DNA of 64,000 bases from Thomasclavelia saccharogumia DSM 17460 (GTDB taxonomy: Bacteria > Bacillota_I > Bacilli_A > Erysipelotrichales > Coprobacillaceae): positions 1 to 64,000 of the forward strand of contig NZ_JMLH01000004.1 of assembly GCF_000686665.1 (NCBI RefSeq), written 5' to 3'. Below, in pieces: positions 1 to 64,000 of this stretch (position 1 is its first letter; each line of letters begins with the position of its first letter). The position numbers were made by a program, and so were the translations under genes. The notes beneath the pieces are model-generated. The model ran no database searches and was not told the origin of the DNA. It worked only from the letters and a program-made list of their open reading frames with translations.

Positions 1-20
1 ACATGGAAATGTAAAAACTA

Positions 21-66
21 AAAAGGCCAAAACGCGCATAACAGCTAGCTTTTGGCCTTTTTTTAA
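21..66 (+). terminator. Intrinsic terminator of a gene upstream of the window
   Basis: A 12-bp perfect stem (AAAAGGCCAAAA at 21-32 against TTTTGGCCTTTT at 50-61) with a 17-nt loop is followed by a T run. The gene it ends lies left of the window. The stem is nearly symmetric, so it could also act on the minus strand. Confidence 0.8.
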
Positions 67-342
67 TAAATTTTACTGCGAAACTCAAGATTTTAGAGCT
101 GTTTGCAATTGAAAATACATAAAATTAAAAAAATGAAGATTTTATCTATATTTATTGTTTTTGTCTGATATTAATATTACGATTAAAAATTATTGATAAA
201 TTAAAATGTTTTAAATAAAAATAGAATGATGAATTATATTTTGAAGATGCTATCAAAATTAGAAATAATAATTAATTTAAAATAGATATTGTTGAAAGAT
301 GTCGAAAATGTTAAAATGTACAAGTATATTGGAGGAGTGATT
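67..342. other. AT-rich intergenic region, no gene seen
   Basis: Between the first terminator and the transporter gene I see no coding sequence or structured RNA. A ribosome binding site GGAGGA at 331-336 belongs to the gene starting at 343. A promoter must lie here but no hexamer pair with good spacing stands out. Confidence 0.5.
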
Positions 343-1239
343 GTGAGTAATAAGATTAAAGGTTCATTGTTATTAGTGTTAGCGGCAATGATTTGGGGCA
401 GCTCTTTTATTGTGATGAAAAGTGCTGTAGATTTTTTAACGCCTAATGTGTTACTTTTTATTAGATTTTCATTAGCTACAGTAATCATGAGTATCATGTT
501 TTATAAATATATTAAAGATATAAAATTAAAGGATCTTAAAGGTGGAATGATTACTGGTACATGTCTATTTTTAGCTTATTTGGTGCAAACATTGGGCTTG
601 ACTATGACAACTCCTGGTAAAAATGCATTTTTAACAGCTGTGTATTGTGCAATCGTACCATTTTTGGTTTGGATATTTTATCATAAACGACCTGATAATT
701 ATAATTTTATAGCGGCTGTACTATGTGTTTTAGGTGTTGGTTTAGTTTCTTTAGATGGTGATTTGTCCATTAATATGGGGGATCTATTGACACTTATAGG
801 AGGTCTTTTTTATGCGTTTCATATTCTTGCAATCAAGAAATATTCTAAAGAGATGCATCCGATAAAACTGACAACTTTACAGTTTGCAATGACAGCAGTA
901 TTAGCTTTTCTAGGAGCTTTGTTCTTTGAGGATATTTCACTGATCAAACAAATTGATAGCAGTATTATTATGCAGATTGGTTATTTAGCTTTTTTTGCTA
1001 CAGCAGTTACCTTGCTTTGTCAAAATGTTGGTCAACATTTAGTTAGTGAATGTAATGCTGCAATATTGTTAAGTTTAGAATCAGTATTTGGTGTCTTTTT
1101 TTCAGTTTTATTTTATGGGGAAGTATTAACATTAAAAGTATTTTTAGGATTTATTATAATTTTTGTTGCAATTATTGTTTCAGAGACAAAATTATCCTTT
1201 TTAAAGATAAAAGCCAGGGGAGGTGAATTAAATGTTTAA
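343..1239 (+). CDS. DMT-superfamily transporter (two EamA domains)
   Basis: Predicted ten-helix inner-membrane exporter of the drug/metabolite transporter superfamily. The protein is almost wholly hydrophobic and shows the EamA pattern twice: an N-terminal LLVLAAMIWGSSFIVMKSAV followed by a helix rich in Pro-Gly near residue 80, then a second half beginning at GDLLTLIGGLFYAFHILAI. The GTG at 343 is preferred over an in-frame ATG at 289 because GGAGGA lies six bases before it; this gives 298 residues, the usual family length. The stop overlaps the start of the next gene by 8 bp, so the two are co-transcribed. The substrate cannot be deduced from sequence; amino acids and metabolites are typical for the family. 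Confidence 0.85.
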   Translation: MSNKIKGSLLLVLAAMIWGSSFIVMKSAVDFLTPNVLLFIRFSLATVIMSIMFYKYIKDIKLKDLKGGMITGTCLFLAYLVQTLGLTMTTPGKNAFLTAVYCAIVPFLVWIFYHKRPDNYNFIAAVLCVLGVGLVSLDGDLSINMGDLLTLIGGLFYAFHILAIKKYSKEMHPIKLTTLQFAMTAVLAFLGALFFEDISLIKQIDSSIIMQIGYLAFFATAVTLLCQNVGQHLVSECNAAILLSLESVFGVFFSVLFYGEVLTLKVFLGFIIIFVAIIVSETKLSFLKIKARGGELNV

Positions 1240-2485
1240 AAAAATTGTAAGTTTTATTATTGCTGGATTATGTTTACTTGCTTTAATTACTCCGCTACGG
1301 GCTCTTGAAAATAGTGAGGATATTGGTTTAACAGCACAATATGCAGTTGCCATCGATGCTAAAAGTGGATTAGTACTCTACAACAAGAATATGGATGAAC
1401 GGATGTATCCTGCTAGCATGACAAAAGTTATGACGACGATCGTTGCTATTGAGATGATCAAAGATTTTAATGCAACGACCGTAATCACTCAAAGTGATAT
1501 TGATACTGTTTGGGAAACAGGGGCTTCATCAGCTAATTTTGAAATAGGTGAAACAGTTACATATAATGATTTGCTGCTGGGGGCGATTTTACCAAGCGGT
1601 GCCGATGCTACAAGAGCATTAGCAAATAATTTATGCGGTAGCCAAGAAGAGTTTGTTAATAAAATGAATGAGTTGGCTGAAAAATTAGAGTTAAAAGATA
1701 CTCATTTTGTTAATACGACAGGAATTCATGATGAAAATCATTATACAACCGCCCATGATATGGCGCTAATTGTTAAGTATGCTGTTGAAAATGAACAATT
1801 TAGAGAAATATATTCAAAACGCTTTGCTACTTCTTCAAATGGTTTACATCAATGGGTGAATAAGTCGATATATAATGCTAATAGAAGTCATATTGATACT
1901 AGCAGTATTTTAGGTTGTAAAAGTGGTTATACAGATGCTGCTAAAAACTGTTTATCAAGTTTGGATATAGTGGGTAATAATGAAATTATTACTATCGTAG
2001 GTAAGTCAATTAATAATGATCTTAAACCTCGTGCTGCAGTACAAGATACTTTGGATATTGTAAATTATGTTAGTCAAAATTATTCAATGCAGTCAATTTT
2101 AGCTAAGGGAACGCAAGTTAAAAATTTAGATGTAGAAGTAGCAAAGGACAATCAAAAGATCGTGATTGAAAATCAAAATGATGTTTCTGCTTTTTTACCT
2201 AATGATTTTAATAAAGATGATTTAAAATATAAGTATTCTTTTGAAAAGCTTGAAGCTCCTTTAGAAAAAGGAACTAAAGTTGGTAATTTAAGCATTTATT
2301 ATGGTGATTATTTATTGTATCAAGAAGAGTATTTTAATGATATAATGATTGAACGTGATGCTGTAGGGGATGTTAAAGGGAAAATAATAGATTTTATTTT
2401 TCCTTATGGATTAGCAATCTTTTTAGTAATTCTTTATTTCTTTATATCTAAAATAAAAAAATATCAAAAAGTAACAGTTAAGTAG
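1232..2485 (+). CDS. dacF: D-alanyl-D-alanine carboxypeptidase (PBP5/DacF type)
   Basis: Penicillin-binding serine peptidase that trims the terminal D-Ala of peptidoglycan stem peptides outside the membrane. A signal peptide spans residues 1-25. The nucleophile motif SxxK is Ser62-Met-Thr-Lys65, and the KTG-type motif is Lys230-Ser-Gly232. The middle SxN motif reads Ser122-Gly-Ala124, so the usual Asn is Ala; the following ADATRALANN matches the family context, so this is probably a lineage variant rather than loss of activity. A beta-sandwich domain follows at about 270-365 and a C-terminal membrane helix at 386-407 anchors the protein. Translationally coupled to the upstream transporter. 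Family assignment is firm; the exact paralogue name is inference. Confidence 0.9.
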   Translation: MFKKIVSFIIAGLCLLALITPLRALENSEDIGLTAQYAVAIDAKSGLVLYNKNMDERMYPASMTKVMTTIVAIEMIKDFNATTVITQSDIDTVWETGASSANFEIGETVTYNDLLLGAILPSGADATRALANNLCGSQEEFVNKMNELAEKLELKDTHFVNTTGIHDENHYTTAHDMALIVKYAVENEQFREIYSKRFATSSNGLHQWVNKSIYNANRSHIDTSSILGCKSGYTDAAKNCLSSLDIVGNNEIITIVGKSINNDLKPRAAVQDTLDIVNYVSQNYSMQSILAKGTQVKNLDVEVAKDNQKIVIENQNDVSAFLPNDFNKDDLKYKYSFEKLEAPLEKGTKVGNLSIYYGDYLLYQEEYFNDIMIERDAVGDVKGKIIDFIFPYGLAIFLVILYFFISKIKKYQKVTVK

Positions 2486-2558
2486 TGCTGTTACTATTTT
2501 AATATGATATATTTTAAATAGAATTATTAAAAAAATCGTTATTTTAGAATGGATAAAA

Positions 2559-2768
2559 ATGAGAAAATGTTATCGTTGTGGTAGTGAAATGTTAGAAGAA
2601 TATGGTTTGAAAATAAGCTCATTAATGGCGTGAGTCGCACTAGTATTGTTATCTAAAGGCCAGGAAATTATGACTGAGGAATTTGGTAAAGTAAAAGTAG
2701 CAGTTTGCCCTAAAAGTGGGGAAATATCATTATATATTGATAATTATAAGATATTAGAAGAAAAATAA
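2559..2768 (+). pseudogene. Small zinc-ribbon protein broken by an in-frame TGA
   Basis: Reading from the ATG at 2559 gives a short protein beginning MRKCYRCGSEM, a zinc-ribbon half site, and stops at TGA 2631-2633 after 24 codons. The same frame continues without another stop to TAA 2766-2768, encoding a hydrophobic stretch, then FGKVKVAVCPKSGEISLYID. That tail looks like the second half of a ribbon (expected CPxCG) in which the second Cys has become Ser. A nonsense codon plus loss of a metal ligand suggests decay. The family of small membrane-associated zinc ribbons is recognised only in general terms; no function is claimed. Confidence 0.5.
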
Positions 2769-3272
2769 GAGTAATTGAAATGTTTAAAAATGATATCAAT
2801 AGAGAATGATTGATTCGAATATTGAAATAATAAATATTAATGATAATAGTCTTGAAATGTTAGAAAAAGACAGTCTTTATACTTCAAAAATCAAATTTAT
2901 AGATGTCTATAACGAATGTTGAATATTATAGTGGTACGATTGATTTTTTAACAATGTAGGTAATCTTGAGATATAAGAAATATAAATGAAGAATATAGGT
3001 AAACTTTTAACATTATTTGATAATCTTTTTAAAGAAAATTATGTTTGATTATTTCTAGAAATATTAATGAAAAAATAGCTAAAAATATATGAAAAATAAT
3101 TAATGATAGATAAATTGTTGAAGAATTATCACTGTGTTATCAAGAAAAGTATAAGCAATGGTAAACAAAAATTCAGGGAACTATTGCTAAATATCAAAAT
3201 CTTGAGAAATGTCAAATTCATCTAAATATACTATAGATCATTTAAAATTAAGTGGATGAACAACCAAATAAT
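2769..3272 (+). other. Decayed, formerly coding-looking DNA
   Basis: This half kilobase has no open frame above about 40 codons, yet short runs in changing frames look like protein (for example 38 codons from ATG 2806). Stops interrupt every frame. I read it as the remains of one or more genes downstream of the zinc-ribbon pseudogene; I could not recognise the parent family. Confidence 0.35.
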
Positions 3273-3308
3273 AAAGGATTGAAATTATTGTTATTGCAAT
3301 CCTTTTTA
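3273..3308 (+). terminator. Intrinsic terminator, plus strand
   Basis: Stem AAAGGATTG (3273-3281) pairs with CAATCCTTT (3297-3305) and runs into a T tract. It would end transcription from dacF and the decayed stretch. Confidence 0.7.
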
Positions 3309-3334
3309 GTAGTATTATATATTTTTATCTTTAT

Positions 3335-3375
3335 ATAAAAAGAAGCTATAACTAATTTATTAATTATAGCTTCTT
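3335..3375 (-). terminator. Terminator of the YhgE/Pip gene
   Basis: On the minus strand AAGAAGCTATAA (3375-3364) pairs with TTATAGCTTCTT (3351-3340), followed by a T-rich run. It lies just past the stop of the minus-strand membrane protein gene. Confidence 0.75.
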
Positions 3376-3381
3376 ATAAAT

Positions 3382-5811
3382 TTATTCATTTACATTTTCA
3401 AATGCTTGAGGAATTAATGGTGCAGGTTTTTTTATTCGATGGTCATAAATAAGAATCGTTAAAAGACTGCAAATAACGATAATTCCAATAAACACAATGA
3501 TTTCATAACTTATTGAAACATTAGGCATACTGATAACTTTTCTAAAGCCATCAACACTATAAGTGAAAGGAACAAATGGATGAATAGCTTTAAAAATTGC
3601 TGAGGATGTTTCCAATGGATACGTACCTGCAGAACCACCCAAGTTGATTACCATAAAAACAAGTAAAATAAATTCACCAATTTTTCCACAGACAATACTT
3701 AATAAAGTTACTAAAGCCATCGATGCAGCACCAACAATAACCGCAAAGATAAATGTCATTAATAATTGCTGTGGAGCAAAATCACAAAATAACATCAAAG
3801 ATCCAATCATTATAATTGCTGCGATAGTAGAAATAGTAAACCAGACAGTTGCTTTAGATAACCAGTACTTTAAGCCGCTTTCAGCTTTTTCAATATCATT
3901 AAATAATGGATACATTAAGGTAAATGCCATACAGGCAACATATAGTCCAACACTCATCATATATGGAGCCATACCGTGACCATTATTTTCAACTGTAGAT
4001 ATTTCTTGATGAGATAGTTTTACTGGTGTTGATAACATGTCAAATGTGTCATCACTGCTTTTAATTTCACTGACTTGTTTAGCACCATCACCTAATGATG
4101 AAGCCAATGTAGTAGTTCCGTCTTTCAAAGTTAGTAAACCATTATTTAAAGTATTTGAACCTTCATATAATTGATCAGCTCCAGAAGTAATTTGCTTAGC
4201 ACCATCAGCTAACTGCTTACTACCATTAAAAATAGTTGGATTATTATTAATTAATGTATTGGTTCCAGCTAATAATTGATTAGAACCAGTTTTAGCACTA
4301 TTTACACCATTGCTATAAGCAGTAAAACCATTACTTAAAGTTGTTGTTCCTTGATTAAGTGCTAAACTTCCCTGATAGATTGAGCTAGCTCCGTTAATTA
4401 AAGTATTTGATGTTATTTGGTCACCTAATCCCGCCTGAACTGTTTTTAAACCAGTATATAATTGTTTAATTGCCTGATTGGCACCTGGTAAAGCCTGAGC
4501 AGAACCGCCAGCAAGAGAACTAACAGTAAGTTGTAGATTATTAAATACAGTATCGGTAGTAATTTTAGCTGTTTTTACATTAGTGACTGCTTTTATATTG
4601 GCTTCATTAATATTTTGATCATTTTTTATACTTGAAATAATGTTATCAATCGTTTCTTGATCAAGTGTCTTACCAGCGTTGCTAGTTAAAGCGTTTTGTA
4701 AGGCTTGATTATAAGCATTGTTTATTTCTGTTATTGATGTTTGAGCACTGTCTAAAGTGTTATCGATGTTATTAAGATAGTCCTTTACATTAAGATTACT
4801 ACTGTCGTTACTAGTTGTTTTAAGACTTTGATTTAATGCTTGAATACCATAATTTAAAGTTTCTAAAGCCGTTTTACCAGTTACTGGATTAGGAGTTATT
4901 AAAGCATTGATACCAGCTTCTGTTTCACTATTTAGTTGGTTATCTAGCGTTGCTTTAGCATTTGTAAGAGCAGTCTCTAACTGTTTGCTACCTTCTTTTA
5001 ATTGTTCAACACCAGCATCGAGCTGATCAATACCACCGGATATGGCTTGAGTGTTGCTGTTTAATGTATCTAAACCGCTATTTAAATCTTTGACACCATT
5101 ATTAACAGAGTTGACACCATCAAGATAAGAAGAAAGTCCATAACTTAGTGATGTTGCGCCATCGCTAAAAATCAGAGTACTATCAGCTAATGTTTTTAAA
5201 TTTGTTGTAATTAAATTATTACCATCAATTAGTTGATTAGCACCATCATTTATTTGATTTGAACCATCAGCAGCTTCATTCATACCATTACCAATATTAT
5301 TAATTTGTTCAAAAATAGTTTTAGCATATGTTTTAGTAACAGTTGCAGATACCTCATCCTTAATTTTTGTCACTGCAGAATCATCCATTTTTGAGGCAAT
5401 ATAACTTGTTCCTGGATTTGTTATATATGTCAAAATCATTTTTTTAGGCTCTTTTTCTAATAATGTTGTTGCATTTTTAGAAAAATCACGAGGAATAGTA
5501 ATTATCATATAATAATCACCATCTTTTAGCCCCTGATTAGCTTTAGTGGCACTAACTAAGTTAAAATTCATGGAATCATTTTTTTCAAGATTATTAGCTA
5601 ATTCTTTTCCTACATCTAAAACAGTTTGATTATATGTTACTTTTTGATCTTCGTTTACGACAGCTACAGGAATACTGCTTGTATTGCCATAGGGATCCCA
5701 TATCGAACCAAGAAAAATCCCTGAATATATACTTGGAATTGCAATAATTGCTATTGCGACAATGATTAACCATCGGTTTTTTAAAAACGTTGACCATTCT
5801 TTTTTTATCAT
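3382..5811 (-). CDS. YhgE/Pip family membrane protein
   Basis: Large membrane protein of the YhgE/Pip family (named after the lactococcal phage infection protein). An N-terminal membrane helix lies at about residues 12-33, then a long extracytoplasmic region of roughly 560 residues, and five or six helices at about 610-795 that resemble an ABC-2-type permease. The middle region has many imperfect short repeats of the type LxxGxxxLxxG, such as DGANQLIDGNNLI, as is usual for the family and suggestive of an elongated helical stalk. Length 809 is normal. The gene stands alone, divergent from an Rrf2 regulator, with a perfect palindrome 63 bp upstream of its start. Proposed roles (phage receptor, secretion) come from the family; the role here is unknown. 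Confidence 0.85.
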   Translation of the reverse strand: MIKKEWSTFLKNRWLIIVAIAIIAIPSIYSGIFLGSIWDPYGNTSSIPVAVVNEDQKVTYNQTVLDVGKELANNLEKNDSMNFNLVSATKANQGLKDGDYYMIITIPRDFSKNATTLLEKEPKKMILTYITNPGTSYIASKMDDSAVTKIKDEVSATVTKTYAKTIFEQINNIGNGMNEAADGSNQINDGANQLIDGNNLITTNLKTLADSTLIFSDGATSLSYGLSSYLDGVNSVNNGVKDLNSGLDTLNSNTQAISGGIDQLDAGVEQLKEGSKQLETALTNAKATLDNQLNSETEAGINALITPNPVTGKTALETLNYGIQALNQSLKTTSNDSSNLNVKDYLNNIDNTLDSAQTSITEINNAYNQALQNALTSNAGKTLDQETIDNIISSIKNDQNINEANIKAVTNVKTAKITTDTVFNNLQLTVSSLAGGSAQALPGANQAIKQLYTGLKTVQAGLGDQITSNTLINGASSIYQGSLALNQGTTTLSNGFTAYSNGVNSAKTGSNQLLAGTNTLINNNPTIFNGSKQLADGAKQITSGADQLYEGSNTLNNGLLTLKDGTTTLASSLGDGAKQVSEIKSSDDTFDMLSTPVKLSHQEISTVENNGHGMAPYMMSVGLYVACMAFTLMYPLFNDIEKAESGLKYWLSKATVWFTISTIAAIIMIGSLMLFCDFAPQQLLMTFIFAVIVGAASMALVTLLSIVCGKIGEFILLVFMVINLGGSAGTYPLETSSAIFKAIHPFVPFTYSVDGFRKVISMPNVSISYEIIVFIGIIVICSLLTILIYDHRIKKPAPLIPQAFENVNE

Positions 5812-5873
5812 AAATTTTCTCCTTCCATTAGATTTTAATTTATTCTTGAAATCTAAATTATTAATGGATATAA

Positions 5874-5889
5874 TTTATCCATGGATAAA
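5874..5889. promoter_or_regulatory. 16-bp perfect palindrome, candidate operator
   Basis: TTTATCCATGGATAAA is self-complementary over 16 bp and sits upstream of the YhgE/Pip gene. A second, overlapping dyad GGATA-N5-TATCC (5866-5880) shares its left half, giving three TATCC/GGATA half sites in 24 bp. This is the pattern of a dimeric repressor site. The regulator is not identified; a TetR-type protein is a common partner for this family, but none is encoded next to it. Confidence 0.5.
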
Positions 5890-5939
5890 GTTTATCTATT
5901 AACAAATACATATTTTAGCTATGTAGATATACTTTGTCA

Positions 5940-5993
5940 ATTAATTTATAAATTATTTTTACAGAAATTAATTTATAAATTATTTTTACAGAA
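5940..5993. repeat. Two tandem copies of a 27-bp AT-rich unit
   Basis: Positions 5940-5966 and 5967-5993 are identical. The unit contains the palindromic core AATTTATAAATT. It lies in the divergent region between the YhgE/Pip gene and the Rrf2 gene and probably arose by recent slippage. Confidence 0.85.
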
Positions 5994-6107
5994 ACTATTT
6001 TATTTATGATACAATAGATATAAAATATCACTAATAAAAATGAAATGATCAAGAAAGATAAATGTTAATGAAAAAAATAATAATATTTATTAAGTTAGAG
6101 GGCTAAA

Positions 6108-6551
6108 ATGATGAAAGTTAAAAATAGTGTCGAACAGGCAATATGCTTATTAATAATGATTGCGCATAGTGATGAAGGAATACCGCTTAAAAGTTATAAT
6201 ATTTCTGAGAGTTTGGGAGTTTCCGACTCTTATCTAAAAAAAATTATTCGCCAATTAGTAGTAGCAGGTTTAATTTCTTCTGAAGCTGGTAAAAAGGGTG
6301 GAGTGTCTTTAAAAATGCCTCCAGAAAAAATAACTTTGTTAGATATATTTGAAGCAATTGAGGGGAAAGAACCGTTTGCCAAAGCAACAGGATTAGTTGA
6401 ACGGGTATTTTTAAATGAATTAAAAGAAGTAAAAGAACAGAAGCAGGCAATGATTTTAGAGGCATTTAATCAAGCTGAATTAAGTTACAAGGAAAAGTTG
6501 AAAACAATTACATTAAAAATGGCAATGGTAGAAAGAAAAAAAGATTCTTGA
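6108..6551 (+). CDS. Rrf2 family transcriptional regulator (YwnA-like)
   Basis: Dimeric winged-helix DNA-binding protein of the Rrf2 family. Residues 1-85 hold the helix-turn-helix and wing (LKSYNISESLGVSDSYLKKI, then LISSEAGKKGGVSL); a long C-terminal helix at about 100-140 would form the dimer interface. The three Cys that hold an iron-sulfur cluster in IscR or NsrR are absent; the only Cys is at residue 13. It therefore resembles the cluster-free YwnA group, which is typically linked to an NAD(P)-binding YwnB protein, exactly the gene that follows. A terminator separates the two, so they are probably separate transcripts with this protein as repressor of its neighbour. The start ATG-ATG has only a weak ribosome site (AGAGGG). 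Confidence 0.85.
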   Translation: MMKVKNSVEQAICLLIMIAHSDEGIPLKSYNISESLGVSDSYLKKIIRQLVVAGLISSEAGKKGGVSLKMPPEKITLLDIFEAIEGKEPFAKATGLVERVFLNELKEVKEQKQAMILEAFNQAELSYKEKLKTITLKMAMVERKKDS

Positions 6552-6601
6552 AAATTTATTATATATATTAAAATATTTGAATTATGTAAAATTGAGAAGA
6601 G

Positions 6602-6630
6602 CTATATACAAAAAGTATATAGTTTTTTTT
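6602..6630 (+). terminator. Terminator of the Rrf2 gene
   Basis: CTATATAC (6602-6609) pairs with GTATATAG (6615-6622) across a 5-nt A loop, followed by eight T. Confidence 0.85.
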
Positions 6631-6640
6631 AAAAATTTAG

Positions 6641-6661
6641 TTGTAACTATTGAAATTACAA
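6641..6661. promoter_or_regulatory. Operator-like dyad overlapping the -35 box
   Basis: TTGTAA-N9-TTACAA, centred on the -35 hexamer of the promoter at 6650-6678. It shares half sites with the second dyad at 6682-6704. Likely bound by the adjacent Rrf2 regulator; this is inference from position. Confidence 0.5.
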
Positions 6662-6678
6662 TAAAAATGTTATATATT
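6650..6678 (+). promoter_or_regulatory. Sigma-A-type promoter of the YwnB-like gene
   Basis: -35 TTGAAA (6650-6655), 17-bp spacer, -10 TATATT (6673-6678). The start site would fall near 6685, inside the second dyad. Confidence 0.6.
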
Positions 6679-6681
6679 ATA

Positions 6682-6704
6682 GTTGTAATAACAAACATTA
6701 CAAC
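6682..6704. promoter_or_regulatory. Operator-like dyad over the transcription start
   Basis: GTTGTAAT-N7-ATTACAAC, an 8-bp perfect inverted repeat just past the -10 box. With the dyad at 6641-6661 it brackets the promoter, the layout expected of tight repression. Confidence 0.6.
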
Positions 6705-6729
6705 AAATAAAATCTAGGAGGAAATTAAA

Positions 6730-7359
6730 ATGAAAATAGCTGTTGTTTGTGCAAACGGGAAAGCCGGTAAATTGATCGTAAAAGAAGCAGTAGAAAGAGG
6801 TTTAGATGTTACTGCTATTGCAAGAGGGACTAATGAAAGTGTAGCGCAGAATTATATTGAAAAAGATTTATTCGCTCTAACGAAAGAAGATTTAGCGGAT
6901 TTTGATATTATTATTGATGCCTTTGGAGCTTGGAGTGAAGAAAAACTGCCACTTCATAGCACTTCATTAAAGAAATTATGTGATTTGGTTAGTAATACCG
7001 ATAAACGTCTTTTAGTTGTTGGAGGTGCTGGTAGTTTGTATGTAAATCCTGAACATACAATGCAGGTTATGGATGGCCCTGATTTCCCAGATATTTTTAA
7101 GCCATTGGCACATGCTCAAGGAAAAGCATTAGATGAATTAAGAAAAAGAACTGATGTTAAATGGACATTTGTAAGTCCAGCAGGTGATTTTCAACCTGAA
7201 GGAAAAAGAACTGGAAAATATATTCTTGGTGGCGAAGAATTGATATTAAATGCTAAAGGAGAAAGTACTATTAGCTATGCAGATTATGCAATTGCTATGG
7301 TTGATGAAGCTATAGAAGGAACGCATATTCAAGAAAGAATCAGTGTTGTCAGTGAATAA
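6730..7359 (+). CDS. NAD(P)-binding oxidoreductase (YwnB-like, NmrA/SDR fold)
   Basis: Atypical short-chain reductase of the NAD(P)H-binding (PF13460-type) group. The nucleotide-binding Rossmann start is MKIAVVCANGKAGKLIVKEA, with the variant glycine motif NGKAG near residues 10-14, and LLVVGGAGSLYV at about 96-107 as the fourth strand. Length 209 is normal. Its substrate is unknown; relatives are induced by electrophiles or thiol stress. Paired dyads surrounding its promoter and the Rrf2 gene just upstream suggest a stress-sensing switch. The start ATG follows AGGAGGAAATTAAA, a strong ribosome site. Confidence 0.8.
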   Translation: MKIAVVCANGKAGKLIVKEAVERGLDVTAIARGTNESVAQNYIEKDLFALTKEDLADFDIIIDAFGAWSEEKLPLHSTSLKKLCDLVSNTDKRLLVVGGAGSLYVNPEHTMQVMDGPDFPDIFKPLAHAQGKALDELRKRTDVKWTFVSPAGDFQPEGKRTGKYILGGEELILNAKGESTISYADYAIAMVDEAIEGTHIQERISVVSE

Positions 7360-7413
7360 GATATATAAGAGCTTATAAGAAATCATGGACTTTTGACAAA
7401 TCAGGAGATAAAA

Positions 7414-7547
7414 ATGTTACAAGAAGAGCGCTTGGATTATTTAATTAGATATTTGTTAGAAAAAGAGCAAAATTATATTTTAGATATTCCGGGTCCAGAA
7501 ATAGAGAAGGAAATTTTTTGCGAGCACTTATGAAAGTAAAATTGTGA
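7414..7547 (+). pseudogene. N-terminal remnant of a macrodomain ADP-ribose hydrolase
   Basis: With a good ribosome site (AGGAGA at 7403-7408), the ATG at 7414 opens a 39-codon frame MLQEERLDYLIRYLLEKEQN that ends at TGA 7531. One base out of frame, the sequence just before continues as LRALMKVKL, which matches the family segment that normally follows (RALMNVR). This looks like the first 45 or so residues of the protein-ADP-ribosyl hydrolase (macrodomain) family, frameshifted and cut short. The catalytic macrodomain is gone. Family recognition rests on these two short segments. Confidence 0.45.
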
Positions 7548-7566
7548 TTAAAAAAGCGAATAAGTA

Positions 7567-7609
7567 TAGAGGTAGCGTTTAATAGTATATAAATGCTACC
7601 TCTAATTTT
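7567..7609 (+). terminator. Intrinsic terminator
   Basis: TAGAGGTAGC (7567-7576) pairs with GCTACCTCTA (7595-7604), then TTTTT. Probably the original terminator of the lost hydrolase gene. Confidence 0.75.
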
Positions 7610-8520
7610 TGATTTTTATGATAGAATATTGGTAAAAAGTTATCATAAATCTTGACTTTAGAATTAAATATCGGATAAAAAGAGTGTTTTATGTGCTTAT
7701 AATCGGCAATTTTTGAAGCGCTTTTTGTACTTTCTGTATTGTGTTTTTAGATATGTTTTCTAATATTTTAAAATTTTTTTGATTTTCTTTTTTGTTCTGT
7801 ATTTTTTCTTGAGATCAATGCCTAGTTTTTTACCTCTATCATCTGTGATTTCATCACGATAGATGAACTGATATATATTTTTATCGAGGTTGATGCATTG
7901 ATAATTCTTGGTGATATTTAGCATCATATATTAATTAAAAACAGATTATTGTAGATAACCTTTCATCTAATGAACTAATTTCAAAAGTATTAAAGTATAT
8001 TATGAAAAAGCTAATCGAAAATGTGGAATTGATTCAGAGGAATGAAACAATATATTCATACTATTTTGAGTTTACAACACAATGACAAAAATATCTGAAT
8101 ACAAAAAACTATGGCAATATATCATGGCAGCAAAGTTAGAAATGTGGCTATGAAATTAGCCGGCAAAGCAGACAAAAGTAAAGATAGGTAAAACACAATG
8201 TCATAGTAAATAAAGATGCGATAGAATGTAATTTAATTTTATTGGATTCTTGTATTTTTATTATTGTGTGCAATGAATATAACACTCCAGTAATTATAAA
8301 ATACCCTTTTTGGAAGATGAAAGCTAAAAATAAACATGCTGTATATGGGTGTATCAATTATCAGAATGTTTTTTGTCTAGTTTTAATTGAAAAACAGTCT
8401 ATTTGTATTCAAGAAGATATTGGTAAAGCACATCAAGATTAAATAATATATATTATTAAAAATCTTATGGAAATAGTTTTAAACTAATAAGAAAATTATC
8501 CTGCAACAAAAAACGCATAA
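7610..8520. other. Decayed region without a convincing gene
   Basis: About 0.9 kb of AT-rich DNA with short, mutually inconsistent frames. On the minus strand 7760-7927 reads 55 basic residues (beginning MMLNITKNYQ, with a Lys/Arg-rich end), and on the plus strand 8242-8442 reads 66 residues (beginning MDSCIFIIVC). Neither has a clear ribosome site or a family I recognise. The patchwork looks like old mobile-element or gene remains. Confidence 0.4.
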
Positions 8521-8532
8521 AGGCAAAATATA

Positions 8533-8541
8533 TGCTATAAT
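8533..8541 (+). promoter_or_regulatory. Extended -10 promoter of the HAD operon
   Basis: TGCTATAAT: a perfect -10 with the upstream TG of an extended -10 element, 20 bp before the start codon of the HAD gene. No good -35 is seen, as is usual for this promoter class. Confidence 0.55.
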
Positions 8542-8560
8542 GTATTACGGAGTTGATTAG

Positions 8561-9214
8561 ATGATTAATACAATTATATTTGATTTAGATGGAACATTGG
8601 TTAACTCATTAGGAGATTTAGCTGATACAACCAATTTATTATTAAAAAAGAGAGGGTATCCTACTTTTGAACTTGAGCAATATCGTTATTTTGTAGGAAA
8701 TGGAGTAGCTAAATTAATTGAAAGAGCGCTGCCATTAGAACATAAAAATGAAGTAAAAGACATCAAGCAGGAATTTGATGAGATTTATGCACAAAACTGT
8801 TTAAATAAAACGAAACCCTATCCGGGTATTATTGAGCTATTGAATTATTTAAAAAATAATGATTATAATTTAGCTATTGTAACTAACAAGCCTCAAGTTC
8901 ATGCTTCTAAAATTGCTAAGACATTATTTCCTGATTGTTTTAAATATATCTTTGGAAATAGTGAGATGCATCCTAAAAAACCCGATCCTTGTTTAACTAA
9001 TCTTGTCATTAATTTATTTGATGTCAAAAAAGATCAGGTTGTTTATATTGGTGATAGTGATGTCGATATCCAAACAGCAAAAAATACTAAAGTTAAATCG
9101 ATTGGAGCTGCGTGGGGATTTAGAGGGGCCCAGGAATTAACAAAATGTGGCGCAGATCAGATAGTTTATCATGCTAATGAAATATTGGAGGTGCTCGATG
9201 ATTGGAGTAAGTAG
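8561..9214 (+). CDS. HAD-superfamily phosphatase (phosphoglycolate phosphatase-like)
   Basis: Cytosolic haloacid-dehalogenase-type phosphatase. Motif I FDLDGTLVNS supplies the nucleophile Asp8 and acid Asp10; motif II is VTNKP; motif III Lys lies in KKPDP; motif IV is YIGDSDVDIQTAK. A four-helix cap is inserted between motifs I and II (about residues 15-85), as in the Gph/PgmB group. Length 217 is typical. The substrate is uncertain; phosphoglycolate, sugar phosphates and nucleotides are known for relatives. It begins a run of three overlapping genes with DUF523 and ManA, so a sugar-phosphate house-cleaning role is possible. Confidence 0.85.
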   Translation: MINTIIFDLDGTLVNSLGDLADTTNLLLKKRGYPTFELEQYRYFVGNGVAKLIERALPLEHKNEVKDIKQEFDEIYAQNCLNKTKPYPGIIELLNYLKNNDYNLAIVTNKPQVHASKIAKTLFPDCFKYIFGNSEMHPKKPDPCLTNLVINLFDVKKDQVVYIGDSDVDIQTAKNTKVKSIGAAWGFRGAQELTKCGADQIVYHANEILEVLDDWSK

Positions 9215-9671
9215 TTGTTTAGCAGGAGTTAAATGTACTTATCGTGGAGATGATAATTTAATTGAAATCATAAAAGAAATGGTTGATCGTAAAAAAGCAG
9301 TTATAATTTGTCCGGAGGTATTAGGAGGATTGGGAATTCCTAGAAACCCTTGCGAAATCAGAAAAGATCGAGTCGTTGATATAACTGGTGAAGACAGGAC
9401 AAAAGAATATGAATTAGGGGCTAAAAAGGCTTTAGAGATTTTAAAAAGGCATGATGTTGATGTTGTTTTACTTAAAGCTAATAGTCCTAGTTGTGGAAAG
9501 AATAAGATATATGATGGCAGTTTTAGTCATACTTTAATTAACGGTGATGGAATTACTTGCCAATTGTTGGAGAAGCATGGCATAATAGTATTTAATGAGG
9601 ATAAAATTGATGAATTTTTTAAATTTATAGAAAGAAGGAGAGTAGAAAATGGGACATATTTTAAAAGTTGA
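9198..9671 (+). CDS. DUF523 protein, TudS-like putative Fe-S desulfidase
   Basis: The 157-residue protein fits DUF523 throughout: an N-terminal SSCLAGVKCTYRG, a central CPEVLGGLGIPRNPCE, and KANSPSCGKNKIYDG. Three conserved Cys in these segments match the pattern by which the characterised family member TudS holds a [4Fe-4S] cluster that removes sulfur from thiouracil. Whether this copy has that activity is unknown. The start ATG 9198 is chosen because GGAGGT lies five bases before it; longer in-frame starts lack a ribosome site. It overlaps the HAD gene by 17 bp and ManA by 23 bp. Confidence 0.8.
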   Translation: MIGVSSCLAGVKCTYRGDDNLIEIIKEMVDRKKAVIICPEVLGGLGIPRNPCEIRKDRVVDITGEDRTKEYELGAKKALEILKRHDVDVVLLKANSPSCGKNKIYDGSFSHTLINGDGITCQLLEKHGIIVFNEDKIDEFFKFIERRRVENGTYFKS

Positions 9672-10584
9672 TCCTGTATTTAAAGAAATGATATGGGGAG
9701 GACATAAACTAAAAGATATTTATGGCTATGATATTCCAAGTAATCATACAGGGGAATGCTGGGCGATATCAGCGCATCAAAACGGTGACTGTACAATGGC
9801 TAATAGTGAATTTGCAGGTAAAAAATTATCTGAACTATGGGCTGAACATCGAGAATTATTCGGTAATATCGAAGGTGATCAATTTCCGTTGTTAGTTAAA
9901 ATTATTGATGCCTGCAATGATCTATCAGTACAGGTTCATCCTAATGATGAATATGCGGCAGTTCATGAAAATTCTTTAGGTAAGACAGAATGCTGGTATG
10001 TTTTAGGAACTGATGAAAATACCCAAATGGTAATGGGACATCATGCTAAGACTAAAGAAGAATTTGTAGCAGCAATTGAAAATGATGATTATGATAATTT
10101 ATTAAATAAGTTTGGAATCAAAGAAGGCGATTTTTTCTACATTCCTGCTGGAACGATTCATGCAATTTGTAGTGGTTCGTTAATTTATGAAGCACAGCAG
10201 TCATCAGATATCACATATCGTGTATATGATTATCATCGTAAAGATGCTAATGGTAATGAGCGGCAATTACATGTACAGCAGTCAATTGATGTAACACAAG
10301 TACCATATCAGCCATATACAAATGATAATCAAGTAGTTACAGCAATTGAAAACGGAACTGTTACAAAATTAATTGCTAGTGAATTTTTTACAGTTAATAA
10401 ATATGACTTAACAGGTAAAAATACAATTATTAATGATAAACCATTTCAATTAGTGACAGTAATCAAAGGTGAAGGAAAAATTGCTGGTAGTGATGTAAAA
10501 ATCGGTGATAATTTTATTGTGTGTGCTGATCAAAAAGAAGTTGATTATGATGGTAATATGTCAGTGATGATCTGCACATTATAG
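9649..10584 (+). CDS. manA: Mannose-6-phosphate isomerase, class I
   Basis: Zinc-dependent cupin enzyme interconverting mannose 6-phosphate and fructose 6-phosphate in the cytosol. The metal ligands are visible as Gln95 and His97 (QVHPND), Glu114 (KTECWYV) and His171 (IPAGTIHAI); the catalytic Arg lies in TYRVYDY. The 311-residue length fits the short Firmicute form. AAGGAGAG precedes the ATG, which lies inside the end of the DUF523 gene. It is the last gene of the operon and is followed by a terminator. Confidence 0.93.
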   Translation: MGHILKVDPVFKEMIWGGHKLKDIYGYDIPSNHTGECWAISAHQNGDCTMANSEFAGKKLSELWAEHRELFGNIEGDQFPLLVKIIDACNDLSVQVHPNDEYAAVHENSLGKTECWYVLGTDENTQMVMGHHAKTKEEFVAAIENDDYDNLLNKFGIKEGDFFYIPAGTIHAICSGSLIYEAQQSSDITYRVYDYHRKDANGNERQLHVQQSIDVTQVPYQPYTNDNQVVTAIENGTVTKLIASEFFTVNKYDLTGKNTIINDKPFQLVTVIKGEGKIAGSDVKIGDNFIVCADQKEVDYDGNMSVMICTL

Positions 10585-10607
10585 TGTAATTAATATGAAT
10601 CAAGGAT

Positions 10608-10640
10608 AATGAAGTAGAGCTGTTGTTCTACTTCATTTTA
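10608..10640 (+). terminator. Terminator of the HAD-DUF523-manA operon
   Basis: AATGAAGTAGA (10608-10618) pairs perfectly with TCTACTTCATT (10627-10637) around an 8-nt loop, then a short T-rich run. Confidence 0.8.
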
Positions 10641-10643
10641 TTA

Positions 10644-10672
10644 ATGACAGAAAAAATAGTTTATGATAGAAT
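10644..10672 (+). promoter_or_regulatory. Promoter of the Ldh2-type dehydrogenase gene
   Basis: -35 ATGACA (10644-10649), 17-bp spacer, -10 TAGAAT (10667-10672), 30 bp before the start codon. Confidence 0.5.
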
Positions 10673-10702
10673 GTATACAATTTAAAAGAAATGAGGTAGA
10701 TT

Positions 10703-11824
10703 ATGGCACATATAAAGTTTAAGTTTGATGTTTTAAATGCTTTTTGTAATGAAGCTTTTGAAAAATTTGGATTCACTCCAGAAGAAAGTAAGGTTATTAC
10801 CGATGTCTTGTTATTATCAGACATTTATGGAATTGAATCACATGGAATGCAGAGACTTTCAAGATATCATAAAGGAATTGAAAAAGGAATGATCAAGGTT
10901 GATGCTAAGCCGGAAATAGTTTTTGAAACGCCTGTTTCGGCAGTAATTGATGGAAATGCGGGGATGGGTCAGTTAATAAGTAAATTTGCAATGGAAAAAT
11001 GTATTGAAAAAGCTAAGAATGTAGGAATAGCAGTTGTAAGTGTTAGAAATTCTAATCATTATGGAATTGCGGGATATTATGCTAAGATGGCTTGTGACCA
11101 GGGGATGATAGGAATGTCTTTTACGAATTCTGAAGCTATCATGGTTCCAACTTTTGCGCGTAAAGCAATGTTAGGATCAAATCCCATTGCTTTAGCTATG
11201 CCTGCTAAACCATATCCGTTTTTTTTCGATGCTTCGACAACCGTTGTAACAAGAGGAAAACTGGAAATGTATCGAAAGGCTGAAAAACAGCTGCCTCAAG
11301 GATGGGCTTTGGATAAAGATGGTAATCCTTCAACTGATGCACCTGATGTTTTGACTAATATTGCTGATAAAGTTGGTGGCGGTATTATGCCTCTTGGTGG
11401 TTCTACAGAACAATTAGGAAGCCATAAAGGATATGGATATGGTATGTTTTGTGAAATTTTTTGTTCTATTTTATCTCAAGGATTGACATCAAATCATACA
11501 CATACCGATGGTATTGGTGGAACTTGTCATGGTTTTATTGCTATAGATCCAAAAATATTTGGTGATCCTCAAGATATTGAGGCGCATTTTTCAACTTTTT
11601 TACAGGAATTAAGGGATGCCCCTAAAGCAGCTGGACAGACACGGATTTATACTCATGGTCAAAAAGAAGTTGAAGCGGTTAAAGATCGGATGGAAAATGG
11701 GATTGCAGTTGATGTAAAAACGGTCTTGGAAATGAAAGATTTATCTAATTTTGTTGGTGTTGATTTTGAAAAATATTTTGGTAAATTAGATATTGATGAT
11801 GCAAATTATAAAACAGTTTATTAA
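10703..11824 (+). CDS. Ldh2/malate-type NAD(P)-dependent dehydrogenase
   Basis: Oxidoreductase of the malate/L-sulfolactate/ureidoglycolate dehydrogenase family, unrelated in fold to classical LDH. Family marks are ESHGMQRLSRYHKGIEKG near residue 40, the catalytic-His segment VRNSNHYGIAGYYAKMA near 112-128, GSNPIALAMPAKPYPF, and FDASTTVVTRGKLEMYRK. Length 373 is slightly above the usual 330-360. It reduces or oxidises a 2-oxo/2-hydroxy acid with NAD(P)H; which one cannot be read from sequence. AAATGAGG precedes the start. A glyoxalase-fold gene follows after 11 bp, probably in the same transcript. Confidence 0.85.
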   Translation: MAHIKFKFDVLNAFCNEAFEKFGFTPEESKVITDVLLLSDIYGIESHGMQRLSRYHKGIEKGMIKVDAKPEIVFETPVSAVIDGNAGMGQLISKFAMEKCIEKAKNVGIAVVSVRNSNHYGIAGYYAKMACDQGMIGMSFTNSEAIMVPTFARKAMLGSNPIALAMPAKPYPFFFDASTTVVTRGKLEMYRKAEKQLPQGWALDKDGNPSTDAPDVLTNIADKVGGGIMPLGGSTEQLGSHKGYGYGMFCEIFCSILSQGLTSNHTHTDGIGGTCHGFIAIDPKIFGDPQDIEAHFSTFLQELRDAPKAAGQTRIYTHGQKEVEAVKDRMENGIAVDVKTVLEMKDLSNFVGVDFEKYFGKLDIDDANYKTVY

Positions 11825-11835
11825 GGAGGAAATTT

Positions 11836-12204
11836 ATGGAATTTAAGTGTGTACATTGTAATATTAATATTACAAATATTGAAAAGAGTGTTTCGTTTTA
11901 TCAAAAGGCTTTAGGGCTTAAAGTGGAAAGAACAAAAGAAGCTAGTGATGGAAGTTTTATTCTTACTTATTTAGGAGATGGAATAAGTAATTTTCAAATT
12001 GAGTTAACCTGGTTAAAAGATCATCCCCAGGCATATGATCTAGGAGAAAATGAAAGTCATATTTGTTTTGAAGTTGATGATTATGAAAAAGCCTATCAAT
12101 TACATAAAGAGATGGGATGTATTTGTTTTGAAAATAAAGCGATGGGATTATACTTTATTAATGATCCTGATGATTATTGGATTGAAATTTTACCAAAAAA
12201 ATAA
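11836..12204 (+). CDS. VOC-family glyoxalase-like protein
   Basis: Single vicinal-oxygen-chelate domain protein of 122 residues, built as two beta-alpha-beta-beta-beta modules. Likely metal ligands are His5 (CVHCNINI), a His in ESHICFEVDD, and the Glu of DYWIEILPK. It resembles lactoylglutathione lyase (GloA), but Firmicute single-domain members often act on other thiol adducts or fosfomycin-like compounds, so I leave the substrate open. AAGGAGG lies nine bases before the ATG. It follows the Ldh2-type dehydrogenase closely, hinting at 2-oxoacid or methylglyoxal chemistry. Confidence 0.8.
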   Translation: MEFKCVHCNINITNIEKSVSFYQKALGLKVERTKEASDGSFILTYLGDGISNFQIELTWLKDHPQAYDLGENESHICFEVDDYEKAYQLHKEMGCICFENKAMGLYFINDPDDYWIEILPKK

Positions 12205-12235
12205 TGCTTATTCTATAACGGATAAGCATTTTTAT
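12203..12235 (+). terminator. Terminator between convergent genes
   Basis: AATGCTTAT (12203-12211) pairs with ATAAGCATT (12222-12230), followed by T runs. It starts in the stop codon of the glyoxalase-like gene and overlaps the last codons of the minus-strand thioesterase. Confidence 0.75.
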
Positions 12236-12644
12236 TTTTTACTTTTTTAAATAACTGATCATATTCTGGCTTGATTTTCTTTAAACTAACAGGTTTACCA
12301 TCTTTGTTAATAAAACAATGTTTTGAAGTGCCCGTTGTACAAAGAATATTATTTTGATTATAAATTTCATAACTACAAGCAAAACGAACACTGCTGTATT
12401 CATCAATTTTTACTTTAATAGTAGCGATATCATCAAAATACATCATTTGCAAGTATTTACAAGATACTTCTAATACGGGAGAAATAATGCCTTCTTTCTC
12501 CATTGTTTTATAAGTTAAACCGATTTGGTTCATAAAATCAATTCGCGCTTCTTCAAACCAGCGAATATAATTTGAATGATGAATGATGCCCATTTGATCA
12601 GTTTCATAGTATTTAGCAAGATGCTGGTATGGTTTAATGTTCAT
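12213..12644 (-). CDS. Acyl-CoA thioesterase, YbgC/4HBT hot-dog family
   Basis: Single hot-dog-fold thioesterase of 143 residues. The catalytic Asp16 lies in the hallmark YYETDQMGIIHHSNYIRWFEEAR. Cytosolic, hydrolysing acyl- or aryl-CoA thioesters; substrate length cannot be told. It begins inside the end of the upstream MBL gene (11-bp overlap), so the two are coupled. The C-terminal codons lie inside the shared terminator stem. Confidence 0.85.
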   Translation of the reverse strand: MNIKPYQHLAKYYETDQMGIIHHSNYIRWFEEARIDFMNQIGLTYKTMEKEGIISPVLEVSCKYLQMMYFDDIATIKVKIDEYSSVRFACSYEIYNQNNILCTTGTSKHCFINKDGKPVSLKKIKPEYDQLFKKVKNKNAYPL

Positions 12645-13311
12645 GGTCTTCTCCTAAGATAAAGATTTCACCTGGGTGATGAATCTTAATAATATTATGA
12701 TATTGGTTTAGTGGTTCATAGTCAAGATAATCGAGCATTTTATTGATATCATTACCAAAATGCATTGGTAAAACATATTTAGTTTTAATATTTTTCAAGA
12801 TATGATTCATGCCCCACCAGGTTGTTTCTTCAAGACGAGGATCTAAAGGAATCATCATTAGATCAAAATTTATATTAACCAGTTTGGCAATTTCTTTTTT
12901 AAAAGTAACGGCCTGGTATTCATTATCAGTTTCTGGTTCTCCCAGCCAATGCCACCAGTGCAAATCACCAGCATGATATAAATATTTGTTTTCAACTTTG
13001 ACTACAAAGGCAACTCCTTCATCGGTTGAAAGTAGTGTTTGAAGATGAAGATCATCGATTTTATAAGTTTTATGAGGATATACTTTGATGCCTTTATTAT
13101 CAATTTCATGATCAATAATATAAGTAATATTAGGATGATCAAGATCATAAATAACAGGATTATAATGATCATAATGTAAATGGGAAACAAAGACGTATAA
13201 AGCTTTATTTGAATCTAATTTAGGAAGCTTTCCTTTAAAGTAATCAAATAATAAAATATGTTTTTCTAATTCCACAATAAAACCACTATTATATAAATAA
13301 GTAATTTTCAT
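12634..13311 (-). CDS. MBL-fold metallohydrolase
   Basis: Metallo-beta-lactamase-fold hydrolase of 225 residues with the motif His44-x-His46-x-Asp48-His49 (SHLHYDHYN), a later HAGDLHWWHW and a C-terminal LPMHFGND that supply the other metal ligands. It belongs to the UlaG-like/YhfI-type group and is cytosolic. The substrate is unknown. It lies between yebC and the thioesterase in a minus-strand group, 31 bp from yebC's stop and overlapping the thioesterase start. Confidence 0.85.
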   Translation of the reverse strand: MKITYLYNSGFIVELEKHILLFDYFKGKLPKLDSNKALYVFVSHLHYDHYNPVIYDLDHPNITYIIDHEIDNKGIKVYPHKTYKIDDLHLQTLLSTDEGVAFVVKVENKYLYHAGDLHWWHWLGEPETDNEYQAVTFKKEIAKLVNINFDLMMIPLDPRLEETTWWGMNHILKNIKTKYVLPMHFGNDINKMLDYLDYEPLNQYHNIIKIHHPGEIFILGEDHEH

Positions 13312-13327
13312 ATCTTAGCTCCTATAC

Positions 13328-13353
13328 AACAAAAGGGAGTAATTATTCTCCCT
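13328..13353 (-). terminator. Short terminator behind yebC
   Basis: On the minus strand AGGGAG (13353-13348) pairs with CTCCCT (13339-13334), then TTTTGTTG. The stem includes the yebC stop region. The weak T tract suggests partial read-through into the MBL gene. Confidence 0.5.
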
Positions 13354-14077
13354 CATCATAGTTTGCAACATTGTGATAGATTTGGTCAACATCATCACAA
13401 TCATTTAAATTATTCATTAAGCGTTCAAATAATTCCATGTCTTCACCAGCAAGTTCTACAGTATCTTGAGGTAAAGTTTGAATTTCATCGATGTCAAAAT
13501 CAACATCAGCTTTAATTCCTTCGATTGCTTCTTTGATTTTGTTTAAATCAGTTGGCTCACCAATAATTTTAATCGAACCATCATCTTCACTAATAATATC
13601 TTTTGCATCAATTTCAGCCATAACTAAAGCATCTAAAACAGTTTCTTCATCTAATCCCTTAAAACTAACAACACTAATGACATCATATAAATAAGTAACT
13701 GATCCTTCATTTCCTAATTTAGCTTTAGATTTAGTAAAGGCAGGACGTACTTGTGAAATTGTACGATTAATATTATCTGTTAAACATTTAACGATTATTG
13801 TAGCGCCACCGTTAGCATATCCTTCAAATACTTTTTCTTCATAATTTTCAGTAACACCACTTTTTACTTTATCAATTGCTCTTTTAATGACATCAGCAGG
13901 TACTTGTTCTTTTTTGGCTTTTTCAATCATTCGTCTTAAAGCTAAGTTACCATCTGGTTCAGGACCTCCAGCTTTAGCAATCAAGTAAATTTCTTTTCCA
14001 TAGCGTGAATATAATTTAGCTTTTTTTGCTGCTGTTTTTGCCATTGCAACTTTACGCACTTCATGTGCTCTACCCAT
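13343..14077 (-). CDS. yebC: YebC/PmpR (TACO1) family protein
   Basis: Three-domain cytosolic protein of 244 residues. The N-terminal signature MGRAHEVRKVAMAKTAAKKA and the segment GGPEPDGNLALRRMIEKAKK are diagnostic; the acidic C-terminus is also typical. Long annotated as a transcription regulator; recent work on the family shows it helps ribosomes through difficult (polyproline) sequences, as human TACO1 does. The start ATG has AGGAGG nine bases upstream (minus strand). Confidence 0.93.
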   Translation of the reverse strand: MGRAHEVRKVAMAKTAAKKAKLYSRYGKEIYLIAKAGGPEPDGNLALRRMIEKAKKEQVPADVIKRAIDKVKSGVTENYEEKVFEGYANGGATIIVKCLTDNINRTISQVRPAFTKSKAKLGNEGSVTYLYDVISVVSFKGLDEETVLDALVMAEIDAKDIISEDDGSIKIIGEPTDLNKIKEAIEGIKADVDFDIDEIQTLPQDTVELAGEDMELFERLMNNLNDCDDVDQIYHNVANYDEGE

Positions 14078-14243
14078 AAATAATTCCTCCTTAAAGTGAT
14101 AAATCCTTTTAAATTATACACTTATCGATTAATATTATCAAGTATACTTTTTATTACTTATAATCATCTAAAGTGGAATTTAACACTTTACTTTAGATAA
14201 TTAAAGTTTATTAGCACCATTTATTTTAAAAGATCATAGATTA

Positions 14244-14252
14244 TGCTATAAT
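14244..14252 (+). promoter_or_regulatory. Extended -10 promoter of the flavoprotein operon
   Basis: TGCTATAAT directly upstream of the first FAD-oxidoreductase gene, identical to the element at 8533-8541. A dyad ATCTAAAG (14166-14173)/CTTTAGAT (14191-14198) lies further upstream in the divergent region with yebC. Confidence 0.6.
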
Positions 14253-14278
14253 CTAGGCATTATACAAGGAGATAAACG

Positions 14279-15400
14279 ATGGAAACTACTGTAATTATTG
14301 GTGCTGGAGCAAGTGGATTGATATGTGGCCATGAATTAGCTGATCATCATGCTAATGTAATTATTCTTGAACAGTCGAATAAATCTGGAAGAAAGATCTT
14401 AGCTAGCGGTAATGGTCGCTGTAATCTTTCTAATACTAATTTAGATATGCGTTTCTATAACACAAATGATAAACGAATTGAAAAAATTATTCATGATTTT
14501 GATGCTAAGACTTATTTTGATCAAATTGGAGTATTAACTAGACAGGTTGGGACATTATTGTATCCCCGTTCAAATCAGAGTTTAACAATAAAGAATGCGT
14601 TGATGAATAATTTTGATCAAGTTGCTTTGATTGAAGAGTGCCAGGCTTTAAAAATAATCAAAAAACAAAAAGGATATCTTGTTAAAAGTACTAAAGGTAA
14701 TTATGAATGTGATAATGTTGTTATTGCAACAGGTTCACCAGCTTCTTGTTTATCAGGAGAAAATAATTATGATTTGGTTAAGGACCTTGATTTAAAGATG
14801 ATAAAGTTGTATCCTAGTCTAGTTCAAGTAAAAACTAAGCCGGCATACATGCAATTAAAGGGGGTACGAGTCAAATGTAAAGCTAGTTTATATCTCGATA
14901 ATAAATTAATTGAAAGTCAATCTGGTGAAGTTCTGTTTACTGATCAAGGATTATCAGGGATTTGTATTATGCAGTTATCAAGGTTATTGCCAGGTAATTG
15001 TAATAATGCTGTAATAAGTTTGGATTTATTAGAAGATCTTGACGATAAAGAAGTTAAAATTTTATTGAAACAGCGCTTAGAGAAATATGGTAATTATTAT
15101 CTTGAAGGAATATTTAATGATAAATTAGCCAAAGTATTAAAAAATGTAAAAAATTTAAAAGATGTTCATTTTAAAGTATTAGGAACATATGGTTATCAAA
15201 AAGCTCAAGTAATGCGAGGCGGTGTAAGCCTTGAGGAAATCGATGAAAATTTAGAAAGTTTGAAATATCCGGGAATTTATCTTGCAGGAGAAATATTAGA
15301 TGTAGATGGCGACTGTGGCGGTTATAATCTGCATTTTGCGTTTGCTTCAGGATATCATATCGCTAAAACAATATTAAGTAAGGGAAGATACGATGATTAG
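14279..15400 (+). CDS. BaiN/HI0933-family FAD oxidoreductase
   Basis: Cytosolic flavoprotein of the HI0933/YhiN/BaiN family. The FAD Rossmann motif GAGASG lies at residues 8-13, followed by the family-specific ILASGNGRCNLSN near 40-52, a second dinucleotide strand VVIATGSPAS, and the C-terminal FAD signature GEILDVDGDCGGYNLHFAFASG. The 373 residues are somewhat shorter than the common 400-410. Relatives have been linked to reduction of bile-acid intermediates in gut clostridia (BaiN), but that role is not shown for this clade. It overlaps the next flavoprotein by 8 bp. Confidence 0.82.
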   Translation: METTVIIGAGASGLICGHELADHHANVIILEQSNKSGRKILASGNGRCNLSNTNLDMRFYNTNDKRIEKIIHDFDAKTYFDQIGVLTRQVGTLLYPRSNQSLTIKNALMNNFDQVALIEECQALKIIKKQKGYLVKSTKGNYECDNVVIATGSPASCLSGENNYDLVKDLDLKMIKLYPSLVQVKTKPAYMQLKGVRVKCKASLYLDNKLIESQSGEVLFTDQGLSGICIMQLSRLLPGNCNNAVISLDLLEDLDDKEVKILLKQRLEKYGNYYLEGIFNDKLAKVLKNVKNLKDVHFKVLGTYGYQKAQVMRGGVSLEEIDENLESLKYPGIYLAGEILDVDGDCGGYNLHFAFASGYHIAKTILSKGRYDD

Positions 15401-16976
15401 AATTAATAATTTGAATGTTTCATTAGACACTAAAGATTATCGACAGGTAATCTCACAGCAATTAAATATTTCCAAGAATAAAATTAAAAATGTAAAGTTA
15501 GTAAAACAGGCTATTGATGCAAGAAGAAAGAATAAAGTTCATTTTGTCTGTAGTTTTGAATTTGAAATTGATAATGAGGAAATGGTAAAAAAAAAATATC
15601 CTAAATTACAGCTTAGCCAAGTAAAGCCATACCATTATCCAGTTTTAAAAGCTAATGATGAACATATTGTAGTGATAGGTAGTGGACCGGCGGGTTTATT
15701 TTGTGCGTATAACTTAGCCCGAGCTAAACAAAAAGTGACTTTGATCGAAAGAGGCAGCAAGGTAGATAAAAGAAAAGAAGATATTGATAATTTCTTTAAA
15801 ACTGGTAAACTGCTTTTAAATAGTAATGTTCAATTTGGTGAAGGTGGTGCCGGAACTTTTAGTGATGGAAAACTTACCACAGGTGTCAAAGATAAAAGAA
15901 AACAATTTATTTTAGAAACTTTTGTAGCTCATGGTGCTAATGAAGATATTTTATATATGAATAAGCCGCATGTAGGTACAGACTATTTGATCAATGTTGT
16001 TAAAAGTATGCGTGAAAAGATAATTGAAAATGGGGGTACAGTATTATTTGATAGTCAGCTTGTTGATATCGAAATAAAAGATCAGCACTTAGTAAATATT
16101 AAAGTACGCCAGCAAGATCAAATCATGACGATGAAGCCAGACCGCTTAGTTTTAGCGATTGGGCATAGTGCTCGTGATACTTATGAAATGTTGTATCAAA
16201 GAGGATTGAAAATGGAACCGAAAGCTTTTGCTGTAGGACTTAGAATCGAACACCTGCAATCATTTATTAATGAACATCAATATGGTAAATATGCAAATCA
16301 TCCTAAATTAAAAGCCGCAGATTATAAATTGGCTGTTAAAACAAGCAGCGGCCGGGGTGTTTATACATTTTGTATGTGTCCTGGAGGACGAGTTATTAAT
16401 TCAAGTAGCGAATCAGGGGGTGTAGTAGTAAACGGAATGAGCAACCAGGCTCGTGATGATACTAATGCCAATAGTGCTATCTTAGTAACGGTGGGACCCG
16501 ATGATTTTAAAGATGATCATCCGTTATCTGGAGTTACCTATCAACGTGAGTTAGAGCATAAAGCCTTTATACTTGGCGGTAGTAATTATCATATTCCTGT
16601 GATGAAAGTAGAAGATTATTTAATGAAACAAGTCAATGAAAGTACTGTTAAGTGCAGTGTTTTACCAGGCGTGAAAGAAGCAGATTTAAACGCTTTGTTT
16701 AGTCCCGAGATAAATGCTTCTTTAAAAGAAGGTTTAGAATTAATGAATCAAAAATTTTCTGGGTTTACAAGTAATGCAATTCTTTCTGGAGTAGAATCAC
16801 GTAGTTCAGCACCGGTTCGATTTTATCGCGATGAATCATATCAAAGTAACATCAAAGGAATCTATCCAATCGGTGAGGGAGCTGGTTATGCTGGTGGAAT
16901 CATGTCTAGTGCATTAGATGGATTAAAATGTAGTGAATTAATTTTAAAAGGGGAGAAAGAAAAATGTCAGTCATAG
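15393..16976 (+). CDS. FAD-dependent dehydrogenase (COG2509 type)
   Basis: A 527-residue cytosolic flavoprotein. Residues 1-85 form a small ferredoxin-like N-terminal domain; GSGPAG at 96-101 is the FAD motif, followed by LIERGSKVDKRKEDI, then FGEGGAGTFSDGKLTTG, the strongest family mark. The C-terminus has GVESRSSAPVRF and PIGEGAGYAGGIMSSALDG. The biochemical function of this widespread family is not established. It is translationally coupled to the BaiN-like gene before it and overlaps mntP after it by 13 bp, so three genes form one unit. Confidence 0.8.
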   Translation: MIRINNLNVSLDTKDYRQVISQQLNISKNKIKNVKLVKQAIDARRKNKVHFVCSFEFEIDNEEMVKKKYPKLQLSQVKPYHYPVLKANDEHIVVIGSGPAGLFCAYNLARAKQKVTLIERGSKVDKRKEDIDNFFKTGKLLLNSNVQFGEGGAGTFSDGKLTTGVKDKRKQFILETFVAHGANEDILYMNKPHVGTDYLINVVKSMREKIIENGGTVLFDSQLVDIEIKDQHLVNIKVRQQDQIMTMKPDRLVLAIGHSARDTYEMLYQRGLKMEPKAFAVGLRIEHLQSFINEHQYGKYANHPKLKAADYKLAVKTSSGRGVYTFCMCPGGRVINSSSESGGVVVNGMSNQARDDTNANSAILVTVGPDDFKDDHPLSGVTYQRELEHKAFILGGSNYHIPVMKVEDYLMKQVNESTVKCSVLPGVKEADLNALFSPEINASLKEGLELMNQKFSGFTSNAILSGVESRSSAPVRFYRDESYQSNIKGIYPIGEGAGYAGGIMSSALDGLKCSELILKGEKEKCQS

Positions 16977-17524
16977 AAATTGCGATTATTGGAATTGGAT
17001 TAGCGATGGATGCTTTTGCAGTCTCAATTTGTAAGGGACTTGCGATGAAGAAGATGAGTTATCGAAAAGCGGTTATAATTGCTTTATTTTTTGGCGGGTT
17101 TCAGGCACTGATGCCAGCAATAGGATATGTTTTAGGAACTACTTTTGCTTCTAAGATTGCAGCGATCGATCATTGGATTGCTTTTATCTTATTAGGATTA
17201 ATTGGTGTGAATATGATCAAAGAGGCTTTAGGTAAAGAAGATGATGAGTGTTTAGATGATACTTTACGCTTTGGAGATTTGATCATGCTGTCGATTGCGA
17301 CAAGTATCGATGCTTTAGCAGTAGGAATTACATTTTCTTTTTTTAATGTTTCAATTGTTTTATCATCTTCAATTATTGGTTTTATTACTTTTATTATTTG
17401 TATAATTGGAGTAAAAGTTGGAAATGTTTTTGGGGAAAAATATAAAAGTAAGGCTGAATTAACAGGTGGTATCTTGTTGATTGTTATGGGCTGTAAGATT
17501 TTGATTGATCACTTATTCTTTTAG
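16964..17524 (+). CDS. mntP: Manganese efflux pump MntP
   Basis: Six-helix inner-membrane Mn2+ exporter of 186 residues. The two inverted halves each have the conserved acidic motif: GLAMDAFAVSICKG near residue 16 and SIDALAVGITFSF near 118. No yybP-ykoY manganese riboswitch is visible, because the gene starts inside the preceding flavoprotein gene; control must come from the operon promoter. It is followed after 17 bp by the potassium transporter ktrB. Confidence 0.92.
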   Translation: MSVIEIAIIGIGLAMDAFAVSICKGLAMKKMSYRKAVIIALFFGGFQALMPAIGYVLGTTFASKIAAIDHWIAFILLGLIGVNMIKEALGKEDDECLDDTLRFGDLIMLSIATSIDALAVGITFSFFNVSIVLSSSIIGFITFIICIIGVKVGNVFGEKYKSKAELTGGILLIVMGCKILIDHLFF

Positions 17525-17541
17525 GAAGGTCGAAAAATGGT

Positions 17542-18945
17542 ATGAAATTCGAAATATTGAAAAAAAGACGTGAACATCATGCAATGCGTCCCACTAGACA
17601 GATTGCACTTAGTTTTTTAGCAGTAATTTTTATTGGATCGATTTTATTAAGTTTGCCGATTTGTAATAATGGAAGTCCGACATCATATTTAAATAATTTA
17701 TTTATTGCGACCTCAGCAACATGTGTTACGGGATTAGTACCAGTTGTAATAAGTGAACAATTTAATTTGTTAGGACAATTGATCATTATTATTTTGATTC
17801 AAATTGGTGGTTTAGGTTTTTTAACATTTTTAAATTTACTTTTAATAATGGTCAACAAAAAGATTTCTTTGACTAATAAAATAGTTTTACAAGAAGCTCT
17901 TAATCAACCATCTTTAAATGCAATTCCTAAATTTGTAAAAAATGTAATCAAATATACTTTTATGATCGAAGGAATAGGTGCCGCTTTATTGTGCTTTGTT
18001 TTCGTTCCTGATTATGGCTTAGTTAAAGGAGTATATTTTGCTTTTTTTCATGCTGTTTCAGCATTTTGCAATGCCGGATTTGATGTTTTAGGAAGTAATT
18101 CGTTGATCGGTTATCAAAGTAATGTAATAATCAATATTGTTATTCCAGCTTTAATAATTATGGGTGGTTTAGGTTTTATTGTTTGGTTTGATGTAGCTAA
18201 AACAATAAAAAAAGAGCGTCATAAACCATCTAAATTTAACTTCCATCATTTATTTAAAAATTTCAGCCTACATACTAAGCTAGTCTTAGTAATGACTGCT
18301 ATTCTATTAATTGCGGGAATGATCTTATTTTATTTATGTGAATTTTATAATCCTTATACTCTTGGTAAATTAAAGTTTTTAGATCAATTACAGGTGTCTT
18401 TTTTCCAATCGGCAACATTACGAACAGCAGGGTTTGCAACTGTAGATATAGCAAGTTTATATCCGTATACTAAATTCATGATGTGTATTCTCATGTTTAT
18501 TGGTGGTTCACCTGCTGGTACAGCGGGCGGAATTAAAACAGTAACTTTTGCAATCAGTATTTTAATGGTCTATAATATATATCATGGTAGAAAAGAAGTA
18601 GCTGTGTTTGCTAGAAGAATTCCTAAACGTTTAATTATTCGGTCATTTGCGGTTATTACAATTGGGATTTCACTAGTATTAATGAGTATCTTTATTTTAA
18701 GCATTAGTGAAAATGCTCCATTTATTGATATTATGTTTGAAGCTATTTCAGCTTTTGCAACTGTAGGATTAAGTGCATCATTAACACCATCGCTTACAGT
18801 AATAGGCAAAGTGATAATTATTATTTTGATGTATATTGGTAGAATTGGACCAATTACTTTAATAATTTCATTTGCTAGAAAATCTTATATTAATGCAGGA
18901 AAAAAAGAAGTAAGATATACAGATGGTAATGTCTTGTTAGGTTAG
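17542..18945 (+). CDS. ktrB: KtrB/TrkH-type potassium channel subunit
   Basis: Membrane subunit of a Ktr-type K+ uptake system, 467 residues, with four membrane-pore-membrane repeats. The filter glycines are visible in SATCVTGLVPV, SAFCNAGFDVLG, ATLRTAGFATV and SAFATVGLSAS. The C-terminus ends RYTDGNVLLG as in KtrB. Its cytoplasmic gating partner KtrA follows after 11 bp. The family is a known target of cyclic-di-AMP control through KtrA; a c-di-AMP receptor gene (DarA) lies 5 kb downstream. Confidence 0.92.
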   Translation: MKFEILKKRREHHAMRPTRQIALSFLAVIFIGSILLSLPICNNGSPTSYLNNLFIATSATCVTGLVPVVISEQFNLLGQLIIIILIQIGGLGFLTFLNLLLIMVNKKISLTNKIVLQEALNQPSLNAIPKFVKNVIKYTFMIEGIGAALLCFVFVPDYGLVKGVYFAFFHAVSAFCNAGFDVLGSNSLIGYQSNVIINIVIPALIIMGGLGFIVWFDVAKTIKKERHKPSKFNFHHLFKNFSLHTKLVLVMTAILLIAGMILFYLCEFYNPYTLGKLKFLDQLQVSFFQSATLRTAGFATVDIASLYPYTKFMMCILMFIGGSPAGTAGGIKTVTFAISILMVYNIYHGRKEVAVFARRIPKRLIIRSFAVITIGISLVLMSIFILSISENAPFIDIMFEAISAFATVGLSASLTPSLTVIGKVIIIILMYIGRIGPITLIISFARKSYINAGKKEVRYTDGNVLLG

Positions 18946-18956
18946 GAGTAGAAAAA

Positions 18957-19619
18957 ATGAAAAGTAAACAATATGCAGTATTAGGTTTAGGGGTGTTTGG
19001 ATCAACTGTTGCAACAACATTGGCACAATATAATTGTGAAGTTATTGCAATCGATATAGATGAATCATGTGTCGAAAGAATTGCAGATGAAGTTACTAAA
19101 GCAGTTGTTGCTGATACTACAGATATTGAGCAATTGCGGGCATTAGGTTTAGATGATATTGATGTTGCTATTATAGCCATTGGTACTCATTTAGAAGAAT
19201 CTGTTTTAACAACGATGAATGTAAAAGATCTGGGAGTTCCATATGTAATTGCCAAGGCAAAAAATAAGCAGTTTTCTAAAATATTAGAAAAAGTAGGGGC
19301 TGATAGGGTAATCAGAGCTGAAAAGGATATGGGAATCAAAGTGGCTAAATCATTACTTAGAAAAAATATTGTTGATTTAGTTGAATTAGATAAAGATTAT
19401 TCTTTTGTTGAAATAAATGCACCAGTTGAATGGATCGGTAAAAGTGTTCAAGATTTAGATATTAGAAAAGCGTTTCATATGAATGTTATTGGGGTAAAAG
19501 ATAGTACTGATAATATGACATTAAATATTGGGGCTAATTATATTGTGAAAAACGGAGATCGTTTTTTAGTTATTGGAAAAACTGTAGAATTGGAACGGTT
19601 TGATTATTTTATAAAATAG
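18957..19619 (+). CDS. ktrA: KtrA potassium-uptake regulatory subunit (RCK)
   Basis: Cytoplasmic octameric ring protein of 220 residues that gates KtrB. The RCK-N Rossmann domain begins KQYAVLGLGVFGSTVATTLA (nucleotide motif GLGVFG) with the acidic EVIAIDIDE at strand 2; an RCK-C domain follows at about 135-218, the part that binds c-di-AMP in characterised relatives. It closes an operon of flavoproteins, mntP and ktrB, and a strong terminator follows. Confidence 0.92.
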   Translation: MKSKQYAVLGLGVFGSTVATTLAQYNCEVIAIDIDESCVERIADEVTKAVVADTTDIEQLRALGLDDIDVAIIAIGTHLEESVLTTMNVKDLGVPYVIAKAKNKQFSKILEKVGADRVIRAEKDMGIKVAKSLLRKNIVDLVELDKDYSFVEINAPVEWIGKSVQDLDIRKAFHMNVIGVKDSTDNMTLNIGANYIVKNGDRFLVIGKTVELERFDYFIK

Positions 19620-19646
19620 AAAAAATGGATAATAAATATTTACTAG

Positions 19647-19684
19647 AAAGTATGGAAATTTTGATTAATTTCCATACTTTTATT
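19647..19684 (+). terminator. Terminator after ktrA
   Basis: A 14-bp perfect stem: 19647-19660 (AAAGTATGGAAATT) with 19667-19680, 6-nt loop, then T-rich. Confidence 0.85.
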
Positions 19685-19796
19685 AAATAGGAATAGAATA
19701 ATTTCGCTATAAATTCATTAAATAATAAATAATATTTAAGTATTTGTTAATTATCTTGTATTTTAGCTAAAATATGATAAACTTCTTTTGATGTCG

Positions 19797-19825
19797 TTGA
19801 GAAAATCTTAAAAATGAGCTACAAT
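19797..19825 (+). promoter_or_regulatory. Promoter of the second Trk operon
   Basis: -35 TTGAGA (19797-19802), 17-bp spacer, -10 TACAAT (19820-19825). The leader would be under 20 nt, ending in an AGGGGG ribosome site. Confidence 0.65.
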
Positions 19826-19849
19826 GGATGTATTAGGGGGTATCTTTAG

Positions 19850-21212
19850 ATGAAGATTATTATTTTGGGTGCCGGTAAAGTAGGAAAAACGTTAACCCAA
19901 TATATGGCTAATGAAGATCATGATATTATTGTTATTGATCAAAATGCAGCTAAGATCAATGATGTTGTAAATCAGTATGATGTAATTGGAGTTGTTGGAA
20001 ATGGCGGGTCATATGATATTTTAATGGAAGCAAATGCTGATGAGGCAGATTTGATCATTTGTGTAACCGCTTCTGATGAATTAAATATTTTAGCTGGTTT
20101 AATGGCAAGAAGAATGGGAACGAAGCATACAATAGCCAGAGTTAGAAATCCAGATTATTCTAAGCAGCGTGATTTTATGAGAAATCAATTAGGATTTTCA
20201 TTGATTATTAATCCAGAACTAGAAGCTGCAAATGAAATTAGAAGAACATTATCTTTTCCATCAGCAGTAAAAGTTGAAACTTTTGCTAGGGGAAAAGTTG
20301 AACTTGCTGAGTTTAATGTTGGTGAAGATAGTCAGCTTAATAATATCCAATTAAGTAAATTAAATAATATTTCTAGAGCTAATATTTTAATATGTGCAGT
20401 AAGTCGAGATGATGAAGTAATTATTCCTGATGGTAATTATGTGATTAAAACTGGCGATCATTTATATATCACGGGTGCTCATCGTGATTTAACGAGATTT
20501 TGTTTAGATATTGGAATCATTACTAAGCAAATAAAAAAAGTAATGATCATTGGTGGGGGAAAGATTGCATTTTATCTAGCTAAGCAATTGAGTGTTTTAG
20601 GAATACGTGTGAAAATAATTGAAAATAATATAGAAAATTGCAAGATATTAGCTAAAAAACTACCTTTTGTTACAGTTATTAATGCAGATGGTAGTGATGA
20701 AGAAATATTAGTTGAAGAAGGAATTGAAAATATTGATGCATTTTTAGCTTTAACAGGATTAGATGAGGAGAATTTAGTTTTATCTTTATATGCTAAAAAA
20801 TTATATCATAAAAAAACAGTAGCTAAAGTTACCAGAATGGATTATGCAGGATTAGTTAATAGTCTTAACGGTTGATACGATTATTTCACCAAAAAGTGCT
20901 ATTGCTGCTCAAATCATTCGTTATGTAAGAGCTAAAGTTAATAAAGATGATGATTCCAGCGTCAAAACTTTATATAAGATCGTTAATGGAGAAGTCGAAG
21001 CAAGTGAGTTTGTAGTTACTAATAAAATTTCTTTTTTAGGTAAGACGTTGAATGAATTAAAATTAAAAAATCATATTTTAGTAGCAGCTATTTCTAGGGG
21101 CAATGAAATGATCGTTCCTAAAGGGGGAACTACAATTGAATTAGGTGATCATGTAATTATTATATCTCGTGATGAAAAATTAAAAACATTAAATGATATT
21201 ATAAGGAGATGA
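19850..21212 (+). pseudogene. trkA: TrkA-type K+ uptake protein, frameshifted
   Basis: Full-length TrkA has two tandem RCK modules, about 450 residues. Here the frame from 19850 (MKIIILGAGKVGKTLTQYMA, GAGKVG motif) covers the first module and the Rossmann part of the second (VMIIGGGKIAFYLAKQL) but stops at TGA 20873. Removing one base near 20864-20868 restores a frame reading SLTVDTIISPKSAIAAQII and on through the last RCK-C domain to TGA 21210. So a single-base insertion separates 341 codons from about 112. It may be genuine decay or an assembly error. The next gene, trkH, starts 4 bp later and is also frameshifted. Confidence 0.8.
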
Positions 21213-21216
21213 TCAA

Positions 21217-22655
21217 GTGAATAAAAGAATGATTATTTTTACATTAGGAAAGTTATTACAAATAACTGGTTTACTAATGTATATACCAGTAATAGTTGCG
21301 ATAATATATCAAGAAACTGAGGGAATAAGTTTTGCGGTTCTTGGTGCTTTGATCTTTTGTTTAGGAACAATTATTTCATATAAACGCCCAACAAAAAAAA
21401 TATCTATGCCCGTGAAGGATTTGTCATAGTTGCTTTAAGCTGGATCATTATTTCAATTTTTGGTGCTTTACCATTTTGTTTGACTGGAGAAATTCCTTCA
21501 TTTATTGATGCCCTTTTTGAGATGGTATCGGGCTTTACGACGACTGGTTCTTCGATCTTATCAGACATTGAGGCTTTAAGTCATGCAAGTTTATTTTGGC
21601 GCAGCTTTTCGCATTGGCTTGGTGGGATGGGAATTTTGGTTTTTGTGATTGCTTTTGTGCCTATTTCTTCGGGTCGTTCTTTACATATTTTAAGAGCTGA
21701 AGTTCCTGGACCGGTAGTTGGTAAGCTGGTTTCTAAAATTCGTTTAACGGCAAGAATTTTATATATTATCTATGCTGTTTTGACATTAATAGAGACTGTT
21801 TTATTGATGTTTGGAGGAATGCCATTATTTGATAGTCTTTTAAATTCATTTGGAACAGCTGGAACAGGTGGATTTGCAATCAAAAATGCCAGTATTGCAG
21901 CTTATGATAGTGCGTATATTGATATTGTGATTACAGTTTTTATGATTTTATTTGGAATTAATTTCAATTTGATTTATTTTGTAATCATTGGAAAAATCAA
22001 AGAAGTATTTAAGAGTGAGGAATTGCGCTGTTATCTTTTAATTATTATTGGTGCAACGGTTTTGATTACAATTAATATCTTACCAATGTATAAGTCAGTT
22101 TTATCAGCGTTGCGTTATTCGAGTTTTACAGTAGGTTCAATTATTACAACAACAGGATTTGTAACAGCTGATTATGGTAAATGGCCGATGTTTTCACAAA
22201 TGATCATTATTATTTTAATGTTTATTGGTGCTTGTTCAGGATCAACTGGTGGGGGAATAAAAGTATCAAGAATCATTATTTGTTTGAAAAATGCTAAAAA
22301 AGAATTGAAACAATTATTGCATCCCCATAGTATTCAAACAGTTAAATTTGAAAATCAGTCAATAGATGATCATGTAATTGCCAATATTCATTCATATTTG
22401 GTTTTATATTTAGTTATCTTTGCAATATCATTGTTGATCTTAACAATCTTTAATTTGGATTTTAAAAGTGCGTTTTCAGCAGTTGCAACTTGCTTAAATA
22501 ATGTGGGACCAGGTTTTGATGTGGTTGGGCCTGTAAGTAATTTTTCGTCATTATCAGATATCTCAAAACTTGTCTTATCTTTTGATATGTTGGCAGGTCG
22601 ATTAGAAATTTTTCCAATTTTATTATTATTTGCCCCATCACAGTGGCGTAGATAG
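21217..22655 (+). pseudogene. trkH: TrkH-type K+ transporter, frameshifted at an A8 tract
   Basis: Membrane partner of the preceding TrkA. The first 70 codons (two N-terminal helices) run to a stop at 21427-21429. Adding one A to the run of eight at 21393-21400 gives a continuous frame (KKNIYAREGFVIVALSW) joining the long segment that begins at 21480 with filter motif GFTTTGSSI, then GTAGTGGF, ITTTGFVTAD and NNVGPGFD. Total about 480 residues, normal for TrkH. The slip in a homopolymer could be a mutation, phase-variation, transcriptional slippage or a sequencing artefact. Confidence 0.8.
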
Positions 22656-22698
22656 CATAAAAAATAATAAATTGTGTAGACTATAAAGAGGTGATTTG

Positions 22699-23877
22699 AT
22701 GAAAAAAGAAGAACTTGTAATCAAAAATGCTCTTCGATTAACAAGAGAAGCAGATAAACATCTTTCTGTCTATGCAACTAAAAATAATGATTGTATTAAA
22801 ATAAAACATATTATTAAGGATAAAGAAGAATTTGATATTCGCTGGCCTTTTGAAGAAGATATAGATCGGATTTTATATTGTAAATCATATCAGCGTTATG
22901 TCGATAAAACGCAGGCTTTATCCTTTTTTCGTAATGCTCATATTTCTAAACGTTCGATTCATGTTCAATGGGTCAGTCGGATTGCAAGACAGATAGGTAG
23001 AGGTCTAAGCTTGAATTTGGATTTAATTGAGGCAGCTGCTTTAGGTCATGATTTAGGTCATGCACCTTATGGTCATGTGGGAGAAAAAGCATTGAATGAA
23101 ATTTTACAAGAAAAGGGTTATGGCTATTTTGCTCATAATGCAAATAGTGTACGAAATATTTTGTTTATTGAAAGAAAGGGAACAGGATATAATGTCTCGT
23201 TACAAGTTTTAGATGCTATTTTATGTCATAATGGTGAGATGTTATCAAAAAAATATATACCTGATACAAATAAAACAGTTAAACAATTTTGGCAGGAGTA
23301 TGATGATTGCTGGCATAAGTGTGATACAAGTAAAAAAATTCGTCCAATGACATTAGAGGGCTGTGTGGTTAGAGTCTCTGATGTTATTTCATATATTGGT
23401 AAAGATATTGAAGACGCTATTCGGGTCGGAATCATTAAGCAAAGTGATCTACCTAAAGAGGTTACTGATGTTTTGGGTTTTGATAATAAATCGATGATCA
23501 ATCGCTTGATTGGAGATTTAGTAATTCATAGTTATGAATTGCCCTATTTACGCTTTTCCAATGAAATTTTTGAGGCATTAAAAAGTTTATTAAATTTTTT
23601 AACAGTAAAAGTCCATCAACATCCTGTTTTAGTAAAAGAAAATGCTAAACTTATTAGAATAATTAAACAATTATATGACGTTTATTATGAAGAATTAACA
23701 GATCCATTAAATAAAGATTGTAAAATAAAAGCATTTGTTGCTAAGATGTCATCACAGTATCAACGTAATGATCCTGCTTTGATCGTTGCTGACTATTTAT
23801 CAATGATGACAGATTCTTATGTTTTAAATGAATATGAAACAATTTTTTTACCAATTCAGCATAATAAAATAATATAA
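22699..23877 (+). CDS. dGTPase-family HD-domain phosphohydrolase
   Basis: Cytosolic metal-dependent HD-domain enzyme of the deoxyguanosine triphosphate triphosphohydrolase group, 393 residues. The metal site includes AAALGHDLGHAPYGHVGE near residues 113-130, with the upstream Arg/His segment ISKRSIHVQWVSRIARQIGRGL and a later VVRVSDVISYIGKD carrying the last Asp. It would split dNTPs into deoxynucleoside and triphosphate; nucleotide preference cannot be told. The ATG at 22699 follows AGAGGTGA. It stands between the broken trkH and darA. Confidence 0.85.
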   Translation: MKKEELVIKNALRLTREADKHLSVYATKNNDCIKIKHIIKDKEEFDIRWPFEEDIDRILYCKSYQRYVDKTQALSFFRNAHISKRSIHVQWVSRIARQIGRGLSLNLDLIEAAALGHDLGHAPYGHVGEKALNEILQEKGYGYFAHNANSVRNILFIERKGTGYNVSLQVLDAILCHNGEMLSKKYIPDTNKTVKQFWQEYDDCWHKCDTSKKIRPMTLEGCVVRVSDVISYIGKDIEDAIRVGIIKQSDLPKEVTDVLGFDNKSMINRLIGDLVIHSYELPYLRFSNEIFEALKSLLNFLTVKVHQHPVLVKENAKLIRIIKQLYDVYYEELTDPLNKDCKIKAFVAKMSSQYQRNDPALIVADYLSMMTDSYVLNEYETIFLPIQHNKII

Positions 23878-23941
23878 ATTATTTTATTTGTATTATCTTT
23901 TTTAAATTCGTAGTATAATAATTTTATAAGGAGGAGTTACT

Positions 23942-24268
23942 ATGAAACTAATTATTGCAATCATTAATTCTGATGACAGTTCAGCTGTTCAAGGAGCCCT
24001 TACGGAAAAGGGATATTTTGTTACTAAATTATCTACAACTGGGGGATTTTTAAAAAAAGGGAATACAACATTTTTTGTTGGAACTAATGATGATAAAGTT
24101 GAAGACTGTATTTCGATAATTAAAGCTAATGCTAAAAAACGAGTTGAAAAAGAACCAACTATTCCTCCAACTGAAATGGGAGAGTTTTTTACACCAATCA
24201 TGGTAGATGTTCTAGTCGGTGGAGCAACTGTATTCGTACTTAATATTGATCAGTTTGAAAAATTCTAA
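23942..24268 (+). CDS. darA: Cyclic-di-AMP receptor DarA (PII-like)
   Basis: Trimeric PII-like protein of 108 residues that binds c-di-AMP. The start MKLIIAIINSDDSSAVQGAL, the T-loop segment LSTTGGFLKKGNTTFFVG, and the end VGGATVFVLNIDQFEKF are the DarA/PstA hallmarks. Its output is still unclear in the literature; in Bacillus it affects growth when potassium or glutamate is altered. The nearby potassium uptake genes fit that theme. AAGGAGG precedes the start; a perfect -10 (TATAAT, 23914-23919) lies upstream. The gene is monocistronic with its own terminator. Confidence 0.93.
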   Translation: MKLIIAIINSDDSSAVQGALTEKGYFVTKLSTTGGFLKKGNTTFFVGTNDDKVEDCISIIKANAKKRVEKEPTIPPTEMGEFFTPIMVDVLVGGATVFVLNIDQFEKF

Positions 24269-24297
24269 AAAAGAAGTAGCGATGCTACTTCTTTTAG
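24269..24297 (+). terminator. Terminator of darA
   Basis: AAAAGAAGTAGC (24269-24280) pairs with GCTACTTCTTTT (24284-24295) across a 3-nt loop, beginning just after the stop codon. Confidence 0.85.
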
Positions 24298-24322
24298 CAT
24301 ATAATGTTTTAAGGTGATAATA

Positions 24323-25987
24323 ATGGAGTATAGGTTAATAAAAGAAAATGAAATAGAAGCAGTAATTAAATTGGTTTGGCAAGCTGCTCAAGAATTTATC
24401 TTTACTAATTTAGAAAGTAAGGGATCAAAAGAATTTGATCAGCTAAATACAAAAGAATTTTATTTAGATAAGTCTAATCTTACATATATTTGTTTAAACG
24501 ATAATAAAATTATTGGTATGGTTAGTTTAAGTAACGGAAAGCATTTAAGTTTATTGTTCGTAGATAAACGATATCAAAAAAAGGGAATTGGTAAAAGATT
24601 AGTAGAAATAGTTGATAATTTAGTTTTAGGTGATCTTAAAGTTAATGCTAGTATTTATGCTAAATCATTTTATGAACAGATTGGATTTAAATTAGCAGGC
24701 AGTTTGGAAAAAAAAGATGGTATATTATATTATCCAATGATTAAAATTAGAAATGTTGAAAAACGTTTTTGCAATTATGATGAAGTTGTAGATTTTATTA
24801 GTAGTCAGAAAAATCGAGTTTACAGTCTGGATAATTTTAAACAGTACATGGAAGATTTAGGTAACCCGCAATTGATTTTAGATTGTGTTCACATTGGGGG
24901 AACTAATGGCAAAGGCTCAACAACTAATTATATTAAAGAAGTATTAAAACAGGCAGGTTATAAAATTGCCACTTTTACATCTCCAGCTTTATATTCAAGA
25001 TTAGATATTATAAGAATCAATGATCAATTTATTGATGAACAGACGATGGTCAACTATTCTAATCGTTATGTTGATTTATGGTTAAAGTATGAGATTTCTA
25101 TGTTTGAAATTGAAGTATTTATTGCGATTATGTATTTTATTGAACAAAAAGTAGATTTTGCGTTATTTGAAGTTGGATTAGGTGGTTTATTAGATGCAAC
25201 GAATATTATTATGCCTAAATTAGCGATTAATACTAATATTGGTTTAGATCATGTCGATTATTTAGGTTACGATTACCAAAGTATTGCTTTGAATAAAGCA
25301 GGAATCATTAAAGATGGGATAGATTATTTAACTGGTGAAACAAAAGCTGAATGTTTAGCTGTATTTAATGATGTATGTCGCAAACATCATAGTAAACTGT
25401 TGACATTACAGCCAATTACAAATATTTTAGATAGTAACAATGTTAGTTATCGTTATCGTGGTTATGATATTATTTTAGATACACCAGCTTTATATCAAGT
25501 ATATAATAGCGCTTTGGCGTTTGAATCATTATGGTATTTAAAAGAATATGGAATTGTTACTTTTAGTGATGATGATTTGTTACAGGGAATGTATAATGCG
25601 CACTGGGCTGGACGATTTGAAATCATCAATATTGAACCACTTATTATTATTGATGGTGCTCATAATAAGGAAGGAATTGATGCTTTTTATGAATGTGCTA
25701 AAAAATATGACAATATCAAAATAATTTTTAGTGCGCTTCGTGATAAAGATTATAAGCATATGATTGAAAAACTTTTACAGTTGACTGATGATATTACAAT
25801 TTGTGAGTTTGAACACGTTAGAGCTAGTAATGCTAAAACTCTTGCTAGTGGTTTTGATGTTAAGATTGAACCTAATTATAAGGTGGCGATTGATGAGGCA
25901 TTTGCTCATACGGGAACAGTGTTTGTTACAGGATCGCTATATTTTATTTCTAAAGTCAGGGAATATATTATGAATAAGTCAAGATAG
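24323..25987 (+). CDS. folC: GNAT acetyltransferase fused to folylpolyglutamate synthase
   Basis: One 554-residue frame joins two enzymes. Residues 1-145 are a GNAT N-acetyltransferase: the acetyl-CoA pyrophosphate loop is YQKKGIGKRLVEI at about 84-96, and SFYEQIGFKLAGSL is the C-terminal strand. Residues 150-554 are a complete Mur-ligase-fold FolC: P-loop GGTNGKGST at 192-200, FEVGLGGLLDATNI, NIGLDHVDYLG and the C-terminal DGAHNKEGIDAF. FolC adds glutamates to tetrahydrofolate in the cytosol and is normally a free protein of about 420 residues. No stop or restart lies at the joint. ATG 24323 is preferred; the GTG nine bases before it is part of the ribosome site AAGGTG. The role of the acetyltransferase is unknown. 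Confidence 0.88.
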   Translation: MEYRLIKENEIEAVIKLVWQAAQEFIFTNLESKGSKEFDQLNTKEFYLDKSNLTYICLNDNKIIGMVSLSNGKHLSLLFVDKRYQKKGIGKRLVEIVDNLVLGDLKVNASIYAKSFYEQIGFKLAGSLEKKDGILYYPMIKIRNVEKRFCNYDEVVDFISSQKNRVYSLDNFKQYMEDLGNPQLILDCVHIGGTNGKGSTTNYIKEVLKQAGYKIATFTSPALYSRLDIIRINDQFIDEQTMVNYSNRYVDLWLKYEISMFEIEVFIAIMYFIEQKVDFALFEVGLGGLLDATNIIMPKLAINTNIGLDHVDYLGYDYQSIALNKAGIIKDGIDYLTGETKAECLAVFNDVCRKHHSKLLTLQPITNILDSNNVSYRYRGYDIILDTPALYQVYNSALAFESLWYLKEYGIVTFSDDDLLQGMYNAHWAGRFEIINIEPLIIIDGAHNKEGIDAFYECAKKYDNIKIIFSALRDKDYKHMIEKLLQLTDDITICEFEHVRASNAKTLASGFDVKIEPNYKVAIDEAFAHTGTVFVTGSLYFISKVREYIMNKSR

Positions 25988-26132
25988 AAATTTATAAAAT
26001 TAATTTAAAATATGAAAATAAAGATGGTTTTAAGTTAAATTTAATAGTTTATATCATTATTTTTCATAGTAAGATAAGTATATAATATATTTTTAGTATA
26101 TAATAACAAATTTTTAATTTTAATAAAAAACA
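25988..26132. other. AT-rich spacer
   Basis: Nothing coding is seen. It lies between folC and the promoter of the hexosaminidase. No terminator is obvious for folC. Confidence 0.4.
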
Positions 26133-26161
26133 TTGACTATATTAATTAGAAATGGGATAAT
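26133..26161 (+). promoter_or_regulatory. Promoter of the hexosaminidase gene
   Basis: -35 TTGACT (26133-26138), 17-bp spacer, -10 GATAAT (26156-26161). Transcription would start near 26168, just before the antiterminator target. Confidence 0.65.
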
Positions 26162-26172
26162 AACTTATGTAA

Positions 26173-26202
26173 GGATTGTTACTATTTAATTAGGCGAGAC
26201 CT
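26173..26202 (+). promoter_or_regulatory. Ribonucleic antiterminator (RAT), BglG/LicT type
   Basis: GGATTGTTACT (26173-26183), an 8-nt apical part, then AGGC (26192-26195) and GACCT (26198-26202). This matches the 29-30 nt RAT bound by SacY/LicT/BglG-family proteins (GGATTGTTACTG...GCAGGCAAAACCT) in both asymmetric loop segments. Its last nine bases are also the start of the terminator stem that follows, so the two folds exclude each other. No antiterminator gene lies in the window. Confidence 0.75.
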
Positions 26203-26237
26203 CAAAATATTTAAAATATTTTGAAGCTCGCTTTTTT
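26194..26237 (+). terminator. Leader terminator controlled by the RAT
   Basis: GCGAG (26194-26198) with CTCGC (26227-26231) encloses an inner stem TCAAAATATTT/AAATATTTTGA; six T follow. It sits 120 bp ahead of the hexosaminidase start and overlaps the RAT. Confidence 0.85.
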
Positions 26238-26359
26238 GCATTTGTAAAAAATTTTATTTTAACAATGTTTATGGGAGGATTTAAAAAAAAGGAGGTATGT
26301 CTAATAAACATAATTTGGATTATTTATTACAAAAATATTATAAAAAAGGAGAAATAAAA

Positions 26360-29300
26360 GTGAAAAGGACTAAAGTTTTAAAAAGATTTTTTTGTTTTAT
26401 GCTTAGTATTTTAGTTGTAACATTTCTTTTTCCAACTAAAATTAATGCAGTCCAAATTATTAATTGGGCTAGAATGGAAGGTGTTGTAGCAACTAGTGAT
26501 TGTGCTGATGGTGATTTGACACCAGATAAAGCTATTGATGGTGAAGTAACAGAAAGAAAATCAAGGTGGTCAAGTAAAAATATTTGGACAACTGATAATC
26601 CAGCTGAGTACAATCATACAGCTTGTCATGATCATTGGTTACAACTTGAATTTCCTGGTGAAGTAAATATTCATAGTGTTAAAATTTATTGGGAACTTAC
26701 TAATGCTGAGATTTATTCAATTGAGTCTTCATTAGATGGGGAAAATTGGGAAACAGTTAAACAATTTAATGAAACACCAGATGCAGTTCAAACAATTGAA
26801 TTTGATGAGGTTGTTTCTTTAAAATACCTTCGTCTTCATACTGAAAAAATGGATATTACAGATACCGTAAATCCAATTCATCCATATTATCAAAATGTTT
26901 CATTATATGAAATGGAAGTTTATGGTGAAGCACCAGCTACAAAAGAAATTAATTTATCGATGATGAAAAATGTAGTTGCAACTAGTGATTGTTCAACTGG
27001 AACATATGCGCCAGAATTAACAATTGATGGGGATGCATCATTTAAATCAAAGTGGTCTTCTGAAAATATTTGGACAACTGATAATCCAGCTGAGTACAAT
27101 CATACAGCTTGTCATGATCATTGGTTACAACTTGAATTTCCAGAAGTTGTTAAAGCTAATTCTGTAACTATACGATGGGAAAAAGCAAATGCAGAAATAT
27201 ATTATTTAGAATCTTCAATGGATGGCGAAAATTGGGAAACAATTAGAAAATTCACAGAAATGCCATCGCCTCTTCCAGAAGGAATTGATCCTGTCACTGC
27301 ACCAGAAACGCCAGTGAATCAAGAAATTATTTTTGAAAATACGATACAATTAAAATATATTCGTTTAAGAACAGAAAAAATAAATATCGATGGTGATGTT
27401 AATATTTATTATCCATATCATCAAAATATAGTTATTTATGAATTTGAGGTTTATGGTGATGATCCAGATTTTGAAATTAGCGCAGTTGCTGCTGATGTAG
27501 AAGCACCATATATTATCAATAATCCAGATGGAACAAGAAAATTATCTATGCCAGAAGTACCAGAAGGTTATGAAATCGAATTGATGGGTGCTGATTATGA
27601 ACAAGTTATTGGTGATGATGGAACTATTTATCAAACAATTGAAGATAAAACAATTACGCTTGGCTACGTTGTTAAAAAAGAGCATCGTAGTGTAGAAACG
27701 TCAGCTTTTGAAATTTTTGTACCAGCATCTGTTTCACCGTTGACTAATACCCCAAACGCTAAACCATTAGTATCACCAGAGTTAGCTGAGTGGCGAGGAA
27801 GTGTAGGAAATTTTGAAATAACTGAAAATTCGCAAATTATACTAGGTGATGATTGTCTTTATAAAACAGCTTTAGAATTTAGTAGTGATTATGAAGATAT
27901 TACAGGAAGAAAATTACCAATTATAAAAGGAAAAGAATCAGATGTTAAAAAAGGAGATTTTTATTTAAATATTTCTAATGAAAAAAATGGACTTGGTAAA
28001 GAAGGATATTTTTGTAAAATCACAAATAATGTTCATCTTTATGGAGAAGATTCAACAGGAGTTTATTGGGGAACAAGAAGTATTTTACAAATTCTTAAAC
28101 AAAATGGAACAAGTATTCCTCAAGGAGAAATTCGTGATTATCCAAAATATGAGATTCGTGGATTTGGAATTGATGTAGGACGTCAAACAATATCATTGAA
28201 TATGTTAAAGGAAATTGCAAAAACAATGTCTTGGTATAAGATGAATGATTTACATATTCATTTAAATGATAATGAAATTTTAGGTTATTCTGGGAAAGTT
28301 GATTCTGTAGAAAATGCATTAACTGCATATTCTGGGTTCCGTTTAGAATCAGATATTCAAAATAGCAAGGGTGTCAAATTAACGTCAGAAGATATGTATT
28401 ATACAAAAGAGGATTTTAAAAACTTTATTCAAGATTCACGTGGTATTGGTGTTAATATTGTTCCAGAAATTGATAGTCCTGCACATTCATTAGCATTTAC
28501 TAAAGTATTTCCTGAGTATGCATTTACTTCTGATCCATCACATGTAGATCAGATTGATTTAAGTATACCTGGTGCTGTTGATTTAATGAAATCACTTTAT
28601 AGTGAATATATCGATGGTGATGATCCAGTATTTGATAATGAGACAACTGTTCATATTGGAATGGATGAATATTTTGGAAATGGCGAACATTATCGCCAAT
28701 ATGGAAATACTTTAATTGATTTACTGGGTCAAAGAACAGTGCGTACATGGGGAAGTTTGAGTTATATTAAAGGTGCGACAAAAATAAATCCTGAAAATGT
28801 TCAAATGAATATTTGGCATACTATGTGGGCAAAACCAAATGCAATGTATGATTTGGGTTATGGACTAATTAATTCACAAAATGGAAAACTATATATTATT
28901 CCTGGTGGTGGCTGGGATTATCTAGATGATGAAAGAATTTATAATGAATGGACGCCTAATATTTTTGTTGACTCACAAAATAGTAATATTACTTATGAAA
29001 TACCTTCATATTCTAAACAAATGTTAGGTGGGTCATATACGATGTGGCATGATATGAGTGGTAATATAGATTTTGGTTTATCAGAATATGATTCTTTTGA
29101 TAGATTTGTAAAGCCACTTGCTGTTATTTGTGAAAAGTTATGGTCAGAGGGTCAAGATAAGACTTATGATGAAATAAAAAGTTTGTCAGAAATATTAGGG
29201 CTTGCACCAAATAGTAACCCTTATAATACAGTAACTTCAAAAACATTTACAAAACTTCAATATGATTTTGAGGATTTTGATTGTAAAGATAGTTCTGGAA

Positions 29301-30784
29301 ATGACTATAATGCTATTACAAATAACGCAGAAATTGTAGCAGGAAAAAGAGGAAATGCTTTAGATCTTACAGGAAATAAAACTGTAACAACTCCTCTTAA
29401 TACAATTGGTCCAGATAGTTTGATTTCGTTCTGGGTTAAACGTAATGAAAATTCAAGTGATAATGAACAGATTTTATTTGAAACAACAACACCATATGGA
29501 AAAGAAAATTCAAATGAAAAATTCCATGAATATCAATTTAAAGCCGTACAAAAAGATACTGGTAAAGTTGGATTCTCTCGAGAATATTATGATTATTCAT
29601 TTGATTATACGCTCCCAAAAGGAGAATGGGTTTACTTAACAGTTGAATGTATTCAAAATATGACAAAATTATATGTTAATGGGGAATTAGTTGATACTTT
29701 AGGTAATAATAGTACACAAGAAACATATGCAACATTTTCATTTCCACTACATCAAATAGGCTCTAAAACAAAAGGATTTGAAGGAATGATTGACAAGTTA
29801 ACTGTAACTGATGGCACATCACCAAAAGTTGCAGATACAACGCATCTTAGTGTAAAGCTACAAGAAGCAAAGGCTATTCAGCCAGATAATTATAGCGTAG
29901 ATAGTTTTAATAATCTGCAATCAGTAATTGTAAATGCAGAAAAGGTATTAAATGATAATGCTGTTGATATTTTACAAAGTGACATAGATACACAAATTGA
30001 AATGTTAGAAAAAGCTATTGAAGGTTTGGTTGAAAAAGTTGATGAAACAAATAAATCAGCTTTACAAATTGCTATTGAAATGGCTGAAAATGCGGATCTA
30101 GAAAAAGTTGTACCAGCAGTTGTAGAAGAATTCAATGAAGCGCTTGCAAATGCTAAAACAGTATATGATGATGTTAAGGCAACGCAAGAAGAAGTAGATA
30201 ATGCTTTTGATCGACTAGCTAATGTAATGCATATGTTACAGTTCTTCAAAGGTGATAAAACAGCTTTACAAAAACTGGTAGATCAAATTAATGGTTTAGA
30301 AACAAGTAAATATATTGAATCAACATGGAATGCTATGGTACCAGCATTAGATAGAGCAAATGATGTTTTAGCTAATGTTAATGCTATGCAAGAAGAAGTA
30401 GATGAAGTATATACAGAATTAGTAAAAGCGTTCTTGGATTTAAGATTAAAACCAAATAAAGACTTATTACAAGAGTTGATTAATAAAGCAAATGGATTAA
30501 ATGCTGCAAGTTATAGTGCTAAGACATGGGATGTCGTAGCTAATGCATTAGAAGAAGCAGTTAATGTCTTAAATGATAGTGAAGCCAGTCAAGTACAAGT
30601 AGACAATGCTAAAGATGTTTTAACAAAGGCCATCGCTGGATTACAGACGGTAAATACTGTAAAATCAAGTGATACGACAACAAGTGTTAAAACTGGGGAT
30701 AATGGATTAATTGGAATATTTGCTAGTTTATCTATTTTGAGTTTTGCTGGCTTAAGTTTATTAAGAAGAAAAGAGCAATATTAA
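26360..30784 (+). CDS. Secreted multidomain beta-N-acetylhexosaminidase (GH20)
   Basis: Surface glycosidase of 1474 residues that would release GlcNAc/GalNAc from host or dietary glycans. Order: signal peptide 1-30; two F5/8-type-C (CBM32) domains, about 32-190 and 197-369; GH20 N-terminal domain 455-590; GH20 barrel 591-937 with the catalytic Asp769-Glu770 pair in HIGMDEYFGNG; a LamG-like domain 964-1155; three or four FIVAR repeats 1161-1431; then KTGDN near 1444, a membrane helix and RRK. The end resembles a sortase signal without the leading Leu-Pro. The GTG at 26360 (GGAGA eight bases before) gives a clean signal peptide; an ATG at 26297 has a ribosome site only one base away. Expression is likely gated by the RAT/terminator leader. 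Confidence 0.9.
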   Translation: MKRTKVLKRFFCFMLSILVVTFLFPTKINAVQIINWARMEGVVATSDCADGDLTPDKAIDGEVTERKSRWSSKNIWTTDNPAEYNHTACHDHWLQLEFPGEVNIHSVKIYWELTNAEIYSIESSLDGENWETVKQFNETPDAVQTIEFDEVVSLKYLRLHTEKMDITDTVNPIHPYYQNVSLYEMEVYGEAPATKEINLSMMKNVVATSDCSTGTYAPELTIDGDASFKSKWSSENIWTTDNPAEYNHTACHDHWLQLEFPEVVKANSVTIRWEKANAEIYYLESSMDGENWETIRKFTEMPSPLPEGIDPVTAPETPVNQEIIFENTIQLKYIRLRTEKINIDGDVNIYYPYHQNIVIYEFEVYGDDPDFEISAVAADVEAPYIINNPDGTRKLSMPEVPEGYEIELMGADYEQVIGDDGTIYQTIEDKTITLGYVVKKEHRSVETSAFEIFVPASVSPLTNTPNAKPLVSPELAEWRGSVGNFEITENSQIILGDDCLYKTALEFSSDYEDITGRKLPIIKGKESDVKKGDFYLNISNEKNGLGKEGYFCKITNNVHLYGEDSTGVYWGTRSILQILKQNGTSIPQGEIRDYPKYEIRGFGIDVGRQTISLNMLKEIAKTMSWYKMNDLHIHLNDNEILGYSGKVDSVENALTAYSGFRLESDIQNSKGVKLTSEDMYYTKEDFKNFIQDSRGIGVNIVPEIDSPAHSLAFTKVFPEYAFTSDPSHVDQIDLSIPGAVDLMKSLYSEYIDGDDPVFDNETTVHIGMDEYFGNGEHYRQYGNTLIDLLGQRTVRTWGSLSYIKGATKINPENVQMNIWHTMWAKPNAMYDLGYGLINSQNGKLYIIPGGGWDYLDDERIYNEWTPNIFVDSQNSNITYEIPSYSKQMLGGSYTMWHDMSGNIDFGLSEYDSFDRFVKPLAVICEKLWSEGQDKTYDEIKSLSEILGLAPNSNPYNTVTSKTFTKLQYDFEDFDCKDSSGNDYNAITNNAEIVAGKRGNALDLTGNKTVTTPLNTIGPDSLISFWVKRNENSSDNEQILFETTTPYGKENSNEKFHEYQFKAVQKDTGKVGFSREYYDYSFDYTLPKGEWVYLTVECIQNMTKLYVNGELVDTLGNNSTQETYATFSFPLHQIGSKTKGFEGMIDKLTVTDGTSPKVADTTHLSVKLQEAKAIQPDNYSVDSFNNLQSVIVNAEKVLNDNAVDILQSDIDTQIEMLEKAIEGLVEKVDETNKSALQIAIEMAENADLEKVVPAVVEEFNEALANAKTVYDDVKATQEEVDNAFDRLANVMHMLQFFKGDKTALQKLVDQINGLETSKYIESTWNAMVPALDRANDVLANVNAMQEEVDEVYTELVKAFLDLRLKPNKDLLQELINKANGLNAASYSAKTWDVVANALEEAVNVLNDSEASQVQVDNAKDVLTKAIAGLQTVNTVKSSDTTTSVKTGDNGLIGIFASLSILSFAGLSLLRRKEQY
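26577..27141 (+). repeat. 79-bp perfect duplication inside the two CBM32 domains
   Basis: Bases 26577-26655 and 27063-27141 are identical (spacing 486 bp), both encoding a segment that includes WTTDNPAEYNHTACHDHW. The rest of the two domains is clearly diverged, so the identity points to recent gene conversion or strong constraint on this ligand-binding loop. Confidence 0.85.
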
Positions 30785-30803
30785 ATTTAAGATTTTATTA
30801 GTA

Positions 30804-30838
30804 AAATCGTGAGGCTTAATAACCTCACGATTTTTTAA
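30804..30838 (+). terminator. Terminator of the hexosaminidase gene
   Basis: AAATCGTGAGG (30804-30814) pairs with CCTCACGATTT (30823-30833), followed by T. The group II intron begins a few bases later. Confidence 0.85.
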
Positions 30839-30840
30839 GT

Positions 30841-31414
30841 GTGCCACGCATGGCATAAGACTAGATGGTGAAAGTCCATTGTGGGGGTTTCGTACTACCA
30901 ACCACTAGCCAAAGATAAGGTATCCATCGTAAGATGCGAACGGGAGGAAGTTGGAGGCAAAGTCCTGACCCAAGGAATACGAACTATTTTAGGCATATGC
31001 TTACTGGATAAGGCTACTTAACAAACTAAAGTCCAATAGTACGATGGAGTAAGTGGTGTAAAGATAGTGGGTGCGTGGAATGAAAGTATTATGTCTTACT
31101 GTGGGAGGTCCTAGGAACATGATGAAAACGTAGTCATGGTGGAAACTGATAAGAACAAGATACAGAAACCTACAGAAATTAGATATCAACAAAAACAAGG
31201 TATGGGAATGGGCAAATACAAGAAAAAGCTACTGGAGAATATCCAATAGCTTCATACTCGCTAGAACACTAACCAATGATAGATTAAAATCATGGGGATA
31301 TATAAGTGCTTTAGACTATTACAATTCTATAAACTTATGAAACACCGTATAGGGAACCCTACGTATGGTGTCGTGAAAGGGGCGAAAGATTTTAATTCTT
31401 AGCCTCTATTCTAT
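30841..31414 (+). mobile_element. ORF-deleted group II intron
   Basis: The 5' end GTGCCACGCATGG with CTAGATGGTGAAAGTCCA about 20 nt later is the domain I start typical of bacterial group II introns. Near the 3' end, 31339-31415 holds a domain V/VI-like stem: ACACCGTATAGGGAACCC pairing with CTACGTATGGTGTCG, then GGGGC...GCCTC. Between them only the C-terminal end of the maturase survives. Total about 570 bp against 1.8-2.5 kb for intact introns. It lies directly behind a transcription terminator and the surviving protein end lacks an endonuclease domain, both consistent with bacterial class C; class is not certain. Exact boundaries need alignment. Confidence 0.75.
31134..31340 (+). pseudogene. 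ltrA: C-terminal fragment of group II intron reverse transcriptase/maturase
   Basis: The frame from 31134 to TGA 31338 reads IRTRYRNLQKL, then VWEWANTRKSYWRISNSF and ILARTLTNDRLKSWGY, the domain X/C-terminal region of intron-encoded maturases (RKxYWRxAxSPIL...TLTN). The catalytic reverse transcriptase domain with YADD is absent from the window. It has no start or ribosome site and is not expected to be expressed as a protein. Confidence 0.75.
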
Positions 31415-31544
31415 TATTATTATTTGTTTTATATTTTGCTTTAATGACTAAATAACTTGATGTAGGCAATGATTTGTAGTATTATTTCAATTGTATACAT
31501 TTTTGTATATAATTTAGAAAAAGGGGGAGTCTACTTTTTAGTAG
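31415..31544. other. Junction between intron and tnpB remnant
   Basis: AT-rich, no gene. A perfect -10 (TATAAT at 31508-31513) without a convincing -35 could drive folT across the tnpB remnant. Confidence 0.35.
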
Positions 31545-31619
31545 CAATCGCATGTACGGTCATTGATCGGAATTAACGCCTGTGGACTAGAAATGAGGAT
31601 GAAGCAGGAAAGATTGTAA
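31545..31619 (+). pseudogene. tnpB: Last codons of an IS605-type tnpB (orfB)
   Basis: The frame 31545-31619 encodes SHVRSLIGINACGLEMRMKQ followed by ERL and a stop. The pattern GI-x-ACG...MKQE-x is the characteristic C-terminal end of IS200/IS605 and IS607 TnpB proteins. Everything upstream, including the RuvC and zinc-finger parts, is missing. The same DNA would form the 3' part of an omega-RNA in a living element. It ends 18 bp before the folT start. Confidence 0.55.
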
Positions 31620-31637
31620 ATAAGTAGCAATCAGATT

Positions 31638-32441
31638 ATGATTCAGATTATTTGCGGATTTATTTTAGTTTTGATCGGTATATTAGTATTTTGGAAATAT
31701 CCGATTAAAAGTGACACTAAGTCACTTACGCTGGCGGCCTTATTTATTGTATTGGCAGCTGTATTAAAAAGATTATCAATTATGATACCGTTATTTGGTT
31801 TTGAGAGTTTAAAAATCTCTATTGAAGTTATTCCAATGCTGTTAGCGGGAATAATGTTAGCACCTGGTTATTGTTATATTATTGGAATTGCGGTAGATTT
31901 AGTTGGTTTAATTGTAACACCAACAGGTTTTCCATTCTTAGGATTTACACTAAGTGCTGTACTGCAAACGTTGATACCATCAATGGTGGTAGTAACTGTA
32001 AAAGAAAATCATACGCATCATTTAGAGAAAATTATTCAAGTGATTTTAGTATTTTTAGCACTTGGGGCATGCAGTTATGTTTTTAGCTTGGATCAGGTAA
32101 CTATTTCTAAGAATGTTATAAATATTACACTTAACTATAAAATTATTATTAGTGTTATTTGTATTGTGATGATAAGTGTTTTATTTATAGTAATGTATTA
32201 TTATAAAAGAAAGTTAAATGAATCAGACTATCATTTGTTTAATTTATGGCTTATTTCTGTGGTACTTGTTGAGATGGTAATTACATTTTGTTTAACGCCA
32301 TACTGGCTGCAAGTGATGTATGGGATCCCGTTTACACTATCTTTGTTTATTCGCGTGATCAAAGAGTGTATTATGATTCCGGTTGATATTATTTTAGGAT
32401 ATAGTGTTTTAAGAGTATTGAAACGTTTTAGAGTCTTTTAA
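31638..32441 (+). CDS. folT: ECF transporter S component, folate family (FolT-like)
   Basis: Membrane substrate-binding subunit of an energy-coupling-factor vitamin transporter, 267 residues. Family marks are LTLAALFIVLAAVLK near residue 30, PLFGFESLKISIEVIPML, GIMLAPGYCYIIGIAVDLVG, the Pro-rich VTPTGFPFLGFTLSAVLQTL, and a C-terminal MIPVDIILGYSVLRVL. It would dock to a shared EcfAAT module encoded elsewhere. Folate fits best; the call rests on overall resemblance. The ATG has no recognisable ribosome site, and a tnpB remnant sits directly before it, so the native leader may have been replaced. A terminator overlaps the stop. Confidence 0.75.
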   Translation: MIQIICGFILVLIGILVFWKYPIKSDTKSLTLAALFIVLAAVLKRLSIMIPLFGFESLKISIEVIPMLLAGIMLAPGYCYIIGIAVDLVGLIVTPTGFPFLGFTLSAVLQTLIPSMVVVTVKENHTHHLEKIIQVILVFLALGACSYVFSLDQVTISKNVINITLNYKIIISVICIVMISVLFIVMYYYKRKLNESDYHLFNLWLISVVLVEMVITFCLTPYWLQVMYGIPFTLSLFIRVIKECIMIPVDIILGYSVLRVLKRFRVF

Positions 32442-32457
32442 TTAAGACTCTTTTTTG
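32430..32457 (+). terminator. Terminator of folT
   Basis: AGAGTCTT (32430-32437) pairs with AAGACTCT (32444-32451), followed by six T. The stem includes the final codons. Confidence 0.85.
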
Positions 32458-32501
32458 TTTATTTCTAGAAAAATTGGAAAAAATATTGTGAGGTGAAATT
32501 A

Positions 32502-32945
32502 ATGAATACATCTAAATATAATCAGATTGCTGAAGATTTAAAGCCCCAAAAGTATGTAGGAAAGCATTGCTTAAGTGCTTTTATTTATGGAGGAATAATT
32601 GGAATTATTGGTCAAGGTTTATTAGAATTTTATATGATGATTTTTGATATTAATGAAAAAGAAGCAACACCGATGATGATTATTACAATTGTTTTAATAG
32701 CTGCTATTTTAACAGGATTAGGTATTTATGATCGTTTAGGTAAAAAAGCGGGAGCAGGAACCTTTATTCCAATTACTGGCTTTGCTAATAGTATGACATC
32801 AAGTGCTTTAGAAGCAAAAAGTGAAGGACTGGTAACTGGAATTGGGGCTAATATGTTCAAATTGGGTGGAACGGTAATAACATTTGGAATTGTGGCATCA
32901 TTTTTTTTAGGAGGAATCCGTTATGTCATCAGTCTTATCTGGTAG
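32502..32945 (+). CDS. spoVAC: Stage V sporulation protein AC
   Basis: Four-helix membrane protein of 147 residues in the channel that moves dipicolinic acid into the forespore and out during germination; characterised SpoVAC is mechanosensitive. Marks: IPITGFANSMTSSALEAKSEG and GANMFKLGGTVITFGIVASF. ATG 32502 is chosen because GAGGTG precedes it. It opens the operon spoVAC-AD-AE-AF and overlaps spoVAD by 23 bp. Expression in the forespore (sigma-G) is expected from the family; I cannot pick a sigma-G promoter with confidence. Confidence 0.93.
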   Translation: MNTSKYNQIAEDLKPQKYVGKHCLSAFIYGGIIGIIGQGLLEFYMMIFDINEKEATPMMIITIVLIAAILTGLGIYDRLGKKAGAGTFIPITGFANSMTSSALEAKSEGLVTGIGANMFKLGGTVITFGIVASFFLGGIRYVISLIW

Positions 32946-33927
32946 TTCAATGACCTTAAAGAATGTTTATATTCGTTCGATTGGTACTACTTGTGGTATT
33001 GATGAATTTAATGGTCCTTTAGGTGATTATTTTGATCGGCATTATCCTGATTTTCATTTTGGAAATGATTCTTATGAACAAGCAGAAATTGCAATGTTGC
33101 AAGATGCTATAAGTATCGCTTTAAAAAAAGGAAAGTTGAAAAAAGAAGATATTAATGTATATTTAGGTGGTGATTTAAATAATCAAGTTACAGCTAGTAA
33201 TTATACAGCTAAGGATTTTCAAAGGCCTTTTATGGCAATGTATGGAGCCTGTGCTACGATGGGGTTAGTTGTAAATACGGCATCAATGTTAATTGAAAAT
33301 CATAGTTTCCATAATGCTAATTGTTTTGTTTGCAGCCATAATGCAACTGCAGAAAGACAATTTCGTTATCCAGTTGAATATGGAGTTCAACGCAAAGAAA
33401 CAATGACAACTACGGCTACAGGAGCTGTGAGTGTCATTCTTGATAATAATCCTAGTTCAATTAGAGTTGAAGCTTTGACGATTGGTCGGGTCATTGATCT
33501 AGATCAAAGTGATCCTAATGATATGGGAAGAGCAATGGCACCAGCTGCTTTTGATACTTTATGTAATCATTTAACTGATTTAAATCGTCAAGCTAATTAT
33601 TATGATTTAATCGTTACTGGAGATCTATCTAATTATGGTAAGACGATTATGAAAGAGTTAATGAAAGAAAATCATATTAGCTATAAAGAATATGATGATT
33701 GCGGCAGTCTTTTGTATAGCAGTGATCAGGATGTTAACCAAGGTGGTAGTGGGCCATCATGTAGTGCTTTGGTTACATTTGGATATTTATATCAAAAAAT
33801 GTTAAAGCATAAGTATAAACGCATTCTTGTTATTACTACAGGAGCCTTATTATCACCAGTAATGACTAATCAAAAACAAAGTATTCCTTGTATTGGCCAT
33901 GCTTTTAGTTTGGAGGTCGTAGAATAA
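32923..33927 (+). CDS. spoVAD: Stage V sporulation protein AD
   Basis: Soluble, thiolase-fold protein of 334 residues that binds dipicolinic acid and sits on the forespore inner membrane. Recognised by VYIRSIGTTCGIDEFNGPLG, YGACATMGLVVNTASMLIE, and DVNQGGSGPSCSALVTFGY. The catalytic thiolase Cys-His-His set is not expected to act. It overlaps both neighbours (23 bp with AC, stop/start contact with AE), so synthesis is coupled. Confidence 0.93.
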   Translation: MSSVLSGSSMTLKNVYIRSIGTTCGIDEFNGPLGDYFDRHYPDFHFGNDSYEQAEIAMLQDAISIALKKGKLKKEDINVYLGGDLNNQVTASNYTAKDFQRPFMAMYGACATMGLVVNTASMLIENHSFHNANCFVCSHNATAERQFRYPVEYGVQRKETMTTTATGAVSVILDNNPSSIRVEALTIGRVIDLDQSDPNDMGRAMAPAAFDTLCNHLTDLNRQANYYDLIVTGDLSNYGKTIMKELMKENHISYKEYDDCGSLLYSSDQDVNQGGSGPSCSALVTFGYLYQKMLKHKYKRILVITTGALLSPVMTNQKQSIPCIGHAFSLEVVE

Positions 33928-34277
33928 TGAATTATCTTTTAGCATTTATTTTTTGTGGCTTAGTTTGTGTAGTGGCTCAACTTATTTATGAGTATACTAA
34001 ACTAACTCCTGGTCACATTACAAGTATGTTCGTGGTTATTGGAGCTTTTTTAGATTTATTTCACATTTACGATAAACTAGTTGAAATTTTTCATGCTGGA
34101 GCATTGCTTCCTATCACTAGTTTTGGACACTCATTAATGCATGGAGCATTAGCAGCAACAAAAGAATACGGTTTTTTTGGTCTTGCGTTAGGTATTTTTG
34201 ACTTAACTGCAGCTGGAATCAGCAGTGCTATATTATTTGCTTTTTTAGTTGCTGTGTGTACTAAACCAAAATCATAA
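33927..34277 (+). CDS. spoVAE: Stage V sporulation protein AE (AEb type)
   Basis: Membrane protein of 116 residues with four predicted helices, homologous to SpoVAC: ITSFGHSLMHGALAATKEYG corresponds to the AC motif ITGFANSMTSSALEAKSEG, and GIFDLTAAGISSAILFAFL to its last helix. Works with AC and AD in dipicolinate transport. Start overlaps the spoVAD stop by one base and its stop overlaps the spoVAF start. Confidence 0.92.
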   Translation: MNYLLAFIFCGLVCVVAQLIYEYTKLTPGHITSMFVVIGAFLDLFHIYDKLVEIFHAGALLPITSFGHSLMHGALAATKEYGFFGLALGIFDLTAAGISSAILFAFLVAVCTKPKS

Positions 34278-35554
34278 TGAAGAATCCTTCTTTTGATTTT
34301 AATACCCGAACACTTGATTTTGAAAATGAAGAAGTAACAATTAATTATGTATCGAGCCTTTGTTCTGATGATTTAATTGCGTATTTAGTAGAAGGAATCA
34401 TAAATCATCGCGGAGAAACTTTAAAAGACTGCTTAAATAATGGTGATGTTAAAGAGGAACCTGATCTTGAAAAAGCTCAATATGCCATGCTTACTGGTTG
34501 TGCGGTAGTAAGTTATCGCAATACACAATATGTATTAGATACAAGACACTTTCCAAGTCGGTCGGTAGAAGAACCAGAAACAGAAAAAAGTGTTAGAGGA
34601 TCTAAAGATGGTTTTAATGAATCATTGCTTACATGTGCAGGATTAATTCGCCGTAGGATTAGGACAATTGATTTAGTGATGAATAAACAAACAATTGGTA
34701 AAAACAATCCTTTAGATATTTGTTTATGTTATTTAAATAATCAGGTTGATCAAGGAATGCTGCAAACTATTTTAGATCGGATCAAAGAAATTAAAAATGA
34801 GGATTTAGTTATGTCAGATCGGGCAGTTGAAGAGATGATCTTAGATCAGGGTTATAATCCTTTTCCACTAGTTCGTTATAGTGAACGACCAGATGTTGTA
34901 GCAACTCATATTTTACATGGTCATATTGCCATAATTTGTGATACATCTTCATCAGTTATGATGATACCAACGACTATATTTGAGATTTTAGAGCATGTAG
35001 AAGAACACCGTCAAACACCAATTATTGGGACTTTTATTCGGTTAATTCGTTTTAGTGCGGTATTATTATCGATTTATTTAGTTCCTTTATGGTTATTATT
35101 GACAAATGATGGAAATCTAGATTTGATATTTTTAGGTCAGGTACTATTAGTAGAACTTGCAATTGAATTACTTAGAATTGCAACGATTCATACGCCAACG
35201 TCATTATCTAATGCGATGGGGATGATTGCAGCGGTATTGTTGGGACAGTTTGCAATTGATCTTGGTATCTTCAGTGAAGAGATTTTACTTTTTTGTGCTA
35301 TAGGTGATGTTGGTGGTTTTGCAACCCCTAATTATGAGCTATCGCTTACAAATAAGTATTTAAAGATCTTTCTAATTATTTTTGCTGGCTTTTTAAACTG
35401 GATCGGTTTTATTATTTTTCATATTATTTTAATTGGATATTTAGTTAGTTTAAAACCGTTAGGTACTTCTTATTTGTATCCTCTTTATCCTTTTGATGGT
35501 AAAGAGATGCTAAACTTTATTATTCGTAAACCAAAAAGTAAAAAAGGATCATAA
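34277..35554 (+). CDS. spoVAF: Stage V sporulation protein AF (GerA-like)
   Basis: Germinant-receptor A-subunit-like membrane protein of 425 residues. A cytoplasmic N-terminal region (about 1-245) contains SVRGSKDGFNESLLTCAGLIRRRIR, diagnostic of GerAA/SpoVAF; four or five helices follow from about 250 to 405, with IGDVGGFATPNYELSLTNKY near 345. SpoVAF is thought to form a complex at the germinosome and boost germination. spoVAA and spoVAB, present in Bacillus, are absent here, as in many clostridia, but spoVAF is kept. The operon ends at a strong terminator. Confidence 0.92.
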   Translation: MKNPSFDFNTRTLDFENEEVTINYVSSLCSDDLIAYLVEGIINHRGETLKDCLNNGDVKEEPDLEKAQYAMLTGCAVVSYRNTQYVLDTRHFPSRSVEEPETEKSVRGSKDGFNESLLTCAGLIRRRIRTIDLVMNKQTIGKNNPLDICLCYLNNQVDQGMLQTILDRIKEIKNEDLVMSDRAVEEMILDQGYNPFPLVRYSERPDVVATHILHGHIAIICDTSSSVMMIPTTIFEILEHVEEHRQTPIIGTFIRLIRFSAVLLSIYLVPLWLLLTNDGNLDLIFLGQVLLVELAIELLRIATIHTPTSLSNAMGMIAAVLLGQFAIDLGIFSEEILLFCAIGDVGGFATPNYELSLTNKYLKIFLIIFAGFLNWIGFIIFHIILIGYLVSLKPLGTSYLYPLYPFDGKEMLNFIIRKPKSKKGS

Positions 35555-35588
35555 AAACCTCAATTATTTGTAAGATTGAGGTTTTTTT
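35554..35588 (+). terminator. Terminator of the spoVA operon
   Basis: AAAACCTCAAT (35554-35564) pairs with ATTGAGGTTTT (35575-35585), followed by T. Confidence 0.88.
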
Positions 35589-35624
35589 GTTGAAAAAAGA
35601 ATTCTTCTAATGCAGTAATTTATG

Positions 35625-35633
35625 TGTTATAAT
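35625..35633 (+). promoter_or_regulatory. Extended -10 promoter of scpAB
   Basis: TGTTATAAT: TG, one base, then a perfect -10 at 35628-35633, about 28 bp before the scpA start codon. No strong -35. Confidence 0.55.
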
Positions 35634-35661
35634 AACTAATGCATAATTAGGAGGTTTCATC

Positions 35662-36390
35662 ATGGAATATCAAGTAGTAATTGAAGATTTTCAAGGTCCA
35701 TTAGATTTATTATTACATCTTATCAAAGAAAAAGAAATGGATCTAGAATCATTGGAATTATCAGTTATAGCAGATCAATATTTACAATATATCCATGCCA
35801 TGGATCCATCCTTATTAGAAGTAATGTCAGAGTATTTAGTTATGGCAGCTGATTTAATTGAAATGAAAAGTAAAATGCTTATTCCTAAAGAAAAAGTAAT
35901 AATTAATGATGAATATCAAGAAGATCCTCGAGATGCATTAATAAGACGCTTGATTGAGTATAAGCGTTATAAAGATGTTCTTGATGAGATCCGTGAAAAA
36001 TATGAGCAGCGTCAAAATATTATTATTAAACCAGCTGAGTCAATGGAGGAATATATTATCGATACTAGTTCAATGATTCCTGAAGGTTTAGAAGTATATG
36101 ATTTAATGAAGGCAATGCAAAAAATGTTTCAACGTAAAGCAATGATGAAACCATTGGATACGCATATTGCCAAAAAGGATATTTCAATTGATGAAAGAAC
36201 TGAACAGATTAGAGATTATTTTAAAACAAGGGTAAATAAAAAAGTGAAATTTGAAGATTTATTTGATCGTCATGATCGCTTCTATTTCATTGTTACTTTT
36301 ATTGCTGTTTTGGTTTTAGCTAAGGATAAAGAAGTAGAAATAATTCAGGATGGGTTATTTGCAGATATATATGTAGAGGGGAAAGTTTAA
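35662..36390 (+). CDS. scpA: Segregation and condensation protein A
   Basis: Kleisin subunit of the SMC-ScpAB condensin, 242 residues. The N-terminal SMC-neck binding region begins YQVVIEDFQGPLDLLLHLIKEKEMDLESLE; the C-terminal winged helix (about 170-242) contacts the SMC head. AGGAGG precedes the ATG. The stop overlaps the scpB start, giving equal synthesis of the two partners. Cytosolic, acting on the nucleoid. Confidence 0.95.
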   Translation: MEYQVVIEDFQGPLDLLLHLIKEKEMDLESLELSVIADQYLQYIHAMDPSLLEVMSEYLVMAADLIEMKSKMLIPKEKVIINDEYQEDPRDALIRRLIEYKRYKDVLDEIREKYEQRQNIIIKPAESMEEYIIDTSSMIPEGLEVYDLMKAMQKMFQRKAMMKPLDTHIAKKDISIDERTEQIRDYFKTRVNKKVKFEDLFDRHDRFYFIVTFIAVLVLAKDKEVEIIQDGLFADIYVEGKV

Positions 36391-36992
36391 TGGAAGAAAC
36401 GAATTATTTAGATATTATAGAAGGTATGTTATATCTTGCTGGTGATGATGGTATGGATATTAAACAGATTGCTGGAGTATTAGAAATAAGTAAAAAAGAT
36501 GCTGTACTATTAATGGATAAATTTATGGAAAGATATGAAAAAAAGGAGCTAAAAGGAATTGTTTTAGTTAATTTTGGGGGACGTTATAAATTAGCTACTA
36601 ATAGTGAATATTTTGCTTATTATCAAAAAATGGTGGAACAAAGTAGTGCTAATCTTTCTAATGCAGCTTTAGAGACTTTAGCGATTATTGCTTACAATCA
36701 GCCTATTACTAGAGTGGGAATTGAAGATATTCGTGGAGTAGGTTGTGATACGATGATTCGTAAATTAGCAGCTAAAGCATTAATTAAGGAAGTTGGACGT
36801 GAAGATAGCCCAGGAATGCCAATTTTATATGGTGTCACTGATGAATTCATGGATACGTTTGGTTTGACTTCGTTAGATGAATTACCTGATTTAGCGGATA
36901 TTATAGAAGTTGATGAACAAGAAGATATTTTTGCAACAAAATATCATGAAGATACTAATGAAAAAATAGAGGGAAATAATGAAAGCCATTAA
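36390..36992 (+). CDS. scpB: Segregation and condensation protein B
   Basis: Dimeric kleisin-binding subunit of the condensin, 200 residues, with two winged-helix domains. The most conserved segment is ALETLAIIAYNQPITRVGIEDIRGV near residues 92-116, then GREDSPGMPILYGVTDEFMDTFGL. The acidic tail is typical. Overlaps scpA by one base and the DUF5662 gene by 14 bp. Confidence 0.95.
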   Translation: MEETNYLDIIEGMLYLAGDDGMDIKQIAGVLEISKKDAVLLMDKFMERYEKKELKGIVLVNFGGRYKLATNSEYFAYYQKMVEQSSANLSNAALETLAIIAYNQPITRVGIEDIRGVGCDTMIRKLAAKALIKEVGREDSPGMPILYGVTDEFMDTFGLTSLDELPDLADIIEVDEQEDIFATKYHEDTNEKIEGNNESH

Positions 36993-37503
36993 ACATTTTA
37001 AAACGATAACTAAACATAAATATTATGTAATGAAATTATGTTTTCGTTTTGGTTTATATAAGCAAGGATTAAAACATGATTTATCAAAATATTCTTGGAG
37101 CGAATTTTCTACTGGTGCTAAATATTATTTAGGTTATAAATCACCTAATAGTAATGAAAGGGATACTATTGGTTATAGCAGTGCCTGGCTACATCATAAA
37201 GGGCGAAATAAACATCATTGGGAATATTGGATTGATTTTACTAGTCAAGGTATTATTGCAATTGAAATGCCAATTAAATATGTAGTTGAAATGTTTTGTG
37301 ATCGAGTGGCGGCAACAATGGTTTATCGTGGTAAAGATTTTGATTTTACAGCACCGCTTGATTATTATAATAAAACAAGGTTTTATTATGTAATCAATGA
37401 AAATACTGATCGAATAATTAAGGATATGCTGGAACATTTAGCAAATTCTAATCTTGATGAAACAATAAAATATATTAAAGAAACATATTTAAATAGTAAA
37501 TAA
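36979..37503 (+). CDS. DUF5662 family protein
   Basis: A 174-residue cytosolic protein of DUF5662, function unknown. Characteristic pieces are HKYYVMKLCFRFGLYKQGLKHDLSKYS near the N-terminus and AWLHHKGRNKHHWEYWIDF near 70; the many His and Asp (KHDLSKYS, WLHHKGRNKHHWEYW) suggest a metal site similar to an HD-type fold, which is inference. It begins inside scpB and is probably translated from the same mRNA. It is the last native gene before the foreign island. Confidence 0.75.
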   Translation: MKAIKHFKTITKHKYYVMKLCFRFGLYKQGLKHDLSKYSWSEFSTGAKYYLGYKSPNSNERDTIGYSSAWLHHKGRNKHHWEYWIDFTSQGIIAIEMPIKYVVEMFCDRVAATMVYRGKDFDFTAPLDYYNKTRFYYVINENTDRIIKDMLEHLANSNLDETIKYIKETYLNSK

Positions 37504-37546
37504 AAAAGAGCATTATCCAATGCCATTTTAGTTTAAAAGTGACATT

Positions 37547-37584
37547 GAAGGGAGGGGCTACATAAGGAAGTAGCTTCTCCCTTC
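37547..37584 (+). promoter_or_regulatory. Strong leader hairpin ahead of tnpV
   Basis: A 15-bp stem (37547-37561 with 37570-37584, two G-U pairs) with an 8-nt loop. No T run follows, so it is a leader structure rather than a terminator. It lies 67 bp before the tnpV start. Confidence 0.6.
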
Positions 37585-37651
37585 GGCTTTGTAATCAGCC
37601 AGAGTGATTGAATTGTAGGGAAAATTCAAATCATAACGGAGGATTACAGCA

Positions 37652-38026
37652 ATGGCAAAATCAATTTTTGAAGAAATGGGTGGCACTTATCATGAAGAAA
37701 ACGGGTATCTTATTCCTGACCTTACCTTACCCACCGAAGAAGAAAAGCCCATCGGGATATGGGGACAGCGGCATTTACGGTATATCAAGGAGCATAAGCG
37801 GTTGTTCTATGTCAATCTGCTGACAAGCGGCAAGTTAAACAGTTATCTTGCTGAGATAAATGTGCAGGCAGAGGAATTGTTCTTTCGGCTGGTAAAGCAG
37901 CTTGCCGAAAAAGAAGGCATAACGGAAGAACTCAAAAGCACCAACCCGATGACTTGGATTGGTGCGATGAATAACATACAGGCAAGAACAAGAGAAATCG
38001 TTTATACAGACATCATTTACACATAA
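37652..38026 (+). CDS. tnpV: TnpV, transposon-encoded protein
   Basis: A 124-residue protein of the TnpV family, found on Tn4451-like and other mobilisable elements of clostridia. Family marks: MGGTYHEENGYLIPDLTLP at the N-terminus, GIWGQRHLRYIKEHKRLFY, and TNPMTWIGAMNNIQARTREIV near the C-terminus. No biochemical role is established; it is not needed for transposition of Tn4451 as far as I know. CGGAGGA precedes the start. A terminator follows. Confidence 0.88.
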   Translation: MAKSIFEEMGGTYHEENGYLIPDLTLPTEEEKPIGIWGQRHLRYIKEHKRLFYVNLLTSGKLNSYLAEINVQAEELFFRLVKQLAEKEGITEELKSTNPMTWIGAMNNIQARTREIVYTDIIYT

Positions 38027-38036
38027 TCACACTTCG

Positions 38037-38069
38037 GAAGCGGTATGGGGTTACTCATGCCGCTTCTTT
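38037..38069 (+). terminator. Terminator of tnpV
   Basis: GAAGCGGTATG (38037-38047) pairs with CATGCCGCTTC (38056-38066, one G-U pair), then TTTC. Confidence 0.7.
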
Positions 38070-38157
38070 CCTATCTGCACAGTAGAATTTTTCACAAATC
38101 TGTGGTATAATCGTTCCATATCTGAGAGACAACTCGGTATTGTAAAGGAGATATAAG

Positions 38158-38604
38158 ATGAATATCAGGAAAGCAATAATAGATGATTTATCAAGAGTAG
38201 CTGAAATATATGTATTTAATAATAGGATAAATTTTTTCCCTATATTCAAAGATGAAAGTTTTTCTTTTGGTGAGTTGCAAGTCGTTTCATTGGTGGATAA
38301 TTACTTCAAAAAAGAAGAAATTATTGAAAACATATATGTATATGATAACGGATTGATAAAAGGTTTTATTCAAATGAATGGAACAGAGATTTGTAAATTG
38401 TATGTAGATACGTTTTTTCAAAACGAGGGAATTGGCAATGAGCTAATTGAATTTGCAATTAAAGAACTCCACGCAAATAATTTATGGGCATTAGAAAAAA
38501 ATGTTAGAGCAATTTCTTTTTACCAAAGGCATGGCTTTCATTTGACAGGTCAGAAAAAGTTTGAAGAAGATACCACCGAATATCTTGTTAAGTTAGAAAG
38601 ATAA
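38158..38604 (+). CDS. GNAT family N-acetyltransferase
   Basis: Cytosolic acetyltransferase of 148 residues. The acetyl-CoA loop is VDTFFQNEGIGNELIEFAI near residues 84-102, and the last strands are ALEKNVRAISFYQRHGFHLTG. Substrate unknown; small cargo acetyltransferases often modify antibiotics or toxins. A perfect -10 (38106-38111) and AAGGAGAT precede it. It begins a cargo run with the alpha/beta hydrolase and SUKH genes. Its codon use is closer to the host than the next two genes. Confidence 0.85.
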   Translation: MNIRKAIIDDLSRVAEIYVFNNRINFFPIFKDESFSFGELQVVSLVDNYFKKEEIIENIYVYDNGLIKGFIQMNGTEICKLYVDTFFQNEGIGNELIEFAIKELHANNLWALEKNVRAISFYQRHGFHLTGQKKFEEDTTEYLVKLER

Positions 38605-38629
38605 ATTCGGATTTGCGGAGGATGCCTTT

Positions 38630-39229
38630 ATGAAAAAGCTAATCATATACATACACGGAAAAGGTGGCAGCGCAGAGGAAGCAGAGCATTATAAATCGCT
38701 CTTTAGGGGCTGTGATGTAATTGGTCTTGACTATGCTGCACAGTCACCTTGGGACGCAAAAAAGGAGTTTCCGAGCCTTTTTGACTCGATATGCGGAGAT
38801 CACGAATCGGTAACGGTCATCGCTAATAGCATCGGCGCTTATTTTACGATGATTTCCTTGAATGACAAGCGAATAAAGAAAGCGTTTTTCATCTCTCCCG
38901 TTGTGAATATGGAAAAGCTGATTACGGATATGATGATGTGGGCAAATGTAACCGAGGATGAACTCCGTGAAAAAGGCGAAATTGAAACAACCTTTGGTGA
39001 GACTCTTTCATGGAAATATCTCTGCTATGTAAGAGAGCATCCTGCAAGGTGGACTATTCCAACCCATATTTTGTACGGTGAAAAAGATAATTTAACATCG
39101 TATGAAACAATATCCGAATTTGTAAATCAGAGTAATGCGACATTGACTGTCATGAAAAATGGAGAGCATTGGTTTCACACAGAGGAACAGATGAAATATC
39201 TTGATAACTGGATAGAACAGTTTGCTTGA
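38630..39229 (+). CDS. Alpha/beta-fold hydrolase
   Basis: Cytosolic serine hydrolase of 199 residues. Oxyanion segment YIHGKGGSAEEAEHY at the N-terminus, nucleophile elbow ANSIGAYF (Ser near 69), acid in LYGEKDNLTS, and final His in NGEHWFHTEE. No signal peptide. Substrate unknown. It sits 25 bp after the acetyltransferase and has higher G+C, consistent with recent transfer. Confidence 0.85.
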   Translation: MKKLIIYIHGKGGSAEEAEHYKSLFRGCDVIGLDYAAQSPWDAKKEFPSLFDSICGDHESVTVIANSIGAYFTMISLNDKRIKKAFFISPVVNMEKLITDMMMWANVTEDELREKGEIETTFGETLSWKYLCYVREHPARWTIPTHILYGEKDNLTSYETISEFVNQSNATLTVMKNGEHWFHTEEQMKYLDNWIEQFA

Positions 39230-39255
39230 TAAATGATAATTTACGGGGCGTGTAT

Positions 39256-39693
39256 ATGTTTGATAAAGTGAGTAGAGCACTTACAAGAGAAGATATAGCG
39301 GAAATCGAAGTGAATCTGGGATTTGCATTACCAGAGGATTTTGTAGAACACTATCTGTCCTATAATGGAGGAATACCAACAAAGCCGTTTTTCTATTCTG
39401 AAGAGGAAGATATTGAAACAGAGGTTCAAGTTTTTTTGCCATTAAAACATCGTTATTGTGACATTTCTATAGGAACAGCGGAGGAAAAATATATATTGCT
39501 CAAAGGGAAATCCCCATTGATGACCTCTTATTTTCCCTTTGCCAATGACTATGGTTCTAATCCGATTTGCGTTAATTTGGAGGATGGAGGAGTCTATATT
39601 GTGTATATGGATTTGGGAAAATTGGAGGATAGATGCTTCCGTCGTATTGCAGAGAGTTTTCGTGATTTTGTAGAATCCTTATCTGTTGTTTAG
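39256..39693 (+). CDS. SMI1/KNR4 (SUKH) domain protein
   Basis: Single SUKH-superfamily domain of 145 residues: EDIAEIEVNLGFALPEDFVEHYLSYNGGIP near the start and NDYGSNPICVNLEDGGVYI in the middle are typical. Many SUKH proteins are immunity proteins against secreted nuclease toxins, but no toxin is seen next to it, so it may be an orphan immunity gene carried as cargo. ATG 39256 is chosen because GGGGCG lies upstream and the domain begins there. It ends close to the left end of the inserted transposon. Confidence 0.8.
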   Translation: MFDKVSRALTREDIAEIEVNLGFALPEDFVEHYLSYNGGIPTKPFFYSEEEDIETEVQVFLPLKHRYCDISIGTAEEKYILLKGKSPLMTSYFPFANDYGSNPICVNLEDGGVYIVYMDLGKLEDRCFRRIAESFRDFVESLSVV

Positions 39694-39726
39694 CGAATTA
39701 ATTTAACTAACTTTTTTCAAATTAAA

Positions 39727-39791
39727 TTAGACAGTATTAAATGTAAAATCATCACGATTAATTAAATTTGTTATACTATTTTAGACAATAT
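39727..39791. repeat. Direct repeat TTAGACARTAT at the transposon left end
   Basis: TTAGACAGTAT (39727-39737) and TTAGACAATAT (39781-39791), 54 bp apart, in the non-coding end of the element. Similar arrays form the ends of Tn7/Mu-type elements. Confidence 0.4.
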
Positions 39792-39821
39792 CCGCACTTT
39801 ATTTTATACTTTAACAGTAAC

Positions 39822-39848
39822 AAAAATGCAGCTTTACACTGCATTTTC
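39822..39848 (-). terminator. Terminator at the end of the transposon operon
   Basis: AAAATGCAG (39823-39831) and CTGCATTTT (39839-39847) form a stem overlapping the stop of the 105-residue gene; on the minus strand a T-rich run follows. Confidence 0.6.
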
Positions 39849-40151
39849 ATATATTAATTTTAATCCTTCTGCAATCATTACACCATCAATTATGCTGTGC
39901 ATGATATTTCCAATCCTTTCACTGTTCCAAAAAATATCATCTAACGTACTTAATGGACTTGATACATTTATCTCTGGTATACCAATCCAACGCTCTTGTC
40001 CCAGCTGAATTAAATATATGTCATACCTGCTCTTTCTTCCGCTTATACTGAATGATGTTATTTCATTGATTTTTTTTATATTTCTTATTTCACATTTCCA
40101 TACCTGCTTTTTATATCTGCAGTTATATCTTATTGTTTTATCCGATTTCAT
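39834..40151 (-). CDS. Small transposon accessory protein, unknown family
   Basis: A 105-residue, soluble, basic protein. The N-terminal half is basic and beta-rich (IRYNCRYKKQVWKCEIRNI; SFSISGRKSRYDIYLIQLG), then GQERWIGIPEINVSSPLSTLDDIFWN and a helix IGNIMHSIIDGVMIAEGLKLI. I do not recognise it. Its start lies inside the last codons of the ATPase gene (14-bp overlap), so it belongs to the transposition operon. Position suggests a target-selection or regulatory subunit, comparable in place but not in visible sequence to TniQ; this is speculation. Confidence 0.6.
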   Translation of the reverse strand: MKSDKTIRYNCRYKKQVWKCEIRNIKKINEITSFSISGRKSRYDIYLIQLGQERWIGIPEINVSSPLSTLDDIFWNSERIGNIMHSIIDGVMIAEGLKLIYENAV

Positions 40152-40941
40152 TTGCTGCCTCCATTACTGTTTCATTATCGATTACCATTTTCTCTCTGGC
40201 TGCTCCTATTATTAAACAGTGGGTCAATAAATTATTCAGCTTTCTTGATGATCCCTGGCTTGCATTTGATAATGCCTTGAGCGCATCTGGCATTATCAGC
40301 GGCTGTGTTCTTCCTGCTTTTTTTAGCTTTTCAACCACATACCTTTCGATATCTTTCTCATTCATTCCAGAAGTTTCATACTGAATTACAATTCGCTGTT
40401 TCAATGCTTCATGCACAGCTCTGTTGACAGTGTGATTTAATACTGGTGTTCCTGTCAGAATCAGAATCACATAACTGCTCGAATCAAAATTAAAATTCAA
40501 AAGCATTATCAGATCGTTCAGGATCTCTGTTTTCAAAAACTGACCCTCATCTAATATTATGACCGGCACGATCCTTTTCTCATCGACCATCTTTTTTATA
40601 TGTGCCTGGATGTTTCTGAAATTATCTATTTTTTTATGCTGTGGTTCCAGCCCAAGCTGACTGCTCAGCTCACGATAAAATTCAATCGTTGTCAATGTAG
40701 ACATTGGCATATAGATAACCTTATACAGTCCTGGGTTTAGTGTCTCACTGAATTTTTTCATGATAAATGTCTTGCCAGTTCCACTGCGTCCTGTGAAAAG
40801 TCCAATTCCTCGAACATCTTTCAGATAGTTAAGCCGACCAAGTGCTTCTTTAAAATCATTTGTAGATATTTCTATATCAGGCTGTCCTTTTTCAAACGGA
40901 TTGAATTCAAGTCCGTAATAAATCTTAAAATCCTTCATCAT
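40138..40941 (-). CDS. ExeA/TniB-type AAA+ ATPase of the transposon
   Basis: AAA+ ATPase of 267 residues. The N-terminal YYGLEFNPFEKG is an ExeA-family mark; Walker A is GRSGTGKTFIMKK near residues 50-62, Walker B VIILDEGQFL near 125-134, and sensor I LILTGTP. The C-terminal lid is GSSRKLNNLLTHCLIIGA. Such ATPases (MuB, TnsC, TniB, IstB-like in role) choose target DNA and stimulate the transposase. Its ATG overlaps the transposase stop as ATGA, giving coupled translation. Confidence 0.88.
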   Translation of the reverse strand: MMKDFKIYYGLEFNPFEKGQPDIEISTNDFKEALGRLNYLKDVRGIGLFTGRSGTGKTFIMKKFSETLNPGLYKVIYMPMSTLTTIEFYRELSSQLGLEPQHKKIDNFRNIQAHIKKMVDEKRIVPVIILDEGQFLKTEILNDLIMLLNFNFDSSSYVILILTGTPVLNHTVNRAVHEALKQRIVIQYETSGMNEKDIERYVVEKLKKAGRTQPLIMPDALKALSNASQGSSRKLNNLLTHCLIIGAAREKMVIDNETVMEAANEIG

Positions 40942-42185
40942 GAATCCTCCTGTGCAAATAATGGTTTATTTCTTTTTATTCTGGAATTGTCAACCTTTCT
41001 GACTTCAAAGATTTCTATATAACTGTCATTTTCATATATATAAACGTTGCTTAAATCCGGTTTGTATTTAACTGTTATTCTTGTGCCGATATATTCCTGT
41101 TTTGTTTCATAAATTCTGGTATTGAGTCTGATTGTTGCATCATTGGCTACCTTTCTGGTAACCGTATGATAAAATATCTTTTCAAGTAAATTTGAATCGA
41201 TTCTCCTGATTAAGTTTGAATCATCCATAAATACATTCAATGGTGTTTGACCGTTTAATGATGCATGTGGAGAATTGTTTTTTTGATTGACATATATACC
41301 AAAAGCAGCATCTATATCCTCGATACTTTTAAACTGGCTGAAATCAGTATTGTACATCCACTGTTCCTTTACTGATTTAAAGGCCCGCTCCACCTTTCCT
41401 TTCTGGTTGCCATGAAAGATTTTTGCACGACTTATCTGAATCTGCAGCTGAGCACAGATAAGTGGCAGCTGTTCATTCTTGTACGGTGTGCCGTTGTCAG
41501 TAAAAATTCTTTTTGGTATGCCGTATTTAGTTACAGCTCTCTTTAATACGGTTTGAACATTTACTGCATTGTCTTCGAGAAAAAATCCATAACCAACAAT
41601 CATCCTTGAATGATCATCAATAATCATGATCAGATATGTTCTGAGCTTATGCCCGCTGTCATCGTTAATATAGGAACAGTAAGTAGTATCCATCTGCCAC
41701 ATGTCATTGGAATGTTCCATTTCAAAGGCCCGCATATCTTCAACAGGTATTCGGTTAAGTTCGGGTTTTGAGGCAATAAATCTTGATACTGTTGAAAGTG
41801 ATACATCTTTTTTCAATATATCGCCATCTTCTATCAGTTTTAGATAAATGGAAGTGGCGGTCATCCTGGAGTTGTTTGCTTTCATATCAATGATTTTATT
41901 TTTTACATCTTTGGTCAGTTTGCGTGAATGCCCCTTGTCTTCACGTGTTTTTGGCATCAGCCCATTAAATCCCTCCCTGCGGTACAGGTCATACCAGTAC
42001 CGTACAGTCTGGAAAGAGAATTCTTTAGAAGTGCCGTCAGGATACCGAAACGGAGTAGACGTAATTCTTTTGTAGTACTGCAGCGCAGAACGGTCAGGAT
42101 ATGTTTCATTAAGAACGGGAACGATCAGTTCATACCTGAAAAGTGCAATTTGAATGTTTAAATCTTCTTTTTTACTGTTATTCAT
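40938..42185 (-). CDS. DDE transposase (integrase core, Mu/Tn552 type)
   Basis: Transposase of 415 residues. N-terminal helix-turn-helix parts at about 25-150 (FSFQTVRYWYDLYRREGF; SRMTATSIYLKLIEDG). The catalytic acids of the rve core are visible: Asp in MWQMDTTYCSYI, Asp in RIFTDNGTPYKNEQL, and Glu in NQKGKVERAFKSVKEQW. A C-terminal beta domain follows (GTRITVKYKPDLSNVYIYEND). The ATG at 42185 has AGGAGG ten bases upstream; longer starts lack a ribosome site. Coupled to the AAA+ ATPase. Confidence 0.88.
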   Translation of the reverse strand: MNNSKKEDLNIQIALFRYELIVPVLNETYPDRSALQYYKRITSTPFRYPDGTSKEFSFQTVRYWYDLYRREGFNGLMPKTREDKGHSRKLTKDVKNKIIDMKANNSRMTATSIYLKLIEDGDILKKDVSLSTVSRFIASKPELNRIPVEDMRAFEMEHSNDMWQMDTTYCSYINDDSGHKLRTYLIMIIDDHSRMIVGYGFFLEDNAVNVQTVLKRAVTKYGIPKRIFTDNGTPYKNEQLPLICAQLQIQISRAKIFHGNQKGKVERAFKSVKEQWMYNTDFSQFKSIEDIDAAFGIYVNQKNNSPHASLNGQTPLNVFMDDSNLIRRIDSNLLEKIFYHTVTRKVANDATIRLNTRIYETKQEYIGTRITVKYKPDLSNVYIYENDSYIEIFEVRKVDNSRIKRNKPLFAQEDS

Positions 42186-42260
42186 ATAGAATACACCTCC
42201 TGACCTAACCATATAACAGAGTGGAGGCATATTCAAAGGAAGGGGTATGGGAAAAAGAAA

Positions 42261-42791
42261 TCATGTAAAAATGATCATATTTTTAGTTGAAATATGCTGC
42301 ATAAACATAACATGATATTCTGAAAAATAATTTATTATGAAATCAAAACATTCAAAGTCACACCTACCAAAAAAAGCCAAAAAAGAAGTGAGACGTTCTT
42401 TGTGAAATTTAATATAAAAGGCAATAATTTTTTTGACCAGTTCTCTAGAAAAACCAGTTATTTTAGAAATAACAGAAGCAGAATCACTGACATTGCGATA
42501 GGACTGGATTATTTTTATTATACAGGGATTGGACAAAATCCGGTAAGGAATGATAATACTGGGCAAAAGAGCATGAGTACAGTTACAGCTTTCGCATTTG
42601 ATTCTAACGATAGAAATTAAAATAGTATTGTCAGAATCAAGAGTTAAATAACGGGGATAGACAGCATGTCTGTGAAAATGACCAGTAGAACCGCATGTAC
42701 ATTTGATTTTAGTAAGAGCAAGAGATGAAATATCAAGGTCATATGAATCTTGAGAATAATTGTTGAAATTGAAGGTTTGAAATGTTATCAT
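42261..42791 (-). CDS. DUF6431-like zinc-binding protein of the transposon
   Basis: A 176-residue protein with a zinc-ribbon-like pair (CTCGSTGHFHRH and IKCESCNCTHALLPS) followed by a helical region IIKIIQSYRNVSDSASVISKITGFSRELVKKI that looks like a helix-turn-helix. I believe this is the DUF6431 family, often found just upstream of such transposases. It resembles the N-terminal DNA-binding part of ISL3 transposases without a catalytic domain. Neither ATG 42791 nor TTG 42803 has a good ribosome site. Likely a DNA-binding accessory or regulator. Confidence 0.65.
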   Translation of the reverse strand: MITFQTFNFNNYSQDSYDLDISSLALTKIKCTCGSTGHFHRHAVYPRYLTLDSDNTILISIVRIKCESCNCTHALLPSIIIPYRILSNPCIIKIIQSYRNVSDSASVISKITGFSRELVKKIIAFYIKFHKERLTSFLAFFGRCDFECFDFIINYFSEYHVMFMQHISTKNMIIFT

Positions 42792-42802
42792 AATCTTGTA
42801 CA

Positions 42803-42876
42803 AAACATACGTTTTGTTTTTTGGGAAAAGAAAGGCAGGAAGGCGAACCGATGACCCTTTCTTTTTTCGTATGTTT
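42803..42876. repeat. Inverted repeat upstream of the DUF6431 gene
   Basis: AAACATACG (42803-42811) and CGTATGTTT (42868-42876), 56 bp apart, each flanked by a T/A-rich run (TTTTGTTTTTT and CTTTTTT). It covers the likely promoter and right end of the transposon. Confidence 0.5.
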
Positions 42877-42895
42877 AACTCCTTTATATAATAAT

Positions 42896-42948
42896 AAAAC
42901 AGTTAGAATAACTTGCATATAATTTTATCAAATTATTCTAACTGTTTT
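42896..42948. terminator. Long hairpin at the right end, possibly bidirectional terminator
   Basis: A 16-bp perfect stem (42896-42911, AAAACAGTTAGAATAA, with 42933-42948) and 21-nt loop, with T/A-rich flanks on both sides. It would shield the transposon operon from outside transcription. Confidence 0.6.
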
Positions 42949-43002
42949 GTTGCATTTATTAATTTTAATTGACTGGATGGTATTGTTTTTATTTTATATA
43001 AT

Positions 43003-43458
43003 GTGCTAATCAACAACAAAGCCAAACGGCGTATCACCGAGATTGACGGGATAATCCAAAAGCTATACGAGGATAACGCTACTGGCAGGATAAGCGATGA
43101 ACGGTTTGCTACGATGTCAATGTCTTTGGAAGATGAGCAAAGCAGATTGAAAGACAGTATCCCTGAAATGGAAAGCTACCTCGAAAACGCTAAAATCCAA
43201 ACCGAGGGCTTACAGCGGTTTATTGACAAGGCAAAGCGGGTAACGCAGCTAACCGAGCTTACACCCGAACTTGTACACGAGTTCATACAGAAAATCGTGG
43301 TATCCAAACCTGAATACAAAGACGGTAAGCATTATCAAGGCGTGGAAATCTACTACAACGACGTTGGAATTATCCGAGAGCCGTCTCCCGAAGAAATGGA
43401 AGAATACTTTCCCGAGCATTTGAAACGAAAAGCCGCCAAAGCGGCGAAAACGGCATAG
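43003..43458 (+). pseudogene. tnpX: C-terminal fragment of a large serine recombinase (TnpX type)
   Basis: The frame encodes the coiled-coil and C-terminal region of Tn4451-type resolvases/recombinases: KAKRRITEIDGIIQKLYEDN, ISDERFATMSMSLEDEQSRL, LTPELVHEFIQKIVVSKPEY and the end IREPSPEEMEEYFPEHLKRK. The catalytic serine domain and the zinc-binding recombinase domain are missing, cut off at the transposon junction near 43,000. G+C is well above the surroundings. No start codon or ribosome site fits, so this is a dead remnant. Confidence 0.82.
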
Positions 43459-43512
43459 CCGCAGGCTATACCGCTCCAAACACAACAATATTTTATTTGA
43501 GATACAAAGCCG

Positions 43513-43550
43513 TTGGGGCACCTTCCTTACGGAGGGTGCCCCAAGTTTTG
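43513..43550 (+). terminator. GC-rich terminator at the right end of the island
   Basis: TTGGGGCACC (43513-43522) pairs with GGTGCCCCAA (43535-43544), with an inner CC/GG pair, followed by TTTTG. Confidence 0.75.
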
Positions 43551-43590
43551 CTCTTTTTATTTTAAAGAAAATTATCTCAATTATATAAAG

Positions 43591-43770
43591 TTAGCACAAT
43601 ATAAACTGATTACTGATATTTTTGTATTCATTAATAGATAGTGAAGGAGTATCAATAGGTAATAAACGCTTTATTGTCTTAGAATCATTAAATGATAATT
43701 TAATGTTTTTGCATCCTACGAGCATTAAAAGCATTAGTAAATATATTAAATATTTAATAAATTTTTTCAT
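43591..43770 (-). CDS. Short lipoprotein, probably truncated by the island
   Basis: Minus-strand frame of 59 residues starting MKKFIKYLIYLLMLLMLVGC. A basic start, a hydrophobic stretch and the lipobox LVGC form a textbook lipoprotein signal peptide with Cys20 as the lipidated residue. GGTGGGAG lies just upstream. It starts 19 bp behind the hydA stop, so it would be the last gene of the hydrogenase operon. The mature part is only 40 residues and ends where native DNA meets the island, suggesting the rest was lost. No family recognised. Confidence 0.55.
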   Translation of the reverse strand: MKKFIKYLIYLLMLLMLVGCKNIKLSFNDSKTIKRLLPIDTPSLSINEYKNISNQFILC

Positions 43771-43788
43771 AAACTCCCACCAAATAAT

Positions 43789-45537
43789 CTATTTAAATCG
43801 TGCTTTTTTTGAATAGTGTGTATGCAATAAATGATGTGCTTTTTCGCTATTTGGTTCTCCTAAGAAATCAGCGTATAATTTTTGAATTTGTGAGTTCTTA
43901 TGAGATTTACGAACTGGTAATGATAAATCTTCATCATATAAAGCTTTAGCACGAGCTTGTTTCCAATCGAAACCACTATTACGAGTTAAAGCATTAATGT
44001 AAGATTGTCCACCACCGTTGACGCAGCCACCTGGGCAGCCCATAATTTCAATAAATTGATATTTAGAAGTACCATTTTTAATTTCTTCTAACAATGGTTT
44101 AGCTAAAGTCATACTATGAGCAACTGCCACATTTACTGTTAAGTCACCAATTTTTATACAAGCTTCTTTAACACCTTCTTCACCACGTACAGCATGATAT
44201 TCTATAGAAGATAGATCTTCTTTTGTTAAAACATCAGCAACTGTTCTTAAAGCAGCTTCCATAACTCCACCGCTGGCTCCAAAGATAACGCCAGCACCAG
44301 TGTATTCACCAAACATATCTTGGTCGAAGTCTTCATCTTTTAAGTCACGGAAGTTAATACCAAACATTTTGATTAATTTACCTAATTCTCTAGTTGTTAA
44401 TACTGCATCAACATCTTTTAAACCATCAGTTAAGTTTTCTTCACGTTCTTTTTCACCTTTTTTAGCAACACAAGGCATGACAGAAACAACATAGATATCT
44501 TTAGGATCGATATTGTTAGCTTCAGCATAATATGATTTAATCATTGCTCCTAACATCATGTGTGGTGATTTACAACTAGATAAATGGTCTAATAATTCAT
44601 GATATTCATGTTCAATATAATTGACCCATCCTGGACTACAAGAAGTAATCATTGGTAAGACACCATTATTTTGAACTCGACTAATAAATTCATGTCCTTC
44701 TTCCATGATTGTTAAATCAGCCCCAAAATTAGTATCATATACTTTATCAAAGCCCATTAATTTTAATGCATGAACCATTTTACCAGTAACACGAGTTCCA
44801 ATTGGCATACCAAATTCTTCACCTAAACTTGCTCTAACAGCAGGAGCTGTTTGTACAATTACATGTTTAGTTGGATCGTTTAAAGCAAAAATTACATTAT
44901 GAACTTCTTCTTTTTCATGTAAAGCTCCAACTGGACACACATTGATACATTGACCACATTGCATACAGTTAACATCATTTAAACTTTTATCATATACTGG
45001 TCCTACTTTAGTTTTGAATCCTCGATTCATAAAGCCAAGAATTCCTAAACCTTGATGTTTTGCACAAGTTTCTACGCATCGTCCACATAGAACACATTTT
45101 GAAGTGTTACGCACAACTCCTGGTGATACTTCATCAAAAGTCGGCGTCGTTTTTTCACCAGCAAAAGCATCTTCACGAACTCCTAATTCTTGACATAATC
45201 TTTGTAACTCGCAGTTTGTATTACGAATACAAGATAAGCAGTCTTTAGAGTGATTTGAAACAATTAATTCAACTACATGTCTTCTAGCATTTAAGGCTCT
45301 TTGAGAATTAGTTTTTACTACTAATCCTTCTCTAACTGGATAAACACAGGCAGCACATAATGTTTTAGCTCCTTCAACTTCAACTTGGCAGACACGACAA
45401 GCTCCAGTACCAGTTACATCTTTTAAATAACATAAAGTAGGGATATGGATTCCGTTATTTTTGGCTGCTTCTAAGATCGTTTGCCCTTCATAAGCCTCTA
45501 CTTCACGGTTATTAATCGTCATTTTTATTTTCGACAT
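43789..45537 (-). CDS. hydA: [FeFe] hydrogenase catalytic subunit HydA
   Basis: Cytosolic NADH-linked or electron-bifurcating hydrogenase catalytic subunit, 582 residues. Order: [2Fe-2S] domain (CYLKDVTGTGACRVCQVEV, about 36-52), His-Cys [4Fe-4S] (VELIVSNHSKDCLSC), two [4Fe-4S] (CVLCGRCVETC, CMQCGQCINVC), then the H-cluster domain. Its motifs are P1 TSCSPGW, P2 MPCVAKKGEK and P3 EIMGCPGGCVNGGG. In P1 the second of the usual two Cys is Ser, a variant I believe is common in this NADH-dependent group. The C-terminal small-subunit-like region (SLPVRKSHKNSQIQKLYADFLGEP) is complete. Ten bp behind hydB. Confidence 0.95.
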   Translation of the reverse strand: MSKIKMTINNREVEAYEGQTILEAAKNNGIHIPTLCYLKDVTGTGACRVCQVEVEGAKTLCAACVYPVREGLVVKTNSQRALNARRHVVELIVSNHSKDCLSCIRNTNCELQRLCQELGVREDAFAGEKTTPTFDEVSPGVVRNTSKCVLCGRCVETCAKHQGLGILGFMNRGFKTKVGPVYDKSLNDVNCMQCGQCINVCPVGALHEKEEVHNVIFALNDPTKHVIVQTAPAVRASLGEEFGMPIGTRVTGKMVHALKLMGFDKVYDTNFGADLTIMEEGHEFISRVQNNGVLPMITSCSPGWVNYIEHEYHELLDHLSSCKSPHMMLGAMIKSYYAEANNIDPKDIYVVSVMPCVAKKGEKEREENLTDGLKDVDAVLTTRELGKLIKMFGINFRDLKDEDFDQDMFGEYTGAGVIFGASGGVMEAALRTVADVLTKEDLSSIEYHAVRGEEGVKEACIKIGDLTVNVAVAHSMTLAKPLLEEIKNGTSKYQFIEIMGCPGGCVNGGGQSYINALTRNSGFDWKQARAKALYDEDLSLPVRKSHKNSQIQKLYADFLGEPNSEKAHHLLHTHYSKKARFK

Positions 45538-45546
45538 TCCTTACAC

Positions 45547-47346
45547 CTACTTTCTTTCAATTACTTTAAAGTGACAAGCTTTGATACATTGACCACATTT
45601 AATACATTTTTCTTGATCAATAACATATGGAACTTTTCCTAGTTCACCATGAATAGCTCCGACTGGACATTGTTTAGAACAAAGACCGCATTTACGGCAT
45701 TTTTCTTCATCAATGACATATTGTAGTAATTCTTTACAAACTCCAGCTGGACATCTTTTATCAACAATATGAGCAATATACTCATCTCTAAATTGATTGA
45801 TTGTTGAAAGAACAGGATTTGGCGCTGTTTGTCCAAGACCGCATAATGCTGTATCTTTAATTGTTGAAGCCAATAATTCAAGTTCATCAAGAGTTTCCAT
45901 TGTTCCTTTACCATCACAGATTTGTTCAAGCAGTTCTAACATTCTCTTTGTACCAACTCGACATGGCGTACATTTACCACATGATTCATCAACGATAAAA
46001 TCCATATAGAAACGGGCAACGTCAACCATACAGTTATCTTCATCTAATACAATCATTCCTCCAGATCCCATCATAGAACCTAGTCTAACTAATTCATCAA
46101 AACCGATAGGCGTATCCAATTGTTCTTCAGTTAAGCATCCTCCTGATGGACCTCCAGTTTGAACAGCTTTAAAACGTTTATTATTTGGACATCCACCACC
46201 AATTTCATAAATAACTTCACGTAAAGTTGTTCCCATTGGAACTTCAACTAATCCAGTATTAACAATTTTTCCTCCTAAAGCAAATACTTTTGTTCCTGGA
46301 GATGTTTCTGTACCAATTGATCTAAACCAGTCAGCACCATGTTGAATAATCTGGGCAATATTTGCATAAGTTTCAACATTGTTGATGATTGTTGGTTTAC
46401 CCCAAACTCCTTTATGAGCAGGGAATGGAGGTTTAGGATTTGGCATACCACGTTCACCTTCAATTGATTTAATTAAGGCTGTTTCTTCACCGCAGACAAA
46501 TGCTCCAGCTCCTAAACGAATTTCAAGTTCAAAATCAAAACCACTATCAAAAATATTTTTACCTAACAATCCTAATTCACGTGCTTGACCAATGGCTGTT
46601 TTTAAACGTTCAACTGCAATAGGGTATTCAGCACGGATATAAATATAACCATGATTGGCACCAATTGCATAACCTGCAATTGCCATTGCTTCAATAACGC
46701 TATGAGGGTTACCTTCAAGGATTGAACGGTCCATGAATGCACCTGGATCTCCTTCATCCGCATTACAAATAACATATTTTTCATCACCAGGTTCATTTAA
46801 AGCAAATTGCCATTTAACGCCTGTAGGGAAACCACCTCCACCACGACCGCGTAATCCACTGGCTTTAATAACATCAACGACTTCTTGAGGAGTCATTTCC
46901 TGTAAAACTTTTGCTAAAGCAAAATATCCATCTTTTCCAATATATTCATTAATATTTTCAGGATCGATCACACCACAGTTATGAAGAGCGATTCTTTTTT
47001 GCTTGTTATAAAATTTAGTATCACTAATATCATGAATTTCTCTAGTATCTTCATCAGATTCATTTAACATTAAACGATGAACAGGACGTCCTTTATAGAA
47101 ATGTTCCATAACAATTTCTTTTACGTCTTCAGGTTTTACACTTTTATAAATGATATTATCTGGATAAATAGAAATATTAGGACCAACTCCACATAATCCT
47201 AAACATCCTGTTCTTAAAACTTCAACTTCATTTTCAAGCCCAAGAGCTTTAATTTCTTTTTCAAATTCTGTAATTAGTTCACCAGAATTACCGATTGTAC
47301 AACCAGTCCCGGCACAAACTAATACTTGGGTTCTTTTTGCTGGCAT
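45547..47346 (-). CDS. hydB: Hydrogenase NADH-binding subunit HydB (NuoF-like)
   Basis: Flavin subunit of the multimeric hydrogenase, 599 residues. N-terminal thioredoxin-like [2Fe-2S] domain (VCAGTGCTIGNS, LRTGCLGLCGVGP; residues 9-60), FMN/NADH core (ASGLRGRGGGGFPTGVKW; NADEGDPGAFMDRSILEGNPH), the NuoF cluster motif ESCGKCTPCRVGTKRMLELLEQI, and a C-terminal 2[4Fe-4S] ferredoxin (CRKCGLCSKQCPVGA; CIKCGQCIKACHF). It exchanges electrons with NAD(H) and passes them to HydA. Confidence 0.95.
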   Translation of the reverse strand: MPAKRTQVLVCAGTGCTIGNSGELITEFEKEIKALGLENEVEVLRTGCLGLCGVGPNISIYPDNIIYKSVKPEDVKEIVMEHFYKGRPVHRLMLNESDEDTREIHDISDTKFYNKQKRIALHNCGVIDPENINEYIGKDGYFALAKVLQEMTPQEVVDVIKASGLRGRGGGGFPTGVKWQFALNEPGDEKYVICNADEGDPGAFMDRSILEGNPHSVIEAMAIAGYAIGANHGYIYIRAEYPIAVERLKTAIGQARELGLLGKNIFDSGFDFELEIRLGAGAFVCGEETALIKSIEGERGMPNPKPPFPAHKGVWGKPTIINNVETYANIAQIIQHGADWFRSIGTETSPGTKVFALGGKIVNTGLVEVPMGTTLREVIYEIGGGCPNNKRFKAVQTGGPSGGCLTEEQLDTPIGFDELVRLGSMMGSGGMIVLDEDNCMVDVARFYMDFIVDESCGKCTPCRVGTKRMLELLEQICDGKGTMETLDELELLASTIKDTALCGLGQTAPNPVLSTINQFRDEYIAHIVDKRCPAGVCKELLQYVIDEEKCRKCGLCSKQCPVGAIHGELGKVPYVIDQEKCIKCGQCIKACHFKVIERK

Positions 47347-47357
47347 CTTACAACCTC

Positions 47358-47726
47358 CTATTTCTTATAATGTCCGACCGTATATTCGTCGATAATTTCA
47401 TCATTTTTTAGATGTCGAACAGCAATTTCTTTGGCTTTTTTTGCATCAACTAAGACATAAGTCGTTTTGTTATCATCACGGTCAAACACTTCGACGATTG
47501 GTTCTAGTGTACACATTCCAATACAGCCAGTCTGTAATACAGTAGCTGGTAGATCTTGATTAGCAACTTCTTCTACTAATGTATTTAAAACTGGTCTAGC
47601 TCCGGCTGCTATTCCACAAGTTGCCATTCCCACAACAACTCGATATTTTTGTTTATCATCACTACGCATTGCCATATTGTTTTTGGCAGCGTCACGTATT
47701 TTCATTAAATCTTCTAAGGATTTCAT
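47358..47726 (-). CDS. Thioredoxin-like [2Fe-2S] ferredoxin subunit
   Basis: A 122-residue protein with the thioredoxin-like ferredoxin pattern VVGMATCGIAAGARPVLNTL and LQTGCIGMCTLEPIVEVFD, giving four Cys (one in the first segment's MATCG, two in GCIGMC; the fourth is less clear). It matches the small ferredoxin encoded between the regulatory genes and hydB in many clostridial hydrogenase operons and may feed HydB. Overlaps the upstream ATPase gene by 4 bp (ATGA). Confidence 0.8.
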   Translation of the reverse strand: MKSLEDLMKIRDAAKNNMAMRSDDKQKYRVVVGMATCGIAAGARPVLNTLVEEVANQDLPATVLQTGCIGMCTLEPIVEVFDRDDNKTTYVLVDAKKAKEIAVRHLKNDEIIDEYTVGHYKK

Positions 47727-48256
47727 TTGTGTAATCCCTCCTTTATATAATTTTTTAACCAGATAATCACTTCTGGTAGATTGATTGCGACACCATCAAG
47801 AATCTGTTTTATTTCTTTAGTGTCTAAAATGAATTCAAAATCATCACTTGTATATTTAAATAGATAGTCAATCTTATCATCAGCTTGGATTAAAGTAATA
47901 ATGGTATCCACAAGATTGCCCATTGGTGGGGTATCGATATGATCTTTAACGAATTCACCATAAATTGTGGTTCCTTCGTTAATAGCTGATGTAATTGAAA
48001 ATTTCCCACCTGTAGCTTCAATATTTTCTTTAAACATCGGAATTCCTAAGCCTACTTTACGAGTCGTTCTTGTCGTGTAGAAAGGATCAATTACTTTTTT
48101 TACTGTTTCTTGATCCATACCACAGCCATTATCGATAATTTGAATACTGATGATGTTTAATTTACTACTATCATGTATAAAAACTTTAATTAAATTTGCT
48201 TTGGCTTTAATTGAGTTATAGGCAATATCAAGAATATTCATTGCAATTTCCTGCAT
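47723..48256 (-). CDS. GHKL ATP-binding protein (histidine-kinase-like ATPase)
   Basis: A 177-residue protein made almost only of a histidine-kinase-type ATPase domain: N box NILDIAYNSIKAKANL, G1 IIDNGCGMDQ, and VGLGIPMFKENIEATGGKF as the lid and G2 region. There is no dimerisation/His domain or sensor, so it is not a full kinase. It is standard in hydrogenase operons of this type; role unknown, possibly signalling with the DRTGG and PHP proteins. Confidence 0.85.
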   Translation of the reverse strand: MQEIAMNILDIAYNSIKAKANLIKVFIHDSSKLNIISIQIIDNGCGMDQETVKKVIDPFYTTRTTRKVGLGIPMFKENIEATGGKFSITSAINEGTTIYGEFVKDHIDTPPMGNLVDTIITLIQADDKIDYLFKYTSDDFEFILDTKEIKQILDGVAINLPEVIIWLKNYIKEGLHK

Positions 48257-48259
48257 CTG

Positions 48260-48961
48260 TTATTTCCTCCATAATTGATAAAACTTATCTTTATCAATTT
48301 GATTGATCGGTTCATTGATTGATTCCAAATTATGAGCATCACTGTTAAAAAATATATAATCATCTTTAAGATGCGAACATAATGCTCTTAGTTCTTTTAA
48401 TTCTTTAATACTAGTAACTTCAATTCCATCATAATTTAAATCGATAGGAATATCATGATAAACTTCATAAATTCCAAATTTTTTTGCCATGACATGAGCT
48501 AGAATGGCAATACCATCAAATTCATGAATTTTATTAATGATTTGATAAACATCTAAATCTAAAGAACTGATCAATAAATTATTTTCAACATCAATGATTT
48601 CATCATTACTATCAAATATATATTGATTTCCATAATAATCAGGCTGATTATTAACTTTAATTAAGTGTTCATCAATCCATTTTTGGATGATCTTTAAATC
48701 TGTATTTTTAAGGAAATAAGCTAAGATATGAATTTCTTCTTTGCTTTGGAGTTCAACCCCATGAACATAATCGATCTTTCCTTTTAAAATATCATGATTG
48801 ATGATCTCTTCTAAATAAAACTGCTGTTTTAAAGAATTATGATCAGTAATAGCAATTAGCTCTAATCCTTTGATATAAGCCATGTTAAAAATATTATTAA
48901 TTGTCATCGTGTCATCACTGCATGGTGATAATGCTGAGTGAATATGCAAATCATAATACAT
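48260..48961 (-). CDS. PHP-domain phosphoesterase
   Basis: A 233-residue PHP-family hydrolase. Metal-binding motifs: YYDLHIHSALSPCSDD (His6-x-His8), AITDHNSLKQ, HGVELQ, and NSDAHNLESI. Relatives hydrolyse 3',5'-phosphoadenosine-type nucleotides or small phosphate esters; here the substrate is unknown. Only one base separates it from the DRTGG gene upstream and 3 bp from the ATPase gene downstream. Confidence 0.85.
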   Translation of the reverse strand: MYYDLHIHSALSPCSDDTMTINNIFNMAYIKGLELIAITDHNSLKQQFYLEEIINHDILKGKIDYVHGVELQSKEEIHILAYFLKNTDLKIIQKWIDEHLIKVNNQPDYYGNQYIFDSNDEIIDVENNLLISSLDLDVYQIINKIHEFDGIAILAHVMAKKFGIYEVYHDIPIDLNYDGIEVTSIKELKELRALCSHLKDDYIFFNSDAHNLESINEPINQIDKDKFYQLWRK

Positions 48962-48962
48962 T

Positions 48963-49289
48963 TTATAAACCCAACGAAATTAAATCTTTAGCAACTAAAA
49001 AAGCATCGTTTTCACTAATGAATAATGGAATTTCAAGTTCAGTAGCTTTTATGATCGTATCTTCATCAGGGTAACTATTTTGGACAAAAATAATTCCCGC
49101 AAAATCATTTAATTGCGCAACAGCAATTACATTGATATGTTTTTGAACCGTTAACCATAAAGAACCTTCTTTGCCATTAGCCATAACAAAACTTAACAAA
49201 TCACCAATATATACATTTTCAACCACATTTGTTAAGGGAACATGATTAATTTGTTTTATGTTTAATTTTAATACTTCTTTTATTTCCAT
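48963..49289 (-). CDS. DRTGG-domain protein
   Basis: Small protein of 108 residues with a DRTGG-like fold, a module also found beside CBS domains in diadenosine- or nucleotide-sensing proteins. It reads VYIGDLLSFVMANGKEGSLW and HINVIAVAQLNDFAGIIF. ATG 49289 has AAGGTGA ahead of it; a longer frame begins inside the upstream gene without a ribosome site. A second DRTGG protein lies in the same operon (50855-51208). Likely ligand sensing; ligand unknown. Confidence 0.75.
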   Translation of the reverse strand: MEIKEVLKLNIKQINHVPLTNVVENVYIGDLLSFVMANGKEGSLWLTVQKHINVIAVAQLNDFAGIIFVQNSYPDEDTIIKATELEIPLFISENDAFLVAKDLISLGL

Positions 49290-49293
49290 TAAA

Positions 49294-50454
49294 TCACCTT
49301 CTTTTGACTCGGCATAAAGAATCATCAACTTCACCACTGGCAATTCTCGATGCTAGACCACGACAGTTTGCAAATCCACAACTGCCACAATCAAATTGCG
49401 GTAATGTCTCTAAGATAGCATTAACCTTATTAAACCATGCTAAGCGTTCTTTAAAATTCTTTTCATCACTATTAATTGTGTGGGTCTTTTGATAATCGGT
49501 CTTTTCTAGAATAGCAACATCTTTATGACATTGGCTAATCATGCTTTCGATATTAAAACATCCTTCAAATGGATTTGACCAAAGATAATAACCGCCAATG
49601 CATCCTTGATAACAATTAAATAAAGCAATCAAGTCAGCATGTTTTAGCTGGTCAAATTCAATTAAATCTAAAACCTTTTTAATTTGTGGTAGACCTTCAA
49701 CACTAATTACAGATAAATCTCTATTACCAAAGAGATCACTGACAATGCTTTTTACCCCGTATTTATTTATTTCGATGTCTGATTGTTCTTTATCTTTAAG
49801 CTTATTGATTTGTGGAAACATCTGAGAGATGCTTAAAGCATAATCGATATTTGATGTTTCATTACCAAAAGGATTTTTAGCTAAAGTTAATTTTCCAACA
49901 CATTCACATAATGAATAAATACCAATATTTTTATCCTTATATTTAGCTCTTAATTTTTTTGCAGCAATTTCAATTGGATAATCATATGGTAATAAATGAT
50001 CAATAAGGGTAGGATAATCATTTTTAATTAATTTATTGATAGTCGGGCAAAAAGACGTGAGCATAACTTTATGTTTACCAACACTATCTTTTAAAGCTTG
50101 TTTATATAAGGTTCCTTCAATATCGCTATATTGAACAACTTCATCAAAACCAAACTTTTTTATTGCATGAGCAATATTTTTAATTTCTTGATAAGTTTTT
50201 AAATCTGATAAAATTGCAGTTGGAATCAAAGCAATATTGTAATCATGTTTTTTTAAAGCTTTTTGTAAATCAACTTGTTTAACTCTTAATACTTTCTGGT
50301 CACATGCCTGAATACAGATATCACAATTAATACATTTATCTTTATCGATAATTACTTGTTCATTTACAATTGAAATAGCATCCATGGGACATGTTTTAAC
50401 ACATTTAATGCACTTTTTGCAGCTGTTGCCTAGATAGCTGATTACTGGTTTCAT
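49294..50454 (-). CDS. H-cluster-domain iron-sulfur protein, putative redox sensor (HydS-like)
   Basis: A 386-residue protein: N-terminal 2[4Fe-4S] ferredoxin (CKKCIKCVKTCPMD; CINCDICIQACDQ), a domain related to the hydrogenase H-cluster fold (about 70-330), and a C-terminal Fe-S motif CGSCGFANCRGLASRI...CR. The H-cluster motifs are degenerate: TSFCPTI for TSCCPxW, SLCECVGK for MPCxxK, and NCYQGCIGG for ACxGGCxxGG. Four Cys corresponding to the cubane ligands appear kept, while the proton-relay Cys is Phe. This fits a sensory rather than catalytic hydrogenase homologue; group C/D sensors are known near such kinases and PHP genes. Confidence 0.8.
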   Translation of the reverse strand: MKPVISYLGNSCKKCIKCVKTCPMDAISIVNEQVIIDKDKCINCDICIQACDQKVLRVKQVDLQKALKKHDYNIALIPTAILSDLKTYQEIKNIAHAIKKFGFDEVVQYSDIEGTLYKQALKDSVGKHKVMLTSFCPTINKLIKNDYPTLIDHLLPYDYPIEIAAKKLRAKYKDKNIGIYSLCECVGKLTLAKNPFGNETSNIDYALSISQMFPQINKLKDKEQSDIEINKYGVKSIVSDLFGNRDLSVISVEGLPQIKKVLDLIEFDQLKHADLIALFNCYQGCIGGYYLWSNPFEGCFNIESMISQCHKDVAILEKTDYQKTHTINSDEKNFKERLAWFNKVNAILETLPQFDCGSCGFANCRGLASRIASGEVDDSLCRVKRR

Positions 50455-50858
50455 TGAAATGTCATTTTGATATGTGTTCCTTCACTTGAAGAAGTTATTT
50501 CAAATGAAGAAGCAACACTTTTCATATTGTAAAGTCCCATTCCGGCACCAAATCCTAGCTCTCTAGCTTTAGGAGAAGCTGTAGAGTAACCAGGTGTTTG
50601 GGCTAAATCAAGATTTTCAATTCCTGGACCGATATCATCAAAAGATAGATGAACAATACCATCATCATCGATTTCAAAAGTAACCGTACCGCCATTGGAA
50701 TGAATTGCAATGTTTATTTCTGCTTCATAACAGGCAATTGCTACAGCTTTTAAGATTTTGCGATCTATTCCTAAGGCTTTTAAAGTTCTTTTGATGTCGC
50801 TGGAAGCTTTTCCAGCATCCTGGTAATTATCTTTTTCTACTTGATAAGTTTTGATCAT
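50451..50858 (-). CDS. RsbW-like anti-sigma/serine kinase ATPase
   Basis: GHKL ATPase of 135 residues resembling RsbW/SpoIIAB serine kinases: IACYEAEINIAIHSNGG is the N box, SFDDIGPGIENLDLA the G1 box, and GFGAGMGLYNMKSVASSFEI the lid. It overlaps both neighbours by 4 bp (ATGA at each side). In this operon it may read the state of the H-cluster protein next to it. Confidence 0.85.
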   Translation of the reverse strand: MIKTYQVEKDNYQDAGKASSDIKRTLKALGIDRKILKAVAIACYEAEINIAIHSNGGTVTFEIDDDGIVHLSFDDIGPGIENLDLAQTPGYSTASPKARELGFGAGMGLYNMKSVASSFEITSSSEGTHIKMTFQ

Positions 50859-51208
50859 CGTCGCATTCCCGCTTCATATAATTTACCACAGGCTTCAAAC
50901 ATTGTTTCATCTGTTTGGAAAAGATTGATATGCAAATTTTTAGCCATATCAACGATTGACATATCTAAAGGTTTTCCTCTAACGAAAAGAATCGTTTCAA
51001 TATCTAAAACTTCTGCGGTACGTAATGACTGCACATTGGCAAGACCAGTTATAAATAAAATATCCGCTGTTTCATTTTTCAATAATGCTAGGGCATCTGA
51101 CATTAAATCTGTAGAAAAGCCCTTATCATAATTTCGGTTATAAATATCTTTATCGTCGATATAAATTTCTTTAGCCTTTAAAATATCAACGATCTCTTTA
51201 ACTAACAT
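50855..51208 (-). CDS. DRTGG-domain protein
   Basis: A 117-residue protein with a DRTGG-like fold: FSTDLMSDALALLKNETADILFITGLANVQSLRTAEVLDIETILFVRG. Paralogous to the DRTGG protein at 48963-49289. It overlaps the NuoE-like gene by 7 bp and the RsbW-like gene by 4 bp. Its ligand is unknown. Confidence 0.75.
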   Translation of the reverse strand: MLVKEIVDILKAKEIYIDDKDIYNRNYDKGFSTDLMSDALALLKNETADILFITGLANVQSLRTAEVLDIETILFVRGKPLDMSIVDMAKNLHINLFQTDETMFEACGKLYEAGMRR

Positions 51209-51693
51209 GGGGCTTCTTCTTTCAAATAATCTAGAACTAACATTTTTAAATCTTCTAATTGTTTAGAACATCCAAAAACTGTTCCGTCAACACTGACTAC
51301 TGGGGCAAGCCCACAAGCACCTACACAACGTGTTGCATCAATTGAAAATAAGCCATCTGGACTAGTTGAGTTTACTTCGCATCCCGTCATTTCACAAAGT
51401 AAATCTAGAATAGTTTGGGAACCATTGACATAGCAGGCTGTTCCTAAGCAAACAGAGATAATATGTTTTCCTTTAGGTTCAGTTGTAAATTGTGAATAAA
51501 AGGTTACGACCCCATAAACTTTTGATACTGATACATTGATTGCTGCAGCAATTTTTTCCATTGCTTCAAATGGAATATAGCCAAGTTCATCTTGAACTTC
51601 ATGCAGCATCAATTTCATTGGACCTTTTTTATCTTTATGTTTTTCAACAATTTCGTCAATTTTATCCAAATACTCTTGTTTCAACTTCTTCAT
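51202..51693 (-). CDS. hydC: Hydrogenase NuoE-like [2Fe-2S] subunit
   Basis: First gene of the hydrogenase operon, 163 residues. The thioredoxin-like [2Fe-2S] domain has CLGTACYVNGSQTIL and DATRCVGACGLAPVVSVDG, the C-x4-C...C-x3-C pattern of NuoE/HydC. The N-terminal helical part VYGVVTFYSQFTTEPKGKH is also typical. It carries electrons between HydB and HydA. AAGAGGTG lies before the ATG. Confidence 0.92.
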   Translation of the reverse strand: MKKLKQEYLDKIDEIVEKHKDKKGPMKLMLHEVQDELGYIPFEAMEKIAAAINVSVSKVYGVVTFYSQFTTEPKGKHIISVCLGTACYVNGSQTILDLLCEMTGCEVNSTSPDGLFSIDATRCVGACGLAPVVSVDGTVFGCSKQLEDLKMLVLDYLKEEAPC

Positions 51694-51718
51694 TTTTACA
51701 CCTCTTTCTTTTTATCGT

Positions 51719-51736
51719 ATGTTATAATTATAACAT
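51719..51736. promoter_or_regulatory. 18-bp palindrome over the hydrogenase promoter, Rex-like
   Basis: ATGTTATAATTATAACAT is perfectly self-complementary and contains a -10 hexamer TATAAT reading toward hydC. Its geometry (TGTTA-N8-TAACA over 18 bp) matches the clostridial Rex box TTGTTAA-N4-TTAACAA except at the innermost and outermost positions. Rex is an NADH/NAD+-sensing repressor of fermentative hydrogen and alcohol genes. Assignment to Rex is inference. Confidence 0.6.
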
Positions 51737-51882
51737 GTTTTGAAACCGCTTTAAATAGCATAAATTATAAAAGTCCCATATATTTGACAGTTATAATAAA
51801 TAGACAAAAAAGTATATATTTAGAATAATCAAACACAATTTACTATTTATATGTTAAAATAAATTCATAAGGAGAAAGTAAT

Positions 51883-52815
51883 ATGATGAATTTATTACAT
51901 TTAAAATACGTAATTGAAGTGGCTAAAGCTGGCTCGATAAGTAAAGCTGCCAATAATCTCTATATGAATCAACCGCACTTAAGTAAAACGATCAAAGATT
52001 TAGAAGAAAATATGCAAATAATTATTTTTGAAAGAACTTCTAAAGGAGTTGTTCCAACTAAAAAAGGGGCTGAATTTATTGAACGAGCTAAAAGCATTAT
52101 TATGCAGGTTGATGAAATGGAGGCGATGTATCATAGCTATGATGATAAATCGATTCATTTAGATATATGTGTACCAAGAGCTAGTTATATTGCAAATGCA
52201 TTTACTAATTATTTATCAATGATAAATCTGAAAGATAAAAATATTAAAGTAAATTATCGTGAAACTAATTCTTTTGAAACGATCAAAGAGGTTTATGAAG
52301 GAGATGCGAATATTGGAATTATTCGTTTTTTTGAAGATGAAAAAAATTATTTTATTAATTTATTAAAGACTAAAGAGCTCGAATATGAAGAAATTCATCA
52401 GTTTAACTATCAATTGCTTGTTTCAAATGATAATCCTTTAGCTTATAAAGAAAAAATCAGTTTAAATGATTTAAATAATCAGATTGAAATTACGCACGGG
52501 GATATCTCATTACCTTCACTGCCTTTAGTGGCAGCAAATTGTAATGATAAAACAAGACAGGCTAAAAAACAGATAACTATTTATGAAAGAGGTATTCAGT
52601 TTGAACTGCTTAACCGTCTGCCTCATACATACATGTGGGTTTCACCTATTCCTCAAGAAATTTTGATTCGTTATAATTTAAAAACAAAAATTTGTCAGGA
52701 TAATAGTACTACTTGTTATGATTTCTTGATCAATCGTAAAGGATATCGAATCTCTAAGGAAGACCAGGGATTTATCAATGAGATAAAACATAGTTTTAAT
52801 AGAGATATTATTTAG
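51883..52815 (+). CDS. LysR-family transcriptional regulator
   Basis: LysR-type regulator of 310 residues, divergent from the hydrogenase operon. N-terminal winged helix: LLHLKYVIEVAKAGSISKAANNLYMNQPHLSKTIKDLE (residues 3-40), followed by a linker helix; C-terminal periplasmic-binding-like effector domain from about 90. AAGGAG precedes ATGATG. LysR proteins commonly control the divergent neighbour, so the hydrogenase operon or the following alcohol dehydrogenase are candidate targets. The effector is unknown. Confidence 0.9.
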   Translation: MMNLLHLKYVIEVAKAGSISKAANNLYMNQPHLSKTIKDLEENMQIIIFERTSKGVVPTKKGAEFIERAKSIIMQVDEMEAMYHSYDDKSIHLDICVPRASYIANAFTNYLSMINLKDKNIKVNYRETNSFETIKEVYEGDANIGIIRFFEDEKNYFINLLKTKELEYEEIHQFNYQLLVSNDNPLAYKEKISLNDLNNQIEITHGDISLPSLPLVAANCNDKTRQAKKQITIYERGIQFELLNRLPHTYMWVSPIPQEILIRYNLKTKICQDNSTTCYDFLINRKGYRISKEDQGFINEIKHSFNRDII

Positions 52816-52822
52816 GTATACG

Positions 52823-52852
52823 AAAAAAGGAATAGGGCTATTCCTTTTTTGT
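52823..52852 (+). terminator. Terminator of the LysR gene
   Basis: AAAAAAGGAATA (52823-52834) pairs with TATTCCTTTTTT (52839-52850) over a GGGC loop. Confidence 0.85.
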
Positions 52853-52868
52853 CACTTCGAAGTTAAAT

Positions 52869-52883
52869 TTGTAAGCGCTATAA
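52869..52883 (+). promoter_or_regulatory. cre-like catabolite site overlapping the alcohol dehydrogenase promoter
   Basis: TTGTAAGCGCTATAA matches the cre consensus WTGNAANCGNWNNCW at all specified positions but one. It overlaps the -10 TATAAT (52879-52884), so CcpA binding would block transcription. The -35 (TTCGAA, 52856-52861) is weak. Confidence 0.5.
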
Positions 52884-52906
52884 TCAAATAGTGGAGGTGC
52901 TTATTA

Positions 52907-54124
52907 ATGCAAAGATTTACATTACCTAGAGATTTATATCATGGAAAAGGTTCTTTAGAAGCATTAAAAACTTTTGAAGGTAAAAAAGCGATTGTTTGTG
53001 TAGGCGGTGGAAGTATGAAACGTAATGGTTTTCTAGATCGTGCCGTTGACTATTTAAAAGAAGCAGGGATGGAAGTTAAGTTATTCGAAGGAATTGAACC
53101 AGATCCATCAGTAGAAACAGTGATGAAAGGTGCAGCCGTAATGGAAGAATTTCAGCCTGACTGGATCGTTGCTATGGGTGGAGGTTCTCCGATCGATGCA
53201 GCTAAAGCAATGTGGATCAAATACGAATATCCAGAAATTACTTTTGAAGAAATGTGTAAAGTATTTGGGATTCCTAAATTACGTCAAAAAGCACATTTTT
53301 GTGCAATTCCTTCAACTAGTGGAACTGCTACGGAAGTAACTGCATTTTCAATCATTACAGATTACAATAAAGGGGTAAAATATCCAATTGCCGATTTTGA
53401 AATTACACCTGATGTTGCTATCGTAGATCCTGATTTAGCAGAAACGATGCCAGTTAAATTAGTAGCTCATACAGGTATGGATGCGATGACTCATGCAATT
53501 GAAGCATATGTATCTACTGCAAACTGTAACTATACTGATCCGCTTGCAATTCATGCAATTGAAATGATTCAGGCAAATTTAGTTAAATCTTATAACGGAG
53601 ATATGGCATGTCGTGATGATATGCATGATGCTCAATGTTTAGCGGGACAAGCGTTTTCTAATGCTTTATTAGGAATTGTTCATTCAATGGCACATAAGAC
53701 AGGTGCAGCTTTTGTTGATCAAGGTGGTCATATCATTCATGGGGCTGCTAATGCGATGTATTTACCTAAAGTAATTGCATTTAACGCTAAAGATGAAACA
53801 GCAAAAAAACGTTATGGTGTAATTGCCGATTATATGCATTTAGGTGGAAATAGTGATGATGAAAAAGTAGCATTATTGATTGCATATTTACGCAAGATGA
53901 ATGATGATTTAAATATTCCACATTCAATCAATCACTATGGAGCAGATGGTCTACCTGCTGAGGTAGGGTTTGTACCTGAAGATGTTTTCTTAGCTCGAGT
54001 TGAAAATATTGCCGCTCTAGCAATTGAAGATGCATGTACAGGATCAAATCCAAGAATTCCAACTCAAGAAGAGATGGTAAAATTATTAAAAGCTTGCTAT
54101 TATGATAGCGAAATTGATTTTTAA
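52907..54124 (+). CDS. Iron-containing alcohol dehydrogenase
   Basis: Cytosolic group III Fe-dependent alcohol dehydrogenase, 405 residues. NAD(P)-binding glycine-rich segment MGGGSPIDAAKAM near 90-102; IPSTSGTATEVTAFSIITD near 134-152; iron ligands visible as Asp192 and His196 (HTGMDAMTHAIEAY), His263 (VHSMAHKTG) and His278 (HIIHGAANA). It reduces aldehydes to alcohols in fermentation; butanol, ethanol or 1,3-propanediol types cannot be separated by eye. GGAGGTG precedes the start. Position beside the hydrogenase operon suggests it is a second sink for NADH. Confidence 0.92.
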   Translation: MQRFTLPRDLYHGKGSLEALKTFEGKKAIVCVGGGSMKRNGFLDRAVDYLKEAGMEVKLFEGIEPDPSVETVMKGAAVMEEFQPDWIVAMGGGSPIDAAKAMWIKYEYPEITFEEMCKVFGIPKLRQKAHFCAIPSTSGTATEVTAFSIITDYNKGVKYPIADFEITPDVAIVDPDLAETMPVKLVAHTGMDAMTHAIEAYVSTANCNYTDPLAIHAIEMIQANLVKSYNGDMACRDDMHDAQCLAGQAFSNALLGIVHSMAHKTGAAFVDQGGHIIHGAANAMYLPKVIAFNAKDETAKKRYGVIADYMHLGGNSDDEKVALLIAYLRKMNDDLNIPHSINHYGADGLPAEVGFVPEDVFLARVENIAALAIEDACTGSNPRIPTQEEMVKLLKACYYDSEIDF

Positions 54125-54136
54125 ATTTTAAAAACT

Positions 54137-54169
54137 AGACAAGGAGGCAAGGGACCTTGTCTTTTTTTT
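54137..54169 (+). terminator. Terminator of the alcohol dehydrogenase gene
   Basis: AGACAAGG (54137-54144) pairs with CCTTGTCT (54155-54162), followed by seven T. Confidence 0.88.
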
Positions 54170-54207
54170 ATCTTATGTTAAAATGCTTTTGATAGGGAGG
54201 TAAGGAA

Positions 54208-54735
54208 ATGAGTTTATATATCACAAGACATGGGGAAACTGATTATAATGTTAAAAATTTAGTTTGCGGTATCAGTGATGCTAGATTGACTGAAAAAGGA
54301 ATTGAACAAGCTAAAAAGCTAGCGGTGTCGTTACAGTCAGTAAATTATCGCTATCTCTACGTTTCACCGTTACAAAGGGCAGTTGACACAGCAAATTTAG
54401 CTAATGTTCGACAATTAGAAATGATCGTTGAACCGCGTATCATTGAAATTAATTTTGGAAAATATGAAGGAATACATCGTAAAGATGAAGGTTTTTTAAA
54501 TAATAAACATAATTTAGCGTTTCGTTATCCAGGTGGTGAATCATTTATTGAATTGTGTAAACGAGTCTATGAATTTCTTGATGAAATAAAAAATCAGGCA
54601 GTTGATAATGATGTTTTATTAGTTTGTCATGGTGCAGTTTGTCGGGCTGTTCATAGTTATTTTAATGATATGACCAATGATGATATTTTTAATTATCAAA
54701 CTGATAATTGTGAATTATTGAAGTATGATTATTAA
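54208..54735 (+). CDS. Histidine phosphatase family protein
   Basis: Phosphoglycerate-mutase-like phosphatase of 175 residues. The phospho-acceptor motif is ITRHGETDYN (His8), with YVSPLQRAVDTA, IIEINFGKYEGIH (acid) and VLLVCHGAVCRAV (second His). Cytosolic, no extra domain; CobC/YhfR-like phosphatases of this size act on small phosphate esters. Substrate not deducible. GGGAGG lies upstream; a terminator follows. Confidence 0.9.
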   Translation: MSLYITRHGETDYNVKNLVCGISDARLTEKGIEQAKKLAVSLQSVNYRYLYVSPLQRAVDTANLANVRQLEMIVEPRIIEINFGKYEGIHRKDEGFLNNKHNLAFRYPGGESFIELCKRVYEFLDEIKNQAVDNDVLLVCHGAVCRAVHSYFNDMTNDDIFNYQTDNCELLKYDY

Positions 54736-54786
54736 TTGAATATTTTGAAATATGATTAGAAAGAATTTGTTGAAGAATAGAAATAA

Positions 54787-54822
54787 GGAAGTGTTGGATA
54801 ATAAATCAACGCTTCTTTTTTT
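54787..54822 (+). terminator. Terminator of the histidine phosphatase gene
   Basis: GAAGTGTTG (54788-54796) pairs with CAACGCTTC (54807-54815, one G-U pair), then seven T. Confidence 0.8.
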
Positions 54823-54840
54823 ATCGTAAATATAAAAAAA

Positions 54841-54879
54841 TCTGTTACAAGATACGTGAAATCTGTTACAAGATACGTG
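54841..54879. repeat. Two 18-bp direct repeats with 21-bp period
   Basis: TCTGTTACAAGATACGTG occurs at 54841-54858 and 54862-54879, separated by AAA. A 21-bp period is two helical turns, so both copies face the same side of DNA. They lie upstream of the polysaccharide lyase gene and look like a regulator's tandem sites. A related dyad TTTGTAA-N7-TTACAAA follows at 54942-54962. Confidence 0.65.
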
Positions 54880-55212
54880 TTTTATCATGATGGCTAAAAG
54901 TTAAAAAATGTTGTTATTAACGATAAAAACTTGTTGTAATTTTTGTAAAAAAAAGTTACAAATATTCTAACTTTATAGTAAAAAAGAGGTTATGATAAAA
55001 TATTTTATATAAATAGTTTTGAAAGGAGGATAGGTCTAAAAGGATAAGATTTATTATTGTTACTATGTTTAAATAATGAGCTATTAAATAAATTTGTAAA
55101 TGAAAAAAGTTAAACGTAGTAATATTGGATGATTAAAAAATTAAGGATTTATTGTGGGAATGGGATGTTAATAAATAATATGGTATTAAAAAAGAAGGGA
55201 AGTGGAGAAATA
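54880..55212 (+). other. Long leader of the polysaccharide lyase gene
   Basis: No gene. It holds the TTTGTAA/TTACAAA dyad (54942-54962), a candidate -10 region near 54995-55010, and an orphan ribosome-site-like AAAGGAGG at 55022-55029 with no good frame after it. A frame continuous with the lyase opens at ATG 55129, but the ribosome site GGAGA and signal peptide favour ATG 55213. I see no RAT or terminator here, unlike the hexosaminidase leader. Confidence 0.45.
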
Positions 55213-58200
55213 ATGCAGCACATTAAAAAAATATTTATTATGATCGTTAGTGCTTTTTTATTAATGACATCGATTACGAGCGGTATTGTAACGATTAAAG
55301 CACAAGATGATGTTGATCAATATGCGCTTATGCGTGAAAAATTTCACGATATGGCGGTTGGCGGCAGCTATGATATTAATGATCCAGATGTAAAACCGAT
55401 GTTACAGTCTATTAATGATACAGCACAGTTGTATTGGGATAATATGAATAAAAATCCTATCTCTAATGCAATAAAAGGAAATTATATGAATGCTGAGGAT
55501 ACGGCTTTGGATCCTAATTTAGATCCATCGAATGATTATATTTTTCCTGAGTATCCGCTAGGTAAACGCCGTAGTGGCAGCAATGCGTATATTAATGCAA
55601 ATTCAATTCAATTTACATATCAATATCTTAGAGCTATGGCTTTAGCATATGAGACCAAAGGCTGTGCATTATATAAAAATGAAGATATGTTTGAAAGCAT
55701 TAAAATGGCATTAGAATTCATGAATGAATATCATTATAATCAAGAATTCAAACAAGGCAGTAAAACAGTCCCTTATGGTAACTGGTTTTCTTGGCGTTTA
55801 GGAGCTCCGGTTTATTTAGGAGAAACATTACTTCTTTTATATGATGATTTGGATAAAGAGACGATTGATAAATACGCTGCAACAATGGCGGAATTTGTTA
55901 ACTGGACATCTTTTACAGGAGCAAATTCAACATGGAATGAACGTGTGAGTATGTATACTGGTTTATTAACAGAAGATTCATCATATATGAGTCATATTCA
56001 ATCAGTAATGCCAACGGTATTAAAATATACAGAGCAGGGTGATGGATCTTTCCCTGACGGTTACTATGAAGATGGAACATTTATTCAGCATACAACTTTT
56101 CCTTATAATGGTGGATATGGATTGATGTGTCTAACAGATACAGCATATTTAATATACATGCTTTCAGGAACAGATTGGGATCTAGGAGAAGATAGTGCGA
56201 ATATTGTATATGACTGGGTCTTAGATTCATATGAACCAATGGTTTATAATGGTTTAAGTATGGATGCTTTTCGTGGTAGAGAAATTACAAGAACTGATAC
56301 TACGCAGCCTCGTGGGGCATTGATCATTGCAAATGCGATGTTAATGTTATGTCAAAATGCGCCAGAAAATATTCAAAATCAATTTAAAGGCTGTATCAAA
56401 CAGTGGTTTGGCAATGAATTTATGATTGAACAAATGAATGCTAGTGCTGATACCCCTTGGTATAAATTCCCATTAGATACAGTAGTTAAAGTAAATAACA
56501 TTTTAGATGATAATAATATCATACCAATAAGTTTTGATGGAACGACTTATCAAATGAATAATGGTGCTCGGACGATCCATTGGTCAAAAGAGGGCTGGGC
56601 TTATACGATTGCCATGGCTTCACCAACTATTAAAACTTATGAAGGTGGCGATTCTAATAATAAAGGATGGTATATTGGAAATGGTGCTACTTACTTATAT
56701 ACAAATGATCTAGAACGGAGTGAAGGAGTCGAAAAGGCAACCAAAGACTGGTATCGCATTCCTGGAGCAACTTCAGTATATGGCAGAAATCAAGGATCAC
56801 AATATAATCTCAATGCCTTTGCTGGTGGTGTAAGTGATGGTGTATATGGTGTATCAGGAATGGATCTAGCTATGACAACGCATAATTTAAAAGCTAAAAA
56901 GTCATGGTTTATGTTTGATGATGAAGTTGTTGCTTTAGGAAGCAATATTAGTGGACAATATGATGTAGAAACAACACTTGAAAATTATAAAATTGATGAT
57001 AACAATAGAACATATTATGTAGATGGTAATGAGCAGACAATGAGCATGGATGGTATAGAAACTGCTTATAGTAATGTAAAAACATTTAATATGCAAGGGA
57101 ATGTTGAAGATTCTGAAATCGGATTTTATTTCCCTAATAGTTTAGACATCAATGTAAAAAGTGAAACTAGATCAGGAACATGGTCATCTTTAGGAGAATA
57201 TAATCGCGATACGACGACATATAATGCCGATTATTTTACTGTTTGGACAGATCATAGTGAAAATGGAAATGGCGCTGCTGATGGATCATATGCATATGTA
57301 TTATTACCAGGAAAGTCAGTCAGTGAAACAGCTGCATATGCTTCAAATAGTGATATTGAAATTATTCGTCAAGATGATAAAGTGCATGCAGTATATGAAA
57401 AGAGTTTAGGAACATTAGGTGTTAATTTTTGGCAGGATGGATATAATTCAGTTGATTTAGGTGATGTTAAAAATTATGTAACAAGTGATAGTGCGGCCTC
57501 AGTTATGATCAATGATACTGATAATGGTTTGAATGTTTCTGTTACCGATACGACTCAACAAAATAGTGATTATATAACTTTAGAAATTAATCGTGAGGTA
57601 CAGGGAGTAGTTAGTGCTGATGAAGGCATTGAAGTTATCCAAATGGCACCAACGACGATTATTAAAGTTAATGTTAAAAATGCAGATGGTAAATGTTTCC
57701 AGGTTGCCTTTTCACATGATGATGTGGATTTAAAACCGACTTCGATTACTGATGTTTATATGGATGATGATGCTTTAGTAGTAGCTGTAAATCGTGAAAT
57801 AAATGCTAAAAGCTATTTGATTCACTATGGTAATGAAAGTGGTAAATATCCAAATGTTTTAGAAACTGATGATTTAACAACACGGATCTATGGATTAACA
57901 CCAGGTGCTACTTATTATTTGAATGTTCAAGCTAAAAATGGTGAAAATATTAGTGAATTCGGAAGCGAAGTTTCTTTTACGACAACTGCTACAACTTCAT
58001 TTTTTGATGAATTTGAAACAATGGATAAGATGTTGAGTCATACATCAAATTGGGATTTTGATTCGGCAAATGCGGGACAAAATGGGCAGGCAAATAATTT
58101 TGAAAGTGATACTACTCGAATCAAACGTATTGGTTCAGATAGAAATAGTGTTGAGTCGATCGTTTATATGCTGCCAGGACTTCAAGATTTTACTTTAGAA

Positions 58201-61200
58201 GTATATGGTTATGATAATTCGATCGGAACGATCAACATGTATACATCACAGGATGGTAATACGTGGCAAGAACAAGCTTATCGTACTTCGCCAGCTGTCA
58301 ATACTAAAAATGGCTGGTTTAAACAAAATTTATCGACACCAGAGAGTGGAATTAATGAAGATGCTAATTATCTTAAAATTGAGGTTTGTAATCATCCAAC
58401 TAAAGTATGGGCACCACAATTTACTAGGTTTGATGCTACGATGAAAAATGCTAGTGATCTTAAACTATTAAAAGATTCAATGCAAAATGACAGTAAAATA
58501 TATTTAACTAGTGATGTTGATTTTACAACTTATTTAGATGACGATGTAGTAAAGGCTATCAGTGATGATGCTGAATTGTTATATAGTTATACAAATATTA
58601 AAGATGGGACGATCACAGCTTACGTTAAGGACGGTGGCAATGTTGATATTTCGATATCAAATAATGGTATCGATTATACCTCATTAACTGTTGCAAAAGA
58701 GGCAGTAGATACTAATGATGGTTATACAAAAATAAATATTACTATTCCAGAATTAGCAGAAAATATTGATTATTTAAAAATAACAGCATCAAAAGATAGT
58801 ATGATTTCAGATGTTACTTTGAGTTATGTGCCTGAAAATGCTGATGTCCAGCAAATTCGATTCGTTGATAAAAGTATCGATGGAGTTATTGATTATGATG
58901 TAGTTCCAGCAGTTAAAACAGCACCAATGAATGCCCAAAGTACGCTTATTTATAATTCAAATAATGATAGTGTTGTTACATTTAAAAATGGTACATTACA
59001 GTTTATGAAACAAGGTAGTGCTACAGTTGAGCTGCAAGTCAAGGGAACTGATGTATCAGCTGTTTTACCAGTTACAGTATATAAAGATATGGCTTTAAAA
59101 AAGGCAGTAACAGCAAGTTCTTCAACAGCTGGTTATGCAGTTACTAATGCTGTTGATGGTGATATGGATATTACAAGATGGCAATCTAATTCGCAAGGGA
59201 AAGAATGGATCCAGGTAGATTTAAAAAAAGAAACATCTTTTGATGCAATTGATCTTAAATGGTATGCAAATGGTGAAAGTTATGATATTTTGGTTTCTAA
59301 TGATGGAACAAATTGGAAAAATATTAAATCAGAAACAGAAGCTAAATATGGTCAGTACGTTCGTTATGATTTTGATGAATCAGAAACAGCACGTTATGTA
59401 AAGATTCAAGGTGTAAGCGAATCACAATATTCATTATTTGCTTTTAGAGTTCTACAAAGAACTGGAAGTGAAAATGATGTTGAATTAGAACCATGGAATC
59501 TAGCGCTTAATAAACCGGCCTATAGTAGCGGTTTACATCCAAGCGATGGAACTGGAAAAGCTGAAAAATATGCTGTAGATGGAAGTACTGCAACCCGCTG
59601 GGCTTCAAGAAGAACAAATGATGAATGGTTTTATGTAGATTTAGAATCAGATTGTATTATTCAAGCAGTCAATATATTATGGGAAGTTGCTTCAGCAAAA
59701 GAGTTTAAATTACAAATATCTGAGGATGGTGAAACTTGGATCGACATGGCCCATATTAGCAATAATAGTGTGCAAAATGATTGGACAAAACATGTATTTT
59801 CTCAAGATTATGTTGGTAGATATGTCCGGATGCAGGGGATTTTAGCTAATACCGGATATGGATATTCTATTTATGAATTCCAGGTAATGGGAACAACAGT
59901 TGATGATCCTAGTGTTCAAGATATCAATAATATCTCATTTGTAGATAATAAAATGAGCATGTTGAAGGGACAAACAACGACCCTTGTAATTACAACTGAT
60001 CCTGAAAATGTAACGGCTTCTAGTATTGCTTGGGAATCATCAGATCCAAGCTTAGTATCTGTCAACAATAATGGTAAGATTACGATCAAAGGTGAATCAG
60101 GAAAGGCAATAATAACGGCATATTCGATTAAAGATCCGACTGTTAAAGCTGAATGTACGATCAATATTACACCTAGTGCCGGAAAAGTAATTAAAGTTGA
60201 AGGTTTATCTTTATTGAATACGGTCAATACATTATTTTTAGGAGATATTCATCAATTAAGTGCAAATATTACGCCAGAAAATGCAACACATCAATATATT
60301 ATCTGGTCAAGCAGTGATGAATCAGTTATTAAAATAGATGCTGATGGAAAATTAAGTGCTGTTGGAATGGGAATAGCTACAATTAGTGCTAAGACAACAG
60401 CAGGAGTAAATGTTGAAATAACGATTACAGTTAAAGAAGCTCAAGTTGATAAAGATTCATTACAAGAAATTTATGATAAAAATAAAGATAAAGTAAGTGA
60501 AACTTATACTCCTGCAAGCTGGCAAGGATTCAGTGAAGCAATGGAACAGGCAAAAAATGTTTTAGAAAACGAAAGTGTTAGTCAAGAAGAAGTTGATCAA
60601 GTTTTAGCTGATTTGATGACTGCTGTTGAAGAATTGGTGAAAAAAGCTGATAAACGCGGATTAGAAATAGCTGTTGAAGCAGCTGATGAAATTACAGATA
60701 AAGATTTAGAAGCAGTAGTTCCTGCTGTAGTAAATGAATTTAAAGCAGCTTTACAAGAAGCTAAAGCAATCTTAGAAGATGAAAATGTTAGTCAAGAAAC
60801 AGTAAGTGCATCATTTGATCGCTTAGCAACAGCAATTCAAATGTTGGATTTTATTAAAGGCGATAAAGCATTATTAGAGATTTTAGTAGTTGAGGCAGCT
60901 AAATTAGATAGTAGTGATTATACTGATGAATCATGGGCTGTTGTAGCTGATGCGCTAGCTAAAGCTAATGAAGTACTTGCTGATGAAAATGCATTGCAAG
61001 ATGAAGTAGATGCAGCAAAAAATGCTTTACAAAATGCTATAACAAGATTAGTGGAAAAAGTAGATAAGACATTATTAGAAGCTTTCTACAATAAAGTAAA
61101 AGATAGTGAAGAAAGTAAATATTTAGCATCATCATGGTCAGGATTCAAAGAAGCTTTAAATAGTGCTAAAAATGTATTAGAAAATGATGAAGCAACTCAA

Positions 61201-61578
61201 GAACAAGTGGATGCTGCATATAATGTGCTAGTTAAAGCCTATTTAGATTTAAGACTAAAACCAAATAAAGATTTATTACAAGAACTAATTGATCAAGCAA
61301 AACGATTAAATCGAGCAAATTATAGTTTAGCTAGTTATAAGGTGATGTTAGAAGCATTATCAGATGCTCAAGCAATATACGCTAATGAAGAAGCAACAGA
61401 AGCTGAGGTAATAGCAGTTCAAAACGATCTAGCAAAAGCAATCGACAGTTTAATAGAACAAAGTAATGAAGATACATTAAGTATTAAAACTGGTGATAAT
61501 AGTTTTGTATATGGTTCATTAGGATCAATGATGCTAATGGCAGTGGCGATTGTTTTATTGAAAAAAAGAGAATCTTAG
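55213..61578 (+). CDS. Giant secreted polysaccharide lyase (PL8 family)
   Basis: Surface lyase of 2121 residues for an acidic polysaccharide (hyaluronan, chondroitin or similar). Signal peptide 1-30. The PL8 alpha-toroid spans about 36-400 with catalytic Asn near 242, His293, Tyr302, Arg356 and Arg360; the His-Tyr spacing of 9 and His-Arg of 63 equal those of pneumococcal hyaluronate lyase. PL8 beta domains follow to about 830, then Fn3 (838-930), a beta-sandwich region (931-1290), two F5/8-type-C domains (1293-1416, 1425-1565), two Big_2 domains (1570-1743), about five FIVAR repeats (1745-2085), KTGDN at 2092 and a membrane helix ending KKRES. Start ATG 55213 has GGAGA ahead and fits the signal peptide. 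FIVAR parts resemble those of the hexosaminidase. Confidence 0.9.
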   Translation: MQHIKKIFIMIVSAFLLMTSITSGIVTIKAQDDVDQYALMREKFHDMAVGGSYDINDPDVKPMLQSINDTAQLYWDNMNKNPISNAIKGNYMNAEDTALDPNLDPSNDYIFPEYPLGKRRSGSNAYINANSIQFTYQYLRAMALAYETKGCALYKNEDMFESIKMALEFMNEYHYNQEFKQGSKTVPYGNWFSWRLGAPVYLGETLLLLYDDLDKETIDKYAATMAEFVNWTSFTGANSTWNERVSMYTGLLTEDSSYMSHIQSVMPTVLKYTEQGDGSFPDGYYEDGTFIQHTTFPYNGGYGLMCLTDTAYLIYMLSGTDWDLGEDSANIVYDWVLDSYEPMVYNGLSMDAFRGREITRTDTTQPRGALIIANAMLMLCQNAPENIQNQFKGCIKQWFGNEFMIEQMNASADTPWYKFPLDTVVKVNNILDDNNIIPISFDGTTYQMNNGARTIHWSKEGWAYTIAMASPTIKTYEGGDSNNKGWYIGNGATYLYTNDLERSEGVEKATKDWYRIPGATSVYGRNQGSQYNLNAFAGGVSDGVYGVSGMDLAMTTHNLKAKKSWFMFDDEVVALGSNISGQYDVETTLENYKIDDNNRTYYVDGNEQTMSMDGIETAYSNVKTFNMQGNVEDSEIGFYFPNSLDINVKSETRSGTWSSLGEYNRDTTTYNADYFTVWTDHSENGNGAADGSYAYVLLPGKSVSETAAYASNSDIEIIRQDDKVHAVYEKSLGTLGVNFWQDGYNSVDLGDVKNYVTSDSAASVMINDTDNGLNVSVTDTTQQNSDYITLEINREVQGVVSADEGIEVIQMAPTTIIKVNVKNADGKCFQVAFSHDDVDLKPTSITDVYMDDDALVVAVNREINAKSYLIHYGNESGKYPNVLETDDLTTRIYGLTPGATYYLNVQAKNGENISEFGSEVSFTTTATTSFFDEFETMDKMLSHTSNWDFDSANAGQNGQANNFESDTTRIKRIGSDRNSVESIVYMLPGLQDFTLEVYGYDNSIGTINMYTSQDGNTWQEQAYRTSPAVNTKNGWFKQNLSTPESGINEDANYLKIEVCNHPTKVWAPQFTRFDATMKNASDLKLLKDSMQNDSKIYLTSDVDFTTYLDDDVVKAISDDAELLYSYTNIKDGTITAYVKDGGNVDISISNNGIDYTSLTVAKEAVDTNDGYTKINITIPELAENIDYLKITASKDSMISDVTLSYVPENADVQQIRFVDKSIDGVIDYDVVPAVKTAPMNAQSTLIYNSNNDSVVTFKNGTLQFMKQGSATVELQVKGTDVSAVLPVTVYKDMALKKAVTASSSTAGYAVTNAVDGDMDITRWQSNSQGKEWIQVDLKKETSFDAIDLKWYANGESYDILVSNDGTNWKNIKSETEAKYGQYVRYDFDESETARYVKIQGVSESQYSLFAFRVLQRTGSENDVELEPWNLALNKPAYSSGLHPSDGTGKAEKYAVDGSTATRWASRRTNDEWFYVDLESDCIIQAVNILWEVASAKEFKLQISEDGETWIDMAHISNNSVQNDWTKHVFSQDYVGRYVRMQGILANTGYGYSIYEFQVMGTTVDDPSVQDINNISFVDNKMSMLKGQTTTLVITTDPENVTASSIAWESSDPSLVSVNNNGKITIKGESGKAIITAYSIKDPTVKAECTINITPSAGKVIKVEGLSLLNTVNTLFLGDIHQLSANITPENATHQYIIWSSSDESVIKIDADGKLSAVGMGIATISAKTTAGVNVEITITVKEAQVDKDSLQEIYDKNKDKVSETYTPASWQGFSEAMEQAKNVLENESVSQEEVDQVLADLMTAVEELVKKADKRGLEIAVEAADEITDKDLEAVVPAVVNEFKAALQEAKAILEDENVSQETVSASFDRLATAIQMLDFIKGDKALLEILVVEAAKLDSSDYTDESWAVVADALAKANEVLADENALQDEVDAAKNALQNAITRLVEKVDKTLLEAFYNKVKDSEESKYLASSWSGFKEALNSAKNVLENDEATQEQVDAAYNVLVKAYLDLRLKPNKDLLQELIDQAKRLNRANYSLASYKVMLEALSDAQAIYANEEATEAEVIAVQNDLAKAIDSLIEQSNEDTLSIKTGDNSFVYGSLGSMMLMAVAIVLLKKRES

Positions 61579-61593
61579 ATCAAAAATATAAAT

Positions 61594-61632
61594 AAGGAAG
61601 TTTTAAGAATAAGCTTAATTCTTCCTTTTTTG
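61594..61632 (+). terminator. Terminator of the polysaccharide lyase gene
   Basis: AAGGAAG (61594-61600) pairs with CTTCCTT (61621-61627), followed by T; an inner AGAAT/ATTCT pairing can compete. Confidence 0.65.
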
Positions 61633-61848
61633 TTATTTTAAAGTGCTAAAGAAACAATGTTATAGTAGAAAGATTATTAAGTTTTAGTTTGTTTAATAAA
61701 GTCTAAGATTTATAATTTTATTAATCAGATAACCATAGAAATATTAAGAGATAGATATAATGGAACTAAAGAATCATGAATAGCTATAATTAAAACTATA
61801 ATAAAAAAATTTCATAATTTGTTTTAAAGATACAGAAATAGCATATTT
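61633..61848. other. AT-rich spacer ahead of the thiamine operon
   Basis: No open frame or structured RNA recognised. Confidence 0.4.
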
Positions 61849-61877
61849 TTGACATTTATAAATAGAAGACTTATAAT
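61849..61877 (+). promoter_or_regulatory. Consensus promoter of the thiamine operon
   Basis: Perfect -35 TTGACA (61849-61854), 17-bp spacer, perfect -10 TATAAT (61872-61877). Start near 61884, just before the riboswitch. Confidence 0.85.
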
Positions 61878-61892
61878 AAAATTAAATAAATA

Positions 61893-61972
61893 AACGGGGA
61901 GCATTTGCTGAGAGTAAGCTTTAGACTTAGACCCATAACCTGATTTGGATAATGCCAACGTAGGGAAACAGT
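61893..61972 (+). ncRNA. TPP riboswitch (THI element)
   Basis: Conserved core is visible: ACGGGGAGC, GCTGAGAGTAAG, GACCCATAACCTGAT, TGGATAATGCCAACGTAGGG and AACAGT. It binds thiamine pyrophosphate and, with the terminator at 61986-62021, would stop transcription of thiC-thiM when TPP is plentiful. Confidence 0.95.
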
Positions 61973-61985
61973 AATTTTGATTGTT

Positions 61986-62021
61986 TGCAGAAGGTTCTTT
62001 CAGGTGCCTCTGTTTTTTTAT
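61986..62021 (+). terminator. Expression-platform terminator of the TPP riboswitch
   Basis: CAGAAGG (from 61988) pairs with CCTCTG with one bulged A, then seven T (62013-62019). It lies directly before the thiC ribosome site. Confidence 0.65.
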
Positions 62022-62037
62022 TAAAGGAGGACGGAAA

Positions 62038-63345
62038 TTGAATTATACAACACAGATGGATGCAGCGAGAAAAGGAATGATAACACCAGAAATGAAAATT
62101 GTTGCTGCCAAAGAAAACCTTGATATTGAGTTATTAAGAGAAAAGATAGCTTTGAGAGAAGTTATTATCCCATGCAACAAAGTTCATCATGCTCTTTGTC
62201 CCAATGGAATCGGAGCTATATTAAAAACAAAAATCAATGTAAATTTAGGAACTTCAAGAGATTTAGTTGATTTAGAGATGGAATATGAAAAAGTAGAGAT
62301 GGCTGTAAAGATGGGGGCAGAAGCCATTATGGATTTGAGTTCTTTTGGAGATACGCAAAAGTTTAGAAAATTTTTAGTCGAAAAATGTCCAGCGATGCTA
62401 GGAACAGTACCCATTTATGATGCCGTAGTTTATTATCATAAACCACTTATGCAGATTACAAGTAAAGAATGGATCGATATTGTAAGAATGCATGCTCAAG
62501 ATGGTGTAGATTTTATGACGATTCATTGTGGAATCAATCGAAATACTGCTAAACGTTTTAAAGAAAATAAACGTTTAATGAATATTGTTTCTCGTGGCGG
62601 TTCGATTATTTTTGCCTGGATGGAAATGACAGGAAAAGAAAATCCTTTCTATGAATATTTTGATGAAATTTTAGATATTTGTGAACAATATGATGTGACT
62701 TTGAGCTTGGGTGATGCCTGTCGACCAGGCTGTATCGAAGATGCTAGTGATGCCAGTCAAATTGAAGAATTAATTGTTTTGGGTGAGTTGACAAAACGGG
62801 CTTGGCAGAAAAATGTCCAAGTCATGATTGAAGGGCCAGGACATATGCCGCTTAATCAAATTCAAGCGAATATGGAAATTCAAAAAACATTGTGTCATGG
62901 CGCTCCATTTTATGTCTTGGGACCAATCGTAACAGATATAGCACCTGGTTATGATCATATTACCAGTGCAATCGGTGGGGCAGTAGCAGCAGCCAATGGC
63001 GCTTCATTTTTATGCTATGTGACACCAGCAGAACATTTAAGATTACCTGATATAAATGATGTTAAAGAAGGAATAATTGCTAGTAAAATAGCGGCTCATG
63101 CAGCTGATATTGCTAAAGGGATACCACATGCGATGGATATTGATCGTCAAATGAGTGAAGCAAGAAAAAAACTAGATTGGGAAAAAATGTTCACATTGGC
63201 AATCGATCCTGATAAAGCTATAGCCTACCGTCAATCTTCAAAACCAGAAAAAGAAGATACTTGCAGTATGTGTGGGAATTTTTGTGCAGTAAAAAATATG
63301 AATAGAATATTAGATGGAGAAAATATTTCTATATTTGATGAATAG
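62038..63345 (+). CDS. thiC: Phosphomethylpyrimidine synthase ThiC
   Basis: Radical-SAM enzyme converting aminoimidazole ribotide to the thiamine pyrimidine, 435 residues. Sequence runs with ThiC throughout: [68 protein letters not shown]. The cluster motif is Cys409-x2-Cys412-x3-Cys416 (CSMCGNFC), one residue shorter than the E. coli CX2CX4C form. TTG 62038 is chosen because AAAGGAGG lies seven bases before it and family sequence starts there; an in-frame upstream stretch overlaps the riboswitch terminator. Controlled by the TPP riboswitch, with thiM 9 bp downstream. Confidence 0.95.
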
Positions 63346-63354
63346 GAGAAAATT

Positions 63355-64000
63355 ATGTTTAAAGAAATGTTAGATAATGTCAGAATAAAAAAACCACTAA
63401 TTCATAATATTACGAATTATGTAACAGTGAATGATGTAGCAAATATGGTCTTAGCTTGTGGGGCAAGTCCTATCATGGCAGATGATGAAAATGAAGTAGC
63501 AGAAATTACCAGCATCTGCACAGGATTGAATATTAATATTGGAACATTAAATTCTAGAACGATCTTATCTATGAAAAAAGCGGGACAGAAAGCAAATGAA
63601 TTGTCACATCCGGTTTTATTGGATCCAGTCGGCGTAGGAGCAAGTCAGCTTAGAACAAAGACAGCTTTTGAATTGATTGATAATGTTTCTTTTAGTGTTA
63701 TTAGAGGAAACATTTCTGAAATCAAAGTTTTAGCTTATCGCCAAGGAAGCGTTCATGGCGTTGATGCAAATGTTGAGGATGCTGTTAGTGAAGAAAATTT
63801 AGATAATTGTATTGCATTTATTAAAAAATTTGCTCAGCAGGTTCAAGCGATTGTTGCGGTGACAGGAGCAATAGATTTAGTTAGTGATGGAACAACTTGC
63901 TATGTTATTAGAAATGGAACAAAGGAAATGAGTGCTATAACGGGGACGGGCTGTCAGCTGTCAGCTTTAACAACAGCTTTTATTTGTGCTAATCAAAATC
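63355..64000 (+). CDS. thiM: Hydroxyethylthiazole kinase ThiM (partial, runs off the window)
   Basis: Salvage kinase phosphorylating the thiazole alcohol for thiamine synthesis. 215 codons are present, about four fifths of the usual 265-270. Marks: KKPLIHNITNYVTVNDVANM at the N-terminus, GASPIMADDENEV, HPVLLDPVGVGAS, and the active-site Cys in TGTGCQLSALTTAF close to the end. AGGAGA precedes the ATG. Same transcript as thiC. Confidence 0.95.
   Translation, partial: MFKEMLDNVRIKKPLIHNITNYVTVNDVANMVLACGASPIMADDENEVAEITSICTGLNINIGTLNSRTILSMKKAGQKANELSHPVLLDPVGVGASQLRTKTAFELIDNVSFSVIRGNISEIKVLAYRQGSVHGVDANVEDAVSEENLDNCIAFIKKFAQQVQAIVAVTGAIDLVSDGTTCYVIRNGTKEMSAITGTGCQLSALTTAFICANQN

Follow-up and report, generated by a model that had tools for sequence, protein, structure and literature searches.

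An intron remnant behind the hexosaminidase terminator

The window, by which we mean the whole 64,000-nucleotide stretch of Thomasclavelia saccharogumia DSM 17460 DNA analysed here, carries folC (24314-25987) and folT (31638-32441) with a hexosaminidase gene and a 574-base group II intron remnant (30841-31414) lying between them; all coordinates are window positions (Table 1). In relatives, the folT leader follows folC directly, with no hexosaminidase gene at that place. The remnant is located between the hexosaminidase terminator and a conserved promoter-like sequence of folT, and from this position its effect on the neighboring genes is probably small, such that the insertion could be close to neutral.

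Table 1. Coordinates of the remnant, its parts and its insertion site in the window
Feature	Position	Strand	Remarks
Intrinsic terminator stem-loop of the hexosaminidase gene	30803..30834	+	12-bp stem, 8-nt loop; presumed intron target hairpin
IBS1 TTAAGT in the 5' exon	30835..30840	+	6/6 pairing with EBS1
Domain I, structurally intact	30841..31104	+	RF02001 match; family consensus structure
EBS1 loop ACTTAA	31016..31021	+	pairs with IBS1
Domain II, 5' part only	31105..31146	+	3' partner strand deleted; family structure
Deletion junction TGGAAAC within TGGAA(AC)	31140..31146	+	~1,320 nt missing relative to G008
Maturase C-terminal tail	31140..31340	+	66 codons 31140-31337, stop 31338-31340
Domain V	31342..31371	+	folds at -12.3 kcal/mol; triad CAC at 31343-31345
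Domain VI and 3' intron end	31373..31414	+	alignment to relatives; class C end consensus (PMC4028801)

The covariance-model search proposed in the original prediction was carried out with Rfam, and RF02001 (group-II-D1D4-3) matched the window at 30923-31094 with 102.6 bits (E = 7.8e-20), far above what chance would give. Alignment to full-length copies in a genome of the same genus (G008) set the intron ends at exactly 30841 and 31414, and the predicted coordinates thus proved correct to the base. The 5' 306 nt of the remnant are 90% identical to these copies and the 3' 265 nt are 83% identical, the whole being collinear with positions 1 to ~309 and then ~1620 to 1894 of the 1,894-nt G008 intron. 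The RF02001 match and this alignment together bear out the prediction of a group II intron shrunk by internal deletion.

Several features place the element in class C, as had been proposed. Its 5' end, GUGCCACGCAUGG at 30841, fits the class C consensus GUNYGCCNRGCAUGG, and its 3' end, CUCUAUUCUAU, aligns, apart from a few differences, with CUCCUACYCGAU of the relatives, the published class C 3' end being CCUACYCGAU-like (PMC4028801). The site is adjacent to a terminator and has a short IBS1. The maturase of a relative (P0001) contains RVT_1 and GIIM only, and its best structure matches are 7uim (6e-124) and the GsI-IIC RT 6ar1 (1.3e-118). The predicted lack of an endonuclease domain was therefore confirmed in the maturase of the relatives, the window itself keeping only the 66 C-terminal codons. 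The element belongs to class C (IIC), and it shares with B.h.I1, GsI-IIC and the O. iheyensis IIC intron a family habit of insertion after intrinsic terminators, a short IBS1 and an En-less maturase. The relatives of the remnant also have the CGC-type domain V of class C introns such as B.h.I1 and GsI-IIC, whereas the window copy differs from all three in having no RT, no domain III, only parts of domains II and IV, and a mutated triad.

Class C introns habitually insert behind terminators (PMC4424553, PMC4028801), and the predicted placement behind the hexosaminidase terminator was upheld: the terminator stem (fold of region 30796-30845, -16.9 kcal/mol) directly abuts the 6-nt IBS1, and the intron follows. 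As all six EBS1 bases pair with the element's own 5' exon beside the terminator, the intron most plausibly arrived by genuine RNA-guided insertion, that is, by EBS1-IBS1-guided reverse splicing directly behind the terminator. The same correspondence was observed throughout the family. Across 32 elements, 173 of 192 positions were paired between EBS1 and the element's own 5' exon, against 137.9 +/- 3.6 when exons were shuffled between elements (maximum 152 in 10,000 shuffles). This covariation is clean evidence that each element was inserted by a match of its own EBS1 to a terminator-adjacent site.

Deletion and triad change

Relative to the 1,894-nt G008 copies, ~1,320 nt are absent from the remnant. 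The original prediction held that the RT core had been deleted; the RT is indeed gone, but the loss extends further, to the 3' arm of domain II, domain III in its entirety, the 5' portion of domain IV, where the gene begins, and the maturase up to its last 66 codons. These assignments use a consensus structure built from 31 family members, in which intron positions 1-264 make up domain I, ~265-323 domain II and ~331-377 domain III. Independent support for the loss of domains II and III comes from RF01998 (domain II/III), which matches the full-length copies at intron positions 292-377 and gave no match in the Rfam search of the window.

The junction (TGGAAAC) falls within a motif that, in G008, flanks the deleted sequence at either end (GGTGGAAAC and GATGGAAGT), which suggests that the deletion took place between short direct repeats, probably by recombination or slippage between copies of TGGAA(AC). 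Besides the window itself, no match spanning the junction in one piece was found among 43 family genomes; a 27-mer across the junction had no match in viral contigs, and plasmids gave distant partial matches only. Decay of this kind, by internal deletion between short repeats with both intron ends kept, is unlike the loss of the 3' terminus emphasized for group II introns in the literature (PMC4496777).

Domain V had been expected to form a 34-nt hairpin; it does fold, into a hairpin of 30 nt, which is the usual size in this family. RF00029 (Intron_gpII) gave no match in the window's own genome, and domain V was consequently judged by alignment to relatives. In the remnant, a G to A change at 31344 has turned the catalytic triad into CAC. 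The triad is CGC in 49 of 49 relatives with a readable domain V, as read from the listed domain V sequences, and also in G009; the 49 leave out L119, in which domain V is absent, and L085, whose hairpin escaped the automatic search. A triad mutant has served as the splicing-deficient control for RmInt1 (PMC4496777). Measured against a catalytically competent group II intron, with a CGC (or AGC) triad and complete domains II to IV, the element has CAC and lacks domain III and the 3' arm of domain II; the most fitting label for it is a degenerate class C intron.

The account that very probably applies is that a class C intron inserted behind the terminator and was later deleted and triad-mutated, leaving what is now a single-copy relic. 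The deletion and the point mutation in domain V would both have come after insertion, and the relic would now be non-splicing and immobile.

Prospects for activity in trans

The original prediction had allowed for continued splicing or movement of the element, given a maturase from a full-length relative. Such a non-autonomous mini-intron, splicing and/or retrohoming with the maturase of a relative, would account for the retention of both ends, domain I, EBS1 and domain VI, and full-length relatives do exist in sister species. Bacteria are known to have ORF-less introns served by maturases in trans, although such cases are rare (PMC4424553). Introns of this type, such as C.te.I1, resemble the remnant in encoding no maturase; however, they keep an intact ribozyme and nearly all coexist with a related maturase gene (PMC4424553), and the remnant has neither. 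The full-length relatives that were to be sought in the same genome were not found in the 133-contig draft, in which the element is single copy. A domain search of the rest of this draft, from which a repeated full-length intron could be missing, turned up neither GIIM nor any group II maturase, and a search with the G008 maturase protein recovered only the tail and an RT-Cas1 fusion. With the CAC triad, the deletion of domain III and an arm of domain II, no other recognizable maturase in the assembly, and a junction covered in one piece only by the window, splicing or movement in trans appears very unlikely on sequence grounds, and the mini-intron explanation is accordingly very improbable.

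Two further matches in the same genome were set aside, one at G000:C27:18635 consisting of short domain I fragments only and the other, at G000:C28:1339, being an RF02001 match of 18 bits, below threshold. The RT-Cas1 fusion is encoded at L151 1034-2977 (G000:C26), and RTs of ~650 aa similar to it are present in G004 and G006.

It is slightly less probable again that the remnant is an assembly error, in which an intron of full length was collapsed to its ends or a base was miscalled in the triad. The sequence does come from a single source and a draft of 133 contigs; yet the junction coincides with a natural TGGAA repeat and is internal to a contig of 92 kb, not at its edge, the downstream flank is continuous with conserved DNA upstream of folT, and differently deleted copies occur in other species. 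There is even less reason to expect that the element represents a minimal class C intron, one that does without domain III, tolerates a CAC triad and can still splice or retrohome given a class C maturase from another strain or element.

The maturase tail, predicted at about 70 codons, is present and measures 66. It corresponds, at 82% identity, to residues 407-472 of the maturase of G008, with a dN/dS of ~0.10 against G008, a value that on its own could be read as retained constraint. In the least credible of the alternatives, the open frame and this low ratio would reflect an expressed tail under selection as a small maturase or RNA-binding protein. Against this, an in-frame TAG lies upstream at 31131 and the tail has no ATG, GTG or TTG start, so that translation is not expected; nonsynonymous change is raised in the window lineage, and the tails of other deleted copies (L178 and the G006 relic) contain stops or indels.

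The relic reading accommodates the same ratio. Domain I retains 61 of 67 consensus pairs, equal to a full-length G008 copy, and its substitutions include paired changes (e.g., G-C to A-T). These pairs and the dN/dS of the tail together indicate that most of the divergence accrued while the lineage was functional. In an unrooted three-way comparison, unique changes in the 5' 306 nt numbered 21 in the window, 9 in G008 and 14 in G009, and nonsynonymous and synonymous changes in the tail were 5N/6S, 1N/12S and 3N/8S, respectively. The extra window-specific and nonsynonymous changes are suggestive of what follows inactivation, and such a pattern suggests that the death of the element was fairly recent.

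Full-length relatives, other relics and the folT leader

A close relative of this intron occurs at least 24 times in the sister species G008; in 15 cases the reading frame for the 472-residue maturase is full-length. All 24 copies with exactly matched starts begin right behind a terminator-like sequence, at the same intron base. The full-length introns of G008, in the same genus, and of G009, in the same family, share the ends and the terminator targets of the remnant, but they are 1,894 nt long and multi-copy, with an intact ORF and different EBS1 loops and targets; in G008, EBS1 is GCTAAA and the sites are TTTAGT-like. The near-identical G008 copies (L031-L056) have the appearance of a recent burst. 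Several of their maturase genes are split by insertions in turn, and this genome should be a useful system for the study of class C target choice.

Related genomes contain relics of their own. The one at G006:C60 keeps intron positions 1-77 and 1676-1894 and has CGT, not CGC, at the triad position. G041 has a 568-nt relic (L178), which retains the CGC triad but not the EBS1 region (intron positions 118-215), and a 385-nt relic (L179). The breakpoints differ from relic to relic, which gives them the look of separate deletions, and since no other relic shares the form seen in the window, repeated decay is favored over the spread of a mini-intron. In bacteria, the majority of group II intron copies are reported to be truncated or inactivated (PMC4424553), and the remnant is therefore an expected case: it is the ordinary decay of a known mobile element.

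Between the promoter-like sequence and folT (TIGR04518) lies a conserved leader of ~110 nt (31515-31637), which may be more interesting than the intron remnant. The leader is present in 33 of 43 family genomes and was found upstream of folT in 30 of 30 loci checked; in one genus, a 55-60-nt unit is repeated three times in tandem in all six genomes. Covariation is seen in one helix (CCTG/CAGG, CCCG/CGGG, CCCA/TGGG and CCTA/TAGG), and a second shows G-U to G-C changes. In Rfam, the leader gave only a sub-threshold match to RAGATH-18 (25.8 bits against a cut-off of 44.9), from which the IS607 TnpB guide RNAs derive (PMC11061315). A model of the unit also matches in a different family of the same order, where the site precedes a folT-like gene (L227), and at a locus resembling RAGATH-18 and IS607 TnpB guide RNA that is not upstream of folT (L226, G300:C110). 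The latter match hints at a possible common origin of the leader and such guide RNAs. That the leader is simply TnpB debris is argued against by its conservation in the 33 genomes, and it is a candidate folate-related riboswitch, or else a candidate exapted TnpB guide RNA.
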